NCBI RefSeq assembly: GCF_009762795.1
Contig: NZ_CP046400.1
Location: 310,001-374,000 of the forward strand
DNA length: 64,000 bases
Direction: 5' to 3'
Source of the DNA: Pseudodesulfovibrio cashew
GTDB taxonomy: Bacteria > Desulfobacterota > Desulfovibrionia > Desulfovibrionales > Desulfovibrionaceae
Shown here piece after piece: positions 1 to 64,000 of this stretch (its first letter is position 1; every line of letters begins with the position of its first letter). The position numbers were made by a program, and so were the translations under genes. The notes beneath the pieces were generated by a model, which saw only the letters and a list, made by a program, of their open reading frames with translations, ran no database searches and had not been told where the DNA came from.

Positions 1-375
1 GCGCCGCTCATGGACTACCTGCGCACCGCCAACGAGACCTACCCCATCTGGGCGCTGAGCATTCAGGACACCCTTTACCAAAGCTACACCCAGAGTTCGC
101 TCACTGTGGTTTCGGGCATTTCGGCCATGCCGAGCATGCACATTTCCATCGCCACGCTCATGGCGCTGCTGGGGTGGCGCATCGGACGCGTGGCAGGATG
201 GGGCTTCACCGCCTATTGCGGCTGCATAATGCTCGGCTCGGTCCATCTGGGCTGGCATTATGCCGTCGACGGATATGTATCCGTGATAATGACCCTCGCC
301 ATCTGGCACGCTTGCGGATGGTTCACCGGAAGAGCGTCCGGCAACGAGCCGAAGACCCTCTCCGCAACCCTGTAA
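1..375 (+). CDS. PAP2-superfamily membrane phosphatase, 5' end outside window
   Basis: The frame is open from base 1 and ends at a TAA at 373-375, so the gene starts before the window. The visible 124 residues match the C-terminal half of a PAP2 (type 2 phosphatidic acid phosphatase) protein. There is an S-x-M-P-S-M-H core (SAMPSMHIS), then after two hydrophobic spans HLGWHYAVDGY, the last PAP2 motif with its His and Asp. The spacing resembles the inositolphosphotransferase-like PAP2_3 subgroup, which act on lipid phosphates in the membrane. A Flp pilin gene follows 10 bp downstream. A functional link to the Tad pilus is only inferred from position. Confidence 0.72.
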   Translation, partial: APLMDYLRTANETYPIWALSIQDTLYQSYTQSSLTVVSGISAMPSMHISIATLMALLGWRIGRVAGWGFTAYCGCIMLGSVHLGWHYAVDGYVSVIMTLAIWHACGWFTGRASGNEPKTLSATL

Positions 376-385
376 CGGAGGCAAC

Positions 386-547
386 ATGACACGATTGCTG
401 AAAGAGGAAAGAGGGGCGACGGCACTCGAGTACGGCTTGATCGGAGCCCTGATCGCCGTGGCCATCATGGGTGTGGTATCCACCCTGGGCCTCCAGATCC
501 AGACCATCTTTTCAACCATCGCCACGACCATCGCAACAACTCCTTAA
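386..547 (+). CDS. flp: Flp/Fap-type pilin (first copy)
   Basis: This 53-residue prepilin has the Flp signature: a short basic leader (MTRLLKEERG), then ATALEYGLIGALIAVAIMG. Prepilin peptidase would cleave after the G of ERG, leaving a mature pilin that starts with a hydrophobic helix containing the conserved E-Y pair. GGAG at 377-380 lies 5 nt before the ATG. The C-terminal half is Ile/Thr-rich. It sits just after the PAP2 gene and has its own strong terminator. It is the smaller of two Flp pilins here and could be a minor or alternative major pilin. Confidence 0.9.
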   Translation: MTRLLKEERGATALEYGLIGALIAVAIMGVVSTLGLQIQTIFSTIATTIATTP

Positions 548-570
548 CCCCGCGCGGTTGTTTGATCGCG

Positions 571-607
571 AAAAGGGCTTGCCTGCCACGGCAAGCCCTT
601 TTGTTTT
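571..607 (+). terminator. Rho-independent terminator after flp copy 1
   Basis: An 11-bp stem, AAGGGCTTGCC with GGCAAGCCCTT, encloses a TGCCAC loop and is followed by TTGTTTT. It lies 24 bp after the pilin stop, so this pilin is transcriptionally separated from the second pilin and the tad operon. Confidence 0.88.
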
Positions 608-1317
608 GGCCTGCCCCAGACCGCCCCCGAGCTTGTCCCGGGGCCATCTGCTCAAGGACCACGCCGAGGTTCGAGCTATGGATTCATGTATTATGCAGGA
701 GAGGGAATACAGGCCTGAGCCATACCCAGGCTCCACGATGATCATATTCAGTTAAAAACACGACAGCCTGTATCAGTGCCAGGCGGCCCATAAAGGAAAT
801 TGGAGTACACGGAAACGATGGAAGATGCCGGCCAGCCCTGGCACGCCAAAGGGAGCACGGGCCCAAGCCTCTCGGGCAATTGCTTTTGCCATTGCCAGCC
901 CGCATGGCCAGACTCCTGAGGACTGTGGGAGAGGGGGGCAGCCCATTTTCCCGTTCTGGTGGATTGCCCCCCTCCCCATAACGAAGCCCATGGACCAATG
1001 TTATAGCGTCCAGGAGGCAGTGTTTGTTCTTCTTGAAATCATTTGATTTTCAACAATCCGCTCCCATTCTGTTCCGTAACTTCGGGGCATTCAACCAGAC
1101 TTTCAGGCAGCCACTCCACAATTAATAGATGGAATTAACCTTCTGTTTTAACGGCTTTTTCTCGACGAGGTAGAATACTTCCACGCAAAAGGAGATCCAC
1201 TAATAGTGGATACACAAAACCAGGCCAACCTCCCTGGTAGGCAGGCATCCGCCTATAAACTTTTTTTCACGTTTTAAATCAGCATGTTATAAAAAAAATT
1301 TTCATTTTGCAGCCATC
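608..1317. other. Long intergenic region without recognisable gene
   Basis: About 700 bp separates the two pilin genes. Open frames here have no recognisable motifs and no good ribosome binding site. The last 200 bp turn AT-rich, with A/T runs around 1261-1310, typical of the DNA upstream of an activated promoter. The only ordered elements I see are the 17-bp palindrome at 1195-1211 and the sigma-54 promoter just beyond this stretch. Confidence 0.6.
1195..1211. promoter_or_regulatory. Palindrome, candidate activator (enhancer) site
   Basis: ATCCACT-AAT-AGTGGAT is a perfect 7-bp inverted repeat with a 3-bp spacer. Its centre lies about 115 bp upstream of the -24 element at 1318. Bacterial enhancer-binding proteins usually bind dyads 80-200 bp upstream of sigma-54 promoters, so this is a candidate upstream activating sequence. 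The function is inferred from symmetry and position only. Confidence 0.5.
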
Positions 1318-1333
1318 TGGCACACCGGTTGCT
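1318..1333 (+). promoter_or_regulatory. Sigma-54 (RpoN) promoter of flp copy 2
   Basis: TGGCAC-N5-TTGCT has the exact GG-N10-GC spacing of a -24/-12 promoter (GG at 1319-1320, GC at 1331-1332). Transcription would start near 1344, about 85 nt before the pilin ATG. The flanking DNA is AT-rich. A match this close is specific, and it implies that an ATP-dependent activator turns on the pilin gene. Confidence 0.8.
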
Positions 1334-1428
1334 TTATTCGGGGCGTGGCTGATGTGAAGAACGCGAAAACAAATTTCATCAAAAGTAGCCCGGATCGGGC
1401 AAACCGAAAAAAACCTAGGAGAGAAACA

Positions 1429-1605
1429 ATGACCAAAATCATGAACCTCATTCGTAACGAAGAAGGCGCCACCGCTCTTGAATACGGCCTGCTCGCCGCC
1501 CTGATCGCCGCAGCGATTATCACCGCTGTGACCACCCTGGGAAGCACCGTTTCGTCCACCTTCTCTACCATTTCCACCAAGATGAGCGCCGCGATGGCTT
1601 CCTAA
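1429..1605 (+). CDS. flp: Flp pilin (second copy, probable major pilin)
   Basis: This is a 58-residue Flp prepilin. It has leader MTKIMNLIRNEEG, cleavage after the Gly, then ATALEYGLLAALIAAAIITAV with the conserved E-Y motif and a Ser/Thr-rich tail. AGGAGAG at 1417-1423 fixes this ATG; an in-frame ATG at 1345 would add 28 basic residues before the leader and lies at the predicted transcription start. It is driven by the sigma-54 promoter at 1318 and stands directly before the tad assembly genes, as the major pilin does in most Tad loci. It is nearly identical to the first copy through the processing site. Confidence 0.93.
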   Translation: MTKIMNLIRNEEGATALEYGLLAALIAAAIITAVTTLGSTVSSTFSTISTKMSAAMAS

Positions 1606-1658
1606 GCCGTCAGGTCAAATCAAGGTACTACCGTTTAACGGAAGCAGCCAGAGCAGCC

Positions 1659-1697
1659 GAACCGGGGCCGCGGGAAAGCAGCCCGCAGCCCCGGTTC
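1659..1697 (+). terminator. Strong hairpin between pilin and tad operon (likely attenuator)
   Basis: The outer stem GAACCGGGGC (1659-1668) pairs with GCCCCGGTTC (1688-1697), and an inner GCGGG/CCCGC continues the stem. There is no T tract, so it is unlikely to be a complete intrinsic terminator. Placed 54 nt after the pilin stop and 57 nt before the next gene, it could stabilise the pilin mRNA or limit read-through, giving much more pilin than machinery. Confidence 0.55.
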
Positions 1698-1754
1698 AGT
1701 CATCCGAGGGGAAAACGGATGACGCGGCCGGAACTGGCACACATCGGGGGGAAC

Positions 1755-2300
1755 ATGAATATTCTCATCACCGGCGTGCTCGGAGCGGCGCTCCTGGTCG
1801 CCACCATCACCGACCTCAAGAGCCAGAAAATTCATAACTGGCTGACCTTTCCGCTCATGCTCACCGGCCTGATCGCGCACACGGTCCACGGCGGCCTGGA
1901 CGGGCTCGCCCTGAGCGCGGGCGGCTTCGCCCTGGGGCTCGGCCTGATGATCGTTCCCTTCCTCATGGGTATGATGGGCGCGGGCGACGTCAAGCTCATG
2001 GCCGGAATCGGCGCATGGCTCGGCGTGGAAGCCACCTTCACCGCATTCCTCTTCACCTGCCTGGCCGGCGGCATCTACGCCATCGCCGTCCTTCTCATGA
2101 ACTTCGCCCAGTTCAAGGCCGTCATGGCCAACCTCTGGGGAACCTTCCTCCGCTTCCTCTCCACCCACAAGTTCGACTACTCCCCGGTCAACACCGAACA
2201 GGCGCTTCCCAGGCTCTGCTACGGCGTAGCCATCGCCGTGGGCACCGTGGGCGCCCTGATCCTGAATTTCACCCAGACCGGCTCGGTCGTGGTCCGCTAG
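1755..2300 (+). CDS. cpaA: Prepilin peptidase, TadV/CpaA family
   Basis: This 181-residue polytopic inner-membrane aspartate protease (A24 family) cleaves Flp prepilins. The two catalytic aspartates are visible: one in ATITDLKSQKIHN near the N-terminus and the second in the GAGDVKLMAG box (GxGD motif). The protein is short and lacks the N-methylation domain, typical of TadV/CpaA. The ATG at 1755 is preceded by GGGGGA (1746-1751); an ATG at 1719 would add 12 residues without a better binding site. It heads the tad operon, with CpaB 15 bp downstream. Confidence 0.92.
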   Translation: MNILITGVLGAALLVATITDLKSQKIHNWLTFPLMLTGLIAHTVHGGLDGLALSAGGFALGLGLMIVPFLMGMMGAGDVKLMAGIGAWLGVEATFTAFLFTCLAGGIYAIAVLLMNFAQFKAVMANLWGTFLRFLSTHKFDYSPVNTEQALPRLCYGVAIAVGTVGALILNFTQTGSVVVR

Positions 2301-2315
2301 GCAAGGGGGAACCAG

Positions 2316-3140
2316 ATGAGCAAATCAACCAAGGCACTCCTTCAGATCGGCGTGGCGCTGATGCTGGCAATGGCCGCAGGCGTCCTGATCTTCATGTGGA
2401 CATCCAAGCTGACCAAGCAGCCCAAGGCCGTGGCCGAAAAAGCCGTCACCACTGTGGAAGTGGTCGTGGCCAAGGCCGAGATCAAGCGCGGAACCAAGCT
2501 GGTCGAGGACATGCTCGAGGTGAAGCGGTTCACCCCCGATTCCAGACCTTCGGGCGCGTTCCCGGACGTTGAAGCCCTTGAAGGCCGTGTCCTGAGCACC
2601 GACGTGGCCGCCAACGAGGCCGTGACCGAATCCAAGCTGGCCGACCCGTCCGTCATGGGCGGCGGCGTCTCCGCCCTGATCGAACCAGGCAAGCGCGCCA
2701 TGTCCGTCAAGGGCAACATGGTCATGGGCCTGGCCGGCTTCGTCCGCCCCGGCGACCGTGTCGACGTCATCGTCACCCTGCCCGAGGGCTACGACAACAA
2801 GCCCGTGACCAAGCTGGTCCTGGAACGGATCAAGGTCCTGGCCACCGGCACCGAACTCTCCCCGCCCGACAAGGACGGCAAGACCGCCTCCGTGGACGTC
2901 TACACCCTGGAACTGAGCCCCGAGGAAAGCGAACGCCTGGCCCTGGCCTCCACCCAGGGGACCCTGAACTTCGCCCTGCGCAACGAGCAGGACGAAAGCA
3001 AGATCCTGACCACCGGCGTCAACGTCAAGAAGGCCCTGGCAGCCCTGCGGCCCAAGCCCAAGCCGCGCAAGGCCACCAATCGCAACCAGGTCAAGGTCGA
3101 AGTCATCACCGGCGGCGACACCAGAACCCTGAAATTTTAG
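2316..3140 (+). CDS. cpaB: Flp pilus assembly protein CpaB/RcpC
   Basis: This 274-residue periplasmic protein is anchored by one N-terminal membrane segment (about residues 8-28). An SAF-type domain follows (VVVAKAEIKRGTKLVEDMLEVKRF), then the RcpC/CpaB conserved region with KRAMSVKGN, GFVRPGDRVDVIVT and the LSPEESERLALASTQGTLNFALRN stretch, where the typical family ends. It assists secretin function in Tad systems. GGGGGA lies before the ATG, and the stop is 9 bp from the secretin gene. C-terminal charged residues (KPKPRKATNRN) form a linker before the end. Confidence 0.92.
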   Translation: MSKSTKALLQIGVALMLAMAAGVLIFMWTSKLTKQPKAVAEKAVTTVEVVVAKAEIKRGTKLVEDMLEVKRFTPDSRPSGAFPDVEALEGRVLSTDVAANEAVTESKLADPSVMGGGVSALIEPGKRAMSVKGNMVMGLAGFVRPGDRVDVIVTLPEGYDNKPVTKLVLERIKVLATGTELSPPDKDGKTASVDVYTLELSPEESERLALASTQGTLNFALRNEQDESKILTTGVNVKKALAALRPKPKPRKATNRNQVKVEVITGGDTRTLKF

Positions 3141-3149
3141 GAGACGGCC

Positions 3150-4589
3150 ATGACCATACATAAATATCTCATAGCCGCTCTCTTCGTCCTGGCCCTTATG
3201 GCTCCGGGCACGGCGTCGGCTGGAGTAAGCATCCTCAACACCGAAGCACCCGGCGTCATCCGCCTGGTACTGGACAAGTCCACCATCCTGAGCACGGACA
3301 AGCCCGTGACCCGCGTGTCCCTGGCCCAACCCGCCGCCGCATCCATCGTGGTCCTGTCCCCAACCCAGATCTACATCACCGGCCAGGAGCTGGGCACCAC
3401 CACCCTGACCCTGTGGGAAGGCAAGACCGTCTCCGGCGTATACGACCTGGTCATCACCCCGGACGTCACCCGCCTGAAGCGGATGATCCATGAGATCCTG
3501 CCCGAGGAAAAGGGCATCCAGGTCCTCTCCTCCGGCGAATCCATCACCCTGTCCGGCTACGTGACCAACACGGGCAACCTGACCTCCATCCTGTCGCTGG
3601 CCGAGGCCGAGGCCCCGGAAAAGGTCGTCAACCTCCTGCGCGTGGACGGCATCCAGCAGGTCATGCTCGAAGTCCGCGTGGCCGAAATGAGCCGCACCGT
3701 GACCAAGCGCATGGGCGTCAACCTCGCTGCCACCTTCTCCAATTTCACCATGTATTCCTTCCTCAACAACCTGACCTCCCTGGGCAGGCAGACCGACTCC
3801 GCCCTGGGCGCGGTCAACTATGTCGAGCTGACCGACCGGATCAACGGCGTGGCACAGTACAGCAGCGGCAGCATCAGCGTGACCGGCCTGCTGGACGCCC
3901 TCAAGGCCCACGGCCTGGCCCGCCTGCTCGCCGAGCCCAACCTGACCTGCGTGTCCGGCGAATCCGCCGACTTCCTGGTGGGCGGCGAAATCCCGATCCC
4001 CATCCCGGGCGCCCTGGGCACCGTTTCCGTCGAGTTCAAGCCCTTCGGCATCGGCCTCCAGTTCACGCCCACGGTCCTCTCGTCCGGATCCATCAACCTT
4101 CAGGTCAGCCCCGAGGTCTCCGAACTCGATTACACCAACGCCATGCGCTACGACGGCTATGAAATCCCGGCCATCTCCACGCGCAAGGCGGCCACGGTCA
4201 TCGAACTGGCGGACGGCCAGTCCTTCGCCATCGCCGGACTGATCAGCCAGTCCCTCAAGGAAAACAACCACCGCTTCCCGGTCCTCGGCGACGTCCCGGT
4301 CCTCGGCACCCTGTTCCGCTCCTCCGACTATCTCAAGGACAAGACCGAGCTGGTGATCATCGTCACCGCCCACCTGGTCAAGCCCATCGACATGGCCAAG
4401 CAGACCCTGCCGGGTGACGGTTTCAAGGAACCCAGCGACTACGAATTCTACATGCTCGGCCTGCTCGAAGGCCAGGGCGACGAAAAGCACGTGGCCGACG
4501 CCAAGAACGTGAACGCTCCGGCAGCGGGCACTGTGGTCCGCCCGGAAAACGGCTTCGACGGCGAGTTCGGCCACGCCTGGCCCAAGTAA
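3150..4589 (+). CDS. cpaC: Tad secretin CpaC/RcpA
   Basis: This 479-residue outer-membrane secretin forms the channel through which the Flp pilus exits. A signal peptide ends at about residue 24 (GTASA). An N-terminal pilus-formation domain follows (LDKSTILSTDKPVTRVSLAQP, then a BON-like stretch with VLSSGESITLSGYV). The secretin domain runs from about residue 160 to 415, with the VGGEIPIPIPG and AGLISQSLKENNHRFPVLGDVPVLGTLFRS motifs characteristic of type II/IV secretins. About 60 extra residues at the C-terminus are unmatched and could contact the pilotin-like lipoprotein encoded next. Confidence 0.93.
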   Translation: MTIHKYLIAALFVLALMAPGTASAGVSILNTEAPGVIRLVLDKSTILSTDKPVTRVSLAQPAAASIVVLSPTQIYITGQELGTTTLTLWEGKTVSGVYDLVITPDVTRLKRMIHEILPEEKGIQVLSSGESITLSGYVTNTGNLTSILSLAEAEAPEKVVNLLRVDGIQQVMLEVRVAEMSRTVTKRMGVNLAATFSNFTMYSFLNNLTSLGRQTDSALGAVNYVELTDRINGVAQYSSGSISVTGLLDALKAHGLARLLAEPNLTCVSGESADFLVGGEIPIPIPGALGTVSVEFKPFGIGLQFTPTVLSSGSINLQVSPEVSELDYTNAMRYDGYEIPAISTRKAATVIELADGQSFAIAGLISQSLKENNHRFPVLGDVPVLGTLFRSSDYLKDKTELVIIVTAHLVKPIDMAKQTLPGDGFKEPSDYEFYMLGLLEGQGDEKHVADAKNVNAPAAGTVVRPENGFDGEFGHAWPK

Positions 4590-4606
4590 GGACAAGGAGA
4601 AAGACC

Positions 4607-4888
4607 ATGCGCAACATGCTCATCACCCTAATCATCATTGGCATCGCGGCCCTGGCCGGATGTTCCATAGTCCAGGTGCAGCACGAAGAATCCACCGTGG
4701 CACACGGCAGCTCGGTCAAACTGGCCGTGCAGCAACAAATCTACAACCCCGAAGCGGGCGGCGACGCCCCCGTGGTCGGGCTCGACGGCCGCTACGCCGC
4801 CACCGTCGGGGACAAGTACCACGAAGGACCGCAGACCAAGCCCGAGTCCGGGCAGTCCGTGTCCGAAATCATCATCGGCGGGAACTGA
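4607..4888 (+). CDS. Small lipoprotein in tad operon, possible pilotin or RcpB/CpaD substitute
   Basis: This 93-residue protein has a lipoprotein signal peptide with lipobox L-A-G-C at residues 16-19. The mature part (about 75 residues) is hydrophilic and has no family I recognise. It stands between the secretin and CpaE genes, exactly where CpaD/RcpB lipoproteins occur in other Tad loci, but it is much shorter than CpaD (about 200 residues). A secretin-chaperone role is inferred from position only. AAGGAGAAAG precedes the ATG. Confidence 0.75.
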   Translation: MRNMLITLIIIGIAALAGCSIVQVQHEESTVAHGSSVKLAVQQQIYNPEAGGDAPVVGLDGRYAATVGDKYHEGPQTKPESGQSVSEIIIGGN

Positions 4889-4890
4889 GC

Positions 4891-5040
4891 ATGACCAAGC
4901 GATTCTATTACTGGCGGGAGCTGCTGTTCATGAGCCTCATGTTCGCCGTCCTGCTGCTTGACCTGCTCTTCATCAACGGCCTGTCCCCTTTTGGAGATGA
5001 GAGGACAACGCCCGAGACCGCGGGATATCTCGCGAAATAG
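4891..5040 (+). CDS. 49-residue single-span membrane protein in tad operon
   Basis: This ATG follows the previous stop codon by 2 bp, so translation is probably coupled. The product has a basic N-terminus (MTKRFYYWREL), one strongly hydrophobic span (about residues 12-30, LLFMSLMFAVLLLDLLFING) and a short polar tail. No family is recognised. Its position between the lipoprotein and CpaE suggests an accessory inner-membrane subunit of the Tad machine. Its small size makes it easy to miss in annotation. Confidence 0.65.
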   Translation: MTKRFYYWRELLFMSLMFAVLLLDLLFINGLSPFGDERTTPETAGYLAK

Positions 5041-5084
5041 ATTTGAACGGTCCCGTAACAGGGACCACGGGGAAAGGGGGAACC

Positions 5085-6269
5085 ATGAACAATCGAATCA
5101 TCCCGGTCACGCTGGCGCTGAACGATCCGGAAGAGCAGAAAAAGCTCGAACGCATCATCGCCTCCAGCTACATGGTGCGACTGGCCGACGAGGACGCAGG
5201 GGAAACAGGCGTACTCATCTACGAGCCCGGCGAAACCGTTGACGAGGACCTGCCGCACATCATTCACGCCCTGGAAGCGGCCGAGGCCGAGGACGTCTAC
5301 CTGGCCGGACACAAGGCCGACACCGACATCCTCATCCGCGCCATGCGCAGCGGCATCCGCGAATTTCTGCAATACCCCATCGAGGAAAACGACTTCCGGG
5401 CCGCGATCATGCGCACGGCCATGCGCGAGTCCCTGGCCGGCGACGAGACCGAAAAGGGCAAGATCATCACCGTCCTGTCCGGCAAGCCGGGTCTGGGCGC
5501 CACCACCGTGGCCGTGAACCTGGCCTGGAGGCTCAACGAGCGCTTCCCCAGCCGGACCCTGCTCCTGGACCTCCGCCGTCCGGCAGGCGAAATCCCCTAT
5601 TTCCTGGACCTCAAGTACGAGTACACCTGGGGCGACCTGATGCAGGACATCTCGCGCCTGGACACCACCTACCTCCAGTCCGTGGTGACCGAGCACGAAT
5701 CCGGCCTGCACGTCCTGCCCGCGCCCGGCGGAGATCCCCGCCCGGACCCGCAATCCCTCTACCTCATCCTCGAACAATTGCGCATGATCTATGACTTCGT
5801 GGTCGTGGACACCGGCGACGTGACCGGCGACGACCTGCCCAAGGAAATCGAGGACGCCGACACCATCCTGATGGTCATGCAGCTCACCCTGCCCTGCCTG
5901 GCCCGGACATCCCGTCTGATGGAAGCCATCCGCTCCATGGACCCGGACGCCGAACGGCGCATGCGGGTAGTGGCCAACCGCGTGACCAAGGACTCCACCA
6001 TCGCCGTGGCCGACGCCGCGGACGTGCTCTCGCGCGAGATTCCCTGGGCCATCCCCGAGGACGGGTCCTCGGCCCTCTCCGCGCTCAACCAGGGTGCCCC
6101 CCTGGTGGCCGCCTACCCCAAGTCCGCCGCCGCCAAGGAAATCCTGAAGATCGCCAAGTCCATGGACAAGCGCGAAAAAGCCAAGAAGAAGCTGTCCCTG
6201 CCCTTTGCCGGGCTCTTCCGCCGCAAGAAGAATGCGTCTGACGACAAACTCGCCGGAGTCGCCTTATGA
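5085..6269 (+). CDS. cpaE: Pilus assembly ATPase-like localisation factor CpaE/TadZ
   Basis: This 394-residue cytoplasmic protein has a receiver-like N-terminal domain (residues 1-115) and a MinD/ParA-type P-loop domain starting near residue 126 ([20 protein letters not shown]). The Walker A is the deviant CpaE/TadZ form, with the usual Lys after GxG replaced by Ala but the signature upstream Lys kept, so hydrolysis may be weak or absent. TadZ/CpaE places the pilus machine at the cell pole. The start at 5085 follows AAAGGGGGAA; an upstream ATG at 5043 lacks a binding site. The gene overlaps tadA by 4 bp (ATGA). Confidence 0.92.
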
Positions 6270-7645
6270 GCCTCGCAGCAAGACTGAACAAAAAGGCGTC
6301 CAAGAATCGCCCGGTCCCTGCCAAGCCCAAGGGAAAGACCTCGGAAAGCAAAGCGCAGGACTATTACTTCGACATCAAGGCCCGCATCCACGATCGCCTC
6401 ATCGACATGATCGACCTGACCCTGCTCGACACCCTCGAGGAGCGGGAAAAGCGCGCCGAGATCGCCAAGGTGGCCGAGGGGCTGCTCTGGGAAGAATTCC
6501 AGAACGCTCCCTTGAACATGGCCGAGCGCAAGCGCATGCTCGCCGAAATCCAGGACGAGGTCATTGGACTGGGCCCCCTGGAACCGTACATCCAGGACCC
6601 CACGGTCAACGATATCCTGGTCAACGGCTACAAGCAGGTTTACGTCGAGCGCAAGGGCAAGCTGGAGCTGACCCCGGCACGGTTCAAGGACGACAACCAC
6701 CTGCGCAAGATCATCGACCGCATCGTCTCCCTGGTGGGACGCCGCATCGACGAATCCCAGCCCCTCTGTGACGCCCGCCTGCTCGACGGCTCGCGCGTCA
6801 ACGCGGTCATCCCGCCGCTGGCCATCGACGGCCCCTCGCTCTCCATTCGTAAATTCTCCGCCGACCCCCTGGAGGTCCAGGACCTGATCGGCTTCAACTC
6901 CCTGACCCAGGAGATGGCCGACCTCATGGACGGCATCGTCAAGGCGCGGCTCAACGTGCTCATCTCCGGCGGTACCGGCTCGGGCAAGACCACCCTGCTC
7001 AACTGCCTCTCGCGCAACATCCCCGAGGACGAACGCATCGTCACCATCGAGGACGCCGCGGAGCTGCAGCTCAAGCAGGACCACGTTGTCCGGCTGGAGA
7101 CCCGTCCTGCCAATATCGAAGGCAAGGGCGAAATCGACCAGCGCGAACTGGTCAAGAACTGTCTGCGCATGCGCCCGGACCGGATCATCGTCGGTGAGTG
7201 CCGCGCCTCGGAAGCCCTGGATATGCTCCAGGCCATGAACACCGGTCACGACGGCTCGCTGACCACCATCCACGCCAACTCCCCGCGCGACGCCCTGATG
7301 CGCCTCGAGACCATGGTTTCCATGGCCGGGCTGAACCTCTCCCCCCTGTCCATGAAGCGCTACATCTCCTCGGCCGTGGACGTCATCATCCAGGCCACCC
7401 GCCTGGTGGACGGCACACGCAAGGTCATCGCCATCTCGGAAATCTCCGGCATGGAAGGCGAAATGATCACCATGCAGGAGATCTTCGCCTACGAACAGAC
7501 CAATATCGACAAGAACGGCAAGGTGGAAGGTTTCTTCACGGCGCGGGGCATCCGGCCCAAGTTCGCTGAAAAGCTCGAACGCATGGGCCGCCCGTTCCCG
7601 CAGCACATGTTCGAGATCAACCCGCTGGCGCGGAGAGAGAGGTAA
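6266..7645 (+). CDS. tadA: Tad secretion ATPase TadA/CpaF
   Basis: This 459-residue type II/IV secretion ATPase powers pilin polymerisation. The N-terminal region (1-220) includes [21 protein letters not shown], the hallmark of the CpaF family. Walker A is GGTGSGKTT (about 235-243), the Asp box is [13 protein letters not shown], Walker B lies near [12 protein letters not shown] (about 302-313) and the His-box region is [18 protein letters not shown]. All catalytic motifs are intact and the length is normal. The gene is translationally coupled to cpaE and followed 3 bp later by tadB. Confidence 0.96.
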
Positions 7646-7648
7646 GCC

Positions 7649-8623
7649 ATGCACGTCACCATCCTCGTCGCAATCGGCTGCACCGTCGTCATCTTCCTCC
7701 TGGTCATGAGCCTGGGTTCCCTGCTCCGTGCGGGCAAGGAAGAGGCCAACGACAAGGTCCAGAAAAGGCTCCGCCGTTTCGCCATGGACGAAACCGAAGC
7801 CGAGACCCTGGACCTGCTCCTCAAGCACTCCTCCATGAGCCAAGTGGCCTGGTTCAACAAGATACTGAAGAATCTCCGTTTCGCGGCCAACCTGGAGCGG
7901 AACATCAAGCAGGCCGACACCAAGGGGTCGGCCGGAGTCTACCTGCTCCTGTGCGCCGTGCTGGGCTTCGCCGGTTTCTACGGAGGCTTCATGGCCTCGG
8001 ACAAATGGTGGGTCGGCCTTATTCTCGGCGGCCTGCTCGGCTACGCTCCCGTGGCACACGTGAACCGGCTCAAGGCCAAGCGCATGGACCGCTTCCAGGC
8101 CCAGCTTCCCGACGCCCTGGACCTCATGAGCCGCGCCCTCAAGGCCGGACACACCTTCGCAGGCTCCATGAGCATGGTGGCCGAGGAGTTCGATGATCCC
8201 ATCGGCGTCGAGTTCCGCACCACCCTGGAGGAGATCAACTTCGGCGTGGACGTTGACCGCGCCATGGGCAACCTCCAGAAGCGTGTCGACGTGGACGACC
8301 TCAAGTTCTTCATCGTCTCGGTCAATATCCAGCGCGAGACCGGCGGCAACCTGGCCGAGATCATTTCCAACATCGCCCGCCTGGTGCGCGAACGCTTCGT
8401 GCTCTTCGGCAAGGTCCGCATCCTCTCGGCGGAAGGTCGCATCTCCGCACTGCTGCTCTCGGCCCTGCCCTTCTTCATCACTGGTGTGCTCTTCTTCATC
8501 AACAGGGAGTACATGTCCCTGCTGTGGACCAGGGAACTGGGCAGGAGCATGGCCTGGGCAGGCATCATATCCATGGCCGTCGGCATCGTCATCATGCGTC
8601 GCATGGTCAAGATCAAGGTATAG
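7649..8623 (+). CDS. tadB: Tad inner-membrane platform protein TadB
   Basis: This 324-residue type II secretion F-domain protein is the TadB-type platform on which TadA acts. A membrane segment at the N-terminus (4-24) and a pair near 90-135 precede the GspF domain, with FQAQLPDALDLMSRALKAGHTFAGSM and GVDVDRAMGNLQKRVDVDDLKFF. Two membrane spans close the protein (LLLSALPFFITGVLFFI and SMAWAGIISMAVGIVIM). The length is typical for TadB. It lies between tadA and tadC as in most loci. Confidence 0.94.
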   Translation: MHVTILVAIGCTVVIFLLVMSLGSLLRAGKEEANDKVQKRLRRFAMDETEAETLDLLLKHSSMSQVAWFNKILKNLRFAANLERNIKQADTKGSAGVYLLLCAVLGFAGFYGGFMASDKWWVGLILGGLLGYAPVAHVNRLKAKRMDRFQAQLPDALDLMSRALKAGHTFAGSMSMVAEEFDDPIGVEFRTTLEEINFGVDVDRAMGNLQKRVDVDDLKFFIVSVNIQRETGGNLAEIISNIARLVRERFVLFGKVRILSAEGRISALLLSALPFFITGVLFFINREYMSLLWTRELGRSMAWAGIISMAVGIVIMRRMVKIKV

Positions 8624-8635
8624 GGGGAGGCAATC

Positions 8636-9577
8636 ATGGACATGATCTACATCCCCTACGTCGCCGCAGGTATCGGCTTCTGCTCCGTGCTCCTGGCCGG
8701 ATACGGCCTGGTTGGCTACCTCTCCTCCGCGGGCGACACGGCCCGCCTCAGGGAAAGGGTAAGCGGAGGCCGGGGAGATGCGTCCAGCGCCGCAGGCGGC
8801 CTGCGCAACAAATTCTCGGACATCTTCGAGAGCATGGGGACCAAGATCGGCCCCAAGGACTCCGAAGAGGTGAACAAGACCCGCCGCGAGCTGATCCAGG
8901 CAGGCCTGCGCACCCCCGGTGCGGCAGTGAAGTTCCAGGGAGCCAAAGGTGTCATCGCCCTGACCCTGCTCGGCCTCTTCCTGGCCGCGCGCTTCCTCCT
9001 CTTCCGGGAGATGCCCCTGGCCACGACCTGCTTCGGTGCGGTGGCCATGGCCGCCCTCGGCATCTACGGGCCCCAGGTCTGGCTCAGGAAGCGCATCGCC
9101 AAGCGCCAGTTGGCCGTTGCCAACGAGCTGCCCGACGCCCTCGACCTGCTGGTGGTCTGCGTGGAATCCGGCATGGGCCTGGACCAGGCCATCGAGCGCG
9201 TCCAGAACGAACTCAGGGAGTCCGGCCCGATCATCAGCCTGGAATTCCGGCTGCTGACCCTCGAACTACGCGCGGGCAAGGCCAGGGCAGACGCCCTCCG
9301 CTCGCTCTCCGACCGCGTGGGCCAGGACGACCTGTCCTCCCTGGCCTCGCTGCTCGTCCAGGCCGATATCTTCGGCATCAGCGTGGGACGGACCCTGCGC
9401 GTATATTCCGACGCCATGCGCACCAAGCGGTCGCAGCGCGCCGAGGAAAAGGCGGCCAAGCTGCCCGTCCTCCTGCTGCTCCCCCTGGTCACGTTTATTT
9501 TACCCGCCCTGTTTATCGCCATCATGGGCCCCGCCGTCATCCTGTTCATCGACATCTTCGCCCAGGTGAACCCCTGA
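8636..9577 (+). CDS. tadC: Tad inner-membrane platform protein TadC
   Basis: This 313-residue GspF-domain paralogue of TadB probably forms the second half of the platform. Membrane segments lie at about 4-26, 100-145 and 280-310. The F-domain core reads ANELPDALDLLVVCVESGMGLDQAIERVQNEL, and the motif IFGISVGRTLRVYSDAMRTKRSQRAEEKAAKLPVLLLLPL is typical of TadC. GGGGGAGG precedes the ATG. The gene is 12 bp after tadB and 22 bp before the TPR lipoprotein gene. Confidence 0.94.
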   Translation: MDMIYIPYVAAGIGFCSVLLAGYGLVGYLSSAGDTARLRERVSGGRGDASSAAGGLRNKFSDIFESMGTKIGPKDSEEVNKTRRELIQAGLRTPGAAVKFQGAKGVIALTLLGLFLAARFLLFREMPLATTCFGAVAMAALGIYGPQVWLRKRIAKRQLAVANELPDALDLLVVCVESGMGLDQAIERVQNELRESGPIISLEFRLLTLELRAGKARADALRSLSDRVGQDDLSSLASLLVQADIFGISVGRTLRVYSDAMRTKRSQRAEEKAAKLPVLLLLPLVTFILPALFIAIMGPAVILFIDIFAQVNP

Positions 9578-9599
9578 CGGAAAGGAAAGGAGAAAGACC

Positions 9600-10940
9600 A
9601 TGAAGAAACTGATCGTCATCGCCACCGTCATGCTGCTTCTGGCCGGAATGGCCGGCTGCGCCGCCAAGTCCAAAGAGGACCCCTCGTTCAAGGAGTTCGC
9701 CTACGGCAAGGACGAGGGCATCCCTCTCTCCGCCGAACAGCACGAACAGGTGGGCGACGGCTTGCTCCGCCGCGGCCAGGACGAAATGGCCTTCATGCAC
9801 TACGCCAAGGCCGCCGAGCTGGATGAAGAGAACCTCGACGTCCGGGTCAAGAAGGCCGACCTGCTCTGCCGCAAGGGGCTCGATGAACAGGCCCTGGCCG
9901 AATACATCAAGGTCCTGGAAAAGGACGCTGATCACGCCGTGGCCAACGGCGCCGCCGGAGCCATTTACTTCCGCGCCGGACTGTACAATGAAGCCCGGAC
10001 CCACCTGGAGAAGTCGGTCCGTCTCAACCCCATGCTCTGGAAGTCCTACAACTACCTGGGTATCCTTGACGACAAGGACGGCCACTACGAAATGGCCGCC
10101 GACAACTTCGCCAAGGCCATCGACCTGCACCGCGGCAACAACACCGCTGAAATCTACAACAACCTCGGCGTGGTCCACATCGCCCGCAAGCAGTACGGCA
10201 TGGCCGTGGACGCCTTCCGCCGAGCCCTGAAGACCGGCGGCGCCTCGGCCCGCACCTACAACAACCTCGGCCTGGCGCTGACCCGCCTGGGCCGACTGGA
10301 CGAGGCCCTGGAGGCCTTCAAGTACGCCGGCGGAGACTCCAAGGCCAACAACAACCTCGGCTACGTGCTCCTCACGGACAACCAGCCGGAAAAGGCCGTG
10401 GCCTACTTCGAAAAAGCCATCGAGCTTTCCCCCAGTTTCTACGTCAAGGCAGCCGACAACCTGAAGCGCGCCCGCCTGGCCGCCCGGTTCAAGGAAGCCA
10501 ACGACACCATCCAAACAAGCGGTTCCACCCCGAACCCCCTGCTCCATGAGTCTTTCCCCGACTCGGAGCAGAACCCCGGCGAGCCTGCGGCATCTCCCGC
10601 GTCCGCGGGCTCGCCTTCCGTGGGATTCAAGAAGATCTCCCACGTGCAGGGTTCCGGGGACCACATACTCACCGAGACCTATGGTCTCCATGTCGGCTCG
10701 TACAAGGACCACAAGCGCGCCTTCACCCACTGCGAGCAACTTCGCAAGCAGGGCTTCTCCACCTGGATCAACCAGATCGACCTCGGCGACAAGGGCATCT
10801 GGTACCGAGTCCTGGTGGGCGAATTCCCCACGATCAAGGCAGCCCAGACCGCGCGCCCCGATGTGCTCGCCGTCCTCGGACTGGACCGGGCCACGGTTTA
10901 CGCCAGGGTCATGCCCAAGCCGAAAGGCGCGAGCATCTAA
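9600..10940 (+). CDS. tadD: TPR lipoprotein with SPOR-like domain (TadD-like)
   Basis: This 446-residue protein has a lipobox L-A-G-M-A-G-C (Cys at about 20). At least six tetratricopeptide repeats fill residues 40-310 (for example WKSYNYLGILDDKDGHYEMA and YNNLGVVHIARKQYGMAVDAF). After a Pro/Ala/Ser linker, residues 355-440 resemble a SPOR peptidoglycan-binding fold (YGLHVGSYKDHKRAFTHCEQL, then GIWYRVLVGEFPTIKAAQTA). TadD lipoproteins support pilus assembly from the outer membrane; the SPOR-like end is an addition that would tie the machine to septal or denuded peptidoglycan. It is the last clear tad gene. Confidence 0.86.
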   Translation: MKKLIVIATVMLLLAGMAGCAAKSKEDPSFKEFAYGKDEGIPLSAEQHEQVGDGLLRRGQDEMAFMHYAKAAELDEENLDVRVKKADLLCRKGLDEQALAEYIKVLEKDADHAVANGAAGAIYFRAGLYNEARTHLEKSVRLNPMLWKSYNYLGILDDKDGHYEMAADNFAKAIDLHRGNNTAEIYNNLGVVHIARKQYGMAVDAFRRALKTGGASARTYNNLGLALTRLGRLDEALEAFKYAGGDSKANNNLGYVLLTDNQPEKAVAYFEKAIELSPSFYVKAADNLKRARLAARFKEANDTIQTSGSTPNPLLHESFPDSEQNPGEPAASPASAGSPSVGFKKISHVQGSGDHILTETYGLHVGSYKDHKRAFTHCEQLRKQGFSTWINQIDLGDKGIWYRVLVGEFPTIKAAQTARPDVLAVLGLDRATVYARVMPKPKGASI

Positions 10941-10982
10941 CTCCAGCGCAATGAGCAACGGCACACGCAAAGACCGAAAACA

Positions 10983-11022
10983 GGCCCCGGCGGGACGAAC
11001 CAGGTTCGATCCCGCCGGGGCC
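10983..11022 (+). terminator. Near-perfect 40-nt hairpin ending the tad operon
   Basis: GGCCCCGGCGGGA (10983-10995) pairs perfectly with TCCCGCCGGGGCC (11010-11022). The inside continues as CGAACC/GGTTCG with a single bulged A, giving about 19 bp in all. It begins 43 nt after the tadD stop. It lacks a T tract, so termination may be Rho-assisted or the hairpin may protect the mRNA 3' end. It is placed before the preferred start of the next gene. Confidence 0.65.
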
Positions 11023-11121
11023 GAACGCCCTCTTTCGGAGGAGCTTCCTTTTTATCAGAGAATTTCCTATGATTTCCGGGTAGGCTGGCAAAAGTACTCA
11101 ACCCTGTCGGAGGACTCCCGC

Positions 11122-13269
11122 GTGGCAGCAGACACCCGCCGCATTCGCGTACTCGCCGTGGATCACGACGAGAATATGCTCACCCGGTATCGGGACGTGC
11201 TCTGCTTCGAGGGAGAGGAAGCCGCAGAGTTGGAAGCCCTTTTCAACGACGACCTGCACCTCCCTTCCCAGGAGGATATCCTGGCCGAAGCGAGCAACCC
11301 GATCTATGAAGTGGCCTGCCTGTCGGACCCGGAAGACGCGCTCACGGCGGTCAGCCAAGCCTCAAAACAGGATAACCCCTTCGCTATCGCGCTCATCGAC
11401 GTCCACCTCAACGACGAGGCGCGGGGCATGGCGGGGGTGGATCTGGCTTCCGCCATCCGGGACCTCGATGAAAAAATCGAGATCGTCCTGCTCTCCTCCC
11501 AGGTCAGTGTCCCCCTCAAGGAGATCAACAAGCGCGTACTCCCCACCGAGAAGCTGCTCTACGTACAGAAACCCTTCCAGTCCGCCGAACTCAAGCAGAT
11601 CGCTGCCTCGCTGTGTTCCAAGCGGGACCTGGAAACGCGCCTGCATGAACTCAACCAGACCCTGGCCACCAAGGTGGAAGCGCGTACGGCGGAACTGAAC
11701 GCGGCCAACCGCCGCCTCCGTCTCGACATTTCCAAGCGCGCGGCCGTGCTTAGGGAGCTCCAGGCCAGCGAGCAGCGCTACCGCATGCTCTTCGAGAAGG
11801 ACATCACCGGCAACTTCGCCTCGGACGGCGACGGGCTCATCCTGGACTGCAACGTGGCCTTTGCCGAGCTGTTCGGCTTCAACTCCCCCCAGGACGTGCA
11901 CGGCGCAAACATCTTCGAACTCTGGGACGCCATGGGCGCGCCCGAGCCCCTGGCCGAACTCCTGCGCGGGCAGGACCGGGTGACCAACAAGGAGGTCACC
12001 CTCAGGCGCGGCGGCCTGGACCAGCATCTGCTGGCCAACTTCGACACCGTGCGCGGCGAGTCCGGCGCACTGGCCGAGGTTCGCGGCTACATCTTCGACA
12101 TGTCTGAGCCCAAAAGGCTGGAGGAACAGCTCCGCCAGTCGCAAAAGATGGAGGCCCTCGGCACCCTTGCGGGCGGCATCGCCCACGACTTCAACAACAT
12201 CCTCGGCGTCATCCTCGGCTATGCCGAGATCATCGAGAGCAGCGCCGAGCCGGACTCCGGCCTGGAGCGACGGGTGCGGGAGATTTCCCGCGCGGGCAAG
12301 CGCGCCCGCGATCTGGTCAACCAGATCCTCAATTTCTCGCGCCAGGGACCGCAGGAACGCCACCCTCTGACCCTGGCCCCACTGATCAAGGAAGCCCTCA
12401 AGCTGCTCCGCTCCAGCGTGCCCACCAACGTGGAGATCATCTCGCGAATCGAGACCGACCAGGACAACGTGCTGGCCGACCCCACCCAGGTCCACCAGAT
12501 CATGCTCAATCTCTGCGGCAACGCCTCCCACGCCATGCGCGAAAAGGGCGGGACCCTGACCGTCACCCTGGCCGACGTAAAGGCCGGAGACCCGGTGGTG
12601 CCTCCCGCGGACCTGGGGCAGCCGGAGCGGTTCGTGCGCCTCACGGTGGCGGATACGGGCGGCGGCATCGCCCCCGAGGTGGTGGAACGCATCTTCGATC
12701 CCTTCTTCACCACCAAGAAACAGGGCGAGGGCACAGGCATGGGGCTGGCCATGGTCCACGGCATCGTCAAACGGCACGACGGCCACCTGGAACTGGTCAA
12801 CGAACCGGGCACGGGAGCGGCCTTCCATGTCTTCCTGCCCAAGACCGCCATGGTCGAACGTCCGGTGGCCGAATCCGCAGCGGCGGAACTCGTCTTCCTC
12901 CAGGGCCGCATCCTGTTCGTGGACGACGAAAAGCCGCTCACCGACATCGGGCGCGAGATGCTCGAATCCTTCGGCTTCGAGGTGGTCACCCGAACCTCCT
13001 CGGTGGAGGCCCTGGAAATGTTCAAGCACCGCGCCCGGGACTTCGACCTGGTCATCACCGACCAGACCATGCCCAACATGACCGGCCTTGAGTTGGCCAG
13101 GGAAATCCTGCAGATCCGCCCCGGCATGCCCATCATCCTGTGCACGGGCTTTTCGGACGCCGTGTCATACGACCGGCTGCGCGACATCGGCATCGGCGAT
13201 TTCATCATGAAGCCGATCCTCAAGCACGACCTGATTCGTTCGATCTCCCGCCAGCTGGCCGGAGAGTAG
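11122..13269 (+). CDS. Hybrid sensor histidine kinase (REC-PAS-HisKA-HATPase-REC)
   Basis: I prefer the GTG at 11122 (715 residues): GGAGG at 11109-11113 is ideally spaced 8 nt away, and the receiver domain begins at once ([12 protein letters not shown]). An ATG at 10951 would translate the hairpin. Domains in order: receiver (Asp near 92, ALIDVHL), coiled coil, PAS (about 216-330), HisKA with [10 protein letters not shown] (His near 354), HATPase with [10 protein letters not shown] and EGTGMGLAM, and C-terminal receiver (Asp near 646, LVITDQTMP). No membrane span is seen, so it is cytosolic. Adjacent to tad, it might regulate pili; there is no direct evidence. Confidence 0.88.
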
Positions 13270-13417
13270 GCACGCCAGACACCGCAGGGAGCCTTACCGG
13301 AATAGTCGCCGGAGAGGCCCCTGCCAAACTCTAACGCCCTTGCATCTTTTTTCCTGTTCGGCGATCATGTAACGCCGCACACAACCGTGCGCGCCGAAAA
13401 CACTCCTCGGGTGGACC

Positions 13418-14665
13418 ATGTTCAAACATTTTGCCCTGTTGCTGTCACTCATGACAATCCTGGCCGGATGCGCCGGCGGGGTAGCCAGCACCATGAACCA
13501 AGCGGCGTTCCGCCATGTCCCGGCACAGCCCGGCAAGACTCGCGCGTCCAAAGGGAGCAATGCAAAGGCCCGGCTTCAGGGAATCGGCCCCCTTGAGCTG
13601 CAGGCGGCGATCATGAGCTTTGCGGACACCTCCAACGCCCGCATAGCCGAGGCCGCCGCAGCGCTGGAGGAAATCGGTACGCCCCAGGCACGAGTCACCG
13701 CAGCCCGGATGATGGTCTTCGATGTCTCCTCCAACGTGGAGATTGCCGCCGGACCGTATCCCGGCATGGCCCTGCTCGATCTCATCGTGGTCACCACCCT
13801 GCGGCGCATGGTCTGGGAAGACTTCTGGCTTCCAAGGTTCGGTCCCGAAGCCGAAAAGGCCATGGAGCAGTTCCGGGAGATGGAGGAGGATGTCTGGGAA
13901 GAGGCATCCAGGGTGATGAATGCCGAACAGATGGCCGAGATGCGCATGATCATCGAGGCATGGCGGGCCAAGCACCCGAAGCAGGTGGCGGTCAACTATG
14001 TCCGGTTCAGCGATTTCGGGGAGCTGGGCCTCAAGCCGGCCCTGCGCAGGCTGGACCAGCCGGGCGGCCTGTTCGCCAGCGTCCAGGCCGCCGCCCTGGT
14101 GGCCGAGGACATGAAGGTGGCCGTAGACCGTGCCTTTTACCTCATGTCCCGCATGCAACTGGTCATCAGCTACCAGGTGGAACTCGCCTACCTCGAACTG
14201 CTCTTCCAGCCTGAAGTCAACGGACTGATCAACGAGACCGAGAACATGACCAGCCTCGGAGAGCGATACGCGGAAATTGCCGAGAAGCTGCCTGAAGAAC
14301 TGAGAACCGAAAGTTCCAAGATCGTCAACCAGCTCTTCACCCAACTCGCCCAAAACAGCGACCGGACCATCAACACCGCCCTGACCGGGCTGACCCAATG
14401 GCAGAACCAGGCCATCGTCGGCATCATGGAAAACATTTCCAAGGAAAGGGAGGCGGCGATCAATCAGGCCATCGCCGGGCTGGTGCTGCAGCAGAACGAA
14501 CTCTACCAGCGGGTGGACCGGCTGGTGGACCGGAGCAGCTCGGAACTGGAGAGATCCATGGACCACGCCTTCCTGCTGGGATTGCTCCTGCTGGGCGCGT
14601 TCTTCCTGCTGCTGACGCTCTACAAGGTGTTCGTGGCCCGTCCGTTGGACCGCAGAAGGAGCTAA
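13418..14665 (+). CDS. Lipoprotein with C-terminal membrane anchor, function unknown
   Basis: This 415-residue protein begins with a lipoprotein signal (LMTILAGC, Cys near residue 18) and ends with one hydrophobic span (about 381-402, FLLGLLLLGAFFLLLTLY) plus a basic tail RPLDRRRS. The middle is mostly helical and Glu/Gln/Ala-rich, with a likely coiled coil at about 270-375 (EKLPEELRTESSKIVNQLF, NISKEREAAINQAIAGL). I recognise no family. Having both a lipid anchor and a transmembrane end is unusual: if the lipid is in the outer membrane it would bridge the periplasm. It ends tail to tail with the minus-strand kinase, overlapping by 4 bp. Confidence 0.8.
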   Translation: MFKHFALLLSLMTILAGCAGGVASTMNQAAFRHVPAQPGKTRASKGSNAKARLQGIGPLELQAAIMSFADTSNARIAEAAAALEEIGTPQARVTAARMMVFDVSSNVEIAAGPYPGMALLDLIVVTTLRRMVWEDFWLPRFGPEAEKAMEQFREMEEDVWEEASRVMNAEQMAEMRMIIEAWRAKHPKQVAVNYVRFSDFGELGLKPALRRLDQPGGLFASVQAAALVAEDMKVAVDRAFYLMSRMQLVISYQVELAYLELLFQPEVNGLINETENMTSLGERYAEIAEKLPEELRTESSKIVNQLFTQLAQNSDRTINTALTGLTQWQNQAIVGIMENISKEREAAINQAIAGLVLQQNELYQRVDRLVDRSSSELERSMDHAFLLGLLLLGAFFLLLTLYKVFVARPLDRRRS

Positions 14666-16299
14666 TCCATGACCGGGAGGGTAAAGGCGAAGACGCTGCC
14701 GCCCTCCGCATTCGGCTCATGCCAGAGAGTGCCGTGGTGGTGTTCCACGATCTCCTTGCTGATGGGCAGCCCCAACCCGGAGCCTTTGGGCTTGTCGGTC
14801 AGAGTGTTGCCCAGTTGGCGGAACTTGTCGAAGATGACGTCCCTCTCCTCCTCGGGCACTCCGATGCCGGTGTCGGCTACTTTGACCACCACCCTGCCCT
14901 CTTCGGGGAAAGCGCTGAGGGTCACCGTTCCCTCCTTCGTGAACTTGGCCGCATTGGAGAGCAGGTTGATGACAACCTGGACGAGCCGGTCCCGGTCTCC
15001 CTGCACCATGGGCAGCCCCTGATCCGGCAATTCGAAGGCCAGCGAAAGCCCGGCCCTGTCAAAGAGGACCTCGGTGGCGGCCAGGGAATGGCGGAGAATT
15101 TCCTCCAACGGGACCTCCTCCATGTCCCACTCGAACCGCCCGGCCTCCAGTTTGGCCAGATCAAGAACATTGTTGATCAGTTCGGTCAGCCGCTCGCCCT
15201 CGGTCACGATGACCTGGTTGTTGCCGGCGATGCGTTCCAGCCGCCGAAGCGCTTCCGGGGTGGCGGCTTTGCTGTCCGTCATGATCTCTTCCAACGCCTT
15301 GCGCGCGAGCTTGGCAAAGCCGAGGATGGAGGTCAGGGGCGTGCGCAGCTCATGCGACACCATGGAGAGAAAGTTGGATTTCAGCATGCTGAGGCGCTCG
15401 GCCTCCTTCTTGGCCTCGCGCAATGCATCCACCGCCTGATGCTTGGCGGTCACGTCGTCCACCATGCCCTCGATATACTGGGGGGAGCCATCCGCGCCGC
15501 GAACCAACCGGGCGGAGAACGAACCCCAGCGAAAAGCACCGTCACGGCGGCGCAGCTTGACCTCGAAGGCCGACGCTCGCCCCCTTCGCTTCAACAGGTT
15601 GATGAGCCTGACCCGGTCTTCCGGATTGGCATAGACCTGCTCGCCGATGTTGTCATACCGCTCTATGACTTCTTCCGGTTTTTCATATCCGAGCAACCGG
15701 GCCATGGCAGCATTGACATGCAGCAGGCGGCCGTCCATGGAGGTCTGGAATATGCCTTCCACCGCGTTGTTGAAGATGGAGCGGTACTTTTCCTCCGCCA
15801 ACTCACGCTCCCGAATCTCACGCTGCAGCCGTTCATTGGCAAGGCAGGAGATACACGCCCCGGCAAATTTGACATTAAGCGGCGCGAGGGATTTGAGGAC
15901 GGCCTCTTCCAGCGGTGCGCTCTTGATCAACAGCAACACTCCGAATCCGGGCAACTCCATCACGTAGCGGCGATTCCCGTTCGCCTTGTCCTGTTCCGGC
16001 AGGGACGCCAGGTAGTCGTCAACTCCTGCGGAGTCCAACCCTTTGGGCACGCTCTCGATGGCTTCCAGCACGGCGCTGTTGGGCCTCATGCGCTTGGGGA
16101 TGGCATAGATGCTCCTGAACGAAACAAGCCCGGCCTCATCCGTTTCCTGCTGCAGCACCGCCCCGGCAAGGCAGTTCAGCCGCCTCAGGTAGATGGAAAC
16201 CGCCTCCCTGAGCATGGCCCCGAGGTCCAGGCTGTTGCCGATGGACATGGCGATCTCATAGTAGATGCGCTCGTAAACATGGATCTCGGAAGTCCTCAC
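14662..16299 (-). CDS. PAS-domain sensor histidine kinase partnered with FIST protein
   Basis: This 545-residue soluble kinase has a GAF-like N-terminal region (about 1-165, with CLAGAVLQQETDEAG) and a PAS/PAC domain (about 185-295, EEKYRSIFNNAVEGIFQTSMDGRLLHVN). HisKA carries MVSHELRTPLTSILG (His near 316). HATPase has NLLSNAAKFT, VADTGIGVP and GSGLGLPISKEIVEHHHG. No membrane span or receiver is present. It overlaps the FIST gene upstream by 4 bp (ATGA), so the pair is co-translated and the FIST protein is the likely input. The response regulator is not encoded nearby. Confidence 0.9.
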   Translation of the reverse strand: MRTSEIHVYERIYYEIAMSIGNSLDLGAMLREAVSIYLRRLNCLAGAVLQQETDEAGLVSFRSIYAIPKRMRPNSAVLEAIESVPKGLDSAGVDDYLASLPEQDKANGNRRYVMELPGFGVLLLIKSAPLEEAVLKSLAPLNVKFAGACISCLANERLQREIRERELAEEKYRSIFNNAVEGIFQTSMDGRLLHVNAAMARLLGYEKPEEVIERYDNIGEQVYANPEDRVRLINLLKRRGRASAFEVKLRRRDGAFRWGSFSARLVRGADGSPQYIEGMVDDVTAKHQAVDALREAKKEAERLSMLKSNFLSMVSHELRTPLTSILGFAKLARKALEEIMTDSKAATPEALRRLERIAGNNQVIVTEGERLTELINNVLDLAKLEAGRFEWDMEEVPLEEILRHSLAATEVLFDRAGLSLAFELPDQGLPMVQGDRDRLVQVVINLLSNAAKFTKEGTVTLSAFPEEGRVVVKVADTGIGVPEEERDVIFDKFRQLGNTLTDKPKGSGLGLPISKEIVEHHHGTLWHEPNAEGGSVFAFTLPVMD

Positions 16300-17417
16300 C
16301 GACCCTCCAGCAAGGCGACCACGGCCGTCATGTTGTAGAATTCCAGATAGTCCTGTCCGCTGTTGGCCAACTCGCCCATGGAGCAGATCCCCACGGACTC
16401 CATTCCCTGCTCAGTCATGGCCTCCAGCTCCAGCCTGTACTCGTCATCCAGAAACAATGCCCGCGAGATGCAGTCGATGAAAAACCCCAGCCTAGGCCGG
16501 GCGTCGGGCGGAAAATTTTCCTTTGCCATGCGCAGGGACGATCCGGCGGCCTGGATCAGATTTTCCGGGCTGCCGTGGAGGATGTCGACATATGCGCCCT
16601 CCGGGATATCCCCGATGCACACGAGCGCTTCCTCTCCATCAAGCCCCATGGGGTCCCGGACCACGCGCTCGGCCCCCATCTTGGCGATGCCGAAGGGGTA
16701 GGACTGGGCGATGTCGAAAAAAGGCTCAAGCATGAACCGCTTGCCGGAATGGGCTTCGACCACCTCCCGGTAAACCTCGAACGCGGGCCGCCAATCCAAC
16801 GATTTGATAAGGTTCCCCTCGGACTCGGTAACCTTGAACGGGCCCTTGACGTACTCCCAGCCATGACTGACGCCCACCCCGCTCTCCATATGATACGCGC
16901 CCAGCACGGCCGCGTCCCTGAGCACTCCTTCGTTGGTGAACACGCAGGGGGTCCGCCGAAAACTGAGTGAACCAGCCCCGCCGCCAATGTAATTCACCTC
17001 CAGGCCGAAAATGGAATAGAGTGCGTCGACAAAGGCCCCGATACGGCTGGACAGCCCATCCACAAAGACGAGCACGGTCCGCGCATCCGTCTCTTCGGCG
17101 ACCATGCGGTCAAGCACATCCTCAAAGTCGACAGCGGGAGAGTTCATGTCACGAACGACATAGGTTTCGGGGTGTTCATCCATGGCAACGACGACGTTGC
17201 CCTTTTCCATCAAAAGACCATCGCCCAAAACCCTGGGGAATATGCCGCCGGACAGCGGCACCGGAGTGCTGCGCAGAAGTGGATCGAGACATTCCGACTC
17301 ATAGCCGTTGCCATCGCACGAAAAGATAAGCAGGCTGCCCGCCCCATTTTCAAGAGCGCTGTCCATGGCCTGCCGCAATCCTGCGAGGGTCCCTTCCCTG
17401 TCAATGAATACTCGCAT
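16296..17417 (-). CDS. FIST-domain signal-sensing protein
   Basis: This 373-residue protein matches the FIST_N plus FIST_C arrangement. The N-terminal half has GAGSLLIFSCDG and TPVPLSGGIFPRVL, then FVDGLSSRIGAFVDALYSIFG and YIGGGAGSLSF. The C-terminal half carries GVGVSHGWEYVKGPFKVTESEGN, AFEVYREVV and the ARPRLGFFIDCISRALFL motif. FIST domains are sensory modules, proposed to bind small ligands such as amino acids, and occur with kinases or chemoreceptors. The start at 17417 follows AGGGAG; a more distal ATG at 17477 would add 20 unrelated residues. It forms an operon with the kinase. Confidence 0.85.
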   Translation of the reverse strand: MRVFIDREGTLAGLRQAMDSALENGAGSLLIFSCDGNGYESECLDPLLRSTPVPLSGGIFPRVLGDGLLMEKGNVVVAMDEHPETYVVRDMNSPAVDFEDVLDRMVAEETDARTVLVFVDGLSSRIGAFVDALYSIFGLEVNYIGGGAGSLSFRRTPCVFTNEGVLRDAAVLGAYHMESGVGVSHGWEYVKGPFKVTESEGNLIKSLDWRPAFEVYREVVEAHSGKRFMLEPFFDIAQSYPFGIAKMGAERVVRDPMGLDGEEALVCIGDIPEGAYVDILHGSPENLIQAAGSSLRMAKENFPPDARPRLGFFIDCISRALFLDDEYRLELEAMTEQGMESVGICSMGELANSGQDYLEFYNMTAVVALLEGR

Positions 17418-17605
17418 GATCCATCTCCCTGCTCCAGCTCTTGAAGGAGAATAGCAAACAGCGCCCACTCCGACCATGATAATCCCCGGCGGCCATAAAA
17501 AAAGGTTAAGACCGGTGGCAGTTGGGTCTTCCCCACTGGCGAAGCGGATAAAATTCCGCTACTCTGGTAATCGTTCCCGAATACAATCATCAGGACGGAA
17601 AGAAC

Positions 17606-20600
17606 ATGCTGGCTTTTCTCGACAAAATTCCATACGGCACCCCCCGGCTCAGGCGGGTCCTCTTCTGGGCGTTGACCCTGTTCACGGCCTATGTCCTCAT
17701 CGGCTTCTTCGTCCTCCCTCCGGTGGTCAGGACCGTAATCATCGACCAGGCCACCAAAGGCCTCAATAGAGAGACGACCCTGGAGAGGGTGGCCTTCAAC
17801 CCGCTGACCATGCGTTTCGAGCTGCAAGGACTGCGCGTGGCCAAACTCGAAGGCGAAGGCGCGCTCGTGTCCATAGGCTCCCTGTCCGCGGCACCGGGCA
17901 TCGCCACCCTCTGGAAGTTCGCCCCGGTGGTCTCCTACCTCCATCTGCGCGACCTGACCGTGGACGTCACCTTCTTTGGTGGAGGAAAGTATTCCATCTC
18001 CGACCTGATCGGCGCGCAACGCAAACCGGAAGACGAGTCCCCCGAGGCAAACGAAACGGTATTCCCCTTTGCCCTGTACGGCTTCGAGATGACCAATGCG
18101 ACGATCATCTTCGACGACAAGCCGCATAAAAAACGGCACGTCATCTCCAATCTCAACCTGCTGGTGCCCTTCACCTCAAGCTTTCTGGACCTGCGCAAGG
18201 AGTTCACCCAGCCCAAGTTCACGGCCGTGGTCAACGGCGACCCCGTGGAACTCAAGGGGCGCACCCTGCCCTTTGACGATACCCTGCGCACCGAGTTCGA
18301 GCTGGGCGCCGTGGATGTCGACCTGCATCAATACTGGAGCTACCTGCCCGTCAAGTCTCCCCTGCAGCTGGTCAGCGGCAAGTTCACCTCGGACATCACT
18401 CTCCTCTTCGAGCGACCGGACGCCACCCGCATGCGTCTGTTCCTGGGCGGCGGCGGAACCCTCACCAACCTGGAACTCTCCGCGCCTGTGGACGGAAAGG
18501 TCCTTGCCCTGAACAAGCTCGACTTCGAGATGGAGAAGTATTCCCTGGGCGACAACGAGCTGGCGCTCAAAAGCATCCGCCTGGACAAGCCATACTGCAA
18601 GGTCATCCGGCGCGGGGACGGCGACATCAACTGGACGGACTATTTTCCCGCCGAATCCCCCGGCACCGTTGCGAACAACGCCACGGCCAAAACCACGACC
18701 GAAAAGGACACCTCCCTGCGCCTGGACATCCGCTCCCTGGAAGTGGCGGGCGGCAGCGTGGACTGGCAGGACCTGACCGTGCCTGGAGGATTCTCCCGCG
18801 CCTTCGGCGACATAGCTTTCAAGGGCAAAGACCTGTCAACGGCCAAGGATGTGGTCAGCTCCTTCAACCTGAGCCTGGGGCGCAAGGGACGCGTCTCGGC
18901 TCAGGGGACGGCGACCCTGAGCCCGGTAAAAGCCGATGTTTCGGTCAAGGCCGAAGGGTTCAGCCTGCCGGACTACAAGGCCTATCTTGCCCAGGCCCTC
19001 CCCCTGCGCGTGGACTCCGGCGTGGCCGGGGCTACGGCCAAGCTCACGGTCAGCGACAACGACGGCGTCTTCAATCTGGCCGCCGACAACGCCACCCTCT
19101 CCCTGAGCGGGCTGGCCCTGTCCAAGCCGGACGCGGAGAAACCGAGTCTCGGCCTGAAGGCCCTGTCCGTGACCGGCGCCAACTTCGACCTCGCGGCAGG
19201 CAACGTGCTTGTGGACCGAATAGAGTTGACCGGTCCTTCGGTCGAAGTCGTCCGGGAGAAGTCGGGCGACCTCGATCTGGCGCGGCTCTTTGCCAAGGAG
19301 AGCGAGCCCGTGCGAGAGGAACAGACCGCCGCCGAAGAAGAGGCCAGGCAATGGACCGCCACGGTCAACACCGTGCGCGTGACCGATGGCGAAGCCACCT
19401 TCCGCGACCGTGCACTGAAGAATCCGGCGAAGCTGACCCTGAACGGTCTGCAGGCCACCTTGAGCAACCTGACCACCCGCCAGGGCGCGACCATGCGCTA
19501 CGACATGAGCACACGATGGGGCGGAAAAGGAGAGATTTCAGCCGCTGGCAGCCTCGGTCTTGATGAATTCGGCACCACCGGCCGACTCCGCCTCAAGGAC
19601 GTGGGGCTGAACCCGTTCGACCCCTACCTGGGCGAGTCCACGGAACTGCTCTTTTCCAAGGGCAGCGCCTCGGCCGACCTGAAGTATGAGTACTCCGGCA
19701 CCCGCACCAACAAGTACACGGTGACGGGAGGGGCGGGCCTTCGCAGCGTGGCGCTCCGCGACGACAGCGGCGACGGCGAATTCGCGGGCTTCGACGCCTT
19801 CACGCTCACGGGCGTTCGTTTCGAAAACGAGCCCAACCGGCTGGACATCCAGTCCATCGACCTGGACGGCCCACGCGCCGCAGTGGATTTCGACAAGGAC
19901 GGACGGCTGAATATCCGCCGCGCCTTCCGCATCCCCGAACCGCCGCCGGTGCCCGAAGAAAGGGAATCCAACGGCAAGGGGAAGCCTAAGCAAAAAGCCG
20001 AGACCCCGGCCAAAACCGCAGGAGACGCGCCCCAGACGCCTGCCCAACCTGCCGAGCCCCCCTTCTTCGATTCCGTGAAGATCGCCAAGGTGACCATGAA
20101 GAACGGGCACGTCACCTACCGCGACGCCTCGGTGGAGCCGGTCTATTCCACGGTCATCAGCGACATGACGCTGGGGCTGGTGGATGTTTCCCAGGCCCCG
20201 GAGGCGCGGCCCAAGATGGAGTTCAGCGCCAAGATCGGGCCCACGCCCATGTCGGTGACAGGCGTGCTCAACCCGGTCATCACCCCCATGTACTCCAACC
20301 TGACCGTGGCCGTGAACGGCCTGGAGATGGTGCCGCTCTCGCCCTACACCCTGAAATACATGGCCTACCCCGTGGAGAAGGGGCGGCTTTATGCAGACGT
20401 TACCTTCAAGACCGATAACTGGGAGCTGGACGCCAGCAACAAGTTCTTCATCGAGCAACTGGTCCTCGGGCCCAAGGACAAGCGACCCGACGCACCCAAC
20501 GTGCCGGTCAAGTTCGGGCTGTCCCTGCTCCAGGACGGCAACGGCGACATGGAGCTGAACCTGCCCATCCGGGGCAGGCTGGACGACCCGGACTTCCGCA

Positions 20601-21265
20601 TCGGCGGCATCGTGTTCAAGGCCATCGTCTCCCTGTTCGTCAAGGCCCTGGCCTCGCCCTTCAGCCTGATCGGCTCCATCTTCGGCGGCGGGGGCGAGAA
20701 CATGGACTTCGTGGTCTTCCAGCCTGGCCGTGCCACATTGGATCAGTCGGGCATGCAGAAACTGGAGACCGTGACCAAGGCGCTCGAGGAGCGGCAGAAG
20801 CTCAAGCTGGAAGTGGACGGCGTGGTCGATCCGGCAGCGGACAAGGCCGGCCTGATCACGGCCTTCTTCGAGGCCAAGCTCAGGCAGCAGAAATACGAAT
20901 CCCTGCCTCGCAAGGAGCGAAGCCAGACCTCGGCGGACGCCATGCGTATCGCGCCTGAAGAATACGAGGAATTCCTTTACGAGGCATACGCCGCCGAGCC
21001 CGATCCCGAAGGGATCAAGTCCACTACCCTGTTCGTCACCGACAGGCAGCCGGTGGACGTCATGGAGAAGTTCATCATCGACCGGATCCAAGTGACCCAG
21101 GAAGACCTCAACGAACTGGCCAGACAGCGGGCCAGCGCGGTCAAGGAGTTCATCCTCGCGCGCGATCCCAACCTGACCGAACGGGTTTATCTCCTCGACC
21201 GGCAGAAGGACGCCAAGGGCAAGACCGGCGTGCCCAAGCACCGGGCCGACCTGGGGATCAAATAA
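17606..21265 (+). CDS. DUF748/AsmA-like giant envelope protein
   Basis: This 1219-residue protein has one N-terminal membrane anchor (about 20-42), then a long periplasmic part. The start matches DUF748 proteins (LNRETTLERVAFNPLTMRFELQGLRV). It is rich in repeated beta-strand units with D-x-R-x-L/V-x-G-G-x-V-D-W patterns (IRSLEVAGGSVDWQDLT), as in AsmA-like lipid-bridge proteins. A Pro/Lys-rich linker lies near 775-815. The end (about 1030-1219) has an OmpA-like register (VVFQPGRATLDQSGMQKLETV). The likely role is lipid or outer-membrane homeostasis, inferred from the AsmA resemblance. Confidence 0.85.
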   Translation: MLAFLDKIPYGTPRLRRVLFWALTLFTAYVLIGFFVLPPVVRTVIIDQATKGLNRETTLERVAFNPLTMRFELQGLRVAKLEGEGALVSIGSLSAAPGIATLWKFAPVVSYLHLRDLTVDVTFFGGGKYSISDLIGAQRKPEDESPEANETVFPFALYGFEMTNATIIFDDKPHKKRHVISNLNLLVPFTSSFLDLRKEFTQPKFTAVVNGDPVELKGRTLPFDDTLRTEFELGAVDVDLHQYWSYLPVKSPLQLVSGKFTSDITLLFERPDATRMRLFLGGGGTLTNLELSAPVDGKVLALNKLDFEMEKYSLGDNELALKSIRLDKPYCKVIRRGDGDINWTDYFPAESPGTVANNATAKTTTEKDTSLRLDIRSLEVAGGSVDWQDLTVPGGFSRAFGDIAFKGKDLSTAKDVVSSFNLSLGRKGRVSAQGTATLSPVKADVSVKAEGFSLPDYKAYLAQALPLRVDSGVAGATAKLTVSDNDGVFNLAADNATLSLSGLALSKPDAEKPSLGLKALSVTGANFDLAAGNVLVDRIELTGPSVEVVREKSGDLDLARLFAKESEPVREEQTAAEEEARQWTATVNTVRVTDGEATFRDRALKNPAKLTLNGLQATLSNLTTRQGATMRYDMSTRWGGKGEISAAGSLGLDEFGTTGRLRLKDVGLNPFDPYLGESTELLFSKGSASADLKYEYSGTRTNKYTVTGGAGLRSVALRDDSGDGEFAGFDAFTLTGVRFENEPNRLDIQSIDLDGPRAAVDFDKDGRLNIRRAFRIPEPPPVPEERESNGKGKPKQKAETPAKTAGDAPQTPAQPAEPPFFDSVKIAKVTMKNGHVTYRDASVEPVYSTVISDMTLGLVDVSQAPEARPKMEFSAKIGPTPMSVTGVLNPVITPMYSNLTVAVNGLEMVPLSPYTLKYMAYPVEKGRLYADVTFKTDNWELDASNKFFIEQLVLGPKDKRPDAPNVPVKFGLSLLQDGNGDMELNLPIRGRLDDPDFRIGGIVFKAIVSLFVKALASPFSLIGSIFGGGGENMDFVVFQPGRATLDQSGMQKLETVTKALEERQKLKLEVDGVVDPAADKAGLITAFFEAKLRQQKYESLPRKERSQTSADAMRIAPEEYEEFLYEAYAAEPDPEGIKSTTLFVTDRQPVDVMEKFIIDRIQVTQEDLNELARQRASAVKEFILARDPNLTERVYLLDRQKDAKGKTGVPKHRADLGIK

Positions 21266-21320
21266 CCGCCGGGGGGGAGAGCTACGGCTGCGCCTCCCGC
21301 AGGAAAAACAGGCAGGGACC

Positions 21321-23213
21321 ATGGCTGGGAAGGAACGAATGTACCATCGCACCAGAACGTACGCATCGGCCATCGCGGCCTCCCTGGCCCTGCTGGGCCG
21401 GGGCGTTCCTGCGTTGGCCGCGGCTCCCGATGCCGGGATGACCGAATTCATCGGGCGATGGAGTCCGGCCATCATCCCGGTCTCCGTGGCGGGACTCCTG
21501 TTCGTGATCGTACTCCTCTACCTCAACCGCCGCCTGAAGCTCGGCTACGAGCAGCAGACCCGCGAACTGAACAACAGCCGGGACACCCTGCGCAAGGTCG
21601 TCGACCTGATGCCCAACCTGCTCTACGTCAAGGACCGCAGCGGCAGGTTCCTGCTCCTCAACCGCTCCATGGCCGAGTCCCTGGGCTCCGGCGTGGAAGA
21701 TCTCACCGGCGTGCGCCACGCCGATGTCCATCCTGACGACGAGCAGATCCGGCGCATGGAGGCCGACGACCTGGCCGTCATGGACACGGGCCTGCCGTCC
21801 GCGAATATGGAGGAGCCGTACCTTCACGCTGACGGAACCACCCACTGGCTCCAGACCACGCGCCTGCCGTTTCGTCCGGCCAACGCGGAAGAGCTGGCCG
21901 TCCTGGTGCTCTCGGTGGACATCACCGCCCGCAGGGCCGCAGGGGCCGCGCTCAAGGCCAGCGAGGAACGATTCCGGGCCATCTTCAACCAGACGTATCA
22001 ATTCTCGGCCACCCTGACGCTGGAAGGCGAGGTCATTCAGATCAACACCACCGCTCTGGACGCCTTCCGGCAAAAAGCCGACGACGTCGTGGGCAAGCCC
22101 CTGACCCTCGCCCGATGGTGGTGGGACGGGACCGTGAAAGACTGGCTCAATGACGCGGTGCAGCGGGCCGCCGAAGGGGAGACCGTCCGCAGAGAGGTCA
22201 AGAACACCCTGCACGAAGGCACTGTCATCGACGTGGACTTCACCCTGAAGCCCGCCCGAAACGACGAGGGCGAGATCATCTTCCTCATTGCCGAAGGGCG
22301 AGATATCTCCCAGCTCAAGAAGTCCCAGCAGGCGCTCAAAAAGCTCAACGAGGAATTGGAGCAACGTGTGGCCGATCGGACCAGAAACCTGGAAGAGGCC
22401 AAGGAAGAGCTCGAGGCTTCGCTGGAAGAGCTGCGCAGGACGCAGAAAGAACTGATCATGGCGGAAAAGCTTGCGGCTCTGGGCAGCCTTGTGGCGGGCG
22501 TGGCCCATGAGATCAACACGCCGCTGGGCGTCGGCGTCACCGCTGGCTCCTACCTCCGGGATCGTCTCGCGGTCCTGGAGTCGAAGCTGGCGTCAGGAGA
22601 ACTCAAACGGTCCGAACTGGAAAATTTCATCGAAAACGGGCTGGAGTCCGCAGGAAGCATCCTGACCAATCTCGAACGCGCCGCCGAACTGATCAGCAGC
22701 TTCAAGCAGGTGGCCGCTGACCAGTCCTCGGAGATCCCTCGGAATTTCGAACTCAGGTCCTACGTGGGGGAAGTGCTCATCAGCCTCAAGCCCGAGTACA
22801 AGCGGACCGGCCATCGCATAGAGAACAACGCGCCGGAGGTGGAGCTATACAGCTACCCGGGCGCGTTCATGCAGATCATCACCAACCTGCTGGTCAACGC
22901 CCTGCTCCATGCCTACGGCGAGGACGAGAGCGGCACGATCAGCATCGGCGGCGAGATCGAGGGCGATAGCCTGGTCTTCACCTTCGAGGACGACGGGTGC
23001 GGCATCCCGTCTGAGAACATCGACAAGATATTCGAGCCTTTCTATACGACGAGACGGGGGACGGGAGGCACGGGCCTGGGCCTGCACATCGTCTTCAACA
23101 CCGTGACCAGCACCCTGCACGGCACCATTCACGTGGATAGCGAGGTGGGCCGGGGCACCAGGTTCACCATTACCATGCCCCTGCAGCGGGCCGGAACCGA
23201 AGAAGAAGCCTGA
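21321..23213 (+). CDS. Membrane-bound PAS histidine kinase
   Basis: This 630-residue kinase has a signal-peptide-like start (ending near ALAAA, residue 35), a membrane span (about 52-70, IPVSVAGLLFVIVLLYL) and two PAS domains (about 85-205 and 213-335). A coiled coil is followed by HisKA with GVAHEINTPLGVGVTAGSYL (His near 395) and HATPase with NLLVNALLHAYG, EDDGCGIP and GTGGTGLGLHIVFN. The extended dimerisation helix with GVAHEINTPLG is typical of HWE-unrelated, NtrB/PilS-like orphan kinases. No receiver is present. An alternative start is the ATG at 21339. Confidence 0.88.
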   Translation: MAGKERMYHRTRTYASAIAASLALLGRGVPALAAAPDAGMTEFIGRWSPAIIPVSVAGLLFVIVLLYLNRRLKLGYEQQTRELNNSRDTLRKVVDLMPNLLYVKDRSGRFLLLNRSMAESLGSGVEDLTGVRHADVHPDDEQIRRMEADDLAVMDTGLPSANMEEPYLHADGTTHWLQTTRLPFRPANAEELAVLVLSVDITARRAAGAALKASEERFRAIFNQTYQFSATLTLEGEVIQINTTALDAFRQKADDVVGKPLTLARWWWDGTVKDWLNDAVQRAAEGETVRREVKNTLHEGTVIDVDFTLKPARNDEGEIIFLIAEGRDISQLKKSQQALKKLNEELEQRVADRTRNLEEAKEELEASLEELRRTQKELIMAEKLAALGSLVAGVAHEINTPLGVGVTAGSYLRDRLAVLESKLASGELKRSELENFIENGLESAGSILTNLERAAELISSFKQVAADQSSEIPRNFELRSYVGEVLISLKPEYKRTGHRIENNAPEVELYSYPGAFMQIITNLLVNALLHAYGEDESGTISIGGEIEGDSLVFTFEDDGCGIPSENIDKIFEPFYTTRRGTGGTGLGLHIVFNTVTSTLHGTIHVDSEVGRGTRFTITMPLQRAGTEEEA

Positions 23214-23241
23214 TAGAAGTCCTCCCCGGGGAAGACCGGAC

Positions 23242-23868
23242 CTACCGGCCCACCGCCTTGATCCCACCCAGAGAGAACTTGAAGACGTGATCCACGAACT
23301 CCTCCAGGTTGGCGCTGTTCACGGCGGGACGTCTCGGCGTGAGCCTGTCCAGGATTGGCTGTGTCAGCAGATGGTCGAGCAGGAGCACCCAGATGCTGGA
23401 GCTGGTGTAGGCCAGGACACTCTCCGGACATTCCGGCCCGAGAAGAGCGGACACGATCTCCCTGAGCTCATCGGCTCGGGGCTGGACCTGCCGCCTGACG
23501 ATGAAGTCGAGGTTCCGGCTCGGTTTGGCCATTTCGCGAAGGAAGATGGACCAACGCTGGGCGATGGTGGCGCTGCCGCTCTCGTAGATATCGCTGATCA
23601 GGTTGCGCAGGTAGCGCTTGAAGCGCAGCTCGGGGTCCATGTCCTCGTCCCCTGACTGCTCGTAGGTGTCCCTGGGGAAGACTTCCTCCAGCACGGCCAG
23701 GTAGAGCGCGTCCTTTCCACCGTAGTGATAGTTGACCGCCGCCACGTTGGCACCGGCACGGCCGCAGATATCACGGACAGTGGCCGCGTCGAACCCCTTG
23801 TCGGCGAAAACCTCGATGGCTGCCGCCAGTAACGCGTCTTTTGTGTTGACGTTGCGTTTCTCGTTCAT
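23242..23868 (-). CDS. TetR-family regulator, CecR/YbiH-like
   Basis: This 208-residue repressor has an N-terminal helix-turn-helix (about 10-55): KDALLAAAIEVFADKGFDAATVRDICGRAGANVAAVNYHYGGKDALYLAVL. The effector domain includes YLRNLISDIYESGSATIAQRWSIFLREMAKP and LLGPECPESVLAYTSSSIWVLLL, resembling the DUF1956 domain of CecR (YbiH). Members often control efflux or membrane-stress genes. It is divergent from ispH, and an inverted repeat upstream of its start is a likely operator. No efflux operon adjoins it. Confidence 0.88.
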   Translation of the reverse strand: MNEKRNVNTKDALLAAAIEVFADKGFDAATVRDICGRAGANVAAVNYHYGGKDALYLAVLEEVFPRDTYEQSGDEDMDPELRFKRYLRNLISDIYESGSATIAQRWSIFLREMAKPSRNLDFIVRRQVQPRADELREIVSALLGPECPESVLAYTSSSIWVLLLDHLLTQPILDRLTPRRPAVNSANLEEFVDHVFKFSLGGIKAVGR

Positions 23869-23894
23869 AATGATAATTCCGCCTTATCCGCCTG

Positions 23895-23915
23895 AAACGT
23901 TTAAAACAAATGTTT
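23895..23915. promoter_or_regulatory. Inverted repeat, candidate TetR operator
   Basis: AAACGTTT-AAAAC-AAATGTTT is a 7-of-8 matched inverted repeat centred about 36 bp upstream of the TetR start, in the tetR/ispH intergenic region. The size and location suit autoregulation by a TetR-family repressor; it might also affect ispH. Confidence 0.5.
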
Positions 23916-24010
23916 GAGCTTAGTATGCTCCACGGCGGACCAAGTCAAGCAAAATATGCGGCTGGCCGGGAGGGAGCGTTCCCTCAAGCGCCGCCACAAG
24001 GAGCCGGAAT

Positions 24011-24859
24011 ATGGAAGTAAAACTCGCGGAGACGGCAGGGTTCTGCATGGGCGTGGACCTTGCGCTCAGGCGGCTGGACAAGCTGGTCAAGGCTGCCAAG
24101 GGCAAGCCCATCCACATCCTGGGCCCCATCATCCACAACCCCCAGGTGCTCAAGCGCTATGCCGAGCAGGGGGTGATCATCGCGGAAACGCCGGAAGAGG
24201 TGCCCTCCGGGGCCTGCGTGGTCATCCGCGCCCACGGCATCACCCGCGAGGTGGAGGAGGCACTGCGCAAACGGAACGTGGTCATCAAGGACGCCACCTG
24301 CCCCAGGGTGAAAAAGGCGCAACTGCTCATTCAGCGCCACACCGGCGAGGACCGGGAGCTCCTGCTTTACGGCGAGGCCGACCATCCCGAGGTCAAGGGA
24401 CTGGTCAGCTACGCTCGGGACGGCCACTTCCTTTTCGGCTCCCCGGAGGAGCTTGAGGCTTATCCGCTCTCCCCAGAGAAAAAATACGTGCTGGCCGCCC
24501 AGACCACCCAGGACAGGGTCCTGTTCGAAATGATCGCCGAAAAGCTCAGGACGACACCCGATCTGGACGTCCTGATTCTGGAGACCATCTGCGACGCTAC
24601 CAAGCTGCGGCAAAACGAGGCCAATCAACTGGCCCGCCAGGTGGACTTCATGGTCGTGGTCGGCGGCTACAACAGCGGCAACACCCGGCGCCTGGCCCAG
24701 GTGGCCGAAGAGAACGGCACACCTTGCAGGCATGTAGAAACCGTAGATGACCTTGACCTGAAAGAACTGCGCGGCTATGGCTCTGTGGGCGTCACTGCGG
24801 GCGCTTCAACCCCCCGCAGGCTCATTGACCAGGTCATCGCCGCGCTCAAGGCGCTCTGA
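24011..24859 (+). CDS. ispH: 4-hydroxy-3-methylbut-2-enyl diphosphate reductase
   Basis: IspH (LytB) is the last enzyme of the MEP pathway, reducing HMBPP to IPP and DMAPP with an oxygen-sensitive [4Fe-4S] cluster. At 282 residues it has the normal compact length. The three cluster cysteines are visible: C12 in AETAGFCMGVD, one in DATCPRVKKAQ and one in ETICDATKLRQNE. Substrate-site motifs PIIHNPQV, RAHGI, AQTTQD and VGGYNSGNTRRLAQV are intact. GGAG precedes the ATG. Dxs and IspA of the same pathway lie 17 kb away. Confidence 0.96.
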   Translation: MEVKLAETAGFCMGVDLALRRLDKLVKAAKGKPIHILGPIIHNPQVLKRYAEQGVIIAETPEEVPSGACVVIRAHGITREVEEALRKRNVVIKDATCPRVKKAQLLIQRHTGEDRELLLYGEADHPEVKGLVSYARDGHFLFGSPEELEAYPLSPEKKYVLAAQTTQDRVLFEMIAEKLRTTPDLDVLILETICDATKLRQNEANQLARQVDFMVVVGGYNSGNTRRLAQVAEENGTPCRHVETVDDLDLKELRGYGSVGVTAGASTPRRLIDQVIAALKAL

Positions 24860-24873
24860 TCCCGGACGCAACA

Positions 24874-24918
24874 GGGGCCAGGCGCTTTCCGGTGATCCGA
24901 AAAACAGGCCCTGGCCCC
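24874..24918 (+). terminator. Hairpin after ispH
   Basis: GGGGCCAGG (24874-24882) pairs with CCTGGCCCC (24910-24918) around a 27-nt loop, 15 nt after the ispH stop. There is no T run, so this is only a probable 3'-end structure. From 24919 to about 25140 I see no gene and no further clear element. Confidence 0.45.
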
Positions 24919-25142
24919 GTGTGGACGCCTGCCGGGAGGTGTCGTTTCGTCGGGAAATGCCAACGCCGATGTGTGGAGGGTTGCGGCGCGGACTCCCGAC
25001 GGCAATCCTGTCAGGGGGAGACAGGAACGGCAGGCCGTTGGACTTCCGTGAATCCGTGCGGAGGATTCGGTCTTCGGCATAATTCTGCCCCAACGCCGCG
25101 CACCTGGGTATTATAATCATGGCACGTTGCAAAACCGGGGAC

Positions 25143-25196
25143 CACGGTGCCGGAGTGAAAGGGAAACAGCAGGGCTTGCCAGGAGGCGGCGCCGTG
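25143..25196 (+). promoter_or_regulatory. Structured leader upstream of moaE-moaA
   Basis: CACGGTGCCG (25143-25152) pairs with CGGCGCCGTG (25187-25196) over 10 bp with one G-U pair, enclosing a purine-rich 34-nt interior with a small GGC-TT-GCC element. It ends 46 nt before the moaE-like ATG. A leader structure of this size before molybdenum-cofactor genes suggests cofactor-linked control, but I cannot match it to the Moco riboswitch consensus by eye. Confidence 0.4.
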
Positions 25197-25242
25197 CTTA
25201 TCAGGAAGTAACGATACATCTATCAGCATTCGAGGGACTGAC

Positions 25243-25605
25243 ATGGATATCAATAAGGCTATTGCCGATCTGAAAAAGGAACCGGGTTTTGCCGAAAACG
25301 TCGGCATGATGTTGGTGCACAACGGCGTGGTCCGCGCGTGGTCCCGCAAGGACCGGGCAGAGGTGACCGCCATCGAGGTGCAGACCGACCTGGACAAGGT
25401 CGAGGAGATCCGCAAGGATATCGAAGCGCGCGAAGGCATCTTCAGGGCCGTGGCCCAGGCCAGATGCGGAGCCATGAAGCCGGGAGACGACGTCCTCCTG
25501 CTCATCGTGGCCGGAGACATCCGTGAAAACGTGAAGCCCGCGCTTGCCGACTTCCTGGACCGGGTCAAATCCGAAGCAGTCACCAAAAAAGAAATTTTCG
25601 CCTAG
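25243..25605 (+). CDS. moaE: MoaE-like molybdopterin synthase catalytic subunit
   Basis: This 120-residue protein resembles MoaE. It has GMMLVHNGVVRAWSR near the N-terminus and the core AVAQARCGAMKPGDDVLLLIVAGDIRENVKPALADFLDRVKSEAVTKKEIF, which parallels MoaE's HR-G-L-x-x-G-x-x-x-x-x-V-V-x-x-x-H-R segment and the terminal K-E. The canonical catalytic Lys and HR motif are not obvious, so it may be a divergent MoaE paralogue rather than the working subunit. It is upstream of moaA, which supports a molybdenum-cofactor role. GAGGGAC precedes the ATG. Confidence 0.65.
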   Translation: MDINKAIADLKKEPGFAENVGMMLVHNGVVRAWSRKDRAEVTAIEVQTDLDKVEEIRKDIEAREGIFRAVAQARCGAMKPGDDVLLLIVAGDIRENVKPALADFLDRVKSEAVTKKEIFA

Positions 25606-25735
25606 GCTTTTCCAGAGGCCTGCAGTCCGTCATCCGAACGGCTTCGATCCCGGCGCGTCCGAACGCGACCCGGCTTCGTTTCCTTGCCGGAATCGGCGCT
25701 CGCCCATTCTCAAACGGCGGCAACCGGGGTTTCCC

Positions 25736-26740
25736 ATGCACAAGATTCTTGAAGACACACACGGCCGCACGGTCAGCTATCTGCGCGTCAGCGTAACGGA
25801 CCGCTGCAACCTTCGCTGCACCTATTGCGCGGGCGAAGGGCAGGAATTCATTCCGCACCCGGACATCCTGCGATACGAGGAAATCCTCGATTTCATCGGC
25901 ATGGTGGTCGACATGGGCATCGAGAAAATCCGCTTCACCGGCGGTGAGCCCTTTGTGCGCAAAGGATTCGGCGACTTCATGATCGAGGCGGCAAAGCGCT
26001 ACCCCGACCTGGACCTCTGCGTGACCACCAACGCCACGCTGATCAAGGACTACGTAAAGCCCCTGGCCGAAGCGGGCATCCGGCGGGTGAACATCTCCCT
26101 GGACACCCTGGACCCCGAAAAATTCAAGCGCATCACCGGCCGCGACCACTTCGCCGAGGTCAGGGCCAACATCGATCGCTGCCTGGAGGCGGGGATGCGG
26201 GTCAAGATCAACGCCGTGGCCATGCGCGGGTTCAATGACGACGAACTCCCCGCTTTCGTGGAGTTCGCACGGGAGAACCCGCTGGACATGCGCTTCATCG
26301 AGTTCATGCCCGTGGGGTTGGAGACCGGTTGGGATGACGCAACAGTCTGGAAGGCCGAGGAAATCCTGACTGAGGCCGAAACCTACGCTGAACTGGTGCC
26401 TCTGACAGAGGACGACAAATGCCAGCACGGCCCGGCCCGGGTCTTCAACATCAAGGGAGGCAAGGGCCGCATCGGGCTCATCTCTCCCTACACCAACCAC
26501 TTCTGCGGCACTTGCAACCGCCTGCGCCTGACCTCGGACGGCAACCTGCGGACCTGTCTCTTCTCAGACAAGGTATACCGCCTGCGGCCCGTGCTGCGCA
26601 ATCCCAAGCTCGGATTGGCCGCAGTGGAAAAGATTCTCAAGAAAGCCAGCCGCCACAAGCCCATCGGGCACGACCTGCTGGAACGCATGCCCGCAGGACA
26701 GGGTGTGTGCCGCACACGCATGGCGTCCATCGGCGGCTGA
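25736..26740 (+). CDS. moaA: GTP 3',8-cyclase MoaA
   Basis: This radical-SAM enzyme starts molybdopterin synthesis by converting GTP to 3',8-cyclo-7,8-dihydro-GTP. At 334 residues it has the usual length. The N-terminal cluster motif is CNLRCTYC (CxxxCxxC, near residues 22-29), followed by IRFTGGEPFVRKGF. The second, C-terminal cluster is CGTCNRLRLTSDGNLRTCLF. The chain ends in Gly-Gly (MASIGG), required for MoaA activity. The ATG at 25736 matches the family start (MHKILEDTHGRTVSYLRVSVTDRC). Confidence 0.96.
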   Translation: MHKILEDTHGRTVSYLRVSVTDRCNLRCTYCAGEGQEFIPHPDILRYEEILDFIGMVVDMGIEKIRFTGGEPFVRKGFGDFMIEAAKRYPDLDLCVTTNATLIKDYVKPLAEAGIRRVNISLDTLDPEKFKRITGRDHFAEVRANIDRCLEAGMRVKINAVAMRGFNDDELPAFVEFARENPLDMRFIEFMPVGLETGWDDATVWKAEEILTEAETYAELVPLTEDDKCQHGPARVFNIKGGKGRIGLISPYTNHFCGTCNRLRLTSDGNLRTCLFSDKVYRLRPVLRNPKLGLAAVEKILKKASRHKPIGHDLLERMPAGQGVCRTRMASIGG

Positions 26741-26753
26741 TCCGCCGAAACCC

Positions 26754-26790
26754 GGGGGGGCAATCCATACATGCCATTGCGCCCCCCTTT
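26754..26790 (+). terminator. Terminator after moaA
   Basis: GGGGGG plus GCAAT (26754-26764) pairs with ATTGC plus CCCCCC (26776-26787) with one bulged G, followed by TTTATA. It lies 13 nt after the moaA stop. Confidence 0.75.
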
Positions 26791-26872
26791 ATACTAGGCA
26801 AACCTTGGCTGAAAAGGTATTCTTCCGCCCGATGGATGAAGCATTGCGGTATGAACCTCGTTCAAGGATACA

Positions 26873-29737
26873 ATGGACTTGCCCCTGTCTCTGAGAAATC
26901 TCAGCATCAAATACCGGCTCATGGTCTGGTTTACCGGGTTCATCTTCGTCAGTTCCCTGGTGGCCTCCTCCGTGGCCTATTACTCCATCCGAAGCTATGT
27001 TGAGCAGGACATCGTCTTGGACCTCGGCACGGCCACCGACGGCATCCTGACCATGGTCGGGACCTCGGCCAAGGTCTCGGTCCGCAACCGCTTGCGCGCC
27101 ATCGCGGAAAAAAACATCGACATTCTGCACAGCCTGGAAAAAGCCGTCCAGGCCGGGAGCATGTCCCAGGCTGTGGCCAAGGAAACGGCCAAGAGGGTCC
27201 TGCTCAGCCAGACCATAGGCAAAACCGGATACATTTACGTGATCAAGTCCGATGGCGTGATCGTGGTCCATCCGTCCCAAGCCCTGGTCGGCAGAAACCT
27301 TTCCAAGGAGTCCCTGGGACAACAGCAGGCCAAACGGCACCGGGGATACCTGGAATACGAGTGGGCCAACCCCGATGACGAGGAGAAGCGCCCCAAGGCC
27401 ATGTACATGGAATACTTCGCCCCCTGGGACTGGATCGTTTCCGTGTCCTCGTACCGGGACGAGTTCCGATCCCTCATCGACGTGGCCGACTTCCGCAAAA
27501 GCGTCCAGTCCTTCGCTCTCGGCGAAATAGGCCATGCCGCAATCCTGAACAACGAAGGGAAATACCTGGTCGCCCCGACCGCAACGGACGGCAAGCCTCA
27601 CGACGCCATCTCCCCGGCCCTGCTCAACAGGATGAAGGGTCTGGACCATGGTCGTATCATCCACACGCCGGAAACCGGACCGAACAAGGGCAGGGCAACC
27701 ATAACCTTTTTCCGACGGATACCGAACCTGGGATGGATCGTGACCGCTTCATCCTGCCTGGATGAGGCTTATGCGCCCCTGTACCGGCTTCGCAACATAA
27801 TCCTGGGCATAGTAGCCTTCACCCTGCTCTGCTCCATTCCCCTTGCCCTGAAGCTCGGTTCGGCCGTGGCCACGCCGCTCACAAGACTGGCGGACAGCAT
27901 GTCCAAGGCGGACAAGGGCGACCTGTCCGTACGGGCCGAGATCAACGGCCAGGGGGAAATCGGCCAACTTGCCCAGCGCTTCAATCAGTACATGGGGCAA
28001 CTGGAGGAATACCGGGACGGCCTGGAAACCGAGATCGACGAACGCCGCCGCGCCGAGCAGCAGCTGAAGCTGTTCGCAATGGTTTTCGATAACGCCCTGG
28101 AAGGAATCACCATCAGCGACAAGAACGGGGCCATGCTGGCCGTAAACCCCGCCTTCACCGCCATCACCGGCTTCGAACCCGAGGAGGTGCTGGGGCAGAA
28201 TCCGCGCGTGCTCAAATCGGAGCACCACAACAAGGATTTCTACCGGGAGATGTGGCAAAGCCTGATCGAATACGGCTCCTGGCATGGCGAAATCTGGAAC
28301 CGGCGCAAGAACGGCGAGTCCTTCCCGGAAATCCTGAGCATCAGCTCCATCCGCGACGAGAACGGAAAAGTCTCCAATTACGTAGCGGTGTTCCATGACA
28401 TTTCCGACATGAAGCGCAAGGACAAGGAGCTGGAGCACCAAGCGTACCACGACGCCCTGACCGGACTGCCCAACCGCGCCCTGGCCCATGACCGCCTGAC
28501 CATGGCCATCGCCCACGCCCGGCGTGAAAATACCAAGGTGGCCATCCTCTACCTGGACATCGACGACTTCAAGAAGGTCAACGACCAGCTAGGATATTCG
28601 GCGGGCGACGTGCTCATTCAGGAGGTGGCCGACCGGCTCTCCACCCAGTTCCGCGACGCGGACACCGTGGCCAGGCTGGGCGGCGACGAATACCTGATCC
28701 TTGCCGAGCACATGGAGGATGAACGCGAGGTCGTGGAGCTGGCTGATCGCGTCCTGCTCTCCTTTGACGAGCCCTACCTGATCCACGGCCAGGAACTGAC
28801 GATTACTCCCTCAGTGGGAGTGACCATGTACCCGGACGACGGCGACGACGCCGGCACGCTGATCCGCAACGCGGACATGGCCATGTACCAGGCGAAGTCC
28901 GCTGGGAAACGCAACTATCTGCTCTACACGCAGGAGATCAACGAGCGCATCTCCCGCCGCATCGAGCTGGAAAACGACATGCGCCGCGCCCTGAAGGAAG
29001 AGGAGTTCACGGTCTACTTCCAACCCAAGGTCAACCAGCGGACAGGAAAGGTGATGGGCATGGAGGCGCTGGTGCGCTGGAACAAGGCCGACGGCAGCGT
29101 GGTCAGCCCGGGCGATTTCATTCCCCTTGCCGAGGAAACCGGCCTCATAGTGCCCCTTGGCGAATATGTCCTGGGAGCCTCCTGCAAGGCCATGCAGCTC
29201 TTCGAAGGGCTGGGCTGCTCCAACATCAAGGTCTCGGTCAACCTCTCGCCCATCCAGTTCGAACAGCAAGACCTGGTAGAGATGGTCATCGCCAGCCTGG
29301 AACACAACGGGCTGAACCCGTCCAAGCTGGAATTGGAGATCACGGAGTCCACCCTCATGACCGATGTGAATGCCTCGGTTGCCAAGCTCGAACAGTTGGT
29401 GGACCACGGCATATCCATCTCCATCGACGACTTCGGGACGGGCCATTCCTCACTGTACTACCTGAAGAATTTCCCCATCGACGTGATCAAGATCGACCAG
29501 TCCTTCGTGCGGGACATCACCTCGGACGCTTCGGACGCCCAGATCGTGGAAACCATCATCCTCATGGCCAGGAATCTCGGCCTCGCGGTGGTGGCGGAAG
29601 GAGTGGAGACGGAGGAACAGCTGAGCCGCCTGAACGACTACGGTTGCGAACTCATCCAGGGATACTACTACAGCCCTCCGCTGCCTCTCGAAGGCATCGT
29701 CGCCTATCTTCAGGAAAGAAACACAGAGTGTTTCTGA
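26873..29737 (+). CDS. Cache-HAMP-PAS-GGDEF-EAL c-di-GMP enzyme
   Basis: This 954-residue membrane signalling protein has a first span at about 17-38, a periplasmic double-Cache sensor (40-300, with ILTMVGTSAKVSVRNRLRAIAEKN and GKTGYIYVIKSDG) and a second span at about 303-325. HAMP (about 332-382) and PAS (about 400-510) follow. The GGDEF domain has GGDEY near 602 and the EAL domain begins with MEALVRWNKADG (Glu-Ala-Leu near 728), with DDFGTGHSSLYYL and VAEGVETEEQL intact. Both cyclase and phosphodiesterase motifs look competent, so it could make or degrade c-di-GMP. Confidence 0.93.
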   Translation: MDLPLSLRNLSIKYRLMVWFTGFIFVSSLVASSVAYYSIRSYVEQDIVLDLGTATDGILTMVGTSAKVSVRNRLRAIAEKNIDILHSLEKAVQAGSMSQAVAKETAKRVLLSQTIGKTGYIYVIKSDGVIVVHPSQALVGRNLSKESLGQQQAKRHRGYLEYEWANPDDEEKRPKAMYMEYFAPWDWIVSVSSYRDEFRSLIDVADFRKSVQSFALGEIGHAAILNNEGKYLVAPTATDGKPHDAISPALLNRMKGLDHGRIIHTPETGPNKGRATITFFRRIPNLGWIVTASSCLDEAYAPLYRLRNIILGIVAFTLLCSIPLALKLGSAVATPLTRLADSMSKADKGDLSVRAEINGQGEIGQLAQRFNQYMGQLEEYRDGLETEIDERRRAEQQLKLFAMVFDNALEGITISDKNGAMLAVNPAFTAITGFEPEEVLGQNPRVLKSEHHNKDFYREMWQSLIEYGSWHGEIWNRRKNGESFPEILSISSIRDENGKVSNYVAVFHDISDMKRKDKELEHQAYHDALTGLPNRALAHDRLTMAIAHARRENTKVAILYLDIDDFKKVNDQLGYSAGDVLIQEVADRLSTQFRDADTVARLGGDEYLILAEHMEDEREVVELADRVLLSFDEPYLIHGQELTITPSVGVTMYPDDGDDAGTLIRNADMAMYQAKSAGKRNYLLYTQEINERISRRIELENDMRRALKEEEFTVYFQPKVNQRTGKVMGMEALVRWNKADGSVVSPGDFIPLAEETGLIVPLGEYVLGASCKAMQLFEGLGCSNIKVSVNLSPIQFEQQDLVEMVIASLEHNGLNPSKLELEITESTLMTDVNASVAKLEQLVDHGISISIDDFGTGHSSLYYLKNFPIDVIKIDQSFVRDITSDASDAQIVETIILMARNLGLAVVAEGVETEEQLSRLNDYGCELIQGYYYSPPLPLEGIVAYLQERNTECF

Positions 29738-29845
29738 CCGGAACCGGGGGAGGTCAGGCCGGATTGAGCCTCAACGCTTCCCAGCCTCTTCGACACTAAA
29801 GGGACAGCACGGCAGCACGGCCAACTTCCGACATCGAAACCGCAC

Positions 29846-30700
29846 ATGACACCACGCAAGTTCCCCTTCATTCTCCGACTTCTCGTCCTGCTCCCGCTCA
29901 TCGCCCTGCTCCCGCCTCTGCCCAAGGCGGCCGCGGCACCGACCTATCCCTGCCGCGTGGCAGCGGAGTTTCCGCACAACCCCGAATCATACACCCAGGG
30001 GCTCTTCGTCCACGACGGCAAGCTGTACGAATCCTCGGGCGGTTTCGGCGAATCCTACCTGGCCGTGGCCGATATCGAATCCGGCGACTACCTCCTGCGC
30101 ATGCCGGTCCCCCGGAAATACTTCGCCGAAGGCATCGCCCCGTACCGGGACAGGCTGTTCCTCCTGACCTGGCTCTCCGGCACCGGCTTTCTCCACTCAC
30201 TCGGCGACCTGGAACTTCTGACCTCCTTTGCCTACCGTCCCGCCGGGGACACCACCGAGGGATGGGGACTGACCTTCGACGGCCAGTGGTTCATCTCCAG
30301 CTCGGGAAAGGACTCGCTCCGTTTCCACGACCCGGAGGACTTTGCCATGATCGGCGGCATCAAGGTGCGCGACGGCAGGGAACCGGTCCGACTGCTCAAC
30401 GAACTGGAATACGTGGGTGGCATGGTCCTGGCCAATATCTGGAAGCGCGACAGAATAGCGGTCATCGACCCCGAAAGCGGCAAGGTCCGGGCCTGGATCG
30501 ACCTTTCGCCGCTCAGAAAACGGATCGCGCCCGCCAGCGGCGTGGCCAACGGCATTGCCTATGAAAAGGAAACGGGACGGCTGTTCGTCACCGGCAAGCA
30601 CTGGGACAAGCTGTTCGAGATAACCGTGGACGAAGTGCTCTGGCGCAGGCCGGTGAGCATGGAACAACTCCCCCAGGCAAAACAGGCGGAGAAAAAGTAG
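29846..30700 (+). CDS. Secreted glutamine cyclotransferase (plant-type fold)
   Basis: This 284-residue protein has a signal peptide ending near residue 30 (KAAAA). The mature part is a five-bladed propeller-type glutaminyl-peptide cyclotransferase, marked by AEFPHNPESYTQGLFVHDGKLYESSGGFGES at its start and the conserved EGWGLTFDGQWFISSSGKDSLRFHDPEDF. The Leu-Asn-Glu-Leu-Glu segment and the later NGIAYEKETGRLFVTGKHWDKLFEI are also typical. Such enzymes form N-terminal pyroglutamate on exported peptides. The physiological substrate here is unknown. Confidence 0.88.
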   Translation: MTPRKFPFILRLLVLLPLIALLPPLPKAAAAPTYPCRVAAEFPHNPESYTQGLFVHDGKLYESSGGFGESYLAVADIESGDYLLRMPVPRKYFAEGIAPYRDRLFLLTWLSGTGFLHSLGDLELLTSFAYRPAGDTTEGWGLTFDGQWFISSSGKDSLRFHDPEDFAMIGGIKVRDGREPVRLLNELEYVGGMVLANIWKRDRIAVIDPESGKVRAWIDLSPLRKRIAPASGVANGIAYEKETGRLFVTGKHWDKLFEITVDEVLWRRPVSMEQLPQAKQAEKK

Positions 30701-30757
30701 CGAATTTCACCCCGAAAGAGACCGCTGTCTGCGCGGCAATGGGGGAGGAGCTTTCCG

Positions 30758-31687
30758 TCAACCCATGAAGTCCCGGCTCCAGCGGGCCAGGTTGATGGCC
30801 ACCAGCAGGGCGCCCTCCCAGCGGGAGACTCGCCAGCCTGTTCTGAGCAGGATGAGCACCAGGCCGACCATGGCCACCAGCACCATGAGCCCCGAAAGGG
30901 CCTCGTGCGAGACGGGAAGCGGCTTGAGCAGGCAGGTCAGCCCCAGCACTCCGGCAAAGTTGAAGAAATCCGACCCGATCAGGTTGCCCAGGAGCATCTC
31001 GTTCTTGCCCCGGAGCGACGCGGCCAGGCAGGTGACCAGCTCAGGCAGGCTGGTGCCCGCGGCCACGATGGTCACGCCGATGACCCAGGAAGAGACCCCT
31101 AGCTTGGCGGCGATGGACGTGGCCGCCGTGACCATCAGGTGCCCTCCCCCTGCGATGGCGGTAAAACCACCCAGCAGAAGCAGCGCGTGCAGCCAATTGG
31201 CCTCCTTGCCGTCCAGATCGTCCAGTTCGTCGTCTCCCACGTTCTCCCGTTTCATGCCCAGATAGAGCAGATAGCCGATCAGCAACGCCAAGAGCGCACC
31301 GCCGAAGATCCTCCCCAGCTCACCGGTAAACGCCACGGCGAGAATGCACGCCGTGGTCAGGAACAGGAGCAGGCCGTCACGGTAGACAATGGTCCGGTTT
31401 GAGACCAGGGGCTTGATCATGGCCATCATGCCGAGGATGAAACCGAGGTTGAAGATGTTGGACCCGACCACGTTGGACAGAGAAATGTCGTTGTGCCCGC
31501 GCAGAGCCGCGTCCACGGTAACCAGGAACTCCGGGGCCGAGGTGCCCAGGGCCACGATGGTCAGGCCGATGACCAGCTCCGAGACATTGAACTTGCGGGC
31601 GATGAGCGCGGCCGAGGTGACGATCCAGTTGGCGCCGAACCAGAGCAGCACGGCGGAAACGGCGAAGGTGATGATATCGACGGTCAT
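30758..31687 (-). CDS. Calcium/sodium antiporter, YrbG family
   Basis: This 309-residue CaCA-superfamily antiporter has about ten membrane spans in two inverted halves. The two alpha-repeat motifs are visible: ALGTSAPEFLVTVDAALRGHNDISLSNVVGSNIFN in the first half and AAGTSLPELVTCLAASLRGKNEMLLGNLIGSDFFN in the second. The GTSxPE glutamates bind Ca2+ or Na+. A short cytoplasmic loop (NVGDDELDDLDGKE) divides the halves. The length is typical of K+-independent prokaryotic members. Confidence 0.93.
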   Translation of the reverse strand: MTVDIITFAVSAVLLWFGANWIVTSAALIARKFNVSELVIGLTIVALGTSAPEFLVTVDAALRGHNDISLSNVVGSNIFNLGFILGMMAMIKPLVSNRTIVYRDGLLLFLTTACILAVAFTGELGRIFGGALLALLIGYLLYLGMKRENVGDDELDDLDGKEANWLHALLLLGGFTAIAGGGHLMVTAATSIAAKLGVSSWVIGVTIVAAGTSLPELVTCLAASLRGKNEMLLGNLIGSDFFNFAGVLGLTCLLKPLPVSHEALSGLMVLVAMVGLVLILLRTGWRVSRWEGALLVAINLARWSRDFMG

Positions 31688-31726
31688 GGGGGTCGTTGTA
31701 GACTATGGGCGAAGACGGGGCAAGGA

Positions 31727-32812
31727 CTACCGGTTCTGATCCGCCCGGTCCTTTTTCCACGCCTTGACGATCTCCGGCTTGGGTTCGGCCCAGTCCAGGA
31801 CGGTCTCACGGGTAGGCGCGACCTCGATGACTTCGGAGGCCTCCCCACGCCGGACGCGGACCTTGATCTTTTCGCCCGTGGCCTCGAAGTGCCGACGCGC
31901 CTTGGTGGAATAGGAGGCGACAAGGGACGCGGCGTCGGCCACGGCCAGCGGCGTCCAGTCCCCTTCCAACGGTCGGCACACGGCCAGCGGGCCGGGAAAA
32001 TCCACGGTCTTGAGTACGTAGTCGCCGGGCTGAACCTGGGCAGCGATGTCCGCGTTGTCGTCGGCCTTTCTGCCGAAGGTCAGCCAGTGGGCCCCGGCCC
32101 AGTACTGCCGCCCGACACGGGCCAGGGCGAAGTCGGAGACCGACGGACGCTCACGGTGGGTGAGCAGCTTGACGAAGCGGGCCGCTCCGTTGGCCTCGGT
32201 CAGGCAGCAGCCTCCCGCCGGTGTGGGAATCTCGGTGAAGCCGTAGTGCTCGGCCATGGCCATCTGGGGCTTGCGGCCCCGTCCGTACCAGTCGTGCAGC
32301 CGCTCGCGGTCTACCAGGCCGGACTCCTCCATGGGCGTGATCGGCTGCTTCTTCGCGCACAGGGGCCGAAGCAGCACGTCGCGGACGTCCGCCCGCTTGG
32401 TGATCAGGTTCAGGGCGTCCTCGCGCTGGCTCATGGGCCGCTGGCCGACCACCTCGCCCGAGATGAGAAATTTAGCCCCGTATTCATCCAGCAGCATCCT
32501 GGCGTGGGCCAGCATGGTGATCTTGCAGTCAATGCAGGGGTTGAGCCACTTGCCAAAGCCCTGAGACGGGCCGTCGAGCATCATGTCCACGTACTGCTGG
32601 CGGATATCCACCTCCACGGCGTCGATGCCGTAGTGTTCCTTCCAGAAGGGGATCAGCTCCGGTTTGCCGAAAAAAGGCGTGACAAAATGCAGGCCGAGGA
32701 CCGTAAGACCCTGGTCCATGACCGTGCGCACAGCCAGGATCGAATCCAGGCCGCCGGAGAGCAAAGCAAGGGCGTCGTACTGTTTCACCGTGTTCGTCAT
32801 GGACGGGACCAT
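31727..32812 (-). CDS. PP-loop ATPase, ThiI/MnmA-like tRNA-thiolation family
   Basis: This 361-residue adenylating enzyme has the PP-loop SGGLDS at about residues 19-24. It carries NPCIDCK (CxxC, near 90-96) and later PAGGCCLTE (adjacent cysteines), so three or four Cys could bind an Fe-S cluster, as proposed for cluster-dependent tRNA thiolases. The family is widespread in strict anaerobes and usually annotated as ThiI-like. It shares the N-type PP-loop with MnmA but lacks the C-terminal MnmA barrel. The C-terminal 90 residues resemble a small beta domain. The ATG at 32800 is an equally possible start. Confidence 0.75.
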   Translation of the reverse strand: MVPSMTNTVKQYDALALLSGGLDSILAVRTVMDQGLTVLGLHFVTPFFGKPELIPFWKEHYGIDAVEVDIRQQYVDMMLDGPSQGFGKWLNPCIDCKITMLAHARMLLDEYGAKFLISGEVVGQRPMSQREDALNLITKRADVRDVLLRPLCAKKQPITPMEESGLVDRERLHDWYGRGRKPQMAMAEHYGFTEIPTPAGGCCLTEANGAARFVKLLTHRERPSVSDFALARVGRQYWAGAHWLTFGRKADDNADIAAQVQPGDYVLKTVDFPGPLAVCRPLEGDWTPLAVADAASLVASYSTKARRHFEATGEKIKVRVRRGEASEVIEVAPTRETVLDWAEPKPEIVKAWKKDRADQNR

Positions 32813-32858
32813 TAAGAGAGAATGGCGTGGAGAGCAAGTGCTATCGGTCAGTCGAGCC

Positions 32859-33656
32859 CTAATCCCCGGCCTGAATCCTCTTCAGGACCGCATTGAAACG
32901 GGCCAGGAATGCCGATGTCGACAGACCACGATCATCGAAATACTTGCGGGAAACAGGAGCCCCAAAAGGTCGCTTTTCACCAATGATCTTCGGACAGGGA
33001 TAGATATCATCAAACTCCGGGGCATACTGTTCCTTGATGAAGGCTCCCACCGCCAGATCGCTGATGAACATGTCGATGCGCTCTTCGGCCGCCATGCGGA
33101 AGTGGGTCAACTCGGCACTGTTGCCCCGTGCCAGGTCCAACGAAAAAATCTCCGACTCCACGGCAGCGTCCCAATCCTCACCATAGGAATACCCCAGGCC
33201 GACTCCGATACGCAATCCAGCGAGGTCGTTGTAATCCTTCCAACAGGACGACAACTCCTTGCCTTTCTTCCACAGCTTCGTCGTGATGTAATATATGGGG
33301 GCGGAATATTGCATGAACGCTCTCCGCTCTTCATTAGTGGCGCACGGGAGCATCATGGGTATCAGCCCATGCCGCATATCCGCCAGGCAACGCTTGAAGG
33401 GCAAGACCGTCAATTTCGGCTCATATCCCATCTCGGTCAACACGGCTTTGATGGTGTCCACAGCCTGCCCATGTGGTGTGCCGTCATCGTCGACATACGC
33501 AAAGGGAGGAAAGATCCACACAGCCACATCAAACACGGGGGATTGTGCCTTGGCAGGCACGGCGATCAGACACAAAGCAACTGCTATAGCCCCAACCATG
33601 GCCAGGAACCGGGCTCTCGGCTCAAGCGAAACTATACATAAAGCAGATCTGTTCAC
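32859..33656 (-). CDS. Periplasmic substrate-binding protein, family 3
   Basis: This 265-residue protein has an N-terminal signal segment (span ending near VPAKA, residue 37) and the fold of SBP_bac_3 polar amino-acid-type binding proteins. It starts with VFDVAVWIFPPFAYVDDDGTPHGQAVDTIKAVLTEMG and has KLTVLPFKRCLADMRHG. The later LAGLRIGVGLGYSYG and SELTHFRMAAEERIDMFISDLAVG fit the second lobe. No permease or ATPase gene is adjacent, so it may serve a receptor or a distant transporter. The base composition is lower in GC than its neighbours. Confidence 0.83.
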   Translation of the reverse strand: MNRSALCIVSLEPRARFLAMVGAIAVALCLIAVPAKAQSPVFDVAVWIFPPFAYVDDDGTPHGQAVDTIKAVLTEMGYEPKLTVLPFKRCLADMRHGLIPMMLPCATNEERRAFMQYSAPIYYITTKLWKKGKELSSCWKDYNDLAGLRIGVGLGYSYGEDWDAAVESEIFSLDLARGNSAELTHFRMAAEERIDMFISDLAVGAFIKEQYAPEFDDIYPCPKIIGEKRPFGAPVSRKYFDDRGLSTSAFLARFNAVLKRIQAGD

Positions 33657-33910
33657 TTCTTCATATTAATAAAAAACATAACAACAGGTCAATTCAAAAA
33701 AGGCCTCGGCGCACTCGCAGACGGGCTGGAATACCGGAAAACAATTTGGCTCGCTCCCGGAATCGACATCTGCTGCATAACAGATTGCAGTGCGCTGCCA
33801 CGGGGGCGGCCGTTTCCCGCCTATAGATGCCGGTTGCCCGCCGTGCGTCTATCTGTTATCGAGACGTGTTGCTGAATTTGTTGCGCCCGTAACCCCTCAA
33901 GGAGACACCC

Positions 33911-34963
33911 ATGGCACGTAAGGCCGTCGACCCCGAAGTCCTGAGAAAGGAAGCTCTCGGCACCGCTCTGACCACCATCGAACGCAAGTTCGGCAAGGGG
34001 TCCATCATGCGGCTCGACGACGAGGCGTCGCACTCCATTCCGTTCATCCCCACCGGTTCCATCGGCCTGGACATGGCCCTTGGCATCGGCGGCGTACCGC
34101 GTGGACGCGTCATCGAAATTTATGGTCCGGAATCCTCGGGCAAGACAACCCTGGCCCTGCACATCGTGGCCGAGGCCCAGAAGAGGGGCGGCAACGCTGC
34201 CTTCGTGGACGCCGAGCACGCCCTGGACCCGGGTTACGCCAAGCGCCTCGGCGTCAAGACAGACGAACTGCTCATCTCCCAGCCGGACTACGGCGAACAG
34301 GCCCTGGAGATCGCCGACCTGCTGGTCCGCTCCGGCGCCATGGACGTGGTGGTCATCGACTCGGTGGCCGCCCTCATCCCCCAGGCCGAGCTTGAGGGCC
34401 AGATGGGCGAGACCCAGGTGGGCGGCCAGGCGCGGCTCATGTCCCACGCCCTGCGCAAGCTGACCGGCACCATCCACAAGTCCAACTGCGTGGTCATCTT
34501 CATCAACCAAATTCGTATGAAGATCGGCATGACCGGCTACGGCAACCCCGAGACTACCTCGGGCGGCAACGCGCTCAAGTTCTACGCCTCCTGCCGCCTG
34601 GACATCCGCCGCATCCAGACCCTCAAGGACAAGGACGAGTCCTACGGCATCCGCGCCAGGATCAAGGTGGTCAAGAACAAGGTGGCCCCGCCCTTCCGCG
34701 AGGCCCTGGTGGACGTGCTCTACGGCCAGGGAATCTCCCGCATGGGCGAGCTCATCGACATGGGCGTGGAGCACGGCATCATCGAGAAGTCCGGCTCCTG
34801 GTTCGCCTTCGGTCCCGAGAAGCTCGGCCAGGGCAAGGAGAACGTCCGGCAACTGTTGCAGGAAAACCCGGACATCGCCGAGGCCGTCGAGGAAAAACTG
34901 ATGCAGCATCTGGGATACCGCGAGGCCCCGGAAGCTGAAGAAGCCGGAGACGCCGGCGAATAG
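33911..34963 (+). CDS. recA: Recombinase A
   Basis: This 350-residue RecA has Walker [14 protein letters not shown] (about 70-82) and Walker [19 protein letters not shown]. The L2 region [29 protein letters not shown] and the C-terminal core [11 protein letters not shown] are intact. The acidic tail ([13 protein letters not shown]) is typical. It catalyses strand exchange and activates LexA. CAAGGAGACACC precedes the ATG. No convincing SOS operator was found in the 250-bp upstream region; an imperfect dyad TAGATGC/GCGTCTA (33824-33851) lies there. Confidence 0.98.
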
Positions 34964-34984
34964 ACAGACCTTTCCCGGATGAAC

Positions 34985-35014
34985 CGCCCTGGGTTTCCGC
35001 CCGGGGCGCTTTTG
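34985..35014 (+). terminator. Terminator after recA
   Basis: CGCCCTGGG pairs with CCCGGGGCG (one T-G pair) around a 6-nt loop and is followed by CTTTTG, 22 nt after the recA stop. Confidence 0.8.
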
Positions 35015-35049
35015 TCTGGAGATTCTTAGTATTTGGAGAGAGTTAACAC

Positions 35050-37689
35050 ATGAAAGCTGCTGAAATCCGTAAACGCTTCCTGGAATATTTTCAGAGGAAC
35101 GGCCACACCATCGTGGACTCCGCGCCGCTGATCCCCAAGGACGACCCGACGCTCATGTTCACCAACGCGGGCATGGTCCAGTTCAAGAAGCTCTTCCTGG
35201 GCCAGGAAAAGCGGGACTACATCCGAGCCACCACCTCCCAGAAGTGCCTGCGCGTGGGAGGCAAGCACAACGACCTGGAGAACGTGGGCCGCACCGCGCG
35301 CCACCACACCTTTTTCGAGATGCTCGGCAACTTCTCGTTCGGCGACTATTTCAAGGAAGACGCCATCAAGTTCTGCTGGGAGTTCCTCACCGAGGAGCTG
35401 AAGCTCGACAAGGATCGCCTCTACATCACCATCTACAAGGATGACGACGAGGCGGGCGAGCTGTGGCAGAAGGTGGCCGGCGTTCCGGCCGAGCGCATCT
35501 ACCGCCTGGGCGAGAAGGACAACTTCTGGTCCATGGGCGACACCGGCCCCTGCGGTCCCTGCTCCGAGGTCCACTACGACCAGGGCGAGGAAGTGGGCTG
35601 CGGCCCGGACTGCGGCATCGGCAAGTGCGACTGCGACCGCTACCTGGAAATCTGGAACCTGGTGTTCATGCAGTACGACCAGGCCGAGGACGGTACCCGC
35701 ACCGACCTGCCCCGCCCGTCCATCGACACGGGCATGGGCCTGGAGCGCATCGCCGCCGTGTGCCAGGGCGTGGCCTCCAACTACGAGACCGACCTGTTCC
35801 AGTCCATCATCCAGTACACCGCCGAGATGGCGGGCGTGAAGTACCGCGAGAACGAGGAGATCGACACCGCGCTCCAGGTCATCGCCGACCACTCCCGCGC
35901 CATCGCCTTCCTCATCCCGGACCAGGTGCTCCCCTCCAACGAGGGCCGCGGCTACATCCTGCGCCGCCTGATCCGCCGCGCCTACCGCTTCGGCAAGCTC
36001 ATGGGCCTGGAAGGCTCCTTCCTCTGGAAGACCGCCAACAAGGTCGTCGAGGACATGGGCGATCACTACGCCGAGCTCAAGGAGACCCGCGACTTCATGA
36101 TCGAGGTCGTGAAGGGCGAGGAAGAGGGCTTTGCCAAGACCCTGGACAAGGGCTTGGAGATGCTCGAAGAGGAGCTGGCCGAACTGACCAAGGCGGGAGC
36201 CAAGGTCGTGCCCGGCGAGACCACCTTCAAGCTCTACGACACCTACGGCTTCCCCATCGACATCGTGCGCGACATCGCCGAGAAGCAGGGCATCGACGTG
36301 GACGAGCCGGCCTTCGACGCGCTCATGAAGGAACAGAAGGAACGCTCCAAGGCCGCCTGGAAAGGCTCCGGCGAAAAGGACGTGGCCAGCCTGTTCCAGA
36401 CCTTGCTCGAACAGGATGTCACCAGTGAATTTTCCGGCTACGAGGGCATGATCGATCAGTCTACGATCACCTACCTCCTCGACGCGGACGGCAACCTTGT
36501 CGACACCCTGCCCCAGGGCGAGGTGGGCTGGCTGGTTGCCGAGGTCACGCCGTTCTACGGCGAATCCGGCGGCCAGATGGGCGACACCGGCGAGATCGCC
36601 GCGTCCGGCGGCAAGGCCGTGGTCGTGGATACGGTCAAGCCGTCCCAGAAGCTCACCGCCCACAAGATCGAAGTGGCCGAGGGCACCATGAAGGTCGGCG
36701 AGTCCGCCTTCCTCAACGTGGACCGGGGCCAGCGTCTGGCCACCATGCGCAACCACACCGTGACCCACCTGCTGCACGCCGCCCTCCAGAAGGTGCTCGG
36801 CGACCATGCCAAGCAGGCGGGTTCCCTGGTGGGCCCCGACAGGCTGCGTTTCGACTTCACCCACATCAAGAAGCTCTCCCCCGAGGAGATCGAGCAGGTG
36901 GAGGCCATCGTCAACCAGAACATTCTCGACGCCATCCCGGTGGACCGCGAGGTCATGTCCATCGAGGCCGCACAGGCCAAGGGTGCCACCGCCCTGTTCG
37001 GCGAGAAATACGGCGACACCGTCTCGGTCATCGAAGTGCCGGGCGTGTCCATGGAATTCTGCGGCGGTACCCACCTGGACAACACCGGCATCGCCGGATC
37101 GTTCGTCATCATCAGCGAGTCCGGCGTGGCCGCCGGCATCCGGCGCATCGAGGCGGCGACGGGCGGCAACGCCACCGCCTACCTCGGAGGCCGCAGCAAG
37201 GCGGCGGCGGAAGCCTCGGCCCTGCTCAAGGCCCAGCCCGTCGACCTGCCCGGCAAGGTCAAGGACCTCCAGCAGCAGGTCAAGGACATGCAGAAGGAGA
37301 TGAAGTCCCTCCAGGCCAAGCTCGCCTCGGGCGCAGGCCGTGACATGATGAGCGAGATGGAGGAGATCGGCGGCGTAAAGGTCCTGGCCGTTGAGCTGGA
37401 GGCCCCGAACATGGGCGTCATGCTGGAGCAGATGGACGCCCTGCGCTCCAAGGTCGACTCCGGCATCATCTGCCTGCTGGCCGGTCACGACGACGGCAAG
37501 GTTTCCGTGGCCCTGGCAGTGACCAAGGACCTGCACGGCCGCTTCAAGGCGGGCGACCTGATCAAGCCCGTTGCCGGCGAAGTCGGCGGCGGGGGCGGCG
37601 GCCGCCCGGACCTGGCTCGCGCCGGCGGCTCCGATGCGGCGGGGATTCCCAACGCCATCGCCAAGCTCAAGGAGATCGTGGCCGGGTAA
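35050..37689 (+). CDS. alaS: Alanyl-tRNA synthetase
   Basis: This 879-residue class II synthetase has the usual length. The catalytic start is [18 protein letters not shown] and motif 1-2 reads [23 protein letters not shown] with [19 protein letters not shown]. The editing domain contains [16 protein letters not shown] (HxxxH) and [11 protein letters not shown], the zinc-binding editing site. A DHH-like C-terminal module with a GGGGGGRP glycine motif ([18 protein letters not shown]) ends the protein. GGAGAGAG precedes the ATG. Confidence 0.98.
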
Positions 37690-37714
37690 CGGGCGCGTTC
37701 ATTCAGGAAATTCA

Positions 37715-37749
37715 GCGGCGCATGCTTTATAAGCATGCGCCGCTTTTTT
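37715..37749 (+). terminator. Perfect terminator after alaS
   Basis: GCGGCGCATGCTT pairs perfectly over 13 bp with AAGCATGCGCCGC around a TAT loop, followed by TTTTTT. It starts 26 nt after the alaS stop. Confidence 0.95.
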
Positions 37750-37889
37750 CGTGGGAACGCGCGGAAAGGGGAAGAGGTCGTTCTGTTCGGAGGTTGTAGG
37801 GAGAAGCAAAGAAGAGAGGGATGAAGAAATATGGAAGCCGCCTATCGGCGGCGATTGATGGAGGAAGGGTTTCGCCCCTTCCGGGCCGA

Positions 37890-37921
37890 CTTACTTTTGG
37901 ACCAGAGCGCCCAAAAGTAAG
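37890..37921. repeat. Inverted repeat CTTACTTTTGG / CCAAAAGTAAG
   Basis: Perfect 11-bp arms (37890-37900 and 37911-37921) flank a 10-bp spacer. The same words recur in shorter form nearby (AAGTAAGCAAAAGTCG at 37916-37930). It lies just after the alaS terminator. Confidence 0.7.
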
Positions 37922-37953
37922 CAAAAGTCGCTCTGTTGGTGCTTCAGCGCGAT

Positions 37954-38064
37954 CTCGGGACCAAGAGCCGCTAACACGGCTTCCGCTGCCCAAAAGCGAA
38001 AGCCTGCGGGCAGGCGCGCTTCGGGCTGCACTTCAGCCGTGTAAAAGCGGCTCTAAGCCCCGAG
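37954..38064. other. Long nested rod-like hairpin, candidate structured RNA
   Basis: Six stems nest in perfect order: CTCGGG/CCCGAG (37954-37959 with 38059-38064), AGAGCCGCT/AGCGGCTCT (37964-37972 with 38046-38054), ACACGGCT/AGCCGTGT (37974-37981 with 38035-38042), GCCC/GGGC (37988-37991 with 38023-38026), AAGCG/CGCTT (37994-37998 with 38017-38021) and GCCTGC/GCAGGC (38002-38007 with 38010-38015). This pairs about 76 of 111 bases. No protein frame explains it. The transcribed strand is not known. Confidence 0.55.
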
Positions 38065-38461
38065 CTCGATGACCGGTCGCCGCCGGGGTGATTGGTAGCT
38101 TACCGGATGAGGTAATTCTTTTTTGCCCGTCAAATCGAGCTAGCACCCAGCTATGCGATAAGGGCAACTTGTCATCGCCACCAAGTCGAGCGGCCTCGCT
38201 GTGACGGGCCAGAAAAAGCAATTCGGCGCTCCGACTTCCTCTTCTGAGGTCCGCAGTGAGCCCCTTGCTCACGGGCCTAGAAGCTCACCAACCTGGTCGG
38301 CGGCTCTTCTGTCGTGACCTGCACGAAGTGGGACGGCCTCCGAATACGAAGACAGGCAGAGCGTTCCACTCAACGAAGTCCGGAGCCGACCGGGTTGGAT
38401 GAGATTGTCGCCAGCGAGCACCGGGGCGGGGATGCCCCTCCAAGCGCCTTTTCTTTCGTCT

Positions 38462-38681
38462 ATTTCTTTTGGCGCAGCAAAAGAAATGGACCCCGCCGGG
38501 AGGGCATGGAGGGCTTTTGGGGGCAAAGCCCCCAAACCCGGCTCTCCACGCGCTGCAAGCACGATTCCCGGAGGTGGCGGAGCGGAACGCTCCAACACCG
38601 GCTCTTTTCACGCCACAGGCGTGAACCTGGAAGCGAGGGGCGCAGGCCCCAACGCTGACTCTCAGGACGCGCCGCAGGCGC
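38462..38681. repeat. Chain of six mini-hairpins with short loops
   Basis: Six short hairpins follow each other: ATTTCTTTTG/CAAAAGAAAT (38462-38487), TTTGGGGGC-AAA-GCCCCCAAA (38516-38536), GGAGCG-GAA-CGCTCC (38579-38593), TTCACGCC-ACA-GGCGTGAA (38607-38625), AGCG-a-GGGGC/GCCCC-aa-CGCT (38632-38656) and GCGCC-GCA-GGCGC (38669-38681). Four have loops of three bases ending in A. Stem sequences differ, so this is not one sequence repeated. Confidence 0.6.
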
Positions 38682-38788
38682 CCCCTCCCCCCTTCGTTAT
38701 TCCATCTGCGACAAATGGTTGTCCTGCCCTGCCCGCTAATGCTATGGTCCACTTCACCCGTACGCAATGATCTGGAGGCTTCCCAATT

Positions 38789-40288
38789 TTGTCTGCGATT
38801 TTCACTGTTTCCGAACTCACCCGCTCCGTGAAGAATTTACTCGAAGCGGAGTTTCCCTTTGTTTGGGTTCGCGGACAGGTCTCCAATCTCGCCAGACCGG
38901 CCAGCGGACACATCTATTTTACCCTCACCGACGGCGACGCGGCGCTGTCCGTTGTCTGGTTCAAATCCGCCCAGGCAGCCAGCCAGCCCGTGACCGATGG
39001 GGGCGAACGCATCAATCCCCTGACAGGAGAGGTGGAGGAAACGGCCGGCACCACGGCCCTCAGCGGCAGTGGTCTCGAGGAAGGCATGGAGGTGCTCTGC
39101 GCAGGCCGCCTCAACGTCTATGAGCCGCGCGGCCAGTACCAGCTTGTTGCCGAGCTGGTCCAGGACCAGGGCGTCGGCGACCTGGCCATCGCCTTTGAGG
39201 CGCTGAAGAAGAAGCTGAGCGAAAAAGGCTACTTCGACGAGGACCGAAAAATGGCCATCCCGCGCAATCCCAAACGCGTGGCGGTGATCACCTCCCCTTC
39301 GGGAGCGGCCATCCGGGATTTCCTGCGCATCGCGGACACGCGGGGAACCGGCGCTGAAATACGAATTTATCCGTCCCTCGTACAGGGGGACCTGGCCCCG
39401 GAACAGTTGGCCAAAGCGCTCGACCAAGCAGACGCCGAAGGCTGGGCCGAGGTGGCGGTGCTCATCCGCGGAGGAGGGTCCCTTGAGGACCTCTGGGCGT
39501 TCAACACCGAGCCCGTGGCCGACGCCATCTACCGCTCGCGCTTGCCGGTGGTCACTGGAGTGGGGCATGAGCCGGATGTGTCCATCGCCGACTTCGTGGC
39601 GGACAAGCGCGCCGCCACGCCGAGCCATGCGGCCCAGGAGCTCTGGCCCCGGCGGGAAACCCTGGCCCAGCGGTTGGACGACCTGGAACTGGCCATGACA
39701 CGCGCCTATACCGGCTGGTTGCTCTCCAAGGGGACGGATTTCGAGCACCTGCGCCGAGCCTTGGTCTGGCTCTCGCCCGAACGCAGGCTGGAGCGCATGA
39801 GCGACCGCTACGCCGGTCTGCTCACCCGGCTGGAGGACGCCGGACAGGATCTGATTTTCAACAAACACCGTGACGCTCGGGATTGTGTTGAACGCCTCGG
39901 GAGGGCCTACGGTCCCGGAAGGATGCGCGCCCTTTCTGCGGAGACCGCTTCCTGGGTGCGGCGCATGAGCAACGCCTACAATACGCGCAGAACCGAGGAT
40001 ACCGCCCGTCAGACCGGCGCGCTCGTCCAGCGCCTGCGCACGGCCATGGAGCGATTGGCCGAAGACCGCAGCCAAGAACTGAAACTGGCCGATACCGCCC
40101 TGTCCGGGCTCAACCCGGAGGCCCCGCTGGAACGCGGCTACGCCCTGATTCGGGTGGAACGCACCGGACAATTTTTACGCAACCCGAAAGAGGTGACGAA
40201 TGGCGACGCTCTTGCTATCAGAGTCAGGGAAGGCAACGTCACCGCCGTGGTCACATCCGGCGGTTCGACTTTTTCGGAGAATAAATGA
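38789..40288 (+). CDS. xseA: Exodeoxyribonuclease VII large subunit
   Basis: This 499-residue XseA begins at a TTG, with CTGGAGG (38773-38779) 9 nt upstream; no closer ATG exists and the family start (SAIFTVSELTRSVKNLLEAEFPFVWVRGQVSNL) is reached at once. Residues 1-110 form the OB-fold DNA-binding domain, and the catalytic core follows (RVAVITSPSGAAIRDFL, EVAVLIRGGGSLEDLWAFN, PVVTGVGHEPDVSIADFVADKRAATPSHAAQ). A coiled-coil C-terminal half ends with the GYALIR motif. It acts with XseB on single-stranded DNA. It overlaps the next gene by 4 bp. Confidence 0.97.
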   Translation: MSAIFTVSELTRSVKNLLEAEFPFVWVRGQVSNLARPASGHIYFTLTDGDAALSVVWFKSAQAASQPVTDGGERINPLTGEVEETAGTTALSGSGLEEGMEVLCAGRLNVYEPRGQYQLVAELVQDQGVGDLAIAFEALKKKLSEKGYFDEDRKMAIPRNPKRVAVITSPSGAAIRDFLRIADTRGTGAEIRIYPSLVQGDLAPEQLAKALDQADAEGWAEVAVLIRGGGSLEDLWAFNTEPVADAIYRSRLPVVTGVGHEPDVSIADFVADKRAATPSHAAQELWPRRETLAQRLDDLELAMTRAYTGWLLSKGTDFEHLRRALVWLSPERRLERMSDRYAGLLTRLEDAGQDLIFNKHRDARDCVERLGRAYGPGRMRALSAETASWVRRMSNAYNTRRTEDTARQTGALVQRLRTAMERLAEDRSQELKLADTALSGLNPEAPLERGYALIRVERTGQFLRNPKEVTNGDALAIRVREGNVTAVVTSGGSTFSENK

Positions 40289-41274
40289 AACGAATTTGGA
40301 CAGTTATACTATTGACAGTAGCCATGGCGCTTTTGCCCATGGTTCCGACATCGGTGACGGCCCAGGATTACGGGCTGGAGGACGGGGATAATATAGGCCT
40401 GCTAATGCCTGGAGAAGCCAAGGCCGCCGAAACCGATTCCACTGCCCGGGCCGGAGGAGCCACTGTGCTCGCCGCGCCCGGGCGCATAGGGGAAGGCAAG
40501 CCCTTCCTGGTCCGACTTACCTCGGACCAGCCCCTGGATTCGGTCTCCATCCACTGGCTGGGCAAGGAAGTTGTCCCGTCCATCTCGGTCTGGAACAACC
40601 GCCATGTGGCCCTTGCCATGCTCGGCACCGACGTGCTGAACGCCAAGCCGGGCAAGCAGGAGCTGGACGTCATCGCTTCCATAGACGGCAAGGAGAACAC
40701 TTTCCGCCGTACCGTGCAGATAGTCCCCGTGGACTACCCCAAGCAGGAGCTGACCCTGCCTGAGAAAATGGTCACCCCGCCCAAGGCGGTCTACGACCGG
40801 ATCAAGGCAGACCGCGTGGCAACGGCCAAGGCCAAGAACACCGTCTCGCCCAAACGCACCTGGCAGCTGCCCTTCGAACGCCCGGTGGAAGGCAAGATCA
40901 CCAGCCTGTACGGAATGCGCCGCATTCTCAACGGCAAGCCCAAGAACCCGCACCGGGGGCTGGATTTCCGCTCTCCCATGGGCAACCCCGTCAAGGCCAC
41001 GGCTGACGGCGTGGTCATCCTGGTGGGCGACCACTACTACGCGGGCAACTCGATCTACATCGACCACGGCAACGGCGTGGTCTCCATGTATTTCCACCTG
41101 TCCAAGCCCACGGTCAAGGAAGGCGACTCGGTCTCACGTGGCCAGACCATCGCACTCTCCGGCATGTCCGGACGGGCCACGGGCCCCCATCTCCACTATT
41201 CCGTCTCGGTTCTTGGGAAGCTGGTTGACCCCGAGCCCTTATTGAAAAGCACCACTGACGAACTCTTGAAATAA
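40285..41274 (+). CDS. M23-family (LytM) peptidoglycan endopeptidase
   Basis: This 329-residue exported protein has a signal peptide ending near SVTA (residue 26). After an immunoglobulin-like region (about 65-155) the peptidase domain lies near 190-325. Zinc ligands fit H-x-G-x-D (NPHRGLDFRSPMGNPVKAT) and H-x-H (GPHLHYSVSV), so it should be catalytic, cutting peptide cross-links. The GGAGAATAAATGA junction with xseA couples translation. Sitting between the two exonuclease VII subunits is an odd but operonic arrangement. Confidence 0.92.
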   Translation: MKRIWTVILLTVAMALLPMVPTSVTAQDYGLEDGDNIGLLMPGEAKAAETDSTARAGGATVLAAPGRIGEGKPFLVRLTSDQPLDSVSIHWLGKEVVPSISVWNNRHVALAMLGTDVLNAKPGKQELDVIASIDGKENTFRRTVQIVPVDYPKQELTLPEKMVTPPKAVYDRIKADRVATAKAKNTVSPKRTWQLPFERPVEGKITSLYGMRRILNGKPKNPHRGLDFRSPMGNPVKATADGVVILVGDHYYAGNSIYIDHGNGVVSMYFHLSKPTVKEGDSVSRGQTIALSGMSGRATGPHLHYSVSVLGKLVDPEPLLKSTTDELLK

Positions 41275-41307
41275 TTACATATTGATTACCATCCCACGAG
41301 GGAACCC

Positions 41308-41544
41308 ATGGCAGAAGATAGCTTTGAAACACGACTGGACCGACTGAAGTCCATCGTCGATAAACTGGAGCGTGGCGACCTGCCCCTGGAAGAGGGCGTG
41401 GCCCTCTACAAGGAGGGCCTGACCCTGGCCAAGGCCTGTGGCAGACAGCTCGAATCCGCGAGAAACGAAGTGAAAATCGTGTCCGAGGGACTGGTCAAGG
41501 AGTTCGAAGCCCTGGAAAACCTGGGGGCTCCGGATGACGATTAA
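41308..41544 (+). CDS. xseB: Exodeoxyribonuclease VII small subunit
   Basis: This 78-residue XseB has the family helical hairpin: SFETRLDRLKSIVDKLERGDLPLEEGVALYKEGLTLAKACGRQLESARNEVKIV. The length is typical. It is placed after the M23 gene and overlaps ispA by 11 bp. The usual xseB-ispA-dxs order is preserved. Confidence 0.96.
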   Translation: MAEDSFETRLDRLKSIVDKLERGDLPLEEGVALYKEGLTLAKACGRQLESARNEVKIVSEGLVKEFEALENLGAPDDD

Positions 41545-42433
41545 GGAGCAACTCGCGCGGCGCGCCGCCGGGGTCGAGACGTACCTGACCGGCTGCCTCA
41601 AGGACCGGGGCATCCCTGAGAGGCTGCTCGCCTCAATGGAGTATTCCCTGCTGGCGGGCGGCAAACGGCTCAGGCCGGTGCTGGTCCTCTCCTGGGCCAA
41701 GATGCTCGGCGGCCCGGACATCGATGACGCGGTCATGCCCTTTGCGGCCAGCCTCGAGTGCATCCACACCTACTCGCTCATCCACGACGACCTCCCGGCC
41801 ATGGACGATGACGACCTGCGGCGCGGCAAGCCCTCCAACCACAAGCAATTCGACGAGGCCACGGCTATTCTGGCGGGCGACGGCCTGCTCACCGAGGCCT
41901 TCGGGCTGATGAGCGCGGCGTCCATTGTCAAGGGGCTCCCTGCGGACCGCGTCCTGCGTGCCATCCTCGTGCTGGCCAAGGCGGCGGGTGCGGGCGGCAT
42001 GGTCGGCGGCCAGGCTGTGGACATGGAATTCACCGGACGGGACGGCGTCCCCCTCGAAGAGTTGCGCGGCATGCACGCCATGAAGACCGGAGCGCTGATC
42101 ACGGCGGCCTGCGAGTGCGGCGCGATCCTGGCAGGCGGCAATGAGACAGATGTGGACAAGGCGCGCGGTTTCGGCAAAGCCATCGGCGTGGCCTTCCAGA
42201 TCGTGGACGACGTACTCGACGTGGTCTCCGACACCGAGACTCTGGGCAAACCCGCCGGGAGCGACGAAGCCATGGGCAAGTCCACCTACCCCGCCCTCAT
42301 CGGCCTGGAACGCAGCAAGGAGCTGGCGGGCGAGCACATCGACACGGCCCTTACCCATCTTTCCGGCTACCAAGGCGAGGAAAAGGGCTTCCTCTCGGAA
42401 TTGGCGCGCTACATTGTAGACAGAGTGTATTGA
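41534..42433 (+). CDS. ispA: Farnesyl/geranyl diphosphate synthase (IspA type)
   Basis: This 299-residue trans-prenyltransferase condenses IPP with allylic diphosphates. The first aspartate-rich motif is HDDLPAMDDDDLRRG, the second QIVDDVLDVV, both with the expected Asp residues. LLAGGKRLRPVL near the N-terminus and MVGGQAVDMEF are also diagnostic. The insertion of two residues in the first motif (DDxxxxD) marks the bacterial ispA group. Stop at 42431-42433 abuts the dxs frame. Confidence 0.96.
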   Translation: MTIKEQLARRAAGVETYLTGCLKDRGIPERLLASMEYSLLAGGKRLRPVLVLSWAKMLGGPDIDDAVMPFAASLECIHTYSLIHDDLPAMDDDDLRRGKPSNHKQFDEATAILAGDGLLTEAFGLMSAASIVKGLPADRVLRAILVLAKAAGAGGMVGGQAVDMEFTGRDGVPLEELRGMHAMKTGALITAACECGAILAGGNETDVDKARGFGKAIGVAFQIVDDVLDVVSDTETLGKPAGSDEAMGKSTYPALIGLERSKELAGEHIDTALTHLSGYQGEEKGFLSELARYIVDRVY

Positions 42434-42454
42434 TTGGCATATCCTTTCCCGCCT

Positions 42455-44356
42455 ATGACTGATGAACTTCAGAAAATGACCCTGCTGCCCCGGATCAAGA
42501 AGCCTGCGGACGTCCAGCTCCTCTCCGTGGAAGAGCTTGAAATCCTTGGACAGGAGCTCCGCGACACCATCATCGGCACCGTGGCGGCCCATGGCGGGCA
42601 CCTGGCCCCGTCCCTCGGCGTCATCGAACTGACCATGGCCCTGTTCAAGAGCTTCGACATCGGCACGGACAAGCTCGTCTGGGACGTGGGACATCAGGCA
42701 TACGCGCACAAGCTGCTCACCGGCCGCGTGGAGGATTTCCATACCCTGCGGCAGAAGGACGGCATCTCCGGATTCCCCAGACCGGCGGAATCCGAGTACG
42801 ACCACTTCGGTGTGGGACACTCTTCCACCTCCATTTCTGCCGCTCTGGGCATGGCCATGGCCCGCGACCTCAAAGGGGAAGACCACGAAGTCATCGCGGT
42901 CATCGGCGACGGCTCTCTCACTGCCGGGCTCGCCTTCGAGGGCCTGAACCAGGCAGGCGACCTGGGCCGCAAGATGGTGGTCGTGCTCAACGACAACGAG
43001 ATGTCCATCTCCCGCAACGTGGGAGCCATCTCCCAGTTCCTCAGCCGCAAGATGACCACGCCCTTCCTGCAGCGCCTCAAGACCGACGTGGAAGGCCTCC
43101 TCGGCACCATCCCCAAGATTGGCGGCGACCTGGCTGGCTACGCCAAACGGTACGGTGACTCGGTCAAGTCCTTCTTCACCCCGGGCATCCTGTTCGAGGC
43201 ATTCCACTTCACCTACGTGGGTCCCATCGACGGGCACAACACCGCGCAGATGGTCAAGGTCTTCGAAGAGGTCAAGAAACTGGACAAGCCGGTGCTGGTC
43301 CACGTGATGACCACCAAGGGCAAGGGCTACGAGCCTGCCGAGTCCGACCCCACCTCCTTTCACGGGGTGGGCAAGTTCATCCCGGAGACCGGGCTGGCAC
43401 GCAAATTTTCCGGCTCCGGCCTGCCCTCCTACACCTCCATCTTCGGTTCCACCCTCTGCAACCTGGCGGCCAAGGACGACAAGATCATGGCTATCACCGC
43501 GGCCATGCCCGAGGGTACGGGCACGGAGTGCTTCCACAAGAAGTACCCGGAGCGCTTCGTGGACGTGGGCATCTGCGAGCAGCACGCGGTCACTTTTGCC
43601 GCCGGACTGGCCACCCAGGGCTACAAGCCCGCCGTGGCCATCTACTCCACCTTCATGCAGCGGGCCTACGACCAGATCATCCACGACGTCTGCCTCCAGA
43701 ACCTGAACGTAAATTTCTTCCTGGACCGGGGCGGCCTGGTCGGCGAGGACGGCGCGACCCACCACGGGGTCTTCGACCTCAGCTTCCTGCGGCACATCCC
43801 CAACCTGGTGCTCATGGCCCCCAAGGACGAGGCCGAGCTGGCCCAGATGATGGCCACGGCCTTTGCCCATGAAGGTCCCTGCGCCATGCGCTATCCGCGC
43901 GGCACCGGCGTGGGCGCGAAGGTCTCCAAGACTCCGCGCAAGATCGCCATAGGCAAGGGCGAGCTGGTCCGCGAAGGCGAAGACGCCGTGATCATCACCC
44001 TCGGCTCGCGGGTCTATCCCGCCATGGAGGCGGCCATGGAACTGGAAGGCAAGGACGACATCAAGGTGGCGGTCTTCAACACACGGTTCGTCAAGCCTCT
44101 GCCCAAAAAACAACTCCTTGAGCTGGCCGACCGCTACGACCGCATCCTCCTGGTGGAGGAAAACGTCATGGCCGGGGGCTTCGGCTCCGCCGTGCTGGAG
44201 ATGCTCAACGAGAACGACGCGCTCCAAGGCAAGCGGATCAAGCAACTCGGCCTGCCTGACCAGTTCATCGAGCACGGCACCCAGCGCGAGCTGCGGTCCA
44301 TGGTCGGCATCGACTCCGAGGGCATCAAGCGGGCCATCAAGGCGTTGCTCAAGTAG
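42455..44356 (+). CDS. dxs: 1-deoxy-D-xylulose-5-phosphate synthase
   Basis: Dxs makes DXP from pyruvate and glyceraldehyde 3-phosphate using thiamine diphosphate, the entry step of the MEP pathway. The protein has 633 residues. Motifs: LVWDVGHQAYAHKLLTGR, GVGHSSTSISAALGMA, GDGSLTAGLAFEGLNQAG (ThDP site), and the transketolase half with YSTFMQRAYDQIIHDVCLQ and RGGLVGEDGATHHGVFD. No start has a strong ribosome site; ATG 42455 is chosen, but a TTG at 42434 directly after ispA is possible with coupling. Confidence 0.96.
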   Translation: MTDELQKMTLLPRIKKPADVQLLSVEELEILGQELRDTIIGTVAAHGGHLAPSLGVIELTMALFKSFDIGTDKLVWDVGHQAYAHKLLTGRVEDFHTLRQKDGISGFPRPAESEYDHFGVGHSSTSISAALGMAMARDLKGEDHEVIAVIGDGSLTAGLAFEGLNQAGDLGRKMVVVLNDNEMSISRNVGAISQFLSRKMTTPFLQRLKTDVEGLLGTIPKIGGDLAGYAKRYGDSVKSFFTPGILFEAFHFTYVGPIDGHNTAQMVKVFEEVKKLDKPVLVHVMTTKGKGYEPAESDPTSFHGVGKFIPETGLARKFSGSGLPSYTSIFGSTLCNLAAKDDKIMAITAAMPEGTGTECFHKKYPERFVDVGICEQHAVTFAAGLATQGYKPAVAIYSTFMQRAYDQIIHDVCLQNLNVNFFLDRGGLVGEDGATHHGVFDLSFLRHIPNLVLMAPKDEAELAQMMATAFAHEGPCAMRYPRGTGVGAKVSKTPRKIAIGKGELVREGEDAVIITLGSRVYPAMEAAMELEGKDDIKVAVFNTRFVKPLPKKQLLELADRYDRILLVEENVMAGGFGSAVLEMLNENDALQGKRIKQLGLPDQFIEHGTQRELRSMVGIDSEGIKRAIKALLK

Positions 44357-44680
44357 CCCGAAATCAGAACCAGATGAGAATGCCGCCTTCGGCGGCCAGC
44401 GTCAGCTCCTGGGCCGAGCCAGGTCGGCTTTAGAGATGAAGACAGCAGAGATAAGGGGCGCCCCCTTTGGAAACCCTCCCCTGCCTTCGGCAAAGCCGCG
44501 ACCTGGCGTGTTGGATTCCCCTGCCCCTGTGGGCTGCGGGCTCGCTGGTGCGTTTCTCCTCTTGGCCTTCAGAATTTCTTGTACCCTCATCGCAAAACGC
44601 GAATGGCATCCTTACCCGGCGTGGTGCAGGATCAGGGCAGTTTCAAGCCCCGACCTTCCACCGCAACTCAAGGATCAGCC
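44357..44680. other. Intergenic region after dxs, two small hairpins
   Basis: No gene is recognised in this 324-bp stretch. GCCGCC-TTC-GGCGGC (44382-44396) and GCCGA/TCGGC followed by TTT (44413-44431) are small stems that could end the dxs transcript. The rest is unremarkable, and no clear promoter was seen before the next gene. Confidence 0.5.
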
Positions 44681-45439
44681 ATGAAGATACATCAACTCCG
44701 CAACGCCACCATCATCGTCCATCTGAACGAACGCCGCCTGCTCATCGACCCCATGCTCGGGGATGTGGGCGCGTTTCGCGGTTTCAAGCGCTTCGGGCCG
44801 GGCAAACGCCCCAATCCCCTCGTCCCACTGGCAAAAGGCGCTCACGAGGCCCTGGAGGAGGTCACGGACTGCGTCATCACCCACTGCCAGCGCGGTCACC
44901 TCGATCACATCGACCCTGACGGAGCCGGCTTCCTCACGGAGCACGACATCCCGGTCTGGTCCGTGGCCGACGACTTCGCCTATCTCCGCGAACAGGGGCT
45001 CGCTCCCCGCGAATTAGTTGACGGCACCTTCGGCATGACCATCCGCGCCATCGACGCCCGCCACGGCCACGGCCCGGAGGGTGACATGCTCGGGCCTGGC
45101 CACGGCTGGTATATCGCCGCGCCGAATGAGCCGTCCCTTTACCTGACCGGCGACACCGTGCTCATCGACGCGGTACGCACCGCCATCGCAGTACTCAAGC
45201 CGGACGTCATCGTGGCCCCGGCCGGGTGTGCCAATTTCGGACAGGGGCAGGACATTCTCTTCCCCCTGGAGGAGTTGGTGGAGTTGGCCCGGCTTGCACC
45301 CGGCATTGTCGTCTTCAACCACATGGAGGCCCTGGACCACTGCCCCACCACGCGGCAGGAGTTGCGCATTCTGTTGGAGGCCGAAGGAGTCGGGCATAAG
45401 TGCCGCATCCCCGAGGACGGCGAGATGGTTGGGATTTAG
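44681..45439 (+). CDS. Metallo-beta-lactamase-fold hydrolase, UlaG-like
   Basis: This 252-residue protein has the MBL-fold layout of UlaG/DUF-type hydrolases: HQLRNATIIVHLNERRLLIDPMLG, then TDCVITHCQRGHLDHIDPDG, YLTGDTVLIDAV and VVFNHMEALDHCP. The first metal motif reads H-C-Q-R-G-H-L-D-H instead of the common H-x-H-x-D-H, so the first histidine is offset by two residues. Later His and Asp ligands (GDT, NHMEALDH) are present. The substrate is unknown. AAGGATC precedes the ATG. Confidence 0.82.
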   Translation: MKIHQLRNATIIVHLNERRLLIDPMLGDVGAFRGFKRFGPGKRPNPLVPLAKGAHEALEEVTDCVITHCQRGHLDHIDPDGAGFLTEHDIPVWSVADDFAYLREQGLAPRELVDGTFGMTIRAIDARHGHGPEGDMLGPGHGWYIAAPNEPSLYLTGDTVLIDAVRTAIAVLKPDVIVAPAGCANFGQGQDILFPLEELVELARLAPGIVVFNHMEALDHCPTTRQELRILLEAEGVGHKCRIPEDGEMVGI

Positions 45440-45451
45440 CCTCCGGCGACT

Positions 45452-45509
45452 GGGGAAAGGGGAAGAGGGGCACCCTTTTGAAAAGGGCTTCCCCTCTTCC
45501 CCTTTCCCC
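45452..45509. repeat. Very long near-perfect hairpin, dispersed-repeat candidate
   Basis: GGGGAAAGGGGAAGAGGGG (45452-45470) pairs with CCCCTCTTCCCCTTTCCCC (45491-45509) over 19 bp. The middle continues as CCCTTTT/AAAAGGG. It begins 13 nt after the MBL stop and is followed by a C-rich tract and ACTTTTTAG. It can serve as a transcript end in either direction. The form recalls palindromic elements scattered in Desulfovibrio genomes; that is memory, not a search result. Confidence 0.65.
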
Positions 45510-45677
45510 CAGACCCCCTATCCCCTTCTCCCCTCCTAAACTTTTTAGCGCGCCTTCGGCGAGGTAGGGAGACAGGAAAAACGGTGCCAGCCATAGCGTG
45601 TACCAGCCTATAATACCATACTAAACACACTGTCCTCGTTGCCAGCCGCAGTATGCGAACAGACAACGCACAATAAG

Positions 45678-45745
45678 AAGGTACCTTTTTATCTTGACAC
45701 TCCACCATAACGACATATATTTCTCTCAAGAAAGGAAGGTACCTT
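45678..45745 (+). promoter_or_regulatory. Sigma-70 promoter flanked by twin AAGGTACCTT palindromes
   Basis: Two identical 10-bp palindromes, AAGGTACCTT at 45678-45687 and 45736-45745, bracket a strong promoter: TTGACA (45694-45699), 16-bp spacing and TATATT (45716-45721). Transcription would start near 45728. One site lies just upstream of -35, the other just after the start, 58 bp apart centre to centre. This is what autoregulation by the MarR protein encoded in the operon would look like. Confidence 0.75.
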
Positions 45746-45779
45746 TCTAATTGAATACAACTCAACAAGGAGAAATAAC

Positions 45780-46121
45780 ATGTTTGGACACAAACGAAAT
45801 CATGAATTCGGCAGAGGTGGAACCGGTGGTGCGGGATGCGGCAAGGGCCGCAGGTGTGGCGGTGGACGCGGCAGGCGCGGGGGCCAAGGCAACCGCAGAG
45901 GCCGTGGCATGGGCGTCGGACCGGCTTCCGGGCGTCACGGAGGCGGCGGTTTCCGGCGGGGCTTCGCGGAAGCCAACGGACCGGAACAGAGAGCTAAGTC
46001 CTTCACTGACACCCGCGACGGTCGGCCCGAGGAAGCCACCTGCCCCCTGTGCGACAACCACTGCCCCCTGAGTGATCCCGCCTGCCCGAAAGGCGAGGCC
46101 TACGCCGCAGGGAGGATATAA
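45780..46121 (+). CDS. Gly/Arg-rich protein with C-terminal Cys cluster, function unknown
   Basis: This 113-residue protein begins MFGHKRNHEFGRGG, and its first 60 residues are mostly Gly and Arg (about two thirds), including GCGKGRRCGG. The C-terminal segment has CPLCDNHCPLSDPACPKGE: four cysteines in a C-x2-C-x3-C-x6-C pattern that could bind zinc or an Fe-S cluster. AAGGAG precedes the ATG. It is cotranscribed with the MarR gene 2 bp downstream, from the palindrome-flanked promoter. The alternative frame over the same DNA is less convincing because it lacks a start at the ribosome site. No family is recognised. Confidence 0.7.
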   Translation: MFGHKRNHEFGRGGTGGAGCGKGRRCGGGRGRRGGQGNRRGRGMGVGPASGRHGGGGFRRGFAEANGPEQRAKSFTDTRDGRPEEATCPLCDNHCPLSDPACPKGEAYAAGRI

Positions 46122-46123
46122 CC

Positions 46124-46693
46124 ATGCCCGACAACAGGCACCCCGGAAACGAGGGCCAGGATCTCGTCATGCTCTTCCGCCGCGCCGCCCGACTCATGGC
46201 CAGGGCGCACCATGGAGGAGAGCGTGGCCATCGCGGACATCACGCCCAACGCCATGTGCTCTCCCTTCTTCTGGAAAAAGGTCCCTTGCCCCAGAGTGAA
46301 CTGCTGGAAATTCTGGATGTGCGCTCCTCCTCTCTCAGCGAGATCCTGGGCAAGCTGGAGCGCAACGACCTGATCACCCGTGAACGGAATGAAAGCGACA
46401 GGAGGAGCTTCATCGTCAAAGCCACTGAGTTGGCGCGGAAAACCCTGGGGGACCAGGGAATACCCAACGGGACGGCTCCCCTCTTCGCTTGCCTGAACGC
46501 CGAGGAACAGGATCAACTGCGCGCCATACTGCAAAAACTAATCGACTCCGCACAGGAGGCCCCCCTCTGCGATAAGCCCGCCTTCGAGCGAGGCGGTCCC
46601 GGTCGGGGCAGGCCCGGCAAAGGCAGAGGACAAGGCAGAGGCGAAGGACGCGGTAAAGGACGCGGCAAAGGAAAGGGAGGCCGCCGGGGCTGA
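46124..46693 (+). CDS. MarR-family regulator with Gly/Arg/Lys-rich tail
   Basis: This 189-residue regulator has a winged helix-turn-helix at about 38-105: QRHVLSLLLEKGPLPQSELLEILDVRSSSLSEILGKLERNDLITRERNESDRRSFIVKATELA. The wing DRRSF is typical of MarR. From about residue 153 the chain is a basic tail rich in RGGPGRGRPGKGRGQGRG-type repeats, absent from ordinary MarR proteins (about 140-150 residues), and similar in composition to the N-terminal half of its neighbour. It probably binds the AAGGTACCTT sites. The tail could bind RNA, DNA or phosphate. Confidence 0.87.
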   Translation: MPDNRHPGNEGQDLVMLFRRAARLMARAHHGGERGHRGHHAQRHVLSLLLEKGPLPQSELLEILDVRSSSLSEILGKLERNDLITRERNESDRRSFIVKATELARKTLGDQGIPNGTAPLFACLNAEEQDQLRAILQKLIDSAQEAPLCDKPAFERGGPGRGRPGKGRGQGRGEGRGKGRGKGKGGRRG

Positions 46694-46780
46694 TCCGCCC
46701 AGCACCGAAACAGGTCGTACCCGACACCGTTGTCACCGCGTGACACGCCCTTTTGCAAAGGCCTACCCGAGAAAAGCAGA

Positions 46781-46819
46781 AAGAAGCCCCGAACCAAACG
46801 GTCCGGGGCTTGTTGTTTC
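46781..46819. terminator. Bidirectional terminator between marR cassette and ech operon
   Basis: AAGCCCCG (46784-46791) pairs with CGGGGCTT (46804-46811), followed by GTTGTTTCTTG on the plus strand and TTCTTTCTGCTTTTC on the minus strand. It lies between convergent transcripts. Confidence 0.7.
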
Positions 46820-46839
46820 TTGTCAGGGCTTCAAAGAAG

Positions 46840-47646
46840 CTACTTCTTTTCAGCCTTTTTCTTCGGGGCCGCTTTCTTCTTGGAAGCAGCCTTCTTTTTA
46901 GGCGCAGCCTTTTTCTTCGGAGCGGCTTTCTTTTTCGGCGCGGCCTTCTTCTTGGCAGCTGGCTTTTTAACCGGTTCCGTTTCCCTGGCTTCCTTCTCCG
47001 GAGCTTTGGGAGCCTCGGGCTCGGGCACCTCGGCAATCTCCGCCTTGGGAGTTTCCTTGGCCTCCGCCTTGGGAGCCTCGGCGGCCTCTGCTTTGGGAGC
47101 TTCCGCCTTGGGGGCTTCCACGGTCTCAGCCTTTGGAGTCTCAGCGGCTGCTGGCGCGGGAGCTTCCACCGCCTCAACCTTGGGGGCTTCGGCGGGGGCG
47201 GCTTCCTTGGAGGCCGCTACCGGTTCGGACTTGGCTTGCTTACCTGGGTCCGCCTCCTTGGGCGCGTCGCCCTTGGCCTCGGAAGCGGCCTTTTTCGCGG
47301 CCTTCTTCTTGGCGGGCGGCGTACCCTGCTCGATCCAGGTGGTCTTTTCCAGGAGGGGCTTGCGGTGCACGTCCTTCATGGACAGGCACTTGGTCGGGCA
47401 GGCGTCGCGGCAGTAGCCGCAGTACACGCAGGCGTGCGGATCGCACTGCCAGGTGCCGGCCTGCTTGTCGACGATGATGCACTGGCTGGGGCACTTGCGC
47501 TGGCAGGTGCCGCAGAAGATGCAGTTGTCGATGTCGATGACCAGCTCTCCGCGATACATGGGGAAGGCCTCGCGCACCTCGAAGGGATATTTCCGGGTGG
47601 CGGGCTTCTTCAGCAGGTTCTTGACGACGATGGGTGTAAACAGCAT
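46840..47646 (-). CDS. echF: Ech hydrogenase ferredoxin subunit with histone-H1-like tail
   Basis: This 268-residue polyferredoxin-like subunit has two [4Fe-4S] motifs: CIFCGTCQRKCP (C42, C45, C48, C52) and CVYCGYCRDACP (C73, C76, C79, C83). This part (about 1-105) matches EchF and NuoI, carrying electrons from ferredoxin. From about residue 110 to 268 the protein is an Ala/Lys/Glu/Pro tail of repeats such as EAPKAEA and AAPKKK, ending nearly pure basic (AAPKKKAEKK). Such tails resemble bacterial histone-H1-like proteins. EchF normally ends near 130-150 residues. AGGAGG lies before the ATG; the gene is last in the operon. Confidence 0.92.
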   Translation of the reverse strand: MLFTPIVVKNLLKKPATRKYPFEVREAFPMYRGELVIDIDNCIFCGTCQRKCPSQCIIVDKQAGTWQCDPHACVYCGYCRDACPTKCLSMKDVHRKPLLEKTTWIEQGTPPAKKKAAKKAASEAKGDAPKEADPGKQAKSEPVAASKEAAPAEAPKVEAVEAPAPAAAETPKAETVEAPKAEAPKAEAAEAPKAEAKETPKAEIAEVPEPEAPKAPEKEARETEPVKKPAAKKKAAPKKKAAPKKKAAPKKKAASKKKAAPKKKAEKK

Positions 47647-47657
47647 GGCACGTCCTC

Positions 47658-48737
47658 CTAGCGTTCGGTGCAGCTGATGCACGGGTCGATGGACAGGATG
47701 ATGACCGGCACGTCGGCCAGCTCGCATCCCGGCATCATGGCCAGCAGCGGCGGGATGTTGGCGAACGTGGGGGTGCGGATGCGCAGCCTGTCCAGGTGCT
47801 TGGTGCCGTTGCCGCGAATGTAGTAGACGCACTCGCCGCGCGGCTGCTCCACCCGGGTGAAGACCTCGCCCTCGGGCGGGTTGCCCTTGACCTTGGCGCG
47901 CAGCTCACCCTCGGGGAGCTTGGCCACGGCCTGGCGCACCAGATCCAGGGCCTGAAGGGTCTCGCGGAAACGAACCGTGGAACGCGCCCAGCAGTCGCCG
48001 TCGGTCTCGACGATCGGCTCGAAGTCGAGCTCTGCGTACCCGCCGTAGCCGAGCATGCGCATGTCCTGGGCCACGCCGGAGCCTCGCAGGGTCGGCCCTG
48101 CGGCGCCCAGCTCGTAGGCCTGTTCCTTGGTCAGCACGCCCACGCCGCAGGTGCGGGCCTTGACCGTGTAGTCGTTCATGATCGTATCCTGCAGGGCGCG
48201 GACTTCCTTCTCCACGATGTCGATCTCGGACAGGATCCAGCGGATCTGTTCCTGGGAGAGGTCGGCGCGCACGCCGCCGATGACGTTGACGGAGACGATG
48301 ACCCGGCTGCCCGTGGTGGCCTCGTTGATGTCCATGATCCGCTCACGCACTTTCCAGAACTGCATGAACAGGGATTCGAAGCCGAAGGCGTCGGCGAAGA
48401 GGCCGAGCCAGAGCAGGTGGGAGTGGGTGCGGTGCAGCTCGCTCCAGATCACGCGCAGCAGCTCGGCGCGCTTGGGCACCTCAATGCCCATGAGCTCCTC
48501 GAGGCCCTGCGAATAGCAGACGGCGTGGATCATGGAGCAGATGCCGCAGACGCGCTCGCACACGGTGATCATCTGGTGATAATCGCGAATATCGGCCAGT
48601 TTCTCCAGGCCGCGGTGCACGTAGCCAAGGGCCGGGATGGCCTCCTTGACGATCTCGTCCTCGACCTTGAGGGTCAGGTGGACCGGCTCCGGCAGTACGG
48701 GATGCTGCGGGCCGAAGGGAATTACGGTAGTAGCCAT
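47658..48737 (-). CDS. echE: Ech [NiFe] hydrogenase large subunit
   Basis: This 359-residue subunit, related to NuoD, keeps both nickel-binding cysteine pairs: C64 and C67 in RVCGICSMIH, and C353 and C356 in IDPCISCTER. That marks a true group 4 [NiFe] hydrogenase rather than a complex-I-like relative. The chain ends only three residues after the last Ni cysteine, so no long C-terminal peptide exists for a maturation endopeptidase. It would reduce protons with electrons from EchC. It is 11 bp upstream of echF. Confidence 0.93.
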   Translation of the reverse strand: MATTVIPFGPQHPVLPEPVHLTLKVEDEIVKEAIPALGYVHRGLEKLADIRDYHQMITVCERVCGICSMIHAVCYSQGLEELMGIEVPKRAELLRVIWSELHRTHSHLLWLGLFADAFGFESLFMQFWKVRERIMDINEATTGSRVIVSVNVIGGVRADLSQEQIRWILSEIDIVEKEVRALQDTIMNDYTVKARTCGVGVLTKEQAYELGAAGPTLRGSGVAQDMRMLGYGGYAELDFEPIVETDGDCWARSTVRFRETLQALDLVRQAVAKLPEGELRAKVKGNPPEGEVFTRVEQPRGECVYYIRGNGTKHLDRLRIRTPTFANIPPLLAMMPGCELADVPVIILSIDPCISCTER

Positions 48738-48746
48738 GGCAGCCCC

Positions 48747-49115
48747 CTATTGCTTGGACTCGATCTTGACGTTGGAGACCAGGGGAACCTGGGTCACCTC
48801 GGGGTCAAGAAGGAGCGAACGGTTGAAGTCAAGGACCAGGCCGTCAAACTTGACGTCCCACTGGTCGCGAATCTCGTTTTCCACCAGCAGGGCGGCGAAG
48901 AGCACGCCCGAGATGGAGGGAATGGGCTTGCCCATGTCCGCCTCAAGGCGCAGGTGGGTCACTTCCAGGTTCTTGTCGAAATGGTACAGGATGCCGATCG
49001 TCTTCTCGTCCGCCTGATAGGTGGAATAGGTGACCAGCCTCTGACCGTCGTTCTTCAATTTCATGACTTCGCTGACGAGAGTGTCGGCGGTCACGTCGAT
49101 TATATTACCTTGCAT
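48747..49115 (-). CDS. echD: Ech hydrogenase subunit EchD (NuoC-like)
   Basis: This 122-residue protein resembles the 30-kDa NuoC subunit: LVTYSTYQADEKTIGILYHFDKNLEVTHLRLEAD and IPSISGVLFAALLVENEIRDQWDVKFDGLVLDFNRSLLLD, where the last part matches the NuoC E-R-E-x-x-D-x-x-G region. No cofactor is bound. It helps join the large and small subunits. The short length is normal for EchD. Spacing to echE is 9 bp and to echC 21 bp. Confidence 0.92.
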   Translation of the reverse strand: MQGNIIDVTADTLVSEVMKLKNDGQRLVTYSTYQADEKTIGILYHFDKNLEVTHLRLEADMGKPIPSISGVLFAALLVENEIRDQWDVKFDGLVLDFNRSLLLDPEVTQVPLVSNVKIESKQ

Positions 49116-49136
49116 TTTTTACCTCTTGTGGCCGTC

Positions 49137-49580
49137 CTAACCGGCGTCTTCGACTTTTTCCGCGAACTTGGCCAGTCCGGCGACCACGCCGTCGATGATG
49201 GCTTCCGGCTTGGCCGGGCAGCCCGGGACATAGACGTCCACGGGTATGACCTTGTCCACGCCGCCCACGACGTTGTAGGCGTCACGGAACACGCCTCCGG
49301 TGTTGCCGCACGCGCCGATGGCGATGACGGCCTTGGGCTCGGGCATCTGATCGTAGATGTTCTTGAGCACCTTCTTGTTCCGGTGGTTGACGGTTCCGGT
49401 GACCAGCAGCACGTCCGCGTGCTTGGGGTTGCCGACGTTGATGATGCCGAACCGCTCCACGTCGTAGAGGGGGGTCAGGCAGGCCAGGACCTCGATATCG
49501 CAGCCGTTGCAGCTACCGCAGTCGAAATGCATGATCCACGGTGACTTGGCGCGAGATTTCTTGATGAATGATCCGAACAT
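49137..49580 (-). CDS. echC: Ech hydrogenase small subunit EchC (NuoB-like)
   Basis: This 147-residue NuoB-like subunit holds the proximal [4Fe-4S] cluster. The cysteine motif DCGSCNGCDIEVLACL (C21, C24, C27) is followed by VTGTVNHRNKKVL, AIGACGNTGGVF and PGCPAKPEAIIDGVV, the usual second, third and fourth ligand areas. It passes electrons to the large subunit. It is separated from echB by 3 bp. Confidence 0.94.
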   Translation of the reverse strand: MFGSFIKKSRAKSPWIMHFDCGSCNGCDIEVLACLTPLYDVERFGIINVGNPKHADVLLVTGTVNHRNKKVLKNIYDQMPEPKAVIAIGACGNTGGVFRDAYNVVGGVDKVIPVDVYVPGCPAKPEAIIDGVVAGLAKFAEKVEDAG

Positions 49581-49583
49581 GAT

Positions 49584-50432
49584 TTACCCCGCGTACAGCC
49601 AGATGAGGTTTACGACGGACATGCCCATGCCGAGCAGCCAGACGCGCTTGAGCATCCAGCGCCAGGTCATGCGGGCCATGGTGTTGTCCACCAGGATTTC
49701 GAGCAGGTAGGTGCCGATGAGCAGCACGGCCATCCAGGCCACGTTGGTGGACCAGAACAGCGCACACAGGCCGAGCACCAGGACGGTTTCGTACCAGTGG
49801 GCGATTTCGACCAGGGCCAGGTAGGGGCCGGAGTACTCGGTGAGCACGCCCTTGACCAGTTCCTGGTGACCGTGGTGGGAGGTTGAGAAGTCAAAGGGCG
49901 ACTTTCGCAGCTTGATGGTCAGGGCATAGCCCAGGGCCAAGTAAAGCAGCGGCATCTTGGCGATGAGCGGCTGATCAAGCTGCCAGACCGCCTCAATGGA
50001 GAAGGAGCCCGTGACCAGGAAGAAGCCCACGAACACGAGGATGAGCACCGGCTCGTAGGCCAGAATCTGCATCAGCTCGCGTTGCGCGCCAACCTGGGAG
50101 TAAGGCGACTTGGCGGCCATGGCGCCCATGACCAGGAAGACCGCGCCCACTGCCTGGACAAAGAAGACCAGCAGCAGATCGCCCTGGGCAAAGAACAGGG
50201 CCACGGAGACCGCGGCGGCGATGAGGTAGACCCAGGCGCAGAGAATCTGCCACTGGTTTACCACCATCTTTTCCTTGCCCAGCAGTTTGGCCACGTCATA
50301 GAAGGCCTGCATGATGGGCGGGCCCTGACGGGACTGGAACCAGGCGGTGATGCGGCGGTCCAGACCGGCGATCAGGCCGCCGACAAGCGGGGCCACCACA
50401 ATTCCGATGATGACGAGTATGAGCGTATTCAT
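49584..50432 (-). CDS. echB: Ech hydrogenase membrane subunit EchB (NuoH-like)
   Basis: This 282-residue polytopic protein matches NuoH/HyfC: an N-terminal span, the conserved GGLIAGLDRRITAWFQSRQGPPIMQAFYDVAKLLGKE, then SPFDFSTSHHGHQELVKGVLTEYSGPYLALVEIAHW with the acidic loop that contacts the ferredoxin-side modules. About eight membrane spans are seen. It would form the base of the ion channel. The ATG overlaps the echA stop by one base (TAATG). Confidence 0.94.
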   Translation of the reverse strand: MNTLILVIIGIVVAPLVGGLIAGLDRRITAWFQSRQGPPIMQAFYDVAKLLGKEKMVVNQWQILCAWVYLIAAAVSVALFFAQGDLLLVFFVQAVGAVFLVMGAMAAKSPYSQVGAQRELMQILAYEPVLILVFVGFFLVTGSFSIEAVWQLDQPLIAKMPLLYLALGYALTIKLRKSPFDFSTSHHGHQELVKGVLTEYSGPYLALVEIAHWYETVLVLGLCALFWSTNVAWMAVLLIGTYLLEILVDNTMARMTWRWMLKRVWLLGMGMSVVNLIWLYAG

Positions 50433-52333
50433 TAGAGAGCCCCTCCCAGCATGAGAACGATCAGGGCGACCGCCAGCGAATTGAAGACCGGCGTGAGCTT
50501 GCCTTCGGCAAAGAGCTCACCCAGGTACATGTTGCCCGCGGCGTAAGCGACCGGGCCGTTCATGGGTCCGATGTAGGTGCCGTCCATGTCGGCAGGGGTG
50601 TTTGCGCCGGCCACGTAGGGAGGCGCGATCCTCGTCTTGCGGAAGCCGGAAGCGGCCTTCATCGCATAGAGGAGCCCCAGACCGAGCACGATGAACAGCG
50701 GGACCACCACGAAGGAGCCGGAGACGGCGTCCAGGGAGCCGAAGCTCAGGGTAAACGGAGGCGCGTTGAACATGGGGGCGACCATGGAGTTGTAGATCCA
50801 GGGCGAGCCCAGGGACAGGATCACGGCTGCTGCGGCCAGAGCCATCAGCGGCAACCGGATCAGCGCGGCCTGGCGCTCGGGAGCGGCGTCGGCGGCGCGG
50901 GAGGCCATCAGCGAACCGGCCCAGCGGGACAGGTAGACCATCATCAGAGCGGAGCCCATGGCCAGCATGACGATGACGTAGATGTTGGAAGCGCCCGCCT
51001 CGATAGCCATCCACTTGGCCATGAGCACGCCGAACGGCGGCAGCATCATGGTCAGGATGCCGATGACGGTGATCATCGCGGTGCGGGGGAACTTGGCGTA
51101 CAGGCCTCGCATGTCCTCCAGGTCACGGGACCCGATGGCATGTTCGATGGTGCCCACGCACAGGAAGAGCAGGGACTTGGAGATGGCGTGGAAGAGAATC
51201 ATCATCACTGCGGCGGTAATGGCGAGCGGGGTGTTGATGCCCGCGCAGCATATGATCAGGCCCAGGTTCGCCACCGTGGAGTAGGCGAGGATCTTCTTTC
51301 CGTTGGACTGGCCGACGCCCAGCGCGGCACAGGCCAGGAATGTGAACGCGCCGCAGATGGCCACGCCCGTGGAAAGGAAGGTACCCTCAAAGGCCGGGGC
51401 AAAACGCAGGATCACGTATACGCCCGCCTTGACCATGGTGGACGAGTGCAGCAACGCGGAGACCGGAGTCGGCGCGACCATGGCACCGAGCAGCCAGGAC
51501 TGGAACGGCACCTGCGCGGCCTTGGTGAACCCGGCCAGGCAGATGAAGCCCACGCCCGCGACCATCAGCGCACCCTGCGGACCGGCTGCCAGGATGGCGG
51601 CGATGTCCAGGGTGCCGGTCTTGGCGTAGACCAGCATCATGCCGATGACGAAGGCGAGACCGCCCAAGGAGTTCATCCACAGGGCGCGAACGGAGTTCCG
51701 GGTGGCTATCTCGGTGGCGTCGTGGCCGATGAGCATGAAGGAACACAGGGTGGTCACTTCAAAGAAGAAGTAGAGCCAGAGCACATTGTTGGCCAACACC
51801 AGACCGTTCATGGCGCCCAGGAACAGCACCAGGAAGAAGAAGAACCGGGGCTGGCGCGACGTCTTCAGGTGCAGATGCTCTTCATGCTCCTTCATATAAG
51901 GAAGAGCATAAATGCAGATCAGGGAACCGATGATGGAGATGACCAGGACCATAATGATGGACAACTGGTCGCCGGCCAGCGCGGGCACTTCGGCGTGCTC
52001 CACCACGAAGAACTCGAACCAGGCCAACAGCACGGCCTGGGCCAGGGTAAAACCCTGAATCAGCAGGTTCTTGTGTTTGAGACCGTAAAAGAAAATGACA
52101 CCGAGCAGAGCAAAATCCATGACCGTAATCAGGAAGTCGCTGCCGATGCCGAGGAATGAACCGACGGCTATCGGTTCAAAGGCCCCCTTTCCCAGCAGAG
52201 CCAACGATGCGAGCGTAAGGATCGCACCGTTGGCCACGACTGTCAGCTTTCGGACGGCACTTGACCGAACGAAGTAGCAGACCAGCGCCGCCGCAACGGG
52301 CAGGAGGATGAGAAGAAGTAGCAGATTCGACAT
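50432..52333 (-). CDS. echA: Ech hydrogenase ion-pump subunit EchA (NuoL-like)
   Basis: This 633-residue antiporter-like subunit has about fourteen or more membrane spans. The core resembles NuoL/MrpA: WLYFFFEVTTLCSFMLIGHDATEIATRNSVRALWMNSLGG, AAQVPFQSWLLGAMVAPTPVSALLHSSTMVKAGVYVILR and FHAISKSLLFLCVGTIEHAIG, with the conserved Glu and Lys residues of the proton or sodium path. It heads the operon and has GAGG-type upstream sequence. It couples the hydrogenase redox reaction to ion pumping across the inner membrane. Confidence 0.94.
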   Translation of the reverse strand: MSNLLLLLILLPVAAALVCYFVRSSAVRKLTVVANGAILTLASLALLGKGAFEPIAVGSFLGIGSDFLITVMDFALLGVIFFYGLKHKNLLIQGFTLAQAVLLAWFEFFVVEHAEVPALAGDQLSIIMVLVISIIGSLICIYALPYMKEHEEHLHLKTSRQPRFFFFLVLFLGAMNGLVLANNVLWLYFFFEVTTLCSFMLIGHDATEIATRNSVRALWMNSLGGLAFVIGMMLVYAKTGTLDIAAILAAGPQGALMVAGVGFICLAGFTKAAQVPFQSWLLGAMVAPTPVSALLHSSTMVKAGVYVILRFAPAFEGTFLSTGVAICGAFTFLACAALGVGQSNGKKILAYSTVANLGLIICCAGINTPLAITAAVMMILFHAISKSLLFLCVGTIEHAIGSRDLEDMRGLYAKFPRTAMITVIGILTMMLPPFGVLMAKWMAIEAGASNIYVIVMLAMGSALMMVYLSRWAGSLMASRAADAAPERQAALIRLPLMALAAAAVILSLGSPWIYNSMVAPMFNAPPFTLSFGSLDAVSGSFVVVPLFIVLGLGLLYAMKAASGFRKTRIAPPYVAGANTPADMDGTYIGPMNGPVAYAAGNMYLGELFAEGKLTPVFNSLAVALIVLMLGGAL

Positions 52334-52432
52334 GAAGACCTCGTTTCAAAAAGTTGAATCCGGGCACGGTCGACACGCGAAAACCGGATCACCTCCTACC
52401 GGATTTCGATGGCAAACGCACCTTGACCTGAG

Positions 52433-52537
52433 CCTAATAACCTAGGGTCATTAGGGGAAGTAAGCCATCGCGTCAAGGGGGGTTCCGAAACTGTTTGGTC
52501 AACAAATTGTTAATTTAACACACTGTAATAACAGTGT
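52433..52537. promoter_or_regulatory. Cluster of palindromes upstream of echA
   Basis: The 337-bp gap between the APS-reductase-like gene and echA is AT-rich. It holds three dyads: CCTAAT/ATTAGG (52433-52455), TGTTAA-T-TTAACA (52508-52520) and ACACTGT-AATA-ACAGTGT (52520-52537), the last two sharing one base. None fits the Rex or Crp half-site spacing exactly. They lie about 100-205 bp before the echA start and are candidates for redox or energy-state control. The rest of the gap shows nothing clear. Confidence 0.45.
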
Positions 52538-52670
52538 ATTGATTCAACGCTTGACTCACCGCTCAATCAATTCCATACAAAAAAAGAGGAAAATTACCGA
52601 AAAAACTTTCCTTGTGCTCAACTTCACAAAACAGAGGGTGTTGAAGTATAGATAATGTCGATTGCTTAGA

Positions 52671-53354
52671 TCAAAAATAACCGAGACTGGTGAGGGTATT
52701 CAGGACCGATTCCTTGGCAGGATTTCGCCCGGCACGCTCACCGCCGGAAGCGCCGGGTTCGGCGGTGCACGGAAGGCAGCCCAGGGAGCGGTATCCCCGG
52801 TCATAGAGTTTGCAATGCGGGATGTTGAAACGATGGTGCAGGGCCCAGATATCCGTCTCCGTCCAATCGAGTAGCGGATTGACCATGACATGGTCCGGGT
52901 CCTTGCGGGGCTCCAGGGGCTGGCGGCCAGCGCGATCCGGGTGCTCGTCCCGACGTATGCCAGTGATCAGATGCGTAGTCCCTGTCTCACGAATAGCTCG
53001 CCTGAGCGGCTCCACCTTGAGTTCGCGGCAGCACGCCACCGGATCGGCGGCCAGGGGATAGCCGTCCAGAGCAACCTCAGGCCGGGCAATGTGCAGGTTA
53101 ATGCCCCACTCTGCCGCGAGCCTGTCCCGGAAGGCCACGACCTCCGGAAACTTGCAGCCGGTGTCGAGGTTGATGGCCTGTACCGGCCCCAGCCCCCGAT
53201 GATCGAGCAGCGCCTTCCAAATGAACAGGGCCACGGTTGAGTCCTTTCCCCCGGTCCAGGCCACGCGGATGCCTTCAGACCCGACCTTGTCCAGGAGGTC
53301 CGAGAGAAGCTGCTCGACATCACGTATTTTTTGTTCCAGGGAGTGCTCGTTCAT
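52671..53354 (-). CDS. cysH: Iron-sulfur APS/PAPS-reductase-family protein
   Basis: This 227-residue PP-loop protein has TGGKDSTVALFIWKALL near the N-terminus and INLDTGCKFPEVVAFRDRL, as in PAPS reductases. The residues C-C-R-E-L-K-V-E-P-L and CLPCTAEP form the CC...CxxC set that binds a [4Fe-4S] cluster in assimilatory APS reductases. RRDEHPDRAGRQ follows. It would reduce APS or PAPS to sulfite for biosynthesis, distinct from the dissimilatory AprAB of sulfate reducers. The ATG at 53354 is the family start. Confidence 0.8.
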   Translation of the reverse strand: MNEHSLEQKIRDVEQLLSDLLDKVGSEGIRVAWTGGKDSTVALFIWKALLDHRGLGPVQAINLDTGCKFPEVVAFRDRLAAEWGINLHIARPEVALDGYPLAADPVACCRELKVEPLRRAIRETGTTHLITGIRRDEHPDRAGRQPLEPRKDPDHVMVNPLLDWTETDIWALHHRFNIPHCKLYDRGYRSLGCLPCTAEPGASGGERAGRNPAKESVLNTLTSLGYF

Positions 53355-53423
53355 GGTTCCGCAATTCTCGGTAAAACGCTTGTTATAATGGCACGCCGCC
53401 ATTACTTGGGCTAGCGTTCTTCC

Positions 53424-53855
53424 ATGACACAAGAAAAAATGCAACTCATCGACGACCTGGTAACCCATGAGCGCCATTGCGTGCTGGCCACGACCGACGG
53501 CATAGAACCCCTGTGCTCGCTGATGACACTCTTCGTGGATCATGCGGCGATGAAGTTCTACTTCCTCTCCCGGAAGGACTCCCGCAAAAACATAAACATC
53601 AAGAAACACCCGCACGTGTCCATTCTCATCGACCGGCGGGACCAAGGTGTGGCCCTGACCGTCCAAGGCGTATACGCCCCCATCAAAAGGGCGCAGACCG
53701 TGGAGGCCATCACCAAGATGTTCCTACGCAAGTATCCGGAATTGGAGGAATTCGCCAACCACCCGGACACGGAACTGCTGAGGGTGAACGGCCAATCAGC
53801 CCAACTCATCCAGGGCGTAAACGAAAAATTCTCGACAAAATTAAAGAATTCCTAA
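53424..53855 (+). CDS. Pyridoxamine-5'-phosphate-oxidase-family flavin protein
   Basis: This 143-residue protein has the split-barrel FMN fold. It shows the family pattern HCVLATTDGIEPLCSLMTLFVDHAAMKFYFLSRKDSRKNINIKKHPHVSILIDRR at the N-terminal half, then GVALTVQGVYAPIKRAQTVEAITKMFLRKYPELEEF. Such small proteins bind FMN or heme; the exact substrate is unknown. It is divergent from the APS-reductase-like gene with 70 bp between starts. Confidence 0.78.
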   Translation: MTQEKMQLIDDLVTHERHCVLATTDGIEPLCSLMTLFVDHAAMKFYFLSRKDSRKNINIKKHPHVSILIDRRDQGVALTVQGVYAPIKRAQTVEAITKMFLRKYPELEEFANHPDTELLRVNGQSAQLIQGVNEKFSTKLKNS

Positions 53856-53906
53856 AAAAATCCCTTGACGTCTCGGGGTGTACGGCATAAACAGTCCTTC
53901 CACCGC

Positions 53907-53983
53907 GCGCCCGTGGCTCAGCTGGATAGAGCATTCGGCTACGAACCGAAAGATCGCACGTTCGAATCGTGCCGGGCGCGCCA
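53907..53983 (+). tRNA. tRNA-Arg (anticodon ACG), CCA encoded
   Basis: The cloverleaf is complete: 7-bp acceptor GCGCCCG/CGGGCGC, D arm GCTC/GAGC, anticodon stem TTCGG/CCGAA with loop CTACGAA (anticodon ACG at 53941-53943), T stem GCACG/CGTGC with loop TTCGAAT, discriminator G and genomic CCA (53981-53983). Anticodon ACG reads CGU and, after wobble deamination to inosine, CGC and CGA. Confidence 0.97.
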
Positions 53984-53994
53984 CGAAAGCAAAG

Positions 53995-54024
53995 GCCCTC
54001 CACCGACAAGGCGGAGGGCTTTTT
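53995..54024 (+). terminator. Terminator after tRNA-Arg
   Basis: GCCCTCC (53995-54001) pairs with GGAGGGC (54013-54019) and is followed by TTTTT. It starts 12 nt after the tRNA. Confidence 0.88.
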
Positions 54025-54099
54025 CGTTCCTGACCGCCAGACCTCCCGGCACCCCCCTCGGGCCTACCAACTCCTTGCAATCTCTGCTATCGTCCGGCC

Positions 54100-54357
54100 A
54101 TGAAGTGTCCCAGTTGCGGCAAATCGCTTAACCCGCGCGCCGTGCGCTGCACAGGCTGCGGAACCCGCCTGATCAGGCCCAGCGACAAGCTGGCCAGAAA
54201 GATGACGGCCGGGCGCGGGCTCTCCCTGGCCTGCGGCGGGCTGCTCGTCTGGCTTGCCGTGTTCCTCTTCTTCAACGACGCCATGCTGTTCGGCACCATC
54301 ACCGCCGTGGCCGGAGCAGCGCTCCTGTTCCTCGGCAAGACCATGAACCGGAGATGA
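54100..54357 (+). CDS. Small zinc-ribbon membrane protein
   Basis: This 85-residue protein starts MKCPSCGKSLNPRAVRCTGCGTRL, a zinc ribbon with two CxxC pairs (C3, C6, C17, C20). Two hydrophobic segments follow (about 44-61 and 65-80) and the chain ends in NRR. It overlaps the next gene by 4 bp (ATGA), so the pair is translated together. The role is unknown; the zinc ribbon could sense or bind something next to the membrane. Confidence 0.75.
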   Translation: MKCPSCGKSLNPRAVRCTGCGTRLIRPSDKLARKMTAGRGLSLACGGLLVWLAVFLFFNDAMLFGTITAVAGAALLFLGKTMNRR

Positions 54358-54986
54358 ACATGCACTCCACGGCGCTCAAGACAGCCCTTGCCGCTCTGGC
54401 CACCGCCCTGCTCATCTTTCTCCTATACCGTTATGCGGACCGTCCCCTGGCCGAGGCGGCCTTCGCCCTCAGGGACACGGCGTGGCACAGCATGGCCAAA
54501 TCCCTCTCCCTCGCGGCCGACCACCTGTTTTTCACTTTCCTGATTGCCGCAGGGCTTGTGGTGGGAGCCCTGGACGGGCTGCAAAACGGCCTGACCGCCC
54601 GCTCAAGGCACGTTCTCCACTTCTGCCTGAGCGTGGCCTGCGCAATGCTGATCGGAGACGCCCTCAAGGAAGTGTTCGGCCGGGCCAGGCCGCCACTGCT
54701 CTTCACCAAAGGAATCTACGGGTTCTTCCCCATGGCCGGGGACTACCTGCATTATTCCTTCCCCTCCGGGCACACCCTGCGCATTTTCTCCGCCATGACG
54801 GCGCTGGGCCTGATCCTGCCCCGGCTGCGCTGGCCAGCCTTGGGTGTCGCCCTGGTGGTGGGCGCAAGTCGAGTCCTCGCCCTGAAGCACTATCCGTCGG
54901 ACGTGCTCTTCGGCGCATTTATCGGCATCACCGCCGCGGTCTGGGCATGGCGGCTTCTCTATCCCTACGGACGGGAACGTCGCTAG
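54354..54986 (+). CDS. PAP2-family lipid phosphatase
   Basis: This 210-residue protein has about five membrane spans. The three phosphatase boxes are visible: K-x6-R-P (KEVFGRARPP), P-S-G-H (FPSGHTLRIFSAMTAL) and S-R-x5-H-x3-D (GASRVLALKHYPSDVLFG). These fit type 2 phosphatidic acid phosphatases or undecaprenyl-PP phosphatase-like enzymes. It is coupled to the zinc-ribbon gene. A lipid A or undecaprenyl role is possible but not resolved. Confidence 0.9.
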   Translation: MNMHSTALKTALAALATALLIFLLYRYADRPLAEAAFALRDTAWHSMAKSLSLAADHLFFTFLIAAGLVVGALDGLQNGLTARSRHVLHFCLSVACAMLIGDALKEVFGRARPPLLFTKGIYGFFPMAGDYLHYSFPSGHTLRIFSAMTALGLILPRLRWPALGVALVVGASRVLALKHYPSDVLFGAFIGITAAVWAWRLLYPYGRERR

Positions 54987-55063
54987 GCACACGAAAAGAC
55001 TCCGGTAGCAGGCCGGAGAAATCACTCAGACAAGATGCCTGGAAACCGAACGGAGGGAGCGCC

Positions 55064-55258
55064 CTATTCGCAGCCCTTGAAGCCCAGCTTCTTGAGCAGG
55101 ATGGAGGGTGGGCAGAAGCCCGTGAAGGCCGACTGGAGCAGGTTTGCGCCCACAAAGGCGGTGAACCAGAGCCAGTAGGGGGAATGGAAGTAGGCCAGGG
55201 TCAGGCTGAGCAAAATGAAAAAGCCGGCCATGCCGCGAACGATGCGTTCGATCATCAT
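55064..55258 (-). CDS. DUF2892 small membrane protein
   Basis: This 64-residue protein matches DUF2892: an N-terminal IERIVRGMAGFFILLSLTLAYFHSPYWLWFTAFVGANLLQSAFTGFCPPSILLKKLGFKGC with two spans and the GFCPPxxLLxKLG end carrying a cysteine. These proteins sit in the inner membrane and often accompany rhodanese-type sulfur transfer. It is separated from the M99 gene upstream by 4 bp and is likely in the same transcript. Confidence 0.88.
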   Translation of the reverse strand: MMIERIVRGMAGFFILLSLTLAYFHSPYWLWFTAFVGANLLQSAFTGFCPPSILLKKLGFKGCE

Positions 55259-55262
55259 AGTC

Positions 55263-57029
55263 TCACTCCAGGTGCGTTGTCCGGCTGCCGGGGGCCGGAT
55301 CGCCCAGAGCCAGCCCGCCCGCCAGAAAAGTCATGGTCCCGAGATCGCCAAAGGTGGTTGCCTGACGCACGGTCAGTCGCACTGGTTCGCCGTACTCCAC
55401 CTTGAACGGCTTGCCCACTTCCAGGGGGGAATTGCCCGCCGTGGCAACCAGCTTGTCGCCGGGGCCGTTGGACCAGGCCGCCTCAAGCACGTATTCCCCT
55501 ACGGGCAGCCTGTAGCTGCCGCCGGAGGTCCAGGGGATGAGCAGGGACTGACCGCTGTTGCAGGCCAGCCGCAGGGCATGCACCCTGCGCGGCTCGATGT
55601 CCACATAGAACTCCGCCGTTTCCGCTCCGGGAGTCTCGCGCACCACCCGGTAGCGCACCGCGCCGGTCCTGTCCGACGCCACGGCGTACCGTTCCAGAAA
55701 ATTGCCGGGATCGAGTATGATCTCCCAACCCAGGTCCTGGCCGTTGTTGGCCCAGGGAATGGCCACGAACCCCTTGAGGTTGACCACCTCCTGCCGGTCA
55801 CTGCCCCAGATGCCCTCCATGATGAGCTGATCGCCGACCACAGTGCGCAGGACCTGGCCGTCACGGACAAAGGTCGGATTCCCGTTGAGCCAGCAGACGA
55901 ACACGGGTTTGTCGTCGGCGCTTCCGGCGGGCATCTTCCCGGTCCAACGGACACGGGTCTTTGCCACCTGCTTGCCGTCGCTCCGCAGCTCCAGCTCGGT
56001 GAACGGCTCCAGGGCCATGCGCCGGGCCTTGATCAGGTTGACGCCGGGACGGTCCGAGGCGAACAGGGCCAACTCCGGGGAGAACGCCTGAGGACCGGAG
56101 GACTCCTTCTCCACGGACAGGGTCGCGCCCGGAGTCAGGCTGATGGCCGAATTCCCTTCCATCAACCGGCCGTTGACGCGCACGCGGACATCCTTGCGGG
56201 CGTATGCACGCACGTCGGCGTCGGTGAAGTCGGGCGGGGTGACGGACACGCCCAGGCGATTCAGAAGCATCACCGTGGCCGCCAACTGCTGGCGCACCTT
56301 CCAGTCGATCTGTCGGATGTCCTTGGATACCTCCACGGCCATGGCCGGGATGCCGACCTCGGCCAGCGCGTAACAGGTCAGCGACTTGCGCATCTCGGGG
56401 TAGTCGGTGGCCTTGTCGAAAGTCCGGGTATTGAACAGCTTGAACTGGTAGTCACTGGCCCCGATGGAGCGGTTGAGCTCGTCCAGGACCGAGTTGACGG
56501 TGTGGGCCAGGTCGATCTTGTCATAGACCAGGGTGTCAACGATGATGGACTGGCCGTAGCGCATGGGGTTGCGCAGGTTGTCGATGTACGTGGGGTGATA
56601 GAAACCGCTGCCCTCGTGCAGATGGATGAAGGCGTTGCTCTGGGCCAGCAGGTAGCGGATGACGCGGGCCACGCGGTCTTCGTAGAAGCGGTTGTAGTCC
56701 CGGTCGAAGCGCCGGTTCATGTCAACGTTGATCTGCCGCTTGTGCAGGTTGATCGACGGCACGTTGGCCCGGGGCAGGATGAGCAGGTTGCCGCGCGTGA
56801 CCTTGGCCTGAGTCAGAAGCTGAGCGGTGATGAATCCGGCAGATTCATCGCCCTGTATGCCGCCCTGGACCATGATGGTCGGCCCGGGCAGGGGGCCCTC
56901 CAGATAGACCACCTTGAGGGGATACTGGGTATCCGCAAAGAACGAGTGAACCCAGGACTCCGCTGAAGCGGGCGAAGCCGCGAGAAAGACCGCCAGGGTC
57001 AACGCCATCAGAAAGAATACACGTTTCAT
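55263..57029 (-). CDS. M99-family (Csd4-like) zinc carboxypeptidase
   Basis: This 588-residue periplasmic enzyme has a signal peptide ending near SPASA (residue 23). The zinc ligands fit the unusual Csd4 set: Q59 and E62 in GGIQGDES and H138 in FIHLHEGSGFYHP. Csd4 of Helicobacter removes D-amino acid residues from peptidoglycan tripeptides and gives the cell its curve. The peptidase domain spans about 25-265, and the remaining C-terminal half is a string of beta-sandwich modules (RVRVNGRLMEGNSAISLTPGATLSV). Downstream in the operon come a coiled-coil membrane protein and a Csd6-like enzyme upstream in reading order. Confidence 0.86.
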   Translation of the reverse strand: MKRVFFLMALTLAVFLAASPASAESWVHSFFADTQYPLKVVYLEGPLPGPTIMVQGGIQGDESAGFITAQLLTQAKVTRGNLLILPRANVPSINLHKRQINVDMNRRFDRDYNRFYEDRVARVIRYLLAQSNAFIHLHEGSGFYHPTYIDNLRNPMRYGQSIIVDTLVYDKIDLAHTVNSVLDELNRSIGASDYQFKLFNTRTFDKATDYPEMRKSLTCYALAEVGIPAMAVEVSKDIRQIDWKVRQQLAATVMLLNRLGVSVTPPDFTDADVRAYARKDVRVRVNGRLMEGNSAISLTPGATLSVEKESSGPQAFSPELALFASDRPGVNLIKARRMALEPFTELELRSDGKQVAKTRVRWTGKMPAGSADDKPVFVCWLNGNPTFVRDGQVLRTVVGDQLIMEGIWGSDRQEVVNLKGFVAIPWANNGQDLGWEIILDPGNFLERYAVASDRTGAVRYRVVRETPGAETAEFYVDIEPRRVHALRLACNSGQSLLIPWTSGGSYRLPVGEYVLEAAWSNGPGDKLVATAGNSPLEVGKPFKVEYGEPVRLTVRQATTFGDLGTMTFLAGGLALGDPAPGSRTTHLE

Positions 57030-57097
57030 TGCACCACCACCTGACTCCCCCCGGGGAATCCGGCCGGCGTACGGCGGGAGCCCGGATTACCGTGTCC

Positions 57098-57113
57098 GCC
57101 GGACGCGTCCGGC
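57098..57113. repeat. 16-bp perfect palindrome between M99 and membrane-protein genes
   Basis: GCCGGACGCGTCCGGC is self-complementary. It lies in the 99-bp gap between two genes of the cell-shape-like operon, where it may act as an mRNA processing or partial-termination stem. Confidence 0.5.
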
Positions 57114-57128
57114 CTGCCGGCGGCCCGG

Positions 57129-57848
57129 CTAGGAAAGAATATGGTAGAGGGGGTATGTTTCGGCAAAGATCACCCCTCCGTCCTTGCCCTTGATCTCGAG
57201 CCGCAGCCCGAACAGCTCTTTCCTGTCCACACCGTCGGGAAGGACGAAAACGGTCTGGATGCGCTTGAAGCGCTGAATCTGGAAGCTGAGATCGCTCTTC
57301 TTGACGTTGGCGTCCTGCGTGGAGCCATCTTTCTTCACCAGCGCGATATCGCCCTGCCCCACCACCGAAGTGGAGGTCTGCAGGTTATTGAGCTCGAAGC
57401 TCACGGAAATCTTCTGCCCCGCAATCTTGGCCTGGATGTTCTCCACGCCCACCTGCTGGGTGTCCACGCGGGTGAATACCTTGTTCAGGTCCACCTCGGG
57501 GGCCTCGGGCTCGTTTTCAGCCTCGTTGGTGGCGGCGGCCAGCAGGGATTGCAGTTCCGCCGGATCGTAGGACTGGAGTATCTTCTCCATGTTTCCCAGC
57601 CGCTCCAGCCGGACCTCGGCGCCCACCAGGCGCTGCTCAAGCTGCTTGTTCTCGCCCCGAAGATCGTTGTTGACCTTGAAGCCCCGCACGCCCATGTATA
57701 TGCCGCCCGCCGCGCACAGGAACAGGAAGACCTGCATGAACACGAACATCTTCAGCCAGAAAGGGCTCACGCGATAACGCGTCACGTCGCGGTCGTCACG
57801 CATGAAGAGTACGCTGTATTTGGAATTACTCACCGTGTCCGTCTCCAC
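57129..57848 (-). CDS. Bitopic coiled-coil membrane protein in cell-shape-like operon
   Basis: This 239-residue protein has a short cytoplasmic N-terminus (NSKYSVLFMRDDRDVTRYRVSP), one membrane span (about 34-56), a coiled coil (about 60-95, NNDLRGENKQLEQRLVGAEVRLERL) and a periplasmic beta-rich domain at about 130-235 (FELNNLQTSTSVVGQGDIALVKK, FKRIQTVFVLPDGVDRK). I know no family for it. It sits between the Csd4-like and Csd6-like genes and overlaps the latter by 19 bp, so it may scaffold these enzymes. The start at 57848 has no strong ribosome site. Confidence 0.72.
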   Translation of the reverse strand: METDTVSNSKYSVLFMRDDRDVTRYRVSPFWLKMFVFMQVFLFLCAAGGIYMGVRGFKVNNDLRGENKQLEQRLVGAEVRLERLGNMEKILQSYDPAELQSLLAAATNEAENEPEAPEVDLNKVFTRVDTQQVGVENIQAKIAGQKISVSFELNNLQTSTSVVGQGDIALVKKDGSTQDANVKKSDLSFQIQRFKRIQTVFVLPDGVDRKELFGLRLEIKGKDGGVIFAETYPLYHILS

Positions 57849-59089
57849 TGCTCGCTTTCGATTTTCCAGGACTTCCCGTCAGGCACCAGGACCATGGTCT
57901 TGCGGCCGAAATCCGAATAGCCCGCCTTGTCTGCAAATGTCTGATCAAAGGCCACCTGCAGGCCCTGGGGATGCATCGCGACCGTCAGGTGATCAACGCC
58001 GACCCTAACAGGCGGCGTCTTGGCCCACAATGCCTTTTTGTAATCAACAATGCTGGTTGCGCCGCTCCGGTTGCCCTGCACCGCCTGCGGCGCGTAGAGC
58101 GAGCCGTAGGCCTCGGTGTCCATGCCGAGCCAGGCCTTGCGCCACGCCTCGACTACTGCCTTGGCCTCGCCGGTCTTGGCAGCCAGGTACTTGTCGGTCA
58201 GGTCCTCGCTTGCGGGAACATACTCGCGCCCCACGATCCGCCACCGGCCGTCGGCGTCCTGCTTCCAATAGAATCGCTTGCCCGTGGTCGAAGCCATGCC
58301 CGTGGTGCGATAGTACTGGTCGAACCAGGTAACCCAGTAGTCCGGTCCGGGCAGGGCGCGGATGTTGTCGACCATGACCTGAATCCAAGCCTTGGACGCG
58401 AAAATCCGCCGTTTGTGATCCACGAACCCCTTGAAGTCCTGCCCCTCGGACAGGGTCATCAGGGCCGGGTCGTAATGCTTGAAAAAGTCGTCGCTTTGCT
58501 CCTGCCAGGTCTTGGCCCAGTCGCGCAGCTCACTGGCCAGGGAGTCCGCCACCACCTCGTTCTCGCCGGGATCGGCGGTCCACTCCACGTCCCTGGCGAT
58601 GACCACGGGCATGCCGTAGCTGATCTCCTTGGACATGTAGCGCATGTCCGGAACCTTCAGGGCGACGCAGCCACGGGTGTCGCGGGGCACGAAGGTCTTG
58701 CCCCTCCCGTGAATCCAGATCCCCCCCCCGGTCTTGCCGTTGATGCGGTCGACCGGATTCGGATAGTTCAAGGAATAGGCAAGGTTGCCGTACAGGTCCC
58801 AGTCCAGGTCCTGATTTATGCGGTATCCCACGAAGTAGACGCCCTCGGGCGTGCGCAGGTCGCCTTCCACGAGCTTGTCGCCCTCGGACTGTCCCGTGGT
58901 GCACGGGAAGCGGTAGAGCTCGTGCAGGGGCGAGCGGCGCTCCAACATGAAGAGCGTCTGGTCTTCCTTGTCCACGGCCACCATCCTACGCGGACCGTAG
59001 TCATGGGACGACAAGGTGGGAGTCCACCCTCCGGCCAGGGCCGGAGCGGTGCACAGCATCAGTGACAGGACTACGATCAATAGGCGCAA
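57830..59089 (-). CDS. Csd6-like L,D-transpeptidase/carboxypeptidase with NTF2-like domain
   Basis: This 419-residue periplasmic protein starts at TTG with AAGGAG upstream and has a signal peptide ending near ALAGG (residue 20). The YkuD domain (about 35-175) has IWIHGRGKTFVPRDTRGCVALKV, with catalytic H127 and C141. From about 195 on are a helical section and an NTF2/SnoaL-like domain at about 290-415 (VVEAWRKAWLGMDTEAYGSLYA). Helicobacter Csd6 has this order and acts as an L,D-carboxypeptidase after Csd4. The pairing with an M99 gene supports that role here. Confidence 0.85.
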   Translation of the reverse strand: MRLLIVVLSLMLCTAPALAGGWTPTLSSHDYGPRRMVAVDKEDQTLFMLERRSPLHELYRFPCTTGQSEGDKLVEGDLRTPEGVYFVGYRINQDLDWDLYGNLAYSLNYPNPVDRINGKTGGGIWIHGRGKTFVPRDTRGCVALKVPDMRYMSKEISYGMPVVIARDVEWTADPGENEVVADSLASELRDWAKTWQEQSDDFFKHYDPALMTLSEGQDFKGFVDHKRRIFASKAWIQVMVDNIRALPGPDYWVTWFDQYYRTTGMASTTGKRFYWKQDADGRWRIVGREYVPASEDLTDKYLAAKTGEAKAVVEAWRKAWLGMDTEAYGSLYAPQAVQGNRSGATSIVDYKKALWAKTPPVRVGVDHLTVAMHPQGLQVAFDQTFADKAGYSDFGRKTMVLVPDGKSWKIESEQWRRTR

Positions 59090-59139
59090 AGCCTGACAAC
59101 TCCTTGCGGTCGGTTTCCCCTTCCCGAACGACCCCGGGA

Positions 59140-59700
59140 CTACCTGCCTCCTGCGGACAGCAACTCGGCGCGGGTAAAGATGGAACGCAGTTCCAACCCG
59201 GCTTCCTTGAGCTTTTCGCGTCCGCCCTCTTCACGGTCTAAAACGGCCAGCACGCCGACGATCTCGAGGCCCGCGTCCCGCACGCGTTCAGCCGCCGTGA
59301 TCAGGGTGCCGCCCGTGGTGCAGACGTCCTCCAGGAGCACGACCTTGTCGCCCTCGCCGAAGTTGGCCAGCCCTTCCAGGTACTGGTTTGTGCCGTGCCC
59401 CTTGGACTTCTTCCGGATGATGAACCCCGGCATGGGGCGACCTTCCAGATGGGAAACAACCGTCACGCTGGACACCAGGGGATCGGCCCCCAGGGTCATT
59501 CCGCCCACGCCCTTGGCGTCGATATCCTTGAGCATATCGACGAAGAGTCGGCCGATGAGGTAGCTCCCCTCGGCGTGCAGGGCGGTCTGCTTGCAGTCAA
59601 AGTAGTAATCGCTCTTCTTGCCCGAGGTCAGGGTGAAATCCCCCTCGCGGTAGGAGAGCTCCAGCAGGAGTTTGGCAAGCTTGGCTTTCATGTCGTTCAT
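59140..59700 (-). CDS. pyrE: Orotate phosphoribosyltransferase
   Basis: This 186-residue PyrE joins orotate and PRPP to make OMP in pyrimidine synthesis. The PRPP-binding loop VVLLEDVCTTGGTLITAAERV is intact, with YREGDFTLTSGKKSDYYFDCKQ at the N-terminus and FIIRKKSKGHGTNQYLEG in the flexible loop. The length is normal. GAGGGGAAATAAC precedes this ATG, and the purB stop is only 1 bp upstream, so the two are cotranscribed. A longer frame to 59793 has no support. Confidence 0.95.
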   Translation of the reverse strand: MNDMKAKLAKLLLELSYREGDFTLTSGKKSDYYFDCKQTALHAEGSYLIGRLFVDMLKDIDAKGVGGMTLGADPLVSSVTVVSHLEGRPMPGFIIRKKSKGHGTNQYLEGLANFGEGDKVVLLEDVCTTGGTLITAAERVRDAGLEIVGVLAVLDREEGGREKLKEAGLELRSIFTRAELLSAGGR

Positions 59701-59701
59701 G

Positions 59702-61000
59702 TTATTTCCCCTCGAAGACGCGAGCAAAGACCACATCCTCGTATCGCTTGTAATACGAGGGGTCGAAAGCTTCGTCAAGGTCGTTAGATGCAAGGTGTTT
59801 GTTTACTTCCGCATCCTGGCGGATCTCATCCTCGAACTGGACTTTGTTCTCCCAGCAGCGCATGGCCACCTTCTGGACCATCTCGTAGGCGGCCTGCCGC
59901 TTGAGGCCCGTGGCGATGAGCTTGTTGAGCACACGCTGGGAATAGAACAGCCCGAAGGAACCCATCAGGTTGCGCTGAATATTGTCTTCTTTGACAACCA
60001 GCCGCTCCAGCACGCCGCACATGCGGTGCAGCATGTAGTCGATGAGGGCGGTGGTGTCGGGCATGATCACGCGTTCCACCGAGGAGTGGGAGATGTCGCG
60101 CTCATGCCAGAGAGCCTGGTTCTCCATGGCGGCCAGGGAGTTGGACCGGATGACCCGGGCCAGGCCGCAGAGGTTCTCGGCGGAAATGGGATTCTTCTTG
60201 TGCGGCATGGCCGAGGAGCCCTTCTGCCCCTTGGAGAAGCCTTCCTCCACCTCCAGCACCTCGGTGCGCTGCAGATGCCTGAGCTCCAGGCCGAGACGCT
60301 CGATGCCGCCGGCCAGCATGGCCAGGGCGGTGAAGAACTGGGCGTAGCGGTCGCGCTGCACGATCTGGGTCGAATGCGGGTCGGCCTTGAGGCCGAGGAT
60401 GGCGCAGGCGCGCTCCTCCAGCTCCGGGCTCAGATGGGCGAAGGTGCCCACCGCGCCGGACAGCTTGCCCACGCGGATGTTCTCGCGGGCCGCCTCGAAG
60501 CGCTCCTTGTGGCGCTGAAATTCGGCGTGGAATCCGGTGAACTTGAGGCCGTAGGTGGTGGGCTCGGCATGAATGCCGTGGGTCCGGCCCATGCAGATCA
60601 GGCCCTTGTGGCGGTAGGCCATGTCCTTGAGGACGTCCAGAATACGGTCGATGCCCTCGGCCACGATGGCGCCCGCCCGAGTCAGGAGCACACCGTTGGC
60701 GGTGTCCACGATATCCGAGGAGGTGCAGCCAAGGTGGATGTACCGGGAACTGGGGCCGACCTTCTCCTCCACGGCGGTGAGGAAGGCGATGACGTCGTGC
60801 TTGGTGGTCTCCTCGATCTCGAGGATGCGGTCCAGTTCGAAATCCGCTTTCTCATGGATCTCGTCGCAGGCCTCCTGCGGCACCTCGCCCATTTCGGTCC
60901 ATCCCTTGGTTACGGCCAGTTCGACCTCGAGCCAGACCCGGAACTTGTTTTCCAGGGTCCACAATTCCCTCATCGCCGGACGGGAGTATCTATCTAACAT
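59702..61000 (-). CDS. purB: Adenylosuccinate lyase
   Basis: This 432-residue PurB cleaves SAICAR and adenylosuccinate in purine synthesis. The N-terminus RYSRPAMRELWTLENKFRVWLEVELAV and the middle IHLGCTSSDIVDTANG and GRTHGIHAEPTTYGLK are typical. The fumarase-superfamily signature GSSAMPHKKNPISAENL is complete. The length is normal. It begins the pyrE-purB operon in reading direction, so purine and pyrimidine genes are joined. Confidence 0.97.
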   Translation of the reverse strand: MLDRYSRPAMRELWTLENKFRVWLEVELAVTKGWTEMGEVPQEACDEIHEKADFELDRILEIEETTKHDVIAFLTAVEEKVGPSSRYIHLGCTSSDIVDTANGVLLTRAGAIVAEGIDRILDVLKDMAYRHKGLICMGRTHGIHAEPTTYGLKFTGFHAEFQRHKERFEAARENIRVGKLSGAVGTFAHLSPELEERACAILGLKADPHSTQIVQRDRYAQFFTALAMLAGGIERLGLELRHLQRTEVLEVEEGFSKGQKGSSAMPHKKNPISAENLCGLARVIRSNSLAAMENQALWHERDISHSSVERVIMPDTTALIDYMLHRMCGVLERLVVKEDNIQRNLMGSFGLFYSQRVLNKLIATGLKRQAAYEMVQKVAMRCWENKVQFEDEIRQDAEVNKHLASNDLDEAFDPSYYKRYEDVVFARVFEGK

Positions 61001-61170
61001 GGTCTCTCACTCTCCGGTCGCCGAAAGGTTCAGGAAACATCCGCCGACGGTCCGGCCCCATGCCGGGCACGACCTTCGAGGGCCGACGCAATCCGTCTCT
61101 GTCCCGAACTTCCGGCAACCCTATAGTTGTCGAGTTCTCTTTCTCGCGTTGCGTGCGCGGTGCGAAACAT

Positions 61171-61197
61171 AAAAAAAGGCAGCCAGGGCTGCCTTTT
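61171..61197 (-). terminator. Terminator of fmdB-like gene
   Basis: On the minus strand GGCAGC pairs with GCTGCC around a 4-nt loop and is followed by seven T (A run at 61171-61177 on the plus strand). It lies 9 bp after the stop of the FmdB-like gene. The plus strand shows TTTT after the same stem, so it may work in both directions. Confidence 0.85.
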
Positions 61198-61205
61198 CCG
61201 TGCAT

Positions 61206-61505
61206 TTACGATGCGGAGCCCGCGGATGACGTATCCGAGGCTTTCGCGGGTGCGGGTTTGGCCCCGGAATCTTCCGGGCCGGTCTTGGCGGGTTCCGCCG
61301 CCTTGCCCGGTGTGGAACCGGACTTCTTTCCGCCGTAGCCGTCGGCATACCAGCCGCCGCCCTTGAGGTGGAAGGAAGAATGGGAAATGAGCCGCTTGGA
61401 CTGTCCACCGCACTCGGGGCATTCCATGTCGCGGTCCTCGAAACCCGACTGCCACTCCTCGAAAACGGACTGGCAGTCCCGGCATTGATATTCATAGATG
61501 GGCAT
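61206..61505 (-). CDS. FmdB-family zinc-ribbon protein
   Basis: This 99-residue protein starts MPIYEYQCRDCQSVFEEWQ with the FmdB motif, and MECPECGG gives the second CxxC pair of the zinc ribbon. RLISHSSFHLKGGGWYADGYGG is the usual family ending of the ribbon. A 45-residue Lys/Ala/Pro/Ser tail (KSGSTPGKAAEPAKTGPEDSG) follows. Members are thought to be regulatory, but no partner gene is adjacent. The ATG follows GGTTGCGC without a strong ribosome site. Confidence 0.87.
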   Translation of the reverse strand: MPIYEYQCRDCQSVFEEWQSGFEDRDMECPECGGQSKRLISHSSFHLKGGGWYADGYGGKKSGSTPGKAAEPAKTGPEDSGAKPAPAKASDTSSAGSAS

Positions 61506-61650
61506 GATCGCGCAACCTGAAAATCGTGATGTTCACAGTAAATGACGGCAGATCAAGAACCTGCCGCCGCAAGGCGCGGAAAAGCAAGTGCGCCGGAAAT
61601 CCCTCCAGGGGATGGATCCGGACAACAGCGCCGCCGCGCCTGACCAGACC

Positions 61651-61761
61651 TTAGGCCTTGGCGGCCTTGGCTTCCTTGATGGCGGCCTTGATCGCCTTCT
61701 GGCGGCGATGACGCTTGCGGTCCAGTTCCTTCTTCCGTTCGTGCTTCTTGTGACGTGCCAT
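61651..61761 (-). CDS. 36-residue highly basic peptide
   Basis: GGAG sits ideally before the ATG (GGAGACCATCATG). The 36-residue product is MARHKKHERKKELDRKRHRR followed by an Ala/Lys helix ending EAKAAKA. More than half its residues are Lys, Arg or His, with one helical face. A longer frame extending to 61899 lacks a ribosome site. It is not in standard families I know. The charge suggests RNA, ribosome or nucleoid binding. It stands alone between fmdB-like and the next gene. Confidence 0.72.
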   Translation of the reverse strand: MARHKKHERKKELDRKRHRRQKAIKAAIKEAKAAKA

Positions 61762-61940
61762 GATGGTCTCCTTGATATTTCGGCCCCGTATCGGGCTTTT
61801 CTTTCTTGCGAGCCGTGCTACATAAACCATTCGAAGCCGGTTTGTCCACCCCCCGGACCGACGAAATTCTCCCTTGACTCCCCCGGATATGATGACCATA
61901 TTCCCAATTCCAACGAAAACAACCCGAGAGGTTTAGTATA

Positions 61941-62444
61941 ATGATACGCAGCGTCAGTGTAAAAAGTGCAATCAAGGATGCCCTGAAGGTATTTCAGTTC
62001 GACCAGTGGGTCCGGTTCTACTTCGTCGTCGAAAAGGGCGAGGAACTGTGGATCGAAATCCCCCAGGAAGTCTTGGACGCCCTGAAAGAGGACGATCCGG
62101 ACATGCACCGCTACGCGGACCTGATCAACAACGCGATCACCGACTACAACCGCTCCCAGGAGAACGTCTGCTCCTACATCGCGGGCCGCCTGGACGGCCA
62201 GAAGTACGAACAGACCGTCCTGCCCCAGGTCTTCGACAACTCCACCTTCAAGGTCGAGATGTACATCTTCAACGTCTGGCTGAAGATGCATGAGCCGCAC
62301 CTGGACGAGGAGTACATGGACTTCGCCGGATGGATGGAAATGTATGACGGCTGGAATTCCCTGGACGAGGTCAAGGCATACCGCGCCAAGCTCGTCGAGT
62401 CCGGCACCGACCCGCAAGTCCCGGACTGCACCACCGCCCAGTAG
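61941..62444 (+). CDS. Conserved-looking hypothetical protein, acidic
   Basis: This 167-residue protein is acidic and helical, with no signal or membrane span. It starts MIRSVSVKSAIKDALKVFQFDQWVRFYFVV and contains NVCSYIAGRLDGQKYEQTV and FNVWLKMHEPHLDEEYMDFAGWMEMYDGW, with many aromatic residues. I recognise no family. GAGAGG precedes the ATG and a perfect terminator follows. It is likely cytoplasmic; no neighbour suggests its role. Confidence 0.72.
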   Translation: MIRSVSVKSAIKDALKVFQFDQWVRFYFVVEKGEELWIEIPQEVLDALKEDDPDMHRYADLINNAITDYNRSQENVCSYIAGRLDGQKYEQTVLPQVFDNSTFKVEMYIFNVWLKMHEPHLDEEYMDFAGWMEMYDGWNSLDEVKAYRAKLVESGTDPQVPDCTTAQ

Positions 62445-62454
62445 GCGATACGGT

Positions 62455-62499
62455 GCGAAAAAGCCCCCGCCTCCAAATTGGAGCCGGGGGCTTTTTCGC
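62455..62499. terminator. Strong bidirectional terminator
   Basis: GCGAAAAAGCCCCCG pairs with CGGGGGCTTTTTCGC, and inside it CTCCAA pairs with TTGGAG. Both strands show a T run in the stem end. It separates the acidic hypothetical (+) from the small secreted gene (-). Confidence 0.93.
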
Positions 62500-62532
62500 G
62501 CCGCAAGTCCGAAGGACGCCGTGACGAGCCCT

Positions 62533-62754
62533 CTACTTCTTTCCGTTCTTTTTCGGCTTCTTCACGCTCGTCACCTTGCCGCCCTTACCGGTGATGACCA
62601 CCTTACCGCCGGGCTGTCCCTGGGAGTTGTTCCCGGAATCGTCGCTGGCCGAGGCAACGAGTACGCCCGGCGCGGCGCAGAATGCTGCCTGTGCCGCCGG
62701 AACGGACAGAATCAGGCTCAGGGCCAAGACCAATGTAAACAGAACCGTTTTCAA
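62533..62754 (-). CDS. Small secreted basic protein
   Basis: GGGAGGA is 7 nt from a TTG start (62754) that opens MKTVLFTLVLALSLILSVPAAQA, a signal peptide of 23 residues; a GTG one codon upstream is also possible. The mature 50 residues hold one Cys and end in KKPKKNGKK. It has a Gly/Ser/Asn-rich region (DDSGNNSQGQPGG). No family is recognised. It is probably periplasmic, in monocistronic form. Confidence 0.65.
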   Translation of the reverse strand: MKTVLFTLVLALSLILSVPAAQAAFCAAPGVLVASASDDSGNNSQGQPGGKVVITGKGGKVTSVKKPKKNGKK

Positions 62755-62921
62755 CACTATTCCTCCCGGTGAGACGAAAGCAAGATGCATGCCCGGCAAC
62801 ATCGAGCCGACACGGGCGTTTTGCGGGAAATGCGGCCAACCGGCGTGCCCAAAAATGCGCAACTGAGGACGACTGTTTCCCACCGGTTCCGGTGTAGCCG
62901 CCCCCTCGGCGGGGTGTCAAC

Positions 62922-63530
62922 TCACTGAGACAACCCCTGGTCCAGATAGAGAGTGGACACGGCCTTGTCGATGGCCCTGAGACCCGCGGCGTCACCCTTT
63001 TCGGTCAGCCCGAGAAATTTCAACATGCCGCCCCTGGTATAGACAATGTAAACCACCGCCGAGACGGGCCTGCCGTTTTGTCCGGTGGCGTCCATCTCAA
63101 GCCGGAGCACGGCTTTGTCGGAATCGTAGTTGGCCCGGCGCAGATGGACCGGGCTTTCCGCCCTCCATCCTCTGGAACGGCCTGTGTCCCGCTGAAGCTG
63201 CCTGACAACGTGCCGGTTGAATTCCGAGATGGCATTGCGCGAGACCACCCTACCGGAAAGCTTGGAGACAAGCAGGCAGACCGAGTCGGAGCCGTTCAGG
63301 ACATACCCGGCCTCCCAGCCTGCGGCCAGGGCATCCAGACCGTCTTCGACCAGGGCAAAGCGCTCCAGGCGGGCATTCTCCGCCACGGACCAGCCGTCGC
63401 CCAACCAAATGGTATAGCCGAGATCGCGGTTGTAATAGGGGAGCGACGCTAGGGCCGGGGCCGCAAAAAGCACACAGAACAGCAGTGCGGCGACAAGAAC
63501 CGGCAATCTGTATCGATGAGGAAAAGCCAT
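62922..63530 (-). CDS. Secreted hypothetical protein
   Basis: This 202-residue protein has a signal peptide ending near PALA (residue 28). The mature part has LPYYNRDLGYTIWLGDGWSVAENARLERF and LRRANYDSDKAVLRLEMDATGQNGRPVSAVVYIVYTRGGMLKFLGLTEKGDAAG, which resemble small periplasmic beta-sheet proteins seen in Desulfovibrio-type genomes. No catalytic motif is visible. The ATG at 63530 was chosen because it begins the signal peptide. Confidence 0.7.
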   Translation of the reverse strand: MAFPHRYRLPVLVAALLFCVLFAAPALASLPYYNRDLGYTIWLGDGWSVAENARLERFALVEDGLDALAAGWEAGYVLNGSDSVCLLVSKLSGRVVSRNAISEFNRHVVRQLQRDTGRSRGWRAESPVHLRRANYDSDKAVLRLEMDATGQNGRPVSAVVYIVYTRGGMLKFLGLTEKGDAAGLRAIDKAVSTLYLDQGLSQ

Positions 63531-63744
63531 GGGGGACCTCTGCTTCACGGTTGCGAAGCAGGCAGAGCAGAGAGGCAATATAGGCCAGGAGCCGAATGAA
63601 GGCAACAGGGAACCCGACCTTATTTTTCAACGGCGAAGCCATGTCCGCCACGACCCTGACCACCCGACCGATACAACGGGAAAACGTATATTCTGCCTTT
63701 TTTTCATTCCTCCCCTTTTCACAGCCGCCGATTTTTCATATATT

Positions 63745-63762
63745 AATTGTGGAATCACAATT
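63745..63762. promoter_or_regulatory. Palindrome upstream of acylphosphatase-like gene
   Basis: AATTGTG-GAAT-CACAATT is a perfect 7-bp dyad with 4-bp spacing, 24 bp before the ATG. TATATT at 63737-63742 could be a -10 element just before it, so a bound protein would block transcription. It resembles Crp-like and Rex half-sites but the spacing differs from both. Confidence 0.5.
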
Positions 63763-63785
63763 CGTCATCGCCATGGAGGTACATC

Positions 63786-64000
63786 ATGAAGAGCTACACC
63801 TGTATCGTGGAAGGCAAGGTCACCGGTGGCAATTTCCAATCCTGGGTTCAGGATGCCGCCAACCAGTTGAATCTCAAGGGATGGGTCCGAAACATCGGCG
63901 ACAAGAAGGCTGAAATTCTGGTTCAGGGCGACGCCGACGCGTACAGCGCCTTCAGGGAACGTCTCAAGGACGCCCCGGTGCCCGACCTCGCCGACATCTC
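63786..64000 (+). CDS. Acylphosphatase-like protein, 3' end outside window
   Basis: The gene starts with GGAGG at 63775-63779 and continues past the window edge, with 71 residues visible. The family fold is clear: SYTCIVEGKVTGGNFQSWVQDAANQLNLKGWVRNIGDKKAEILVQGDADAYSAFRERL. Acylphosphatase normally has V-x-G-V-x-F-R with the phosphate-binding arginine; here the loop reads VTGGNFQ, so that Arg is Gln. The catalytic Asn in the V-R-N motif is kept. It may bind acylphosphate without hydrolysing it, or have another role. Confidence 0.78.
   Translation, partial: MKSYTCIVEGKVTGGNFQSWVQDAANQLNLKGWVRNIGDKKAEILVQGDADAYSAFRERLKDAPVPDLADI

Follow-up and report, generated by a model that had tools for sequence, protein, structure and literature searches.

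We found that three adjoining genes in the sulfate reducer Pseudodesulfovibrio cashew encode two secreted enzymes of the cell-wall carboxypeptidase type and, between them, a membrane protein for which we propose a role in directing both enzymes. It is probable, in our view, that this operon is a curvature module and that the membrane protein, here called MID, acts as an adaptor between the bactofilin cytoskeleton and the carboxypeptidases, LDT and M99. The enzymes are relatives of shape enzymes of Helicobacter, Campylobacter and Bdellovibrio, MID carries a highly conserved cytoplasmic tail, and bactofilin genes are linked to the same cluster in other families of the phylum.

The two carboxypeptidases

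The open reading frames of LDT, MID and M99 adjoin one another on the minus strand at positions 55263–59089 of the window (the whole stretch of 64,000 nucleotides that was analysed), and these coordinates were confirmed. They form a single transcription unit downstream of purB-pyrE (59140–61000, minus strand), a gene pair that is conserved ahead of the module.

M99 (55263–57029, minus strand) is a secreted DL-carboxypeptidase of the Csd4/Pgp1 type, 588 amino acids long, and belongs to the class of M99 proteins that are linked to LDT. It matches the Pfam family Peptidase_M99 with an E-value of 1.7e-29 (103.6 bits, cut-off 27) and the Csd4 structure in the PDB (4wck) with 6e-23. The Q-E-H zinc set pointed out in the sequence-only reading was identified as Q59, E62 and H138. 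In addition, R106 corresponds to Arg86 of Csd4 and E233 to Glu222, the catalytic base; the zinc ligands, Arg86 and Glu222 of Csd4 are named in PMC4220969. Each of the five residues is kept in 73–74 of 74 LDT-linked M99 proteins. The QxxE...H zinc site, the catalytic Glu, the substrate Arg and secretion are thus common to M99 and to its family members Csd4 of H. pylori and Pgp1 of C. jejuni, although the latter are shorter (about 440 amino acids as opposed to about 590). The LDT-linked class has also clearly diverged from the canonical one (Pfam M99 E-values of about 1e-30 versus 1e-80), and within the order Desulfovibrionales 41 of 47 of its members are linked to MID, compared with none of 43 canonical copies. 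By analogy with Csd4 and Pgp1, M99 would convert tripeptides to dipeptides.

LDT (57830–59089, minus strand; 419 amino acids, TTG start) is a secreted YkuD-family enzyme of the LD-carboxypeptidase type. Its YkuD domain (residues 35–164) contains the H/C catalytic pair and is followed by two NTF2-like domains (184–286 and about 310–415). The profile matches were 3.8e-17 for YkuD and 6e-26 for Cds6_C, the latter at residues 184–286, and the top PDB match was 7o21, the Bdellovibrio curvature enzyme Bd1075 (1.2e-29). H127 is kept in 103 and C141 in 104 of 107 homologues, so that the catalytic residues of both enzymes of the operon are near-invariant. At the C+2 position LDT has Ala, as do the LD-carboxypeptidases Csd6 and Pgp2, whereas most LD-transpeptidases have Arg. 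The activity of Csd6, Pgp2 and Bd1075 suggests that LDT converts tetrapeptides to tripeptides.

It had been proposed that the YkuD/NTF2 protein matches the organisation of Csd6. LDT does share the YkuD domain, the conserved H and C and the Cds6_C NTF2 domain with Csd6/Pgp2 and Bd1075, but Csd6 and Bd1075 have one NTF2 domain each, while LDT has two and a partner, MID, as well; it is therefore a variant of the Csd6/Pgp2/Bd1075 architecture. The NTF2 domain of Bd1075 aligns with residues 310–416, and its W303, which is needed for targeting to the convex face, aligns with W415 at the end of the second NTF2 domain of LDT, a residue kept in 95 of the 107 homologues.

The membrane protein MID and its cytoplasmic tail

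MID (57129–57833, minus strand) is a bitopic membrane protein of 234 amino acids. In its relatives, an in-frame TAG separates the upstream ATG from the conserved MS[ND]SKYS; for this reason, and in keeping with two alignments, the start was placed at the GTG at 57833. Consequently, the overlap with LDT is the 4-bp GTGA that includes the LDT stop codon, and not 19 bp; the contiguity of the enzyme genes with a coiled-coil membrane protein gene that overlaps one of them was borne out in this form.

Searches with MID returned no Pfam family and no notable PDB sequence match, and a fold search gave generic beta-sandwich folds alone, with no specific match. In the AF2 model (mean pLDDT 81.5) there is one membrane helix that runs into a short coiled coil (residues 24–88, 57570–57764, minus strand; pLDDT mostly above 85), and a C-terminal, periplasmic beta-sandwich (residues 113–234, 57132–57497, minus strand; strands at 128–228, pLDDT about 90). 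The possibility that MID is an M23 peptidase was rejected on the basis of this C-terminal fold and the lack of a Pfam match.

Conservation in MID peaks in the cytoplasmic tail (residues 5–26, KYSVLFMRDDRDVTRYRVSPFW; 57756–57821, minus strand), with a mean information of 3.25 bits versus 2.0–2.4 bits elsewhere; M11, R12, D13, D14, V17 and R19 are invariant in the alignment. In LmdC, a hairpin in the cytoplasmic tail binds bactofilin, and we regard the MID tail as a candidate hairpin of this kind. The two tails appear weakly similar. The hhalign score of the MID tail against the tail of the LmdC-type M23 proteins was 16.3 (7.65 ± 1.86 in 300 column shuffles, one of which scored as high), and when a 45-residue MID N-terminal model was run against 9,821 open reading frames, the top non-MID match was an M23. 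With a position-specific matrix of the MID tail, M23 tails were separated from 581 other membrane-protein tails with an AUC of 0.84, where shuffled models reached up to 0.859 (40 shuffles). These statistics are not independent of one another because the M23 proteins are related. AF2 predicted the tail with no strands at a pLDDT of about 50, both in full-length MID and in a short fragment.

Gene order, bactofilin linkage and cell shape

The order purB-pyrE-LDT-MID was found in nearly all examined Desulfovibrionales loci and purB-LDT-MID-M99 in several families outside the order. The order LDT-MID-M99, with tiny gaps or overlaps, is met again in numerous further families of the phylum; it refutes, as far as conservation is concerned, the idea of three unrelated genes that lie together by chance with no joint function, to which we give practically no credence even though the functional linkage is deduced from sequence. 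MID is thus an old family, despite having no Pfam entry.

It was further supposed that the three genes make up a unit. This applies to LDT and MID, which are the stable core across Desulfovibrionales, whereas M99 was gained and lost around the pair: Pseudodesulfovibrio pelocollis lacks it, as do several further lineages, and in 43 genomes an unlinked canonical M99 (Csd4) stands in for the linked one. M99 was therefore rejected as an obligate member of the module. Outside Desulfovibrionales, LDT adjoins M99 in 46 of 57 M99 loci, and MID was detected in 39 of these 46 by HMM and in 2 more by eye.

At 17 of the 46 LDT-linked M99 loci outside Desulfovibrionales, in at least 9 families, the cluster contains a bactofilin gene, always on the M99 strand (17/17); none of the 11 M99 loci with no LDT outside the order has one. 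Two loci have pyrE-LDT-MID-M99-M23-bactofilin in one row, the M23 being an LmdC-type endopeptidase. Within Desulfovibrionales, bactofilin was linked to the module at no locus, and the two co-occur strictly: among 61 genomes, each of the 34 that bear MID also encodes bactofilin and a full-length LmdC-type M23, and none of the 17 with no bactofilin has MID, a pattern that reflects few independent co-loss events. The suggestion that the membrane protein may position the enzymes thus gained support from operonic bactofilin in other families and from the LmdC-like tail.

MID could also be a mere membrane tether or stabiliser of LDT that makes no contact with bactofilin, the latter being linked as a shape gene that acts via the LmdC-type M23 or via further partners. 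LDT and MID are indeed the tightest pair, the MID periplasmic domain is fused to LDT at three loci (L179, L194 and L206), Csd7 provides a precedent as a stabiliser of Csd1, and bactofilin is unlinked in Desulfovibrionales. The fusions speak for the adaptor reading as well, but two of them, in the bactofilin-linked clusters L179 and L206, come with no MID tail. A tether of this kind is nevertheless unlikely in our estimation, given that the tail and not the periplasmic domain is the most conserved part of MID, that MID always occurs together with bactofilin in the 61 genomes, and that Desulfonatronum keeps MID with neither LDT nor M99 at the locus, in genomes that carry bactofilin and other Cds6_C genes. 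Against the adaptor reading itself stand the tail-less fusions, the unlinked bactofilin of Desulfovibrionales and the persistence of MID in Desulfonatronum, the last tempered by those other genes.

The adaptor reading also implies a role in cell shape, and here two species were compared. Desulfomicrobium baculatum, which forms short rods, has no M99, MID, LmdC-type M23 or bactofilin; in Desulfohalobium retbaense, straight to slightly curved, bactofilin, M23 and LDT are present, M99 is absent and no protein qualifies convincingly as MID. LD- and DL-carboxypeptidases can act in wall metabolism at large, Pgp2-type YkuD proteins also occur outside curved cells, and purB and pyrE are housekeeping genes, so the module might instead function in wall maintenance, division or recycling, with no specific part in curvature. 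We consider this still less probable than a tether, since deletion of either enzyme family straightens cells in Campylobacter, Helicobacter or Bdellovibrio, Csd4/Pgp1 follows curved species in its distribution, the module is linked to the known morphogens bactofilin and LmdC-type M23, and it is missing from the rod D. baculatum. The curvature theme of the sequence-only reading was supported.

Proposed mechanism and comparison with known systems

We infer from the sequences that MID binds both bactofilin and LDT and that the module affects curvature. The cytoplasmic tail of MID would bind a bactofilin filament that runs down one flank of the cell, the helix and coil would span the inner membrane, and the beta-sandwich would hold LDT, and M99 where present, above the bactofilin strip. 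LDT would then trim wall tetrapeptides to tripeptides and M99 tripeptides to dipeptides, possibly with the NTF2 domains of LDT helping in wall binding or sensing, and the resulting local loss of uncrosslinked stems would cause that strip of wall to bend. Such a tie between the enzymes and bactofilin would explain how the trimming is aimed at one side. The chances seem evenly balanced for a broader proposition, namely that MID founds a group of transmembrane adaptors, spread across the phylum, which couple bactofilin to two soluble periplasmic carboxypeptidases, that curvature arises from cytoskeleton-aimed stem trimming, and that the tail shared with LmdC is a general bactofilin address tag.

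Such systems had been thought little studied in these bacteria. The enzyme chemistry, its link to curvature, the presence of Csd4/Pgp1 in curved delta-proteobacteria and the pgp1-pgp2 adjacency there are in fact already published; what appears to be new is MID, its operon and the hypothesis of an adaptor. The authors of the Bd1075 study knew of no mechanistic basis for targeting to one lateral wall, and Pgp1 and Pgp2 fail to bend E. coli in the absence of further proteins. As a concrete candidate, MID could fill this gap and hold a soluble periplasmic trimming enzyme to one side of the cell; it offers a defined tail for mutation and a bactofilin partner. It would unite the bactofilin-LmdC module with the Csd4/Csd6 carboxypeptidases, two systems investigated separately so far, in environmentally important sulfate reducers.

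Among known proteins, Csd5 and Csd7, which serve the bactofilin CcmA of H. pylori as membrane adaptors, are bitopic and non-enzymatic like MID; Csd5 connects bactofilin on the inside with the wall on the outside, and Csd7 stabilises a hydrolase. The likeness is functional and drawn from descriptions: Csd5 has an SH3 domain, unlike MID, and in the literature found, no operon of Csd5 or Csd7 with Csd4/Csd6 is described. Also comparable is the LmdC-BacA system of Hyphomonas and Rhodospirillum, in which bactofilin recruits an M23 endopeptidase via its cytoplasmic hairpin. LmdC and MID both have a short cytoplasmic tail, a single membrane helix and a periplasmic coiled coil, and both are associated with bactofilin genomically and phyletically, but LmdC ends in an M23 domain, whereas MID has a non-catalytic beta-sandwich and its enzymes are separate proteins.

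Gene order and the two enzymes

The window occupies bases 310001-374000 of a single-contig genome of 3,909,950 bases; among named relatives, the closest that carry this locus belong to Pseudodesulfovibrio. Directly behind purB-pyrE, three genes follow one another on the minus strand: LDT (57830-59089), MID (57129-57833), which encodes a membrane protein, and M99 (55263-57029). From their enzyme families we infer that LDT and M99 are an LD- and a DL-carboxypeptidase, respectively. Residues 48-263 of M99 match Peptidase_M99 and the solved Csd4 structures, and Q59, E62, H138, R106 and E233, equivalent to Gln46, Glu49, His128, Arg86 and Glu222 of Csd4, are kept in 73-74 of 74 LDT-linked homologues; this includes the Q-E-H zinc set (Q59/E62/H138) seen in the sequence-only reading. 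LDT consists of one YkuD domain and two NTF2 domains. Its catalytic pair is well conserved among 107 homologues (H127 in 103, C141 in 104), and the residue at Cys+2 is Ala, as in Csd6 and Pgp2, whereas most transpeptidases have Arg. The Csd6-like organisation proposed earlier holds for the YkuD-NTF2 pairing, although LDT has two NTF2 domains where Csd6 has one. Near the LDT end, W415 (present in 95/107 homologues) aligns with W303 of Bd1075, which is required for outer-curve targeting (PMC8938487).

The membrane protein MID

The ATG of the longest open reading frame was ruled out as the MID start: in several relatives a TAG lies between it and the conserved MS[ND]SKYS, so that MID starts at the GTG at 57833. 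This start overlaps the LDT stop (GTGA); the overlap with one gene proposed earlier is real, although the longest-frame start was wrong. No Pfam family was found for MID. In an AlphaFold model (20 sequences), a single long helix (24-88) crosses the membrane into a coil and the C-terminus is confidently predicted as a beta-sandwich; a fold search returned generic sandwiches only. Some Desulfonatronum genomes encode additional proteins with this C-terminal domain (L043 5526-6548, L044 5271-6239), joined in the latter to an N-terminus resembling a RodZ-type helix-turn-helix protein.

Conservation of MID peaks in the cytoplasmic tail, where M11, R12, D13, D14, V17 and R19 are invariant. The tails of MID and of the LmdC-type M23 endopeptidase, a type that bactofilin recruits by way of a cytoplasmic hairpin, are alike (KYSVLFMRDDRDVTRYRVSPFW / KYHIVVFKDKQGSCKKFQIRGW), with a profile score of 16.3 against 7.65 +/- 1.86 in shuffles, one of 300 shuffles scoring as high. 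Among 9,821 ORFs, the best non-MID match of a 45-residue N-terminal MID model was an M23, and M23 tails ranked above 581 other membrane-protein tails with an AUC of 0.84 (shuffled models: mean 0.57, up to 0.86). The likeness is suggestive, short of proof.

Distribution and bactofilin linkage

Judged from sequence, the LDT-MID-M99 module is real, old and conserved. Across 150 genomes of the Desulfovibrionales, MID occurs in 105, M99 in 90 and the Csd6-family domain Cds6_C in 120; in the fetched neighbourhoods of the order purB-pyrE-LDT-MID is the stable core, and M99 follows MID in only part of them. M99 falls here into a diverged class, adjoining MID in 41/47 genomes, and a canonical Csd4 class, adjoining it in 0/43. 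By a count over the genome lists the two classes never share a genome within the order, which together with the opposite MID linkage suggests that the classes substitute for one another. Outside the order this exclusivity is not universal: two genomes, G375 (L214/L213) and G456 (L223/L224), carry a solitary canonical M99 and another in LDT-MID-M99. In one Desulfovibrionaceae genome an additional M99 that belongs to the LDT-linked class stands unlinked (L115, G088:C2:28000-38000).

Desulfonatronum retains MID behind pyrE without LDT or M99 there; such genomes have tandem Cds6_C genes elsewhere (L113, G052:C1:262000-272000), which match the Csd6 family far more strongly. In Desulfonatronum/Desulfonatronovibrio-type genomes a lipoprotein of about 200 residues with a WPDL-x-D-x-Y motif, absent from the window's genus, lies between pyrE and LDT or MID (L046 4429-5019, L047 6992-7648, L055 4453-5043). 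The locus L092 (G134:C1:1228000-1238000), from a genome that may be that of Lawsonia intracellularis, has kept MID and both LDT NTF2 domains, but its YkuD catalytic domain is gone, as is M99.

The window's genome has two bactofilins and one LmdC-type M23, all unlinked to LDT-MID-M99. Among 61 genomes of the order, bactofilin and full-length M23 were present in 34/34 with MID, and MID was found in 0/17 without bactofilin; as the absences are concentrated in few lineages, this co-absence is a handful of independent events. In two other families, relatives of this M23 adjoin bactofilin.

Weak MID matches elsewhere in the phylum were mostly MID-like proteins between LDT and M99. LDT stood beside M99 in 46 of the 57 M99 loci fetched outside the order; an HMM identified MID in 39 of these 46, and inspection by eye added two. 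The cluster included a bactofilin gene, always on the same strand, in 17/46, against 0/11 of the loci without LDT; the estimated chance of one in an 11-kb stretch is about 0.5%, given one or two per 3-Mb genome. The row pyrE-LDT-MID-M99-M23-bactofilin occurs in L184 and L200, and in L179, L194 and L206 the LDT end is fused to the MID beta domain.

Cell shape and known systems

Desulfomicrobium baculatum X, whose cells are short rods, lacks M99, MID, LmdC-type M23 and bactofilin. In Desulfohalobium retbaense, whose cells are straight to slightly curved, bactofilin, M23 and LDT are present, M99 is absent and the MID match is no more than marginal. The curvature role proposed for the trio agrees with this gene content, in two species only.

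The open-licence literature searched gave no mention of MID, of an operon combining LDT, MID, M99 and bactofilin, or of a system of this kind in a sulfate reducer. Csd4/Pgp1 in curved delta- and epsilon-proteobacteria is already published (PMC3310797, PMC3310789), pgp1 adjoins pgp2 in some of them (PMC3961634), and Bd1075, a relative of LDT, gives curvature (PMC8938487). The new and testable part is the proposed role of MID as an adaptor from bactofilin to carboxypeptidase, a place comparable to that of Csd5 and Csd7, the adaptors between CcmA and the wall (PMC9507126).
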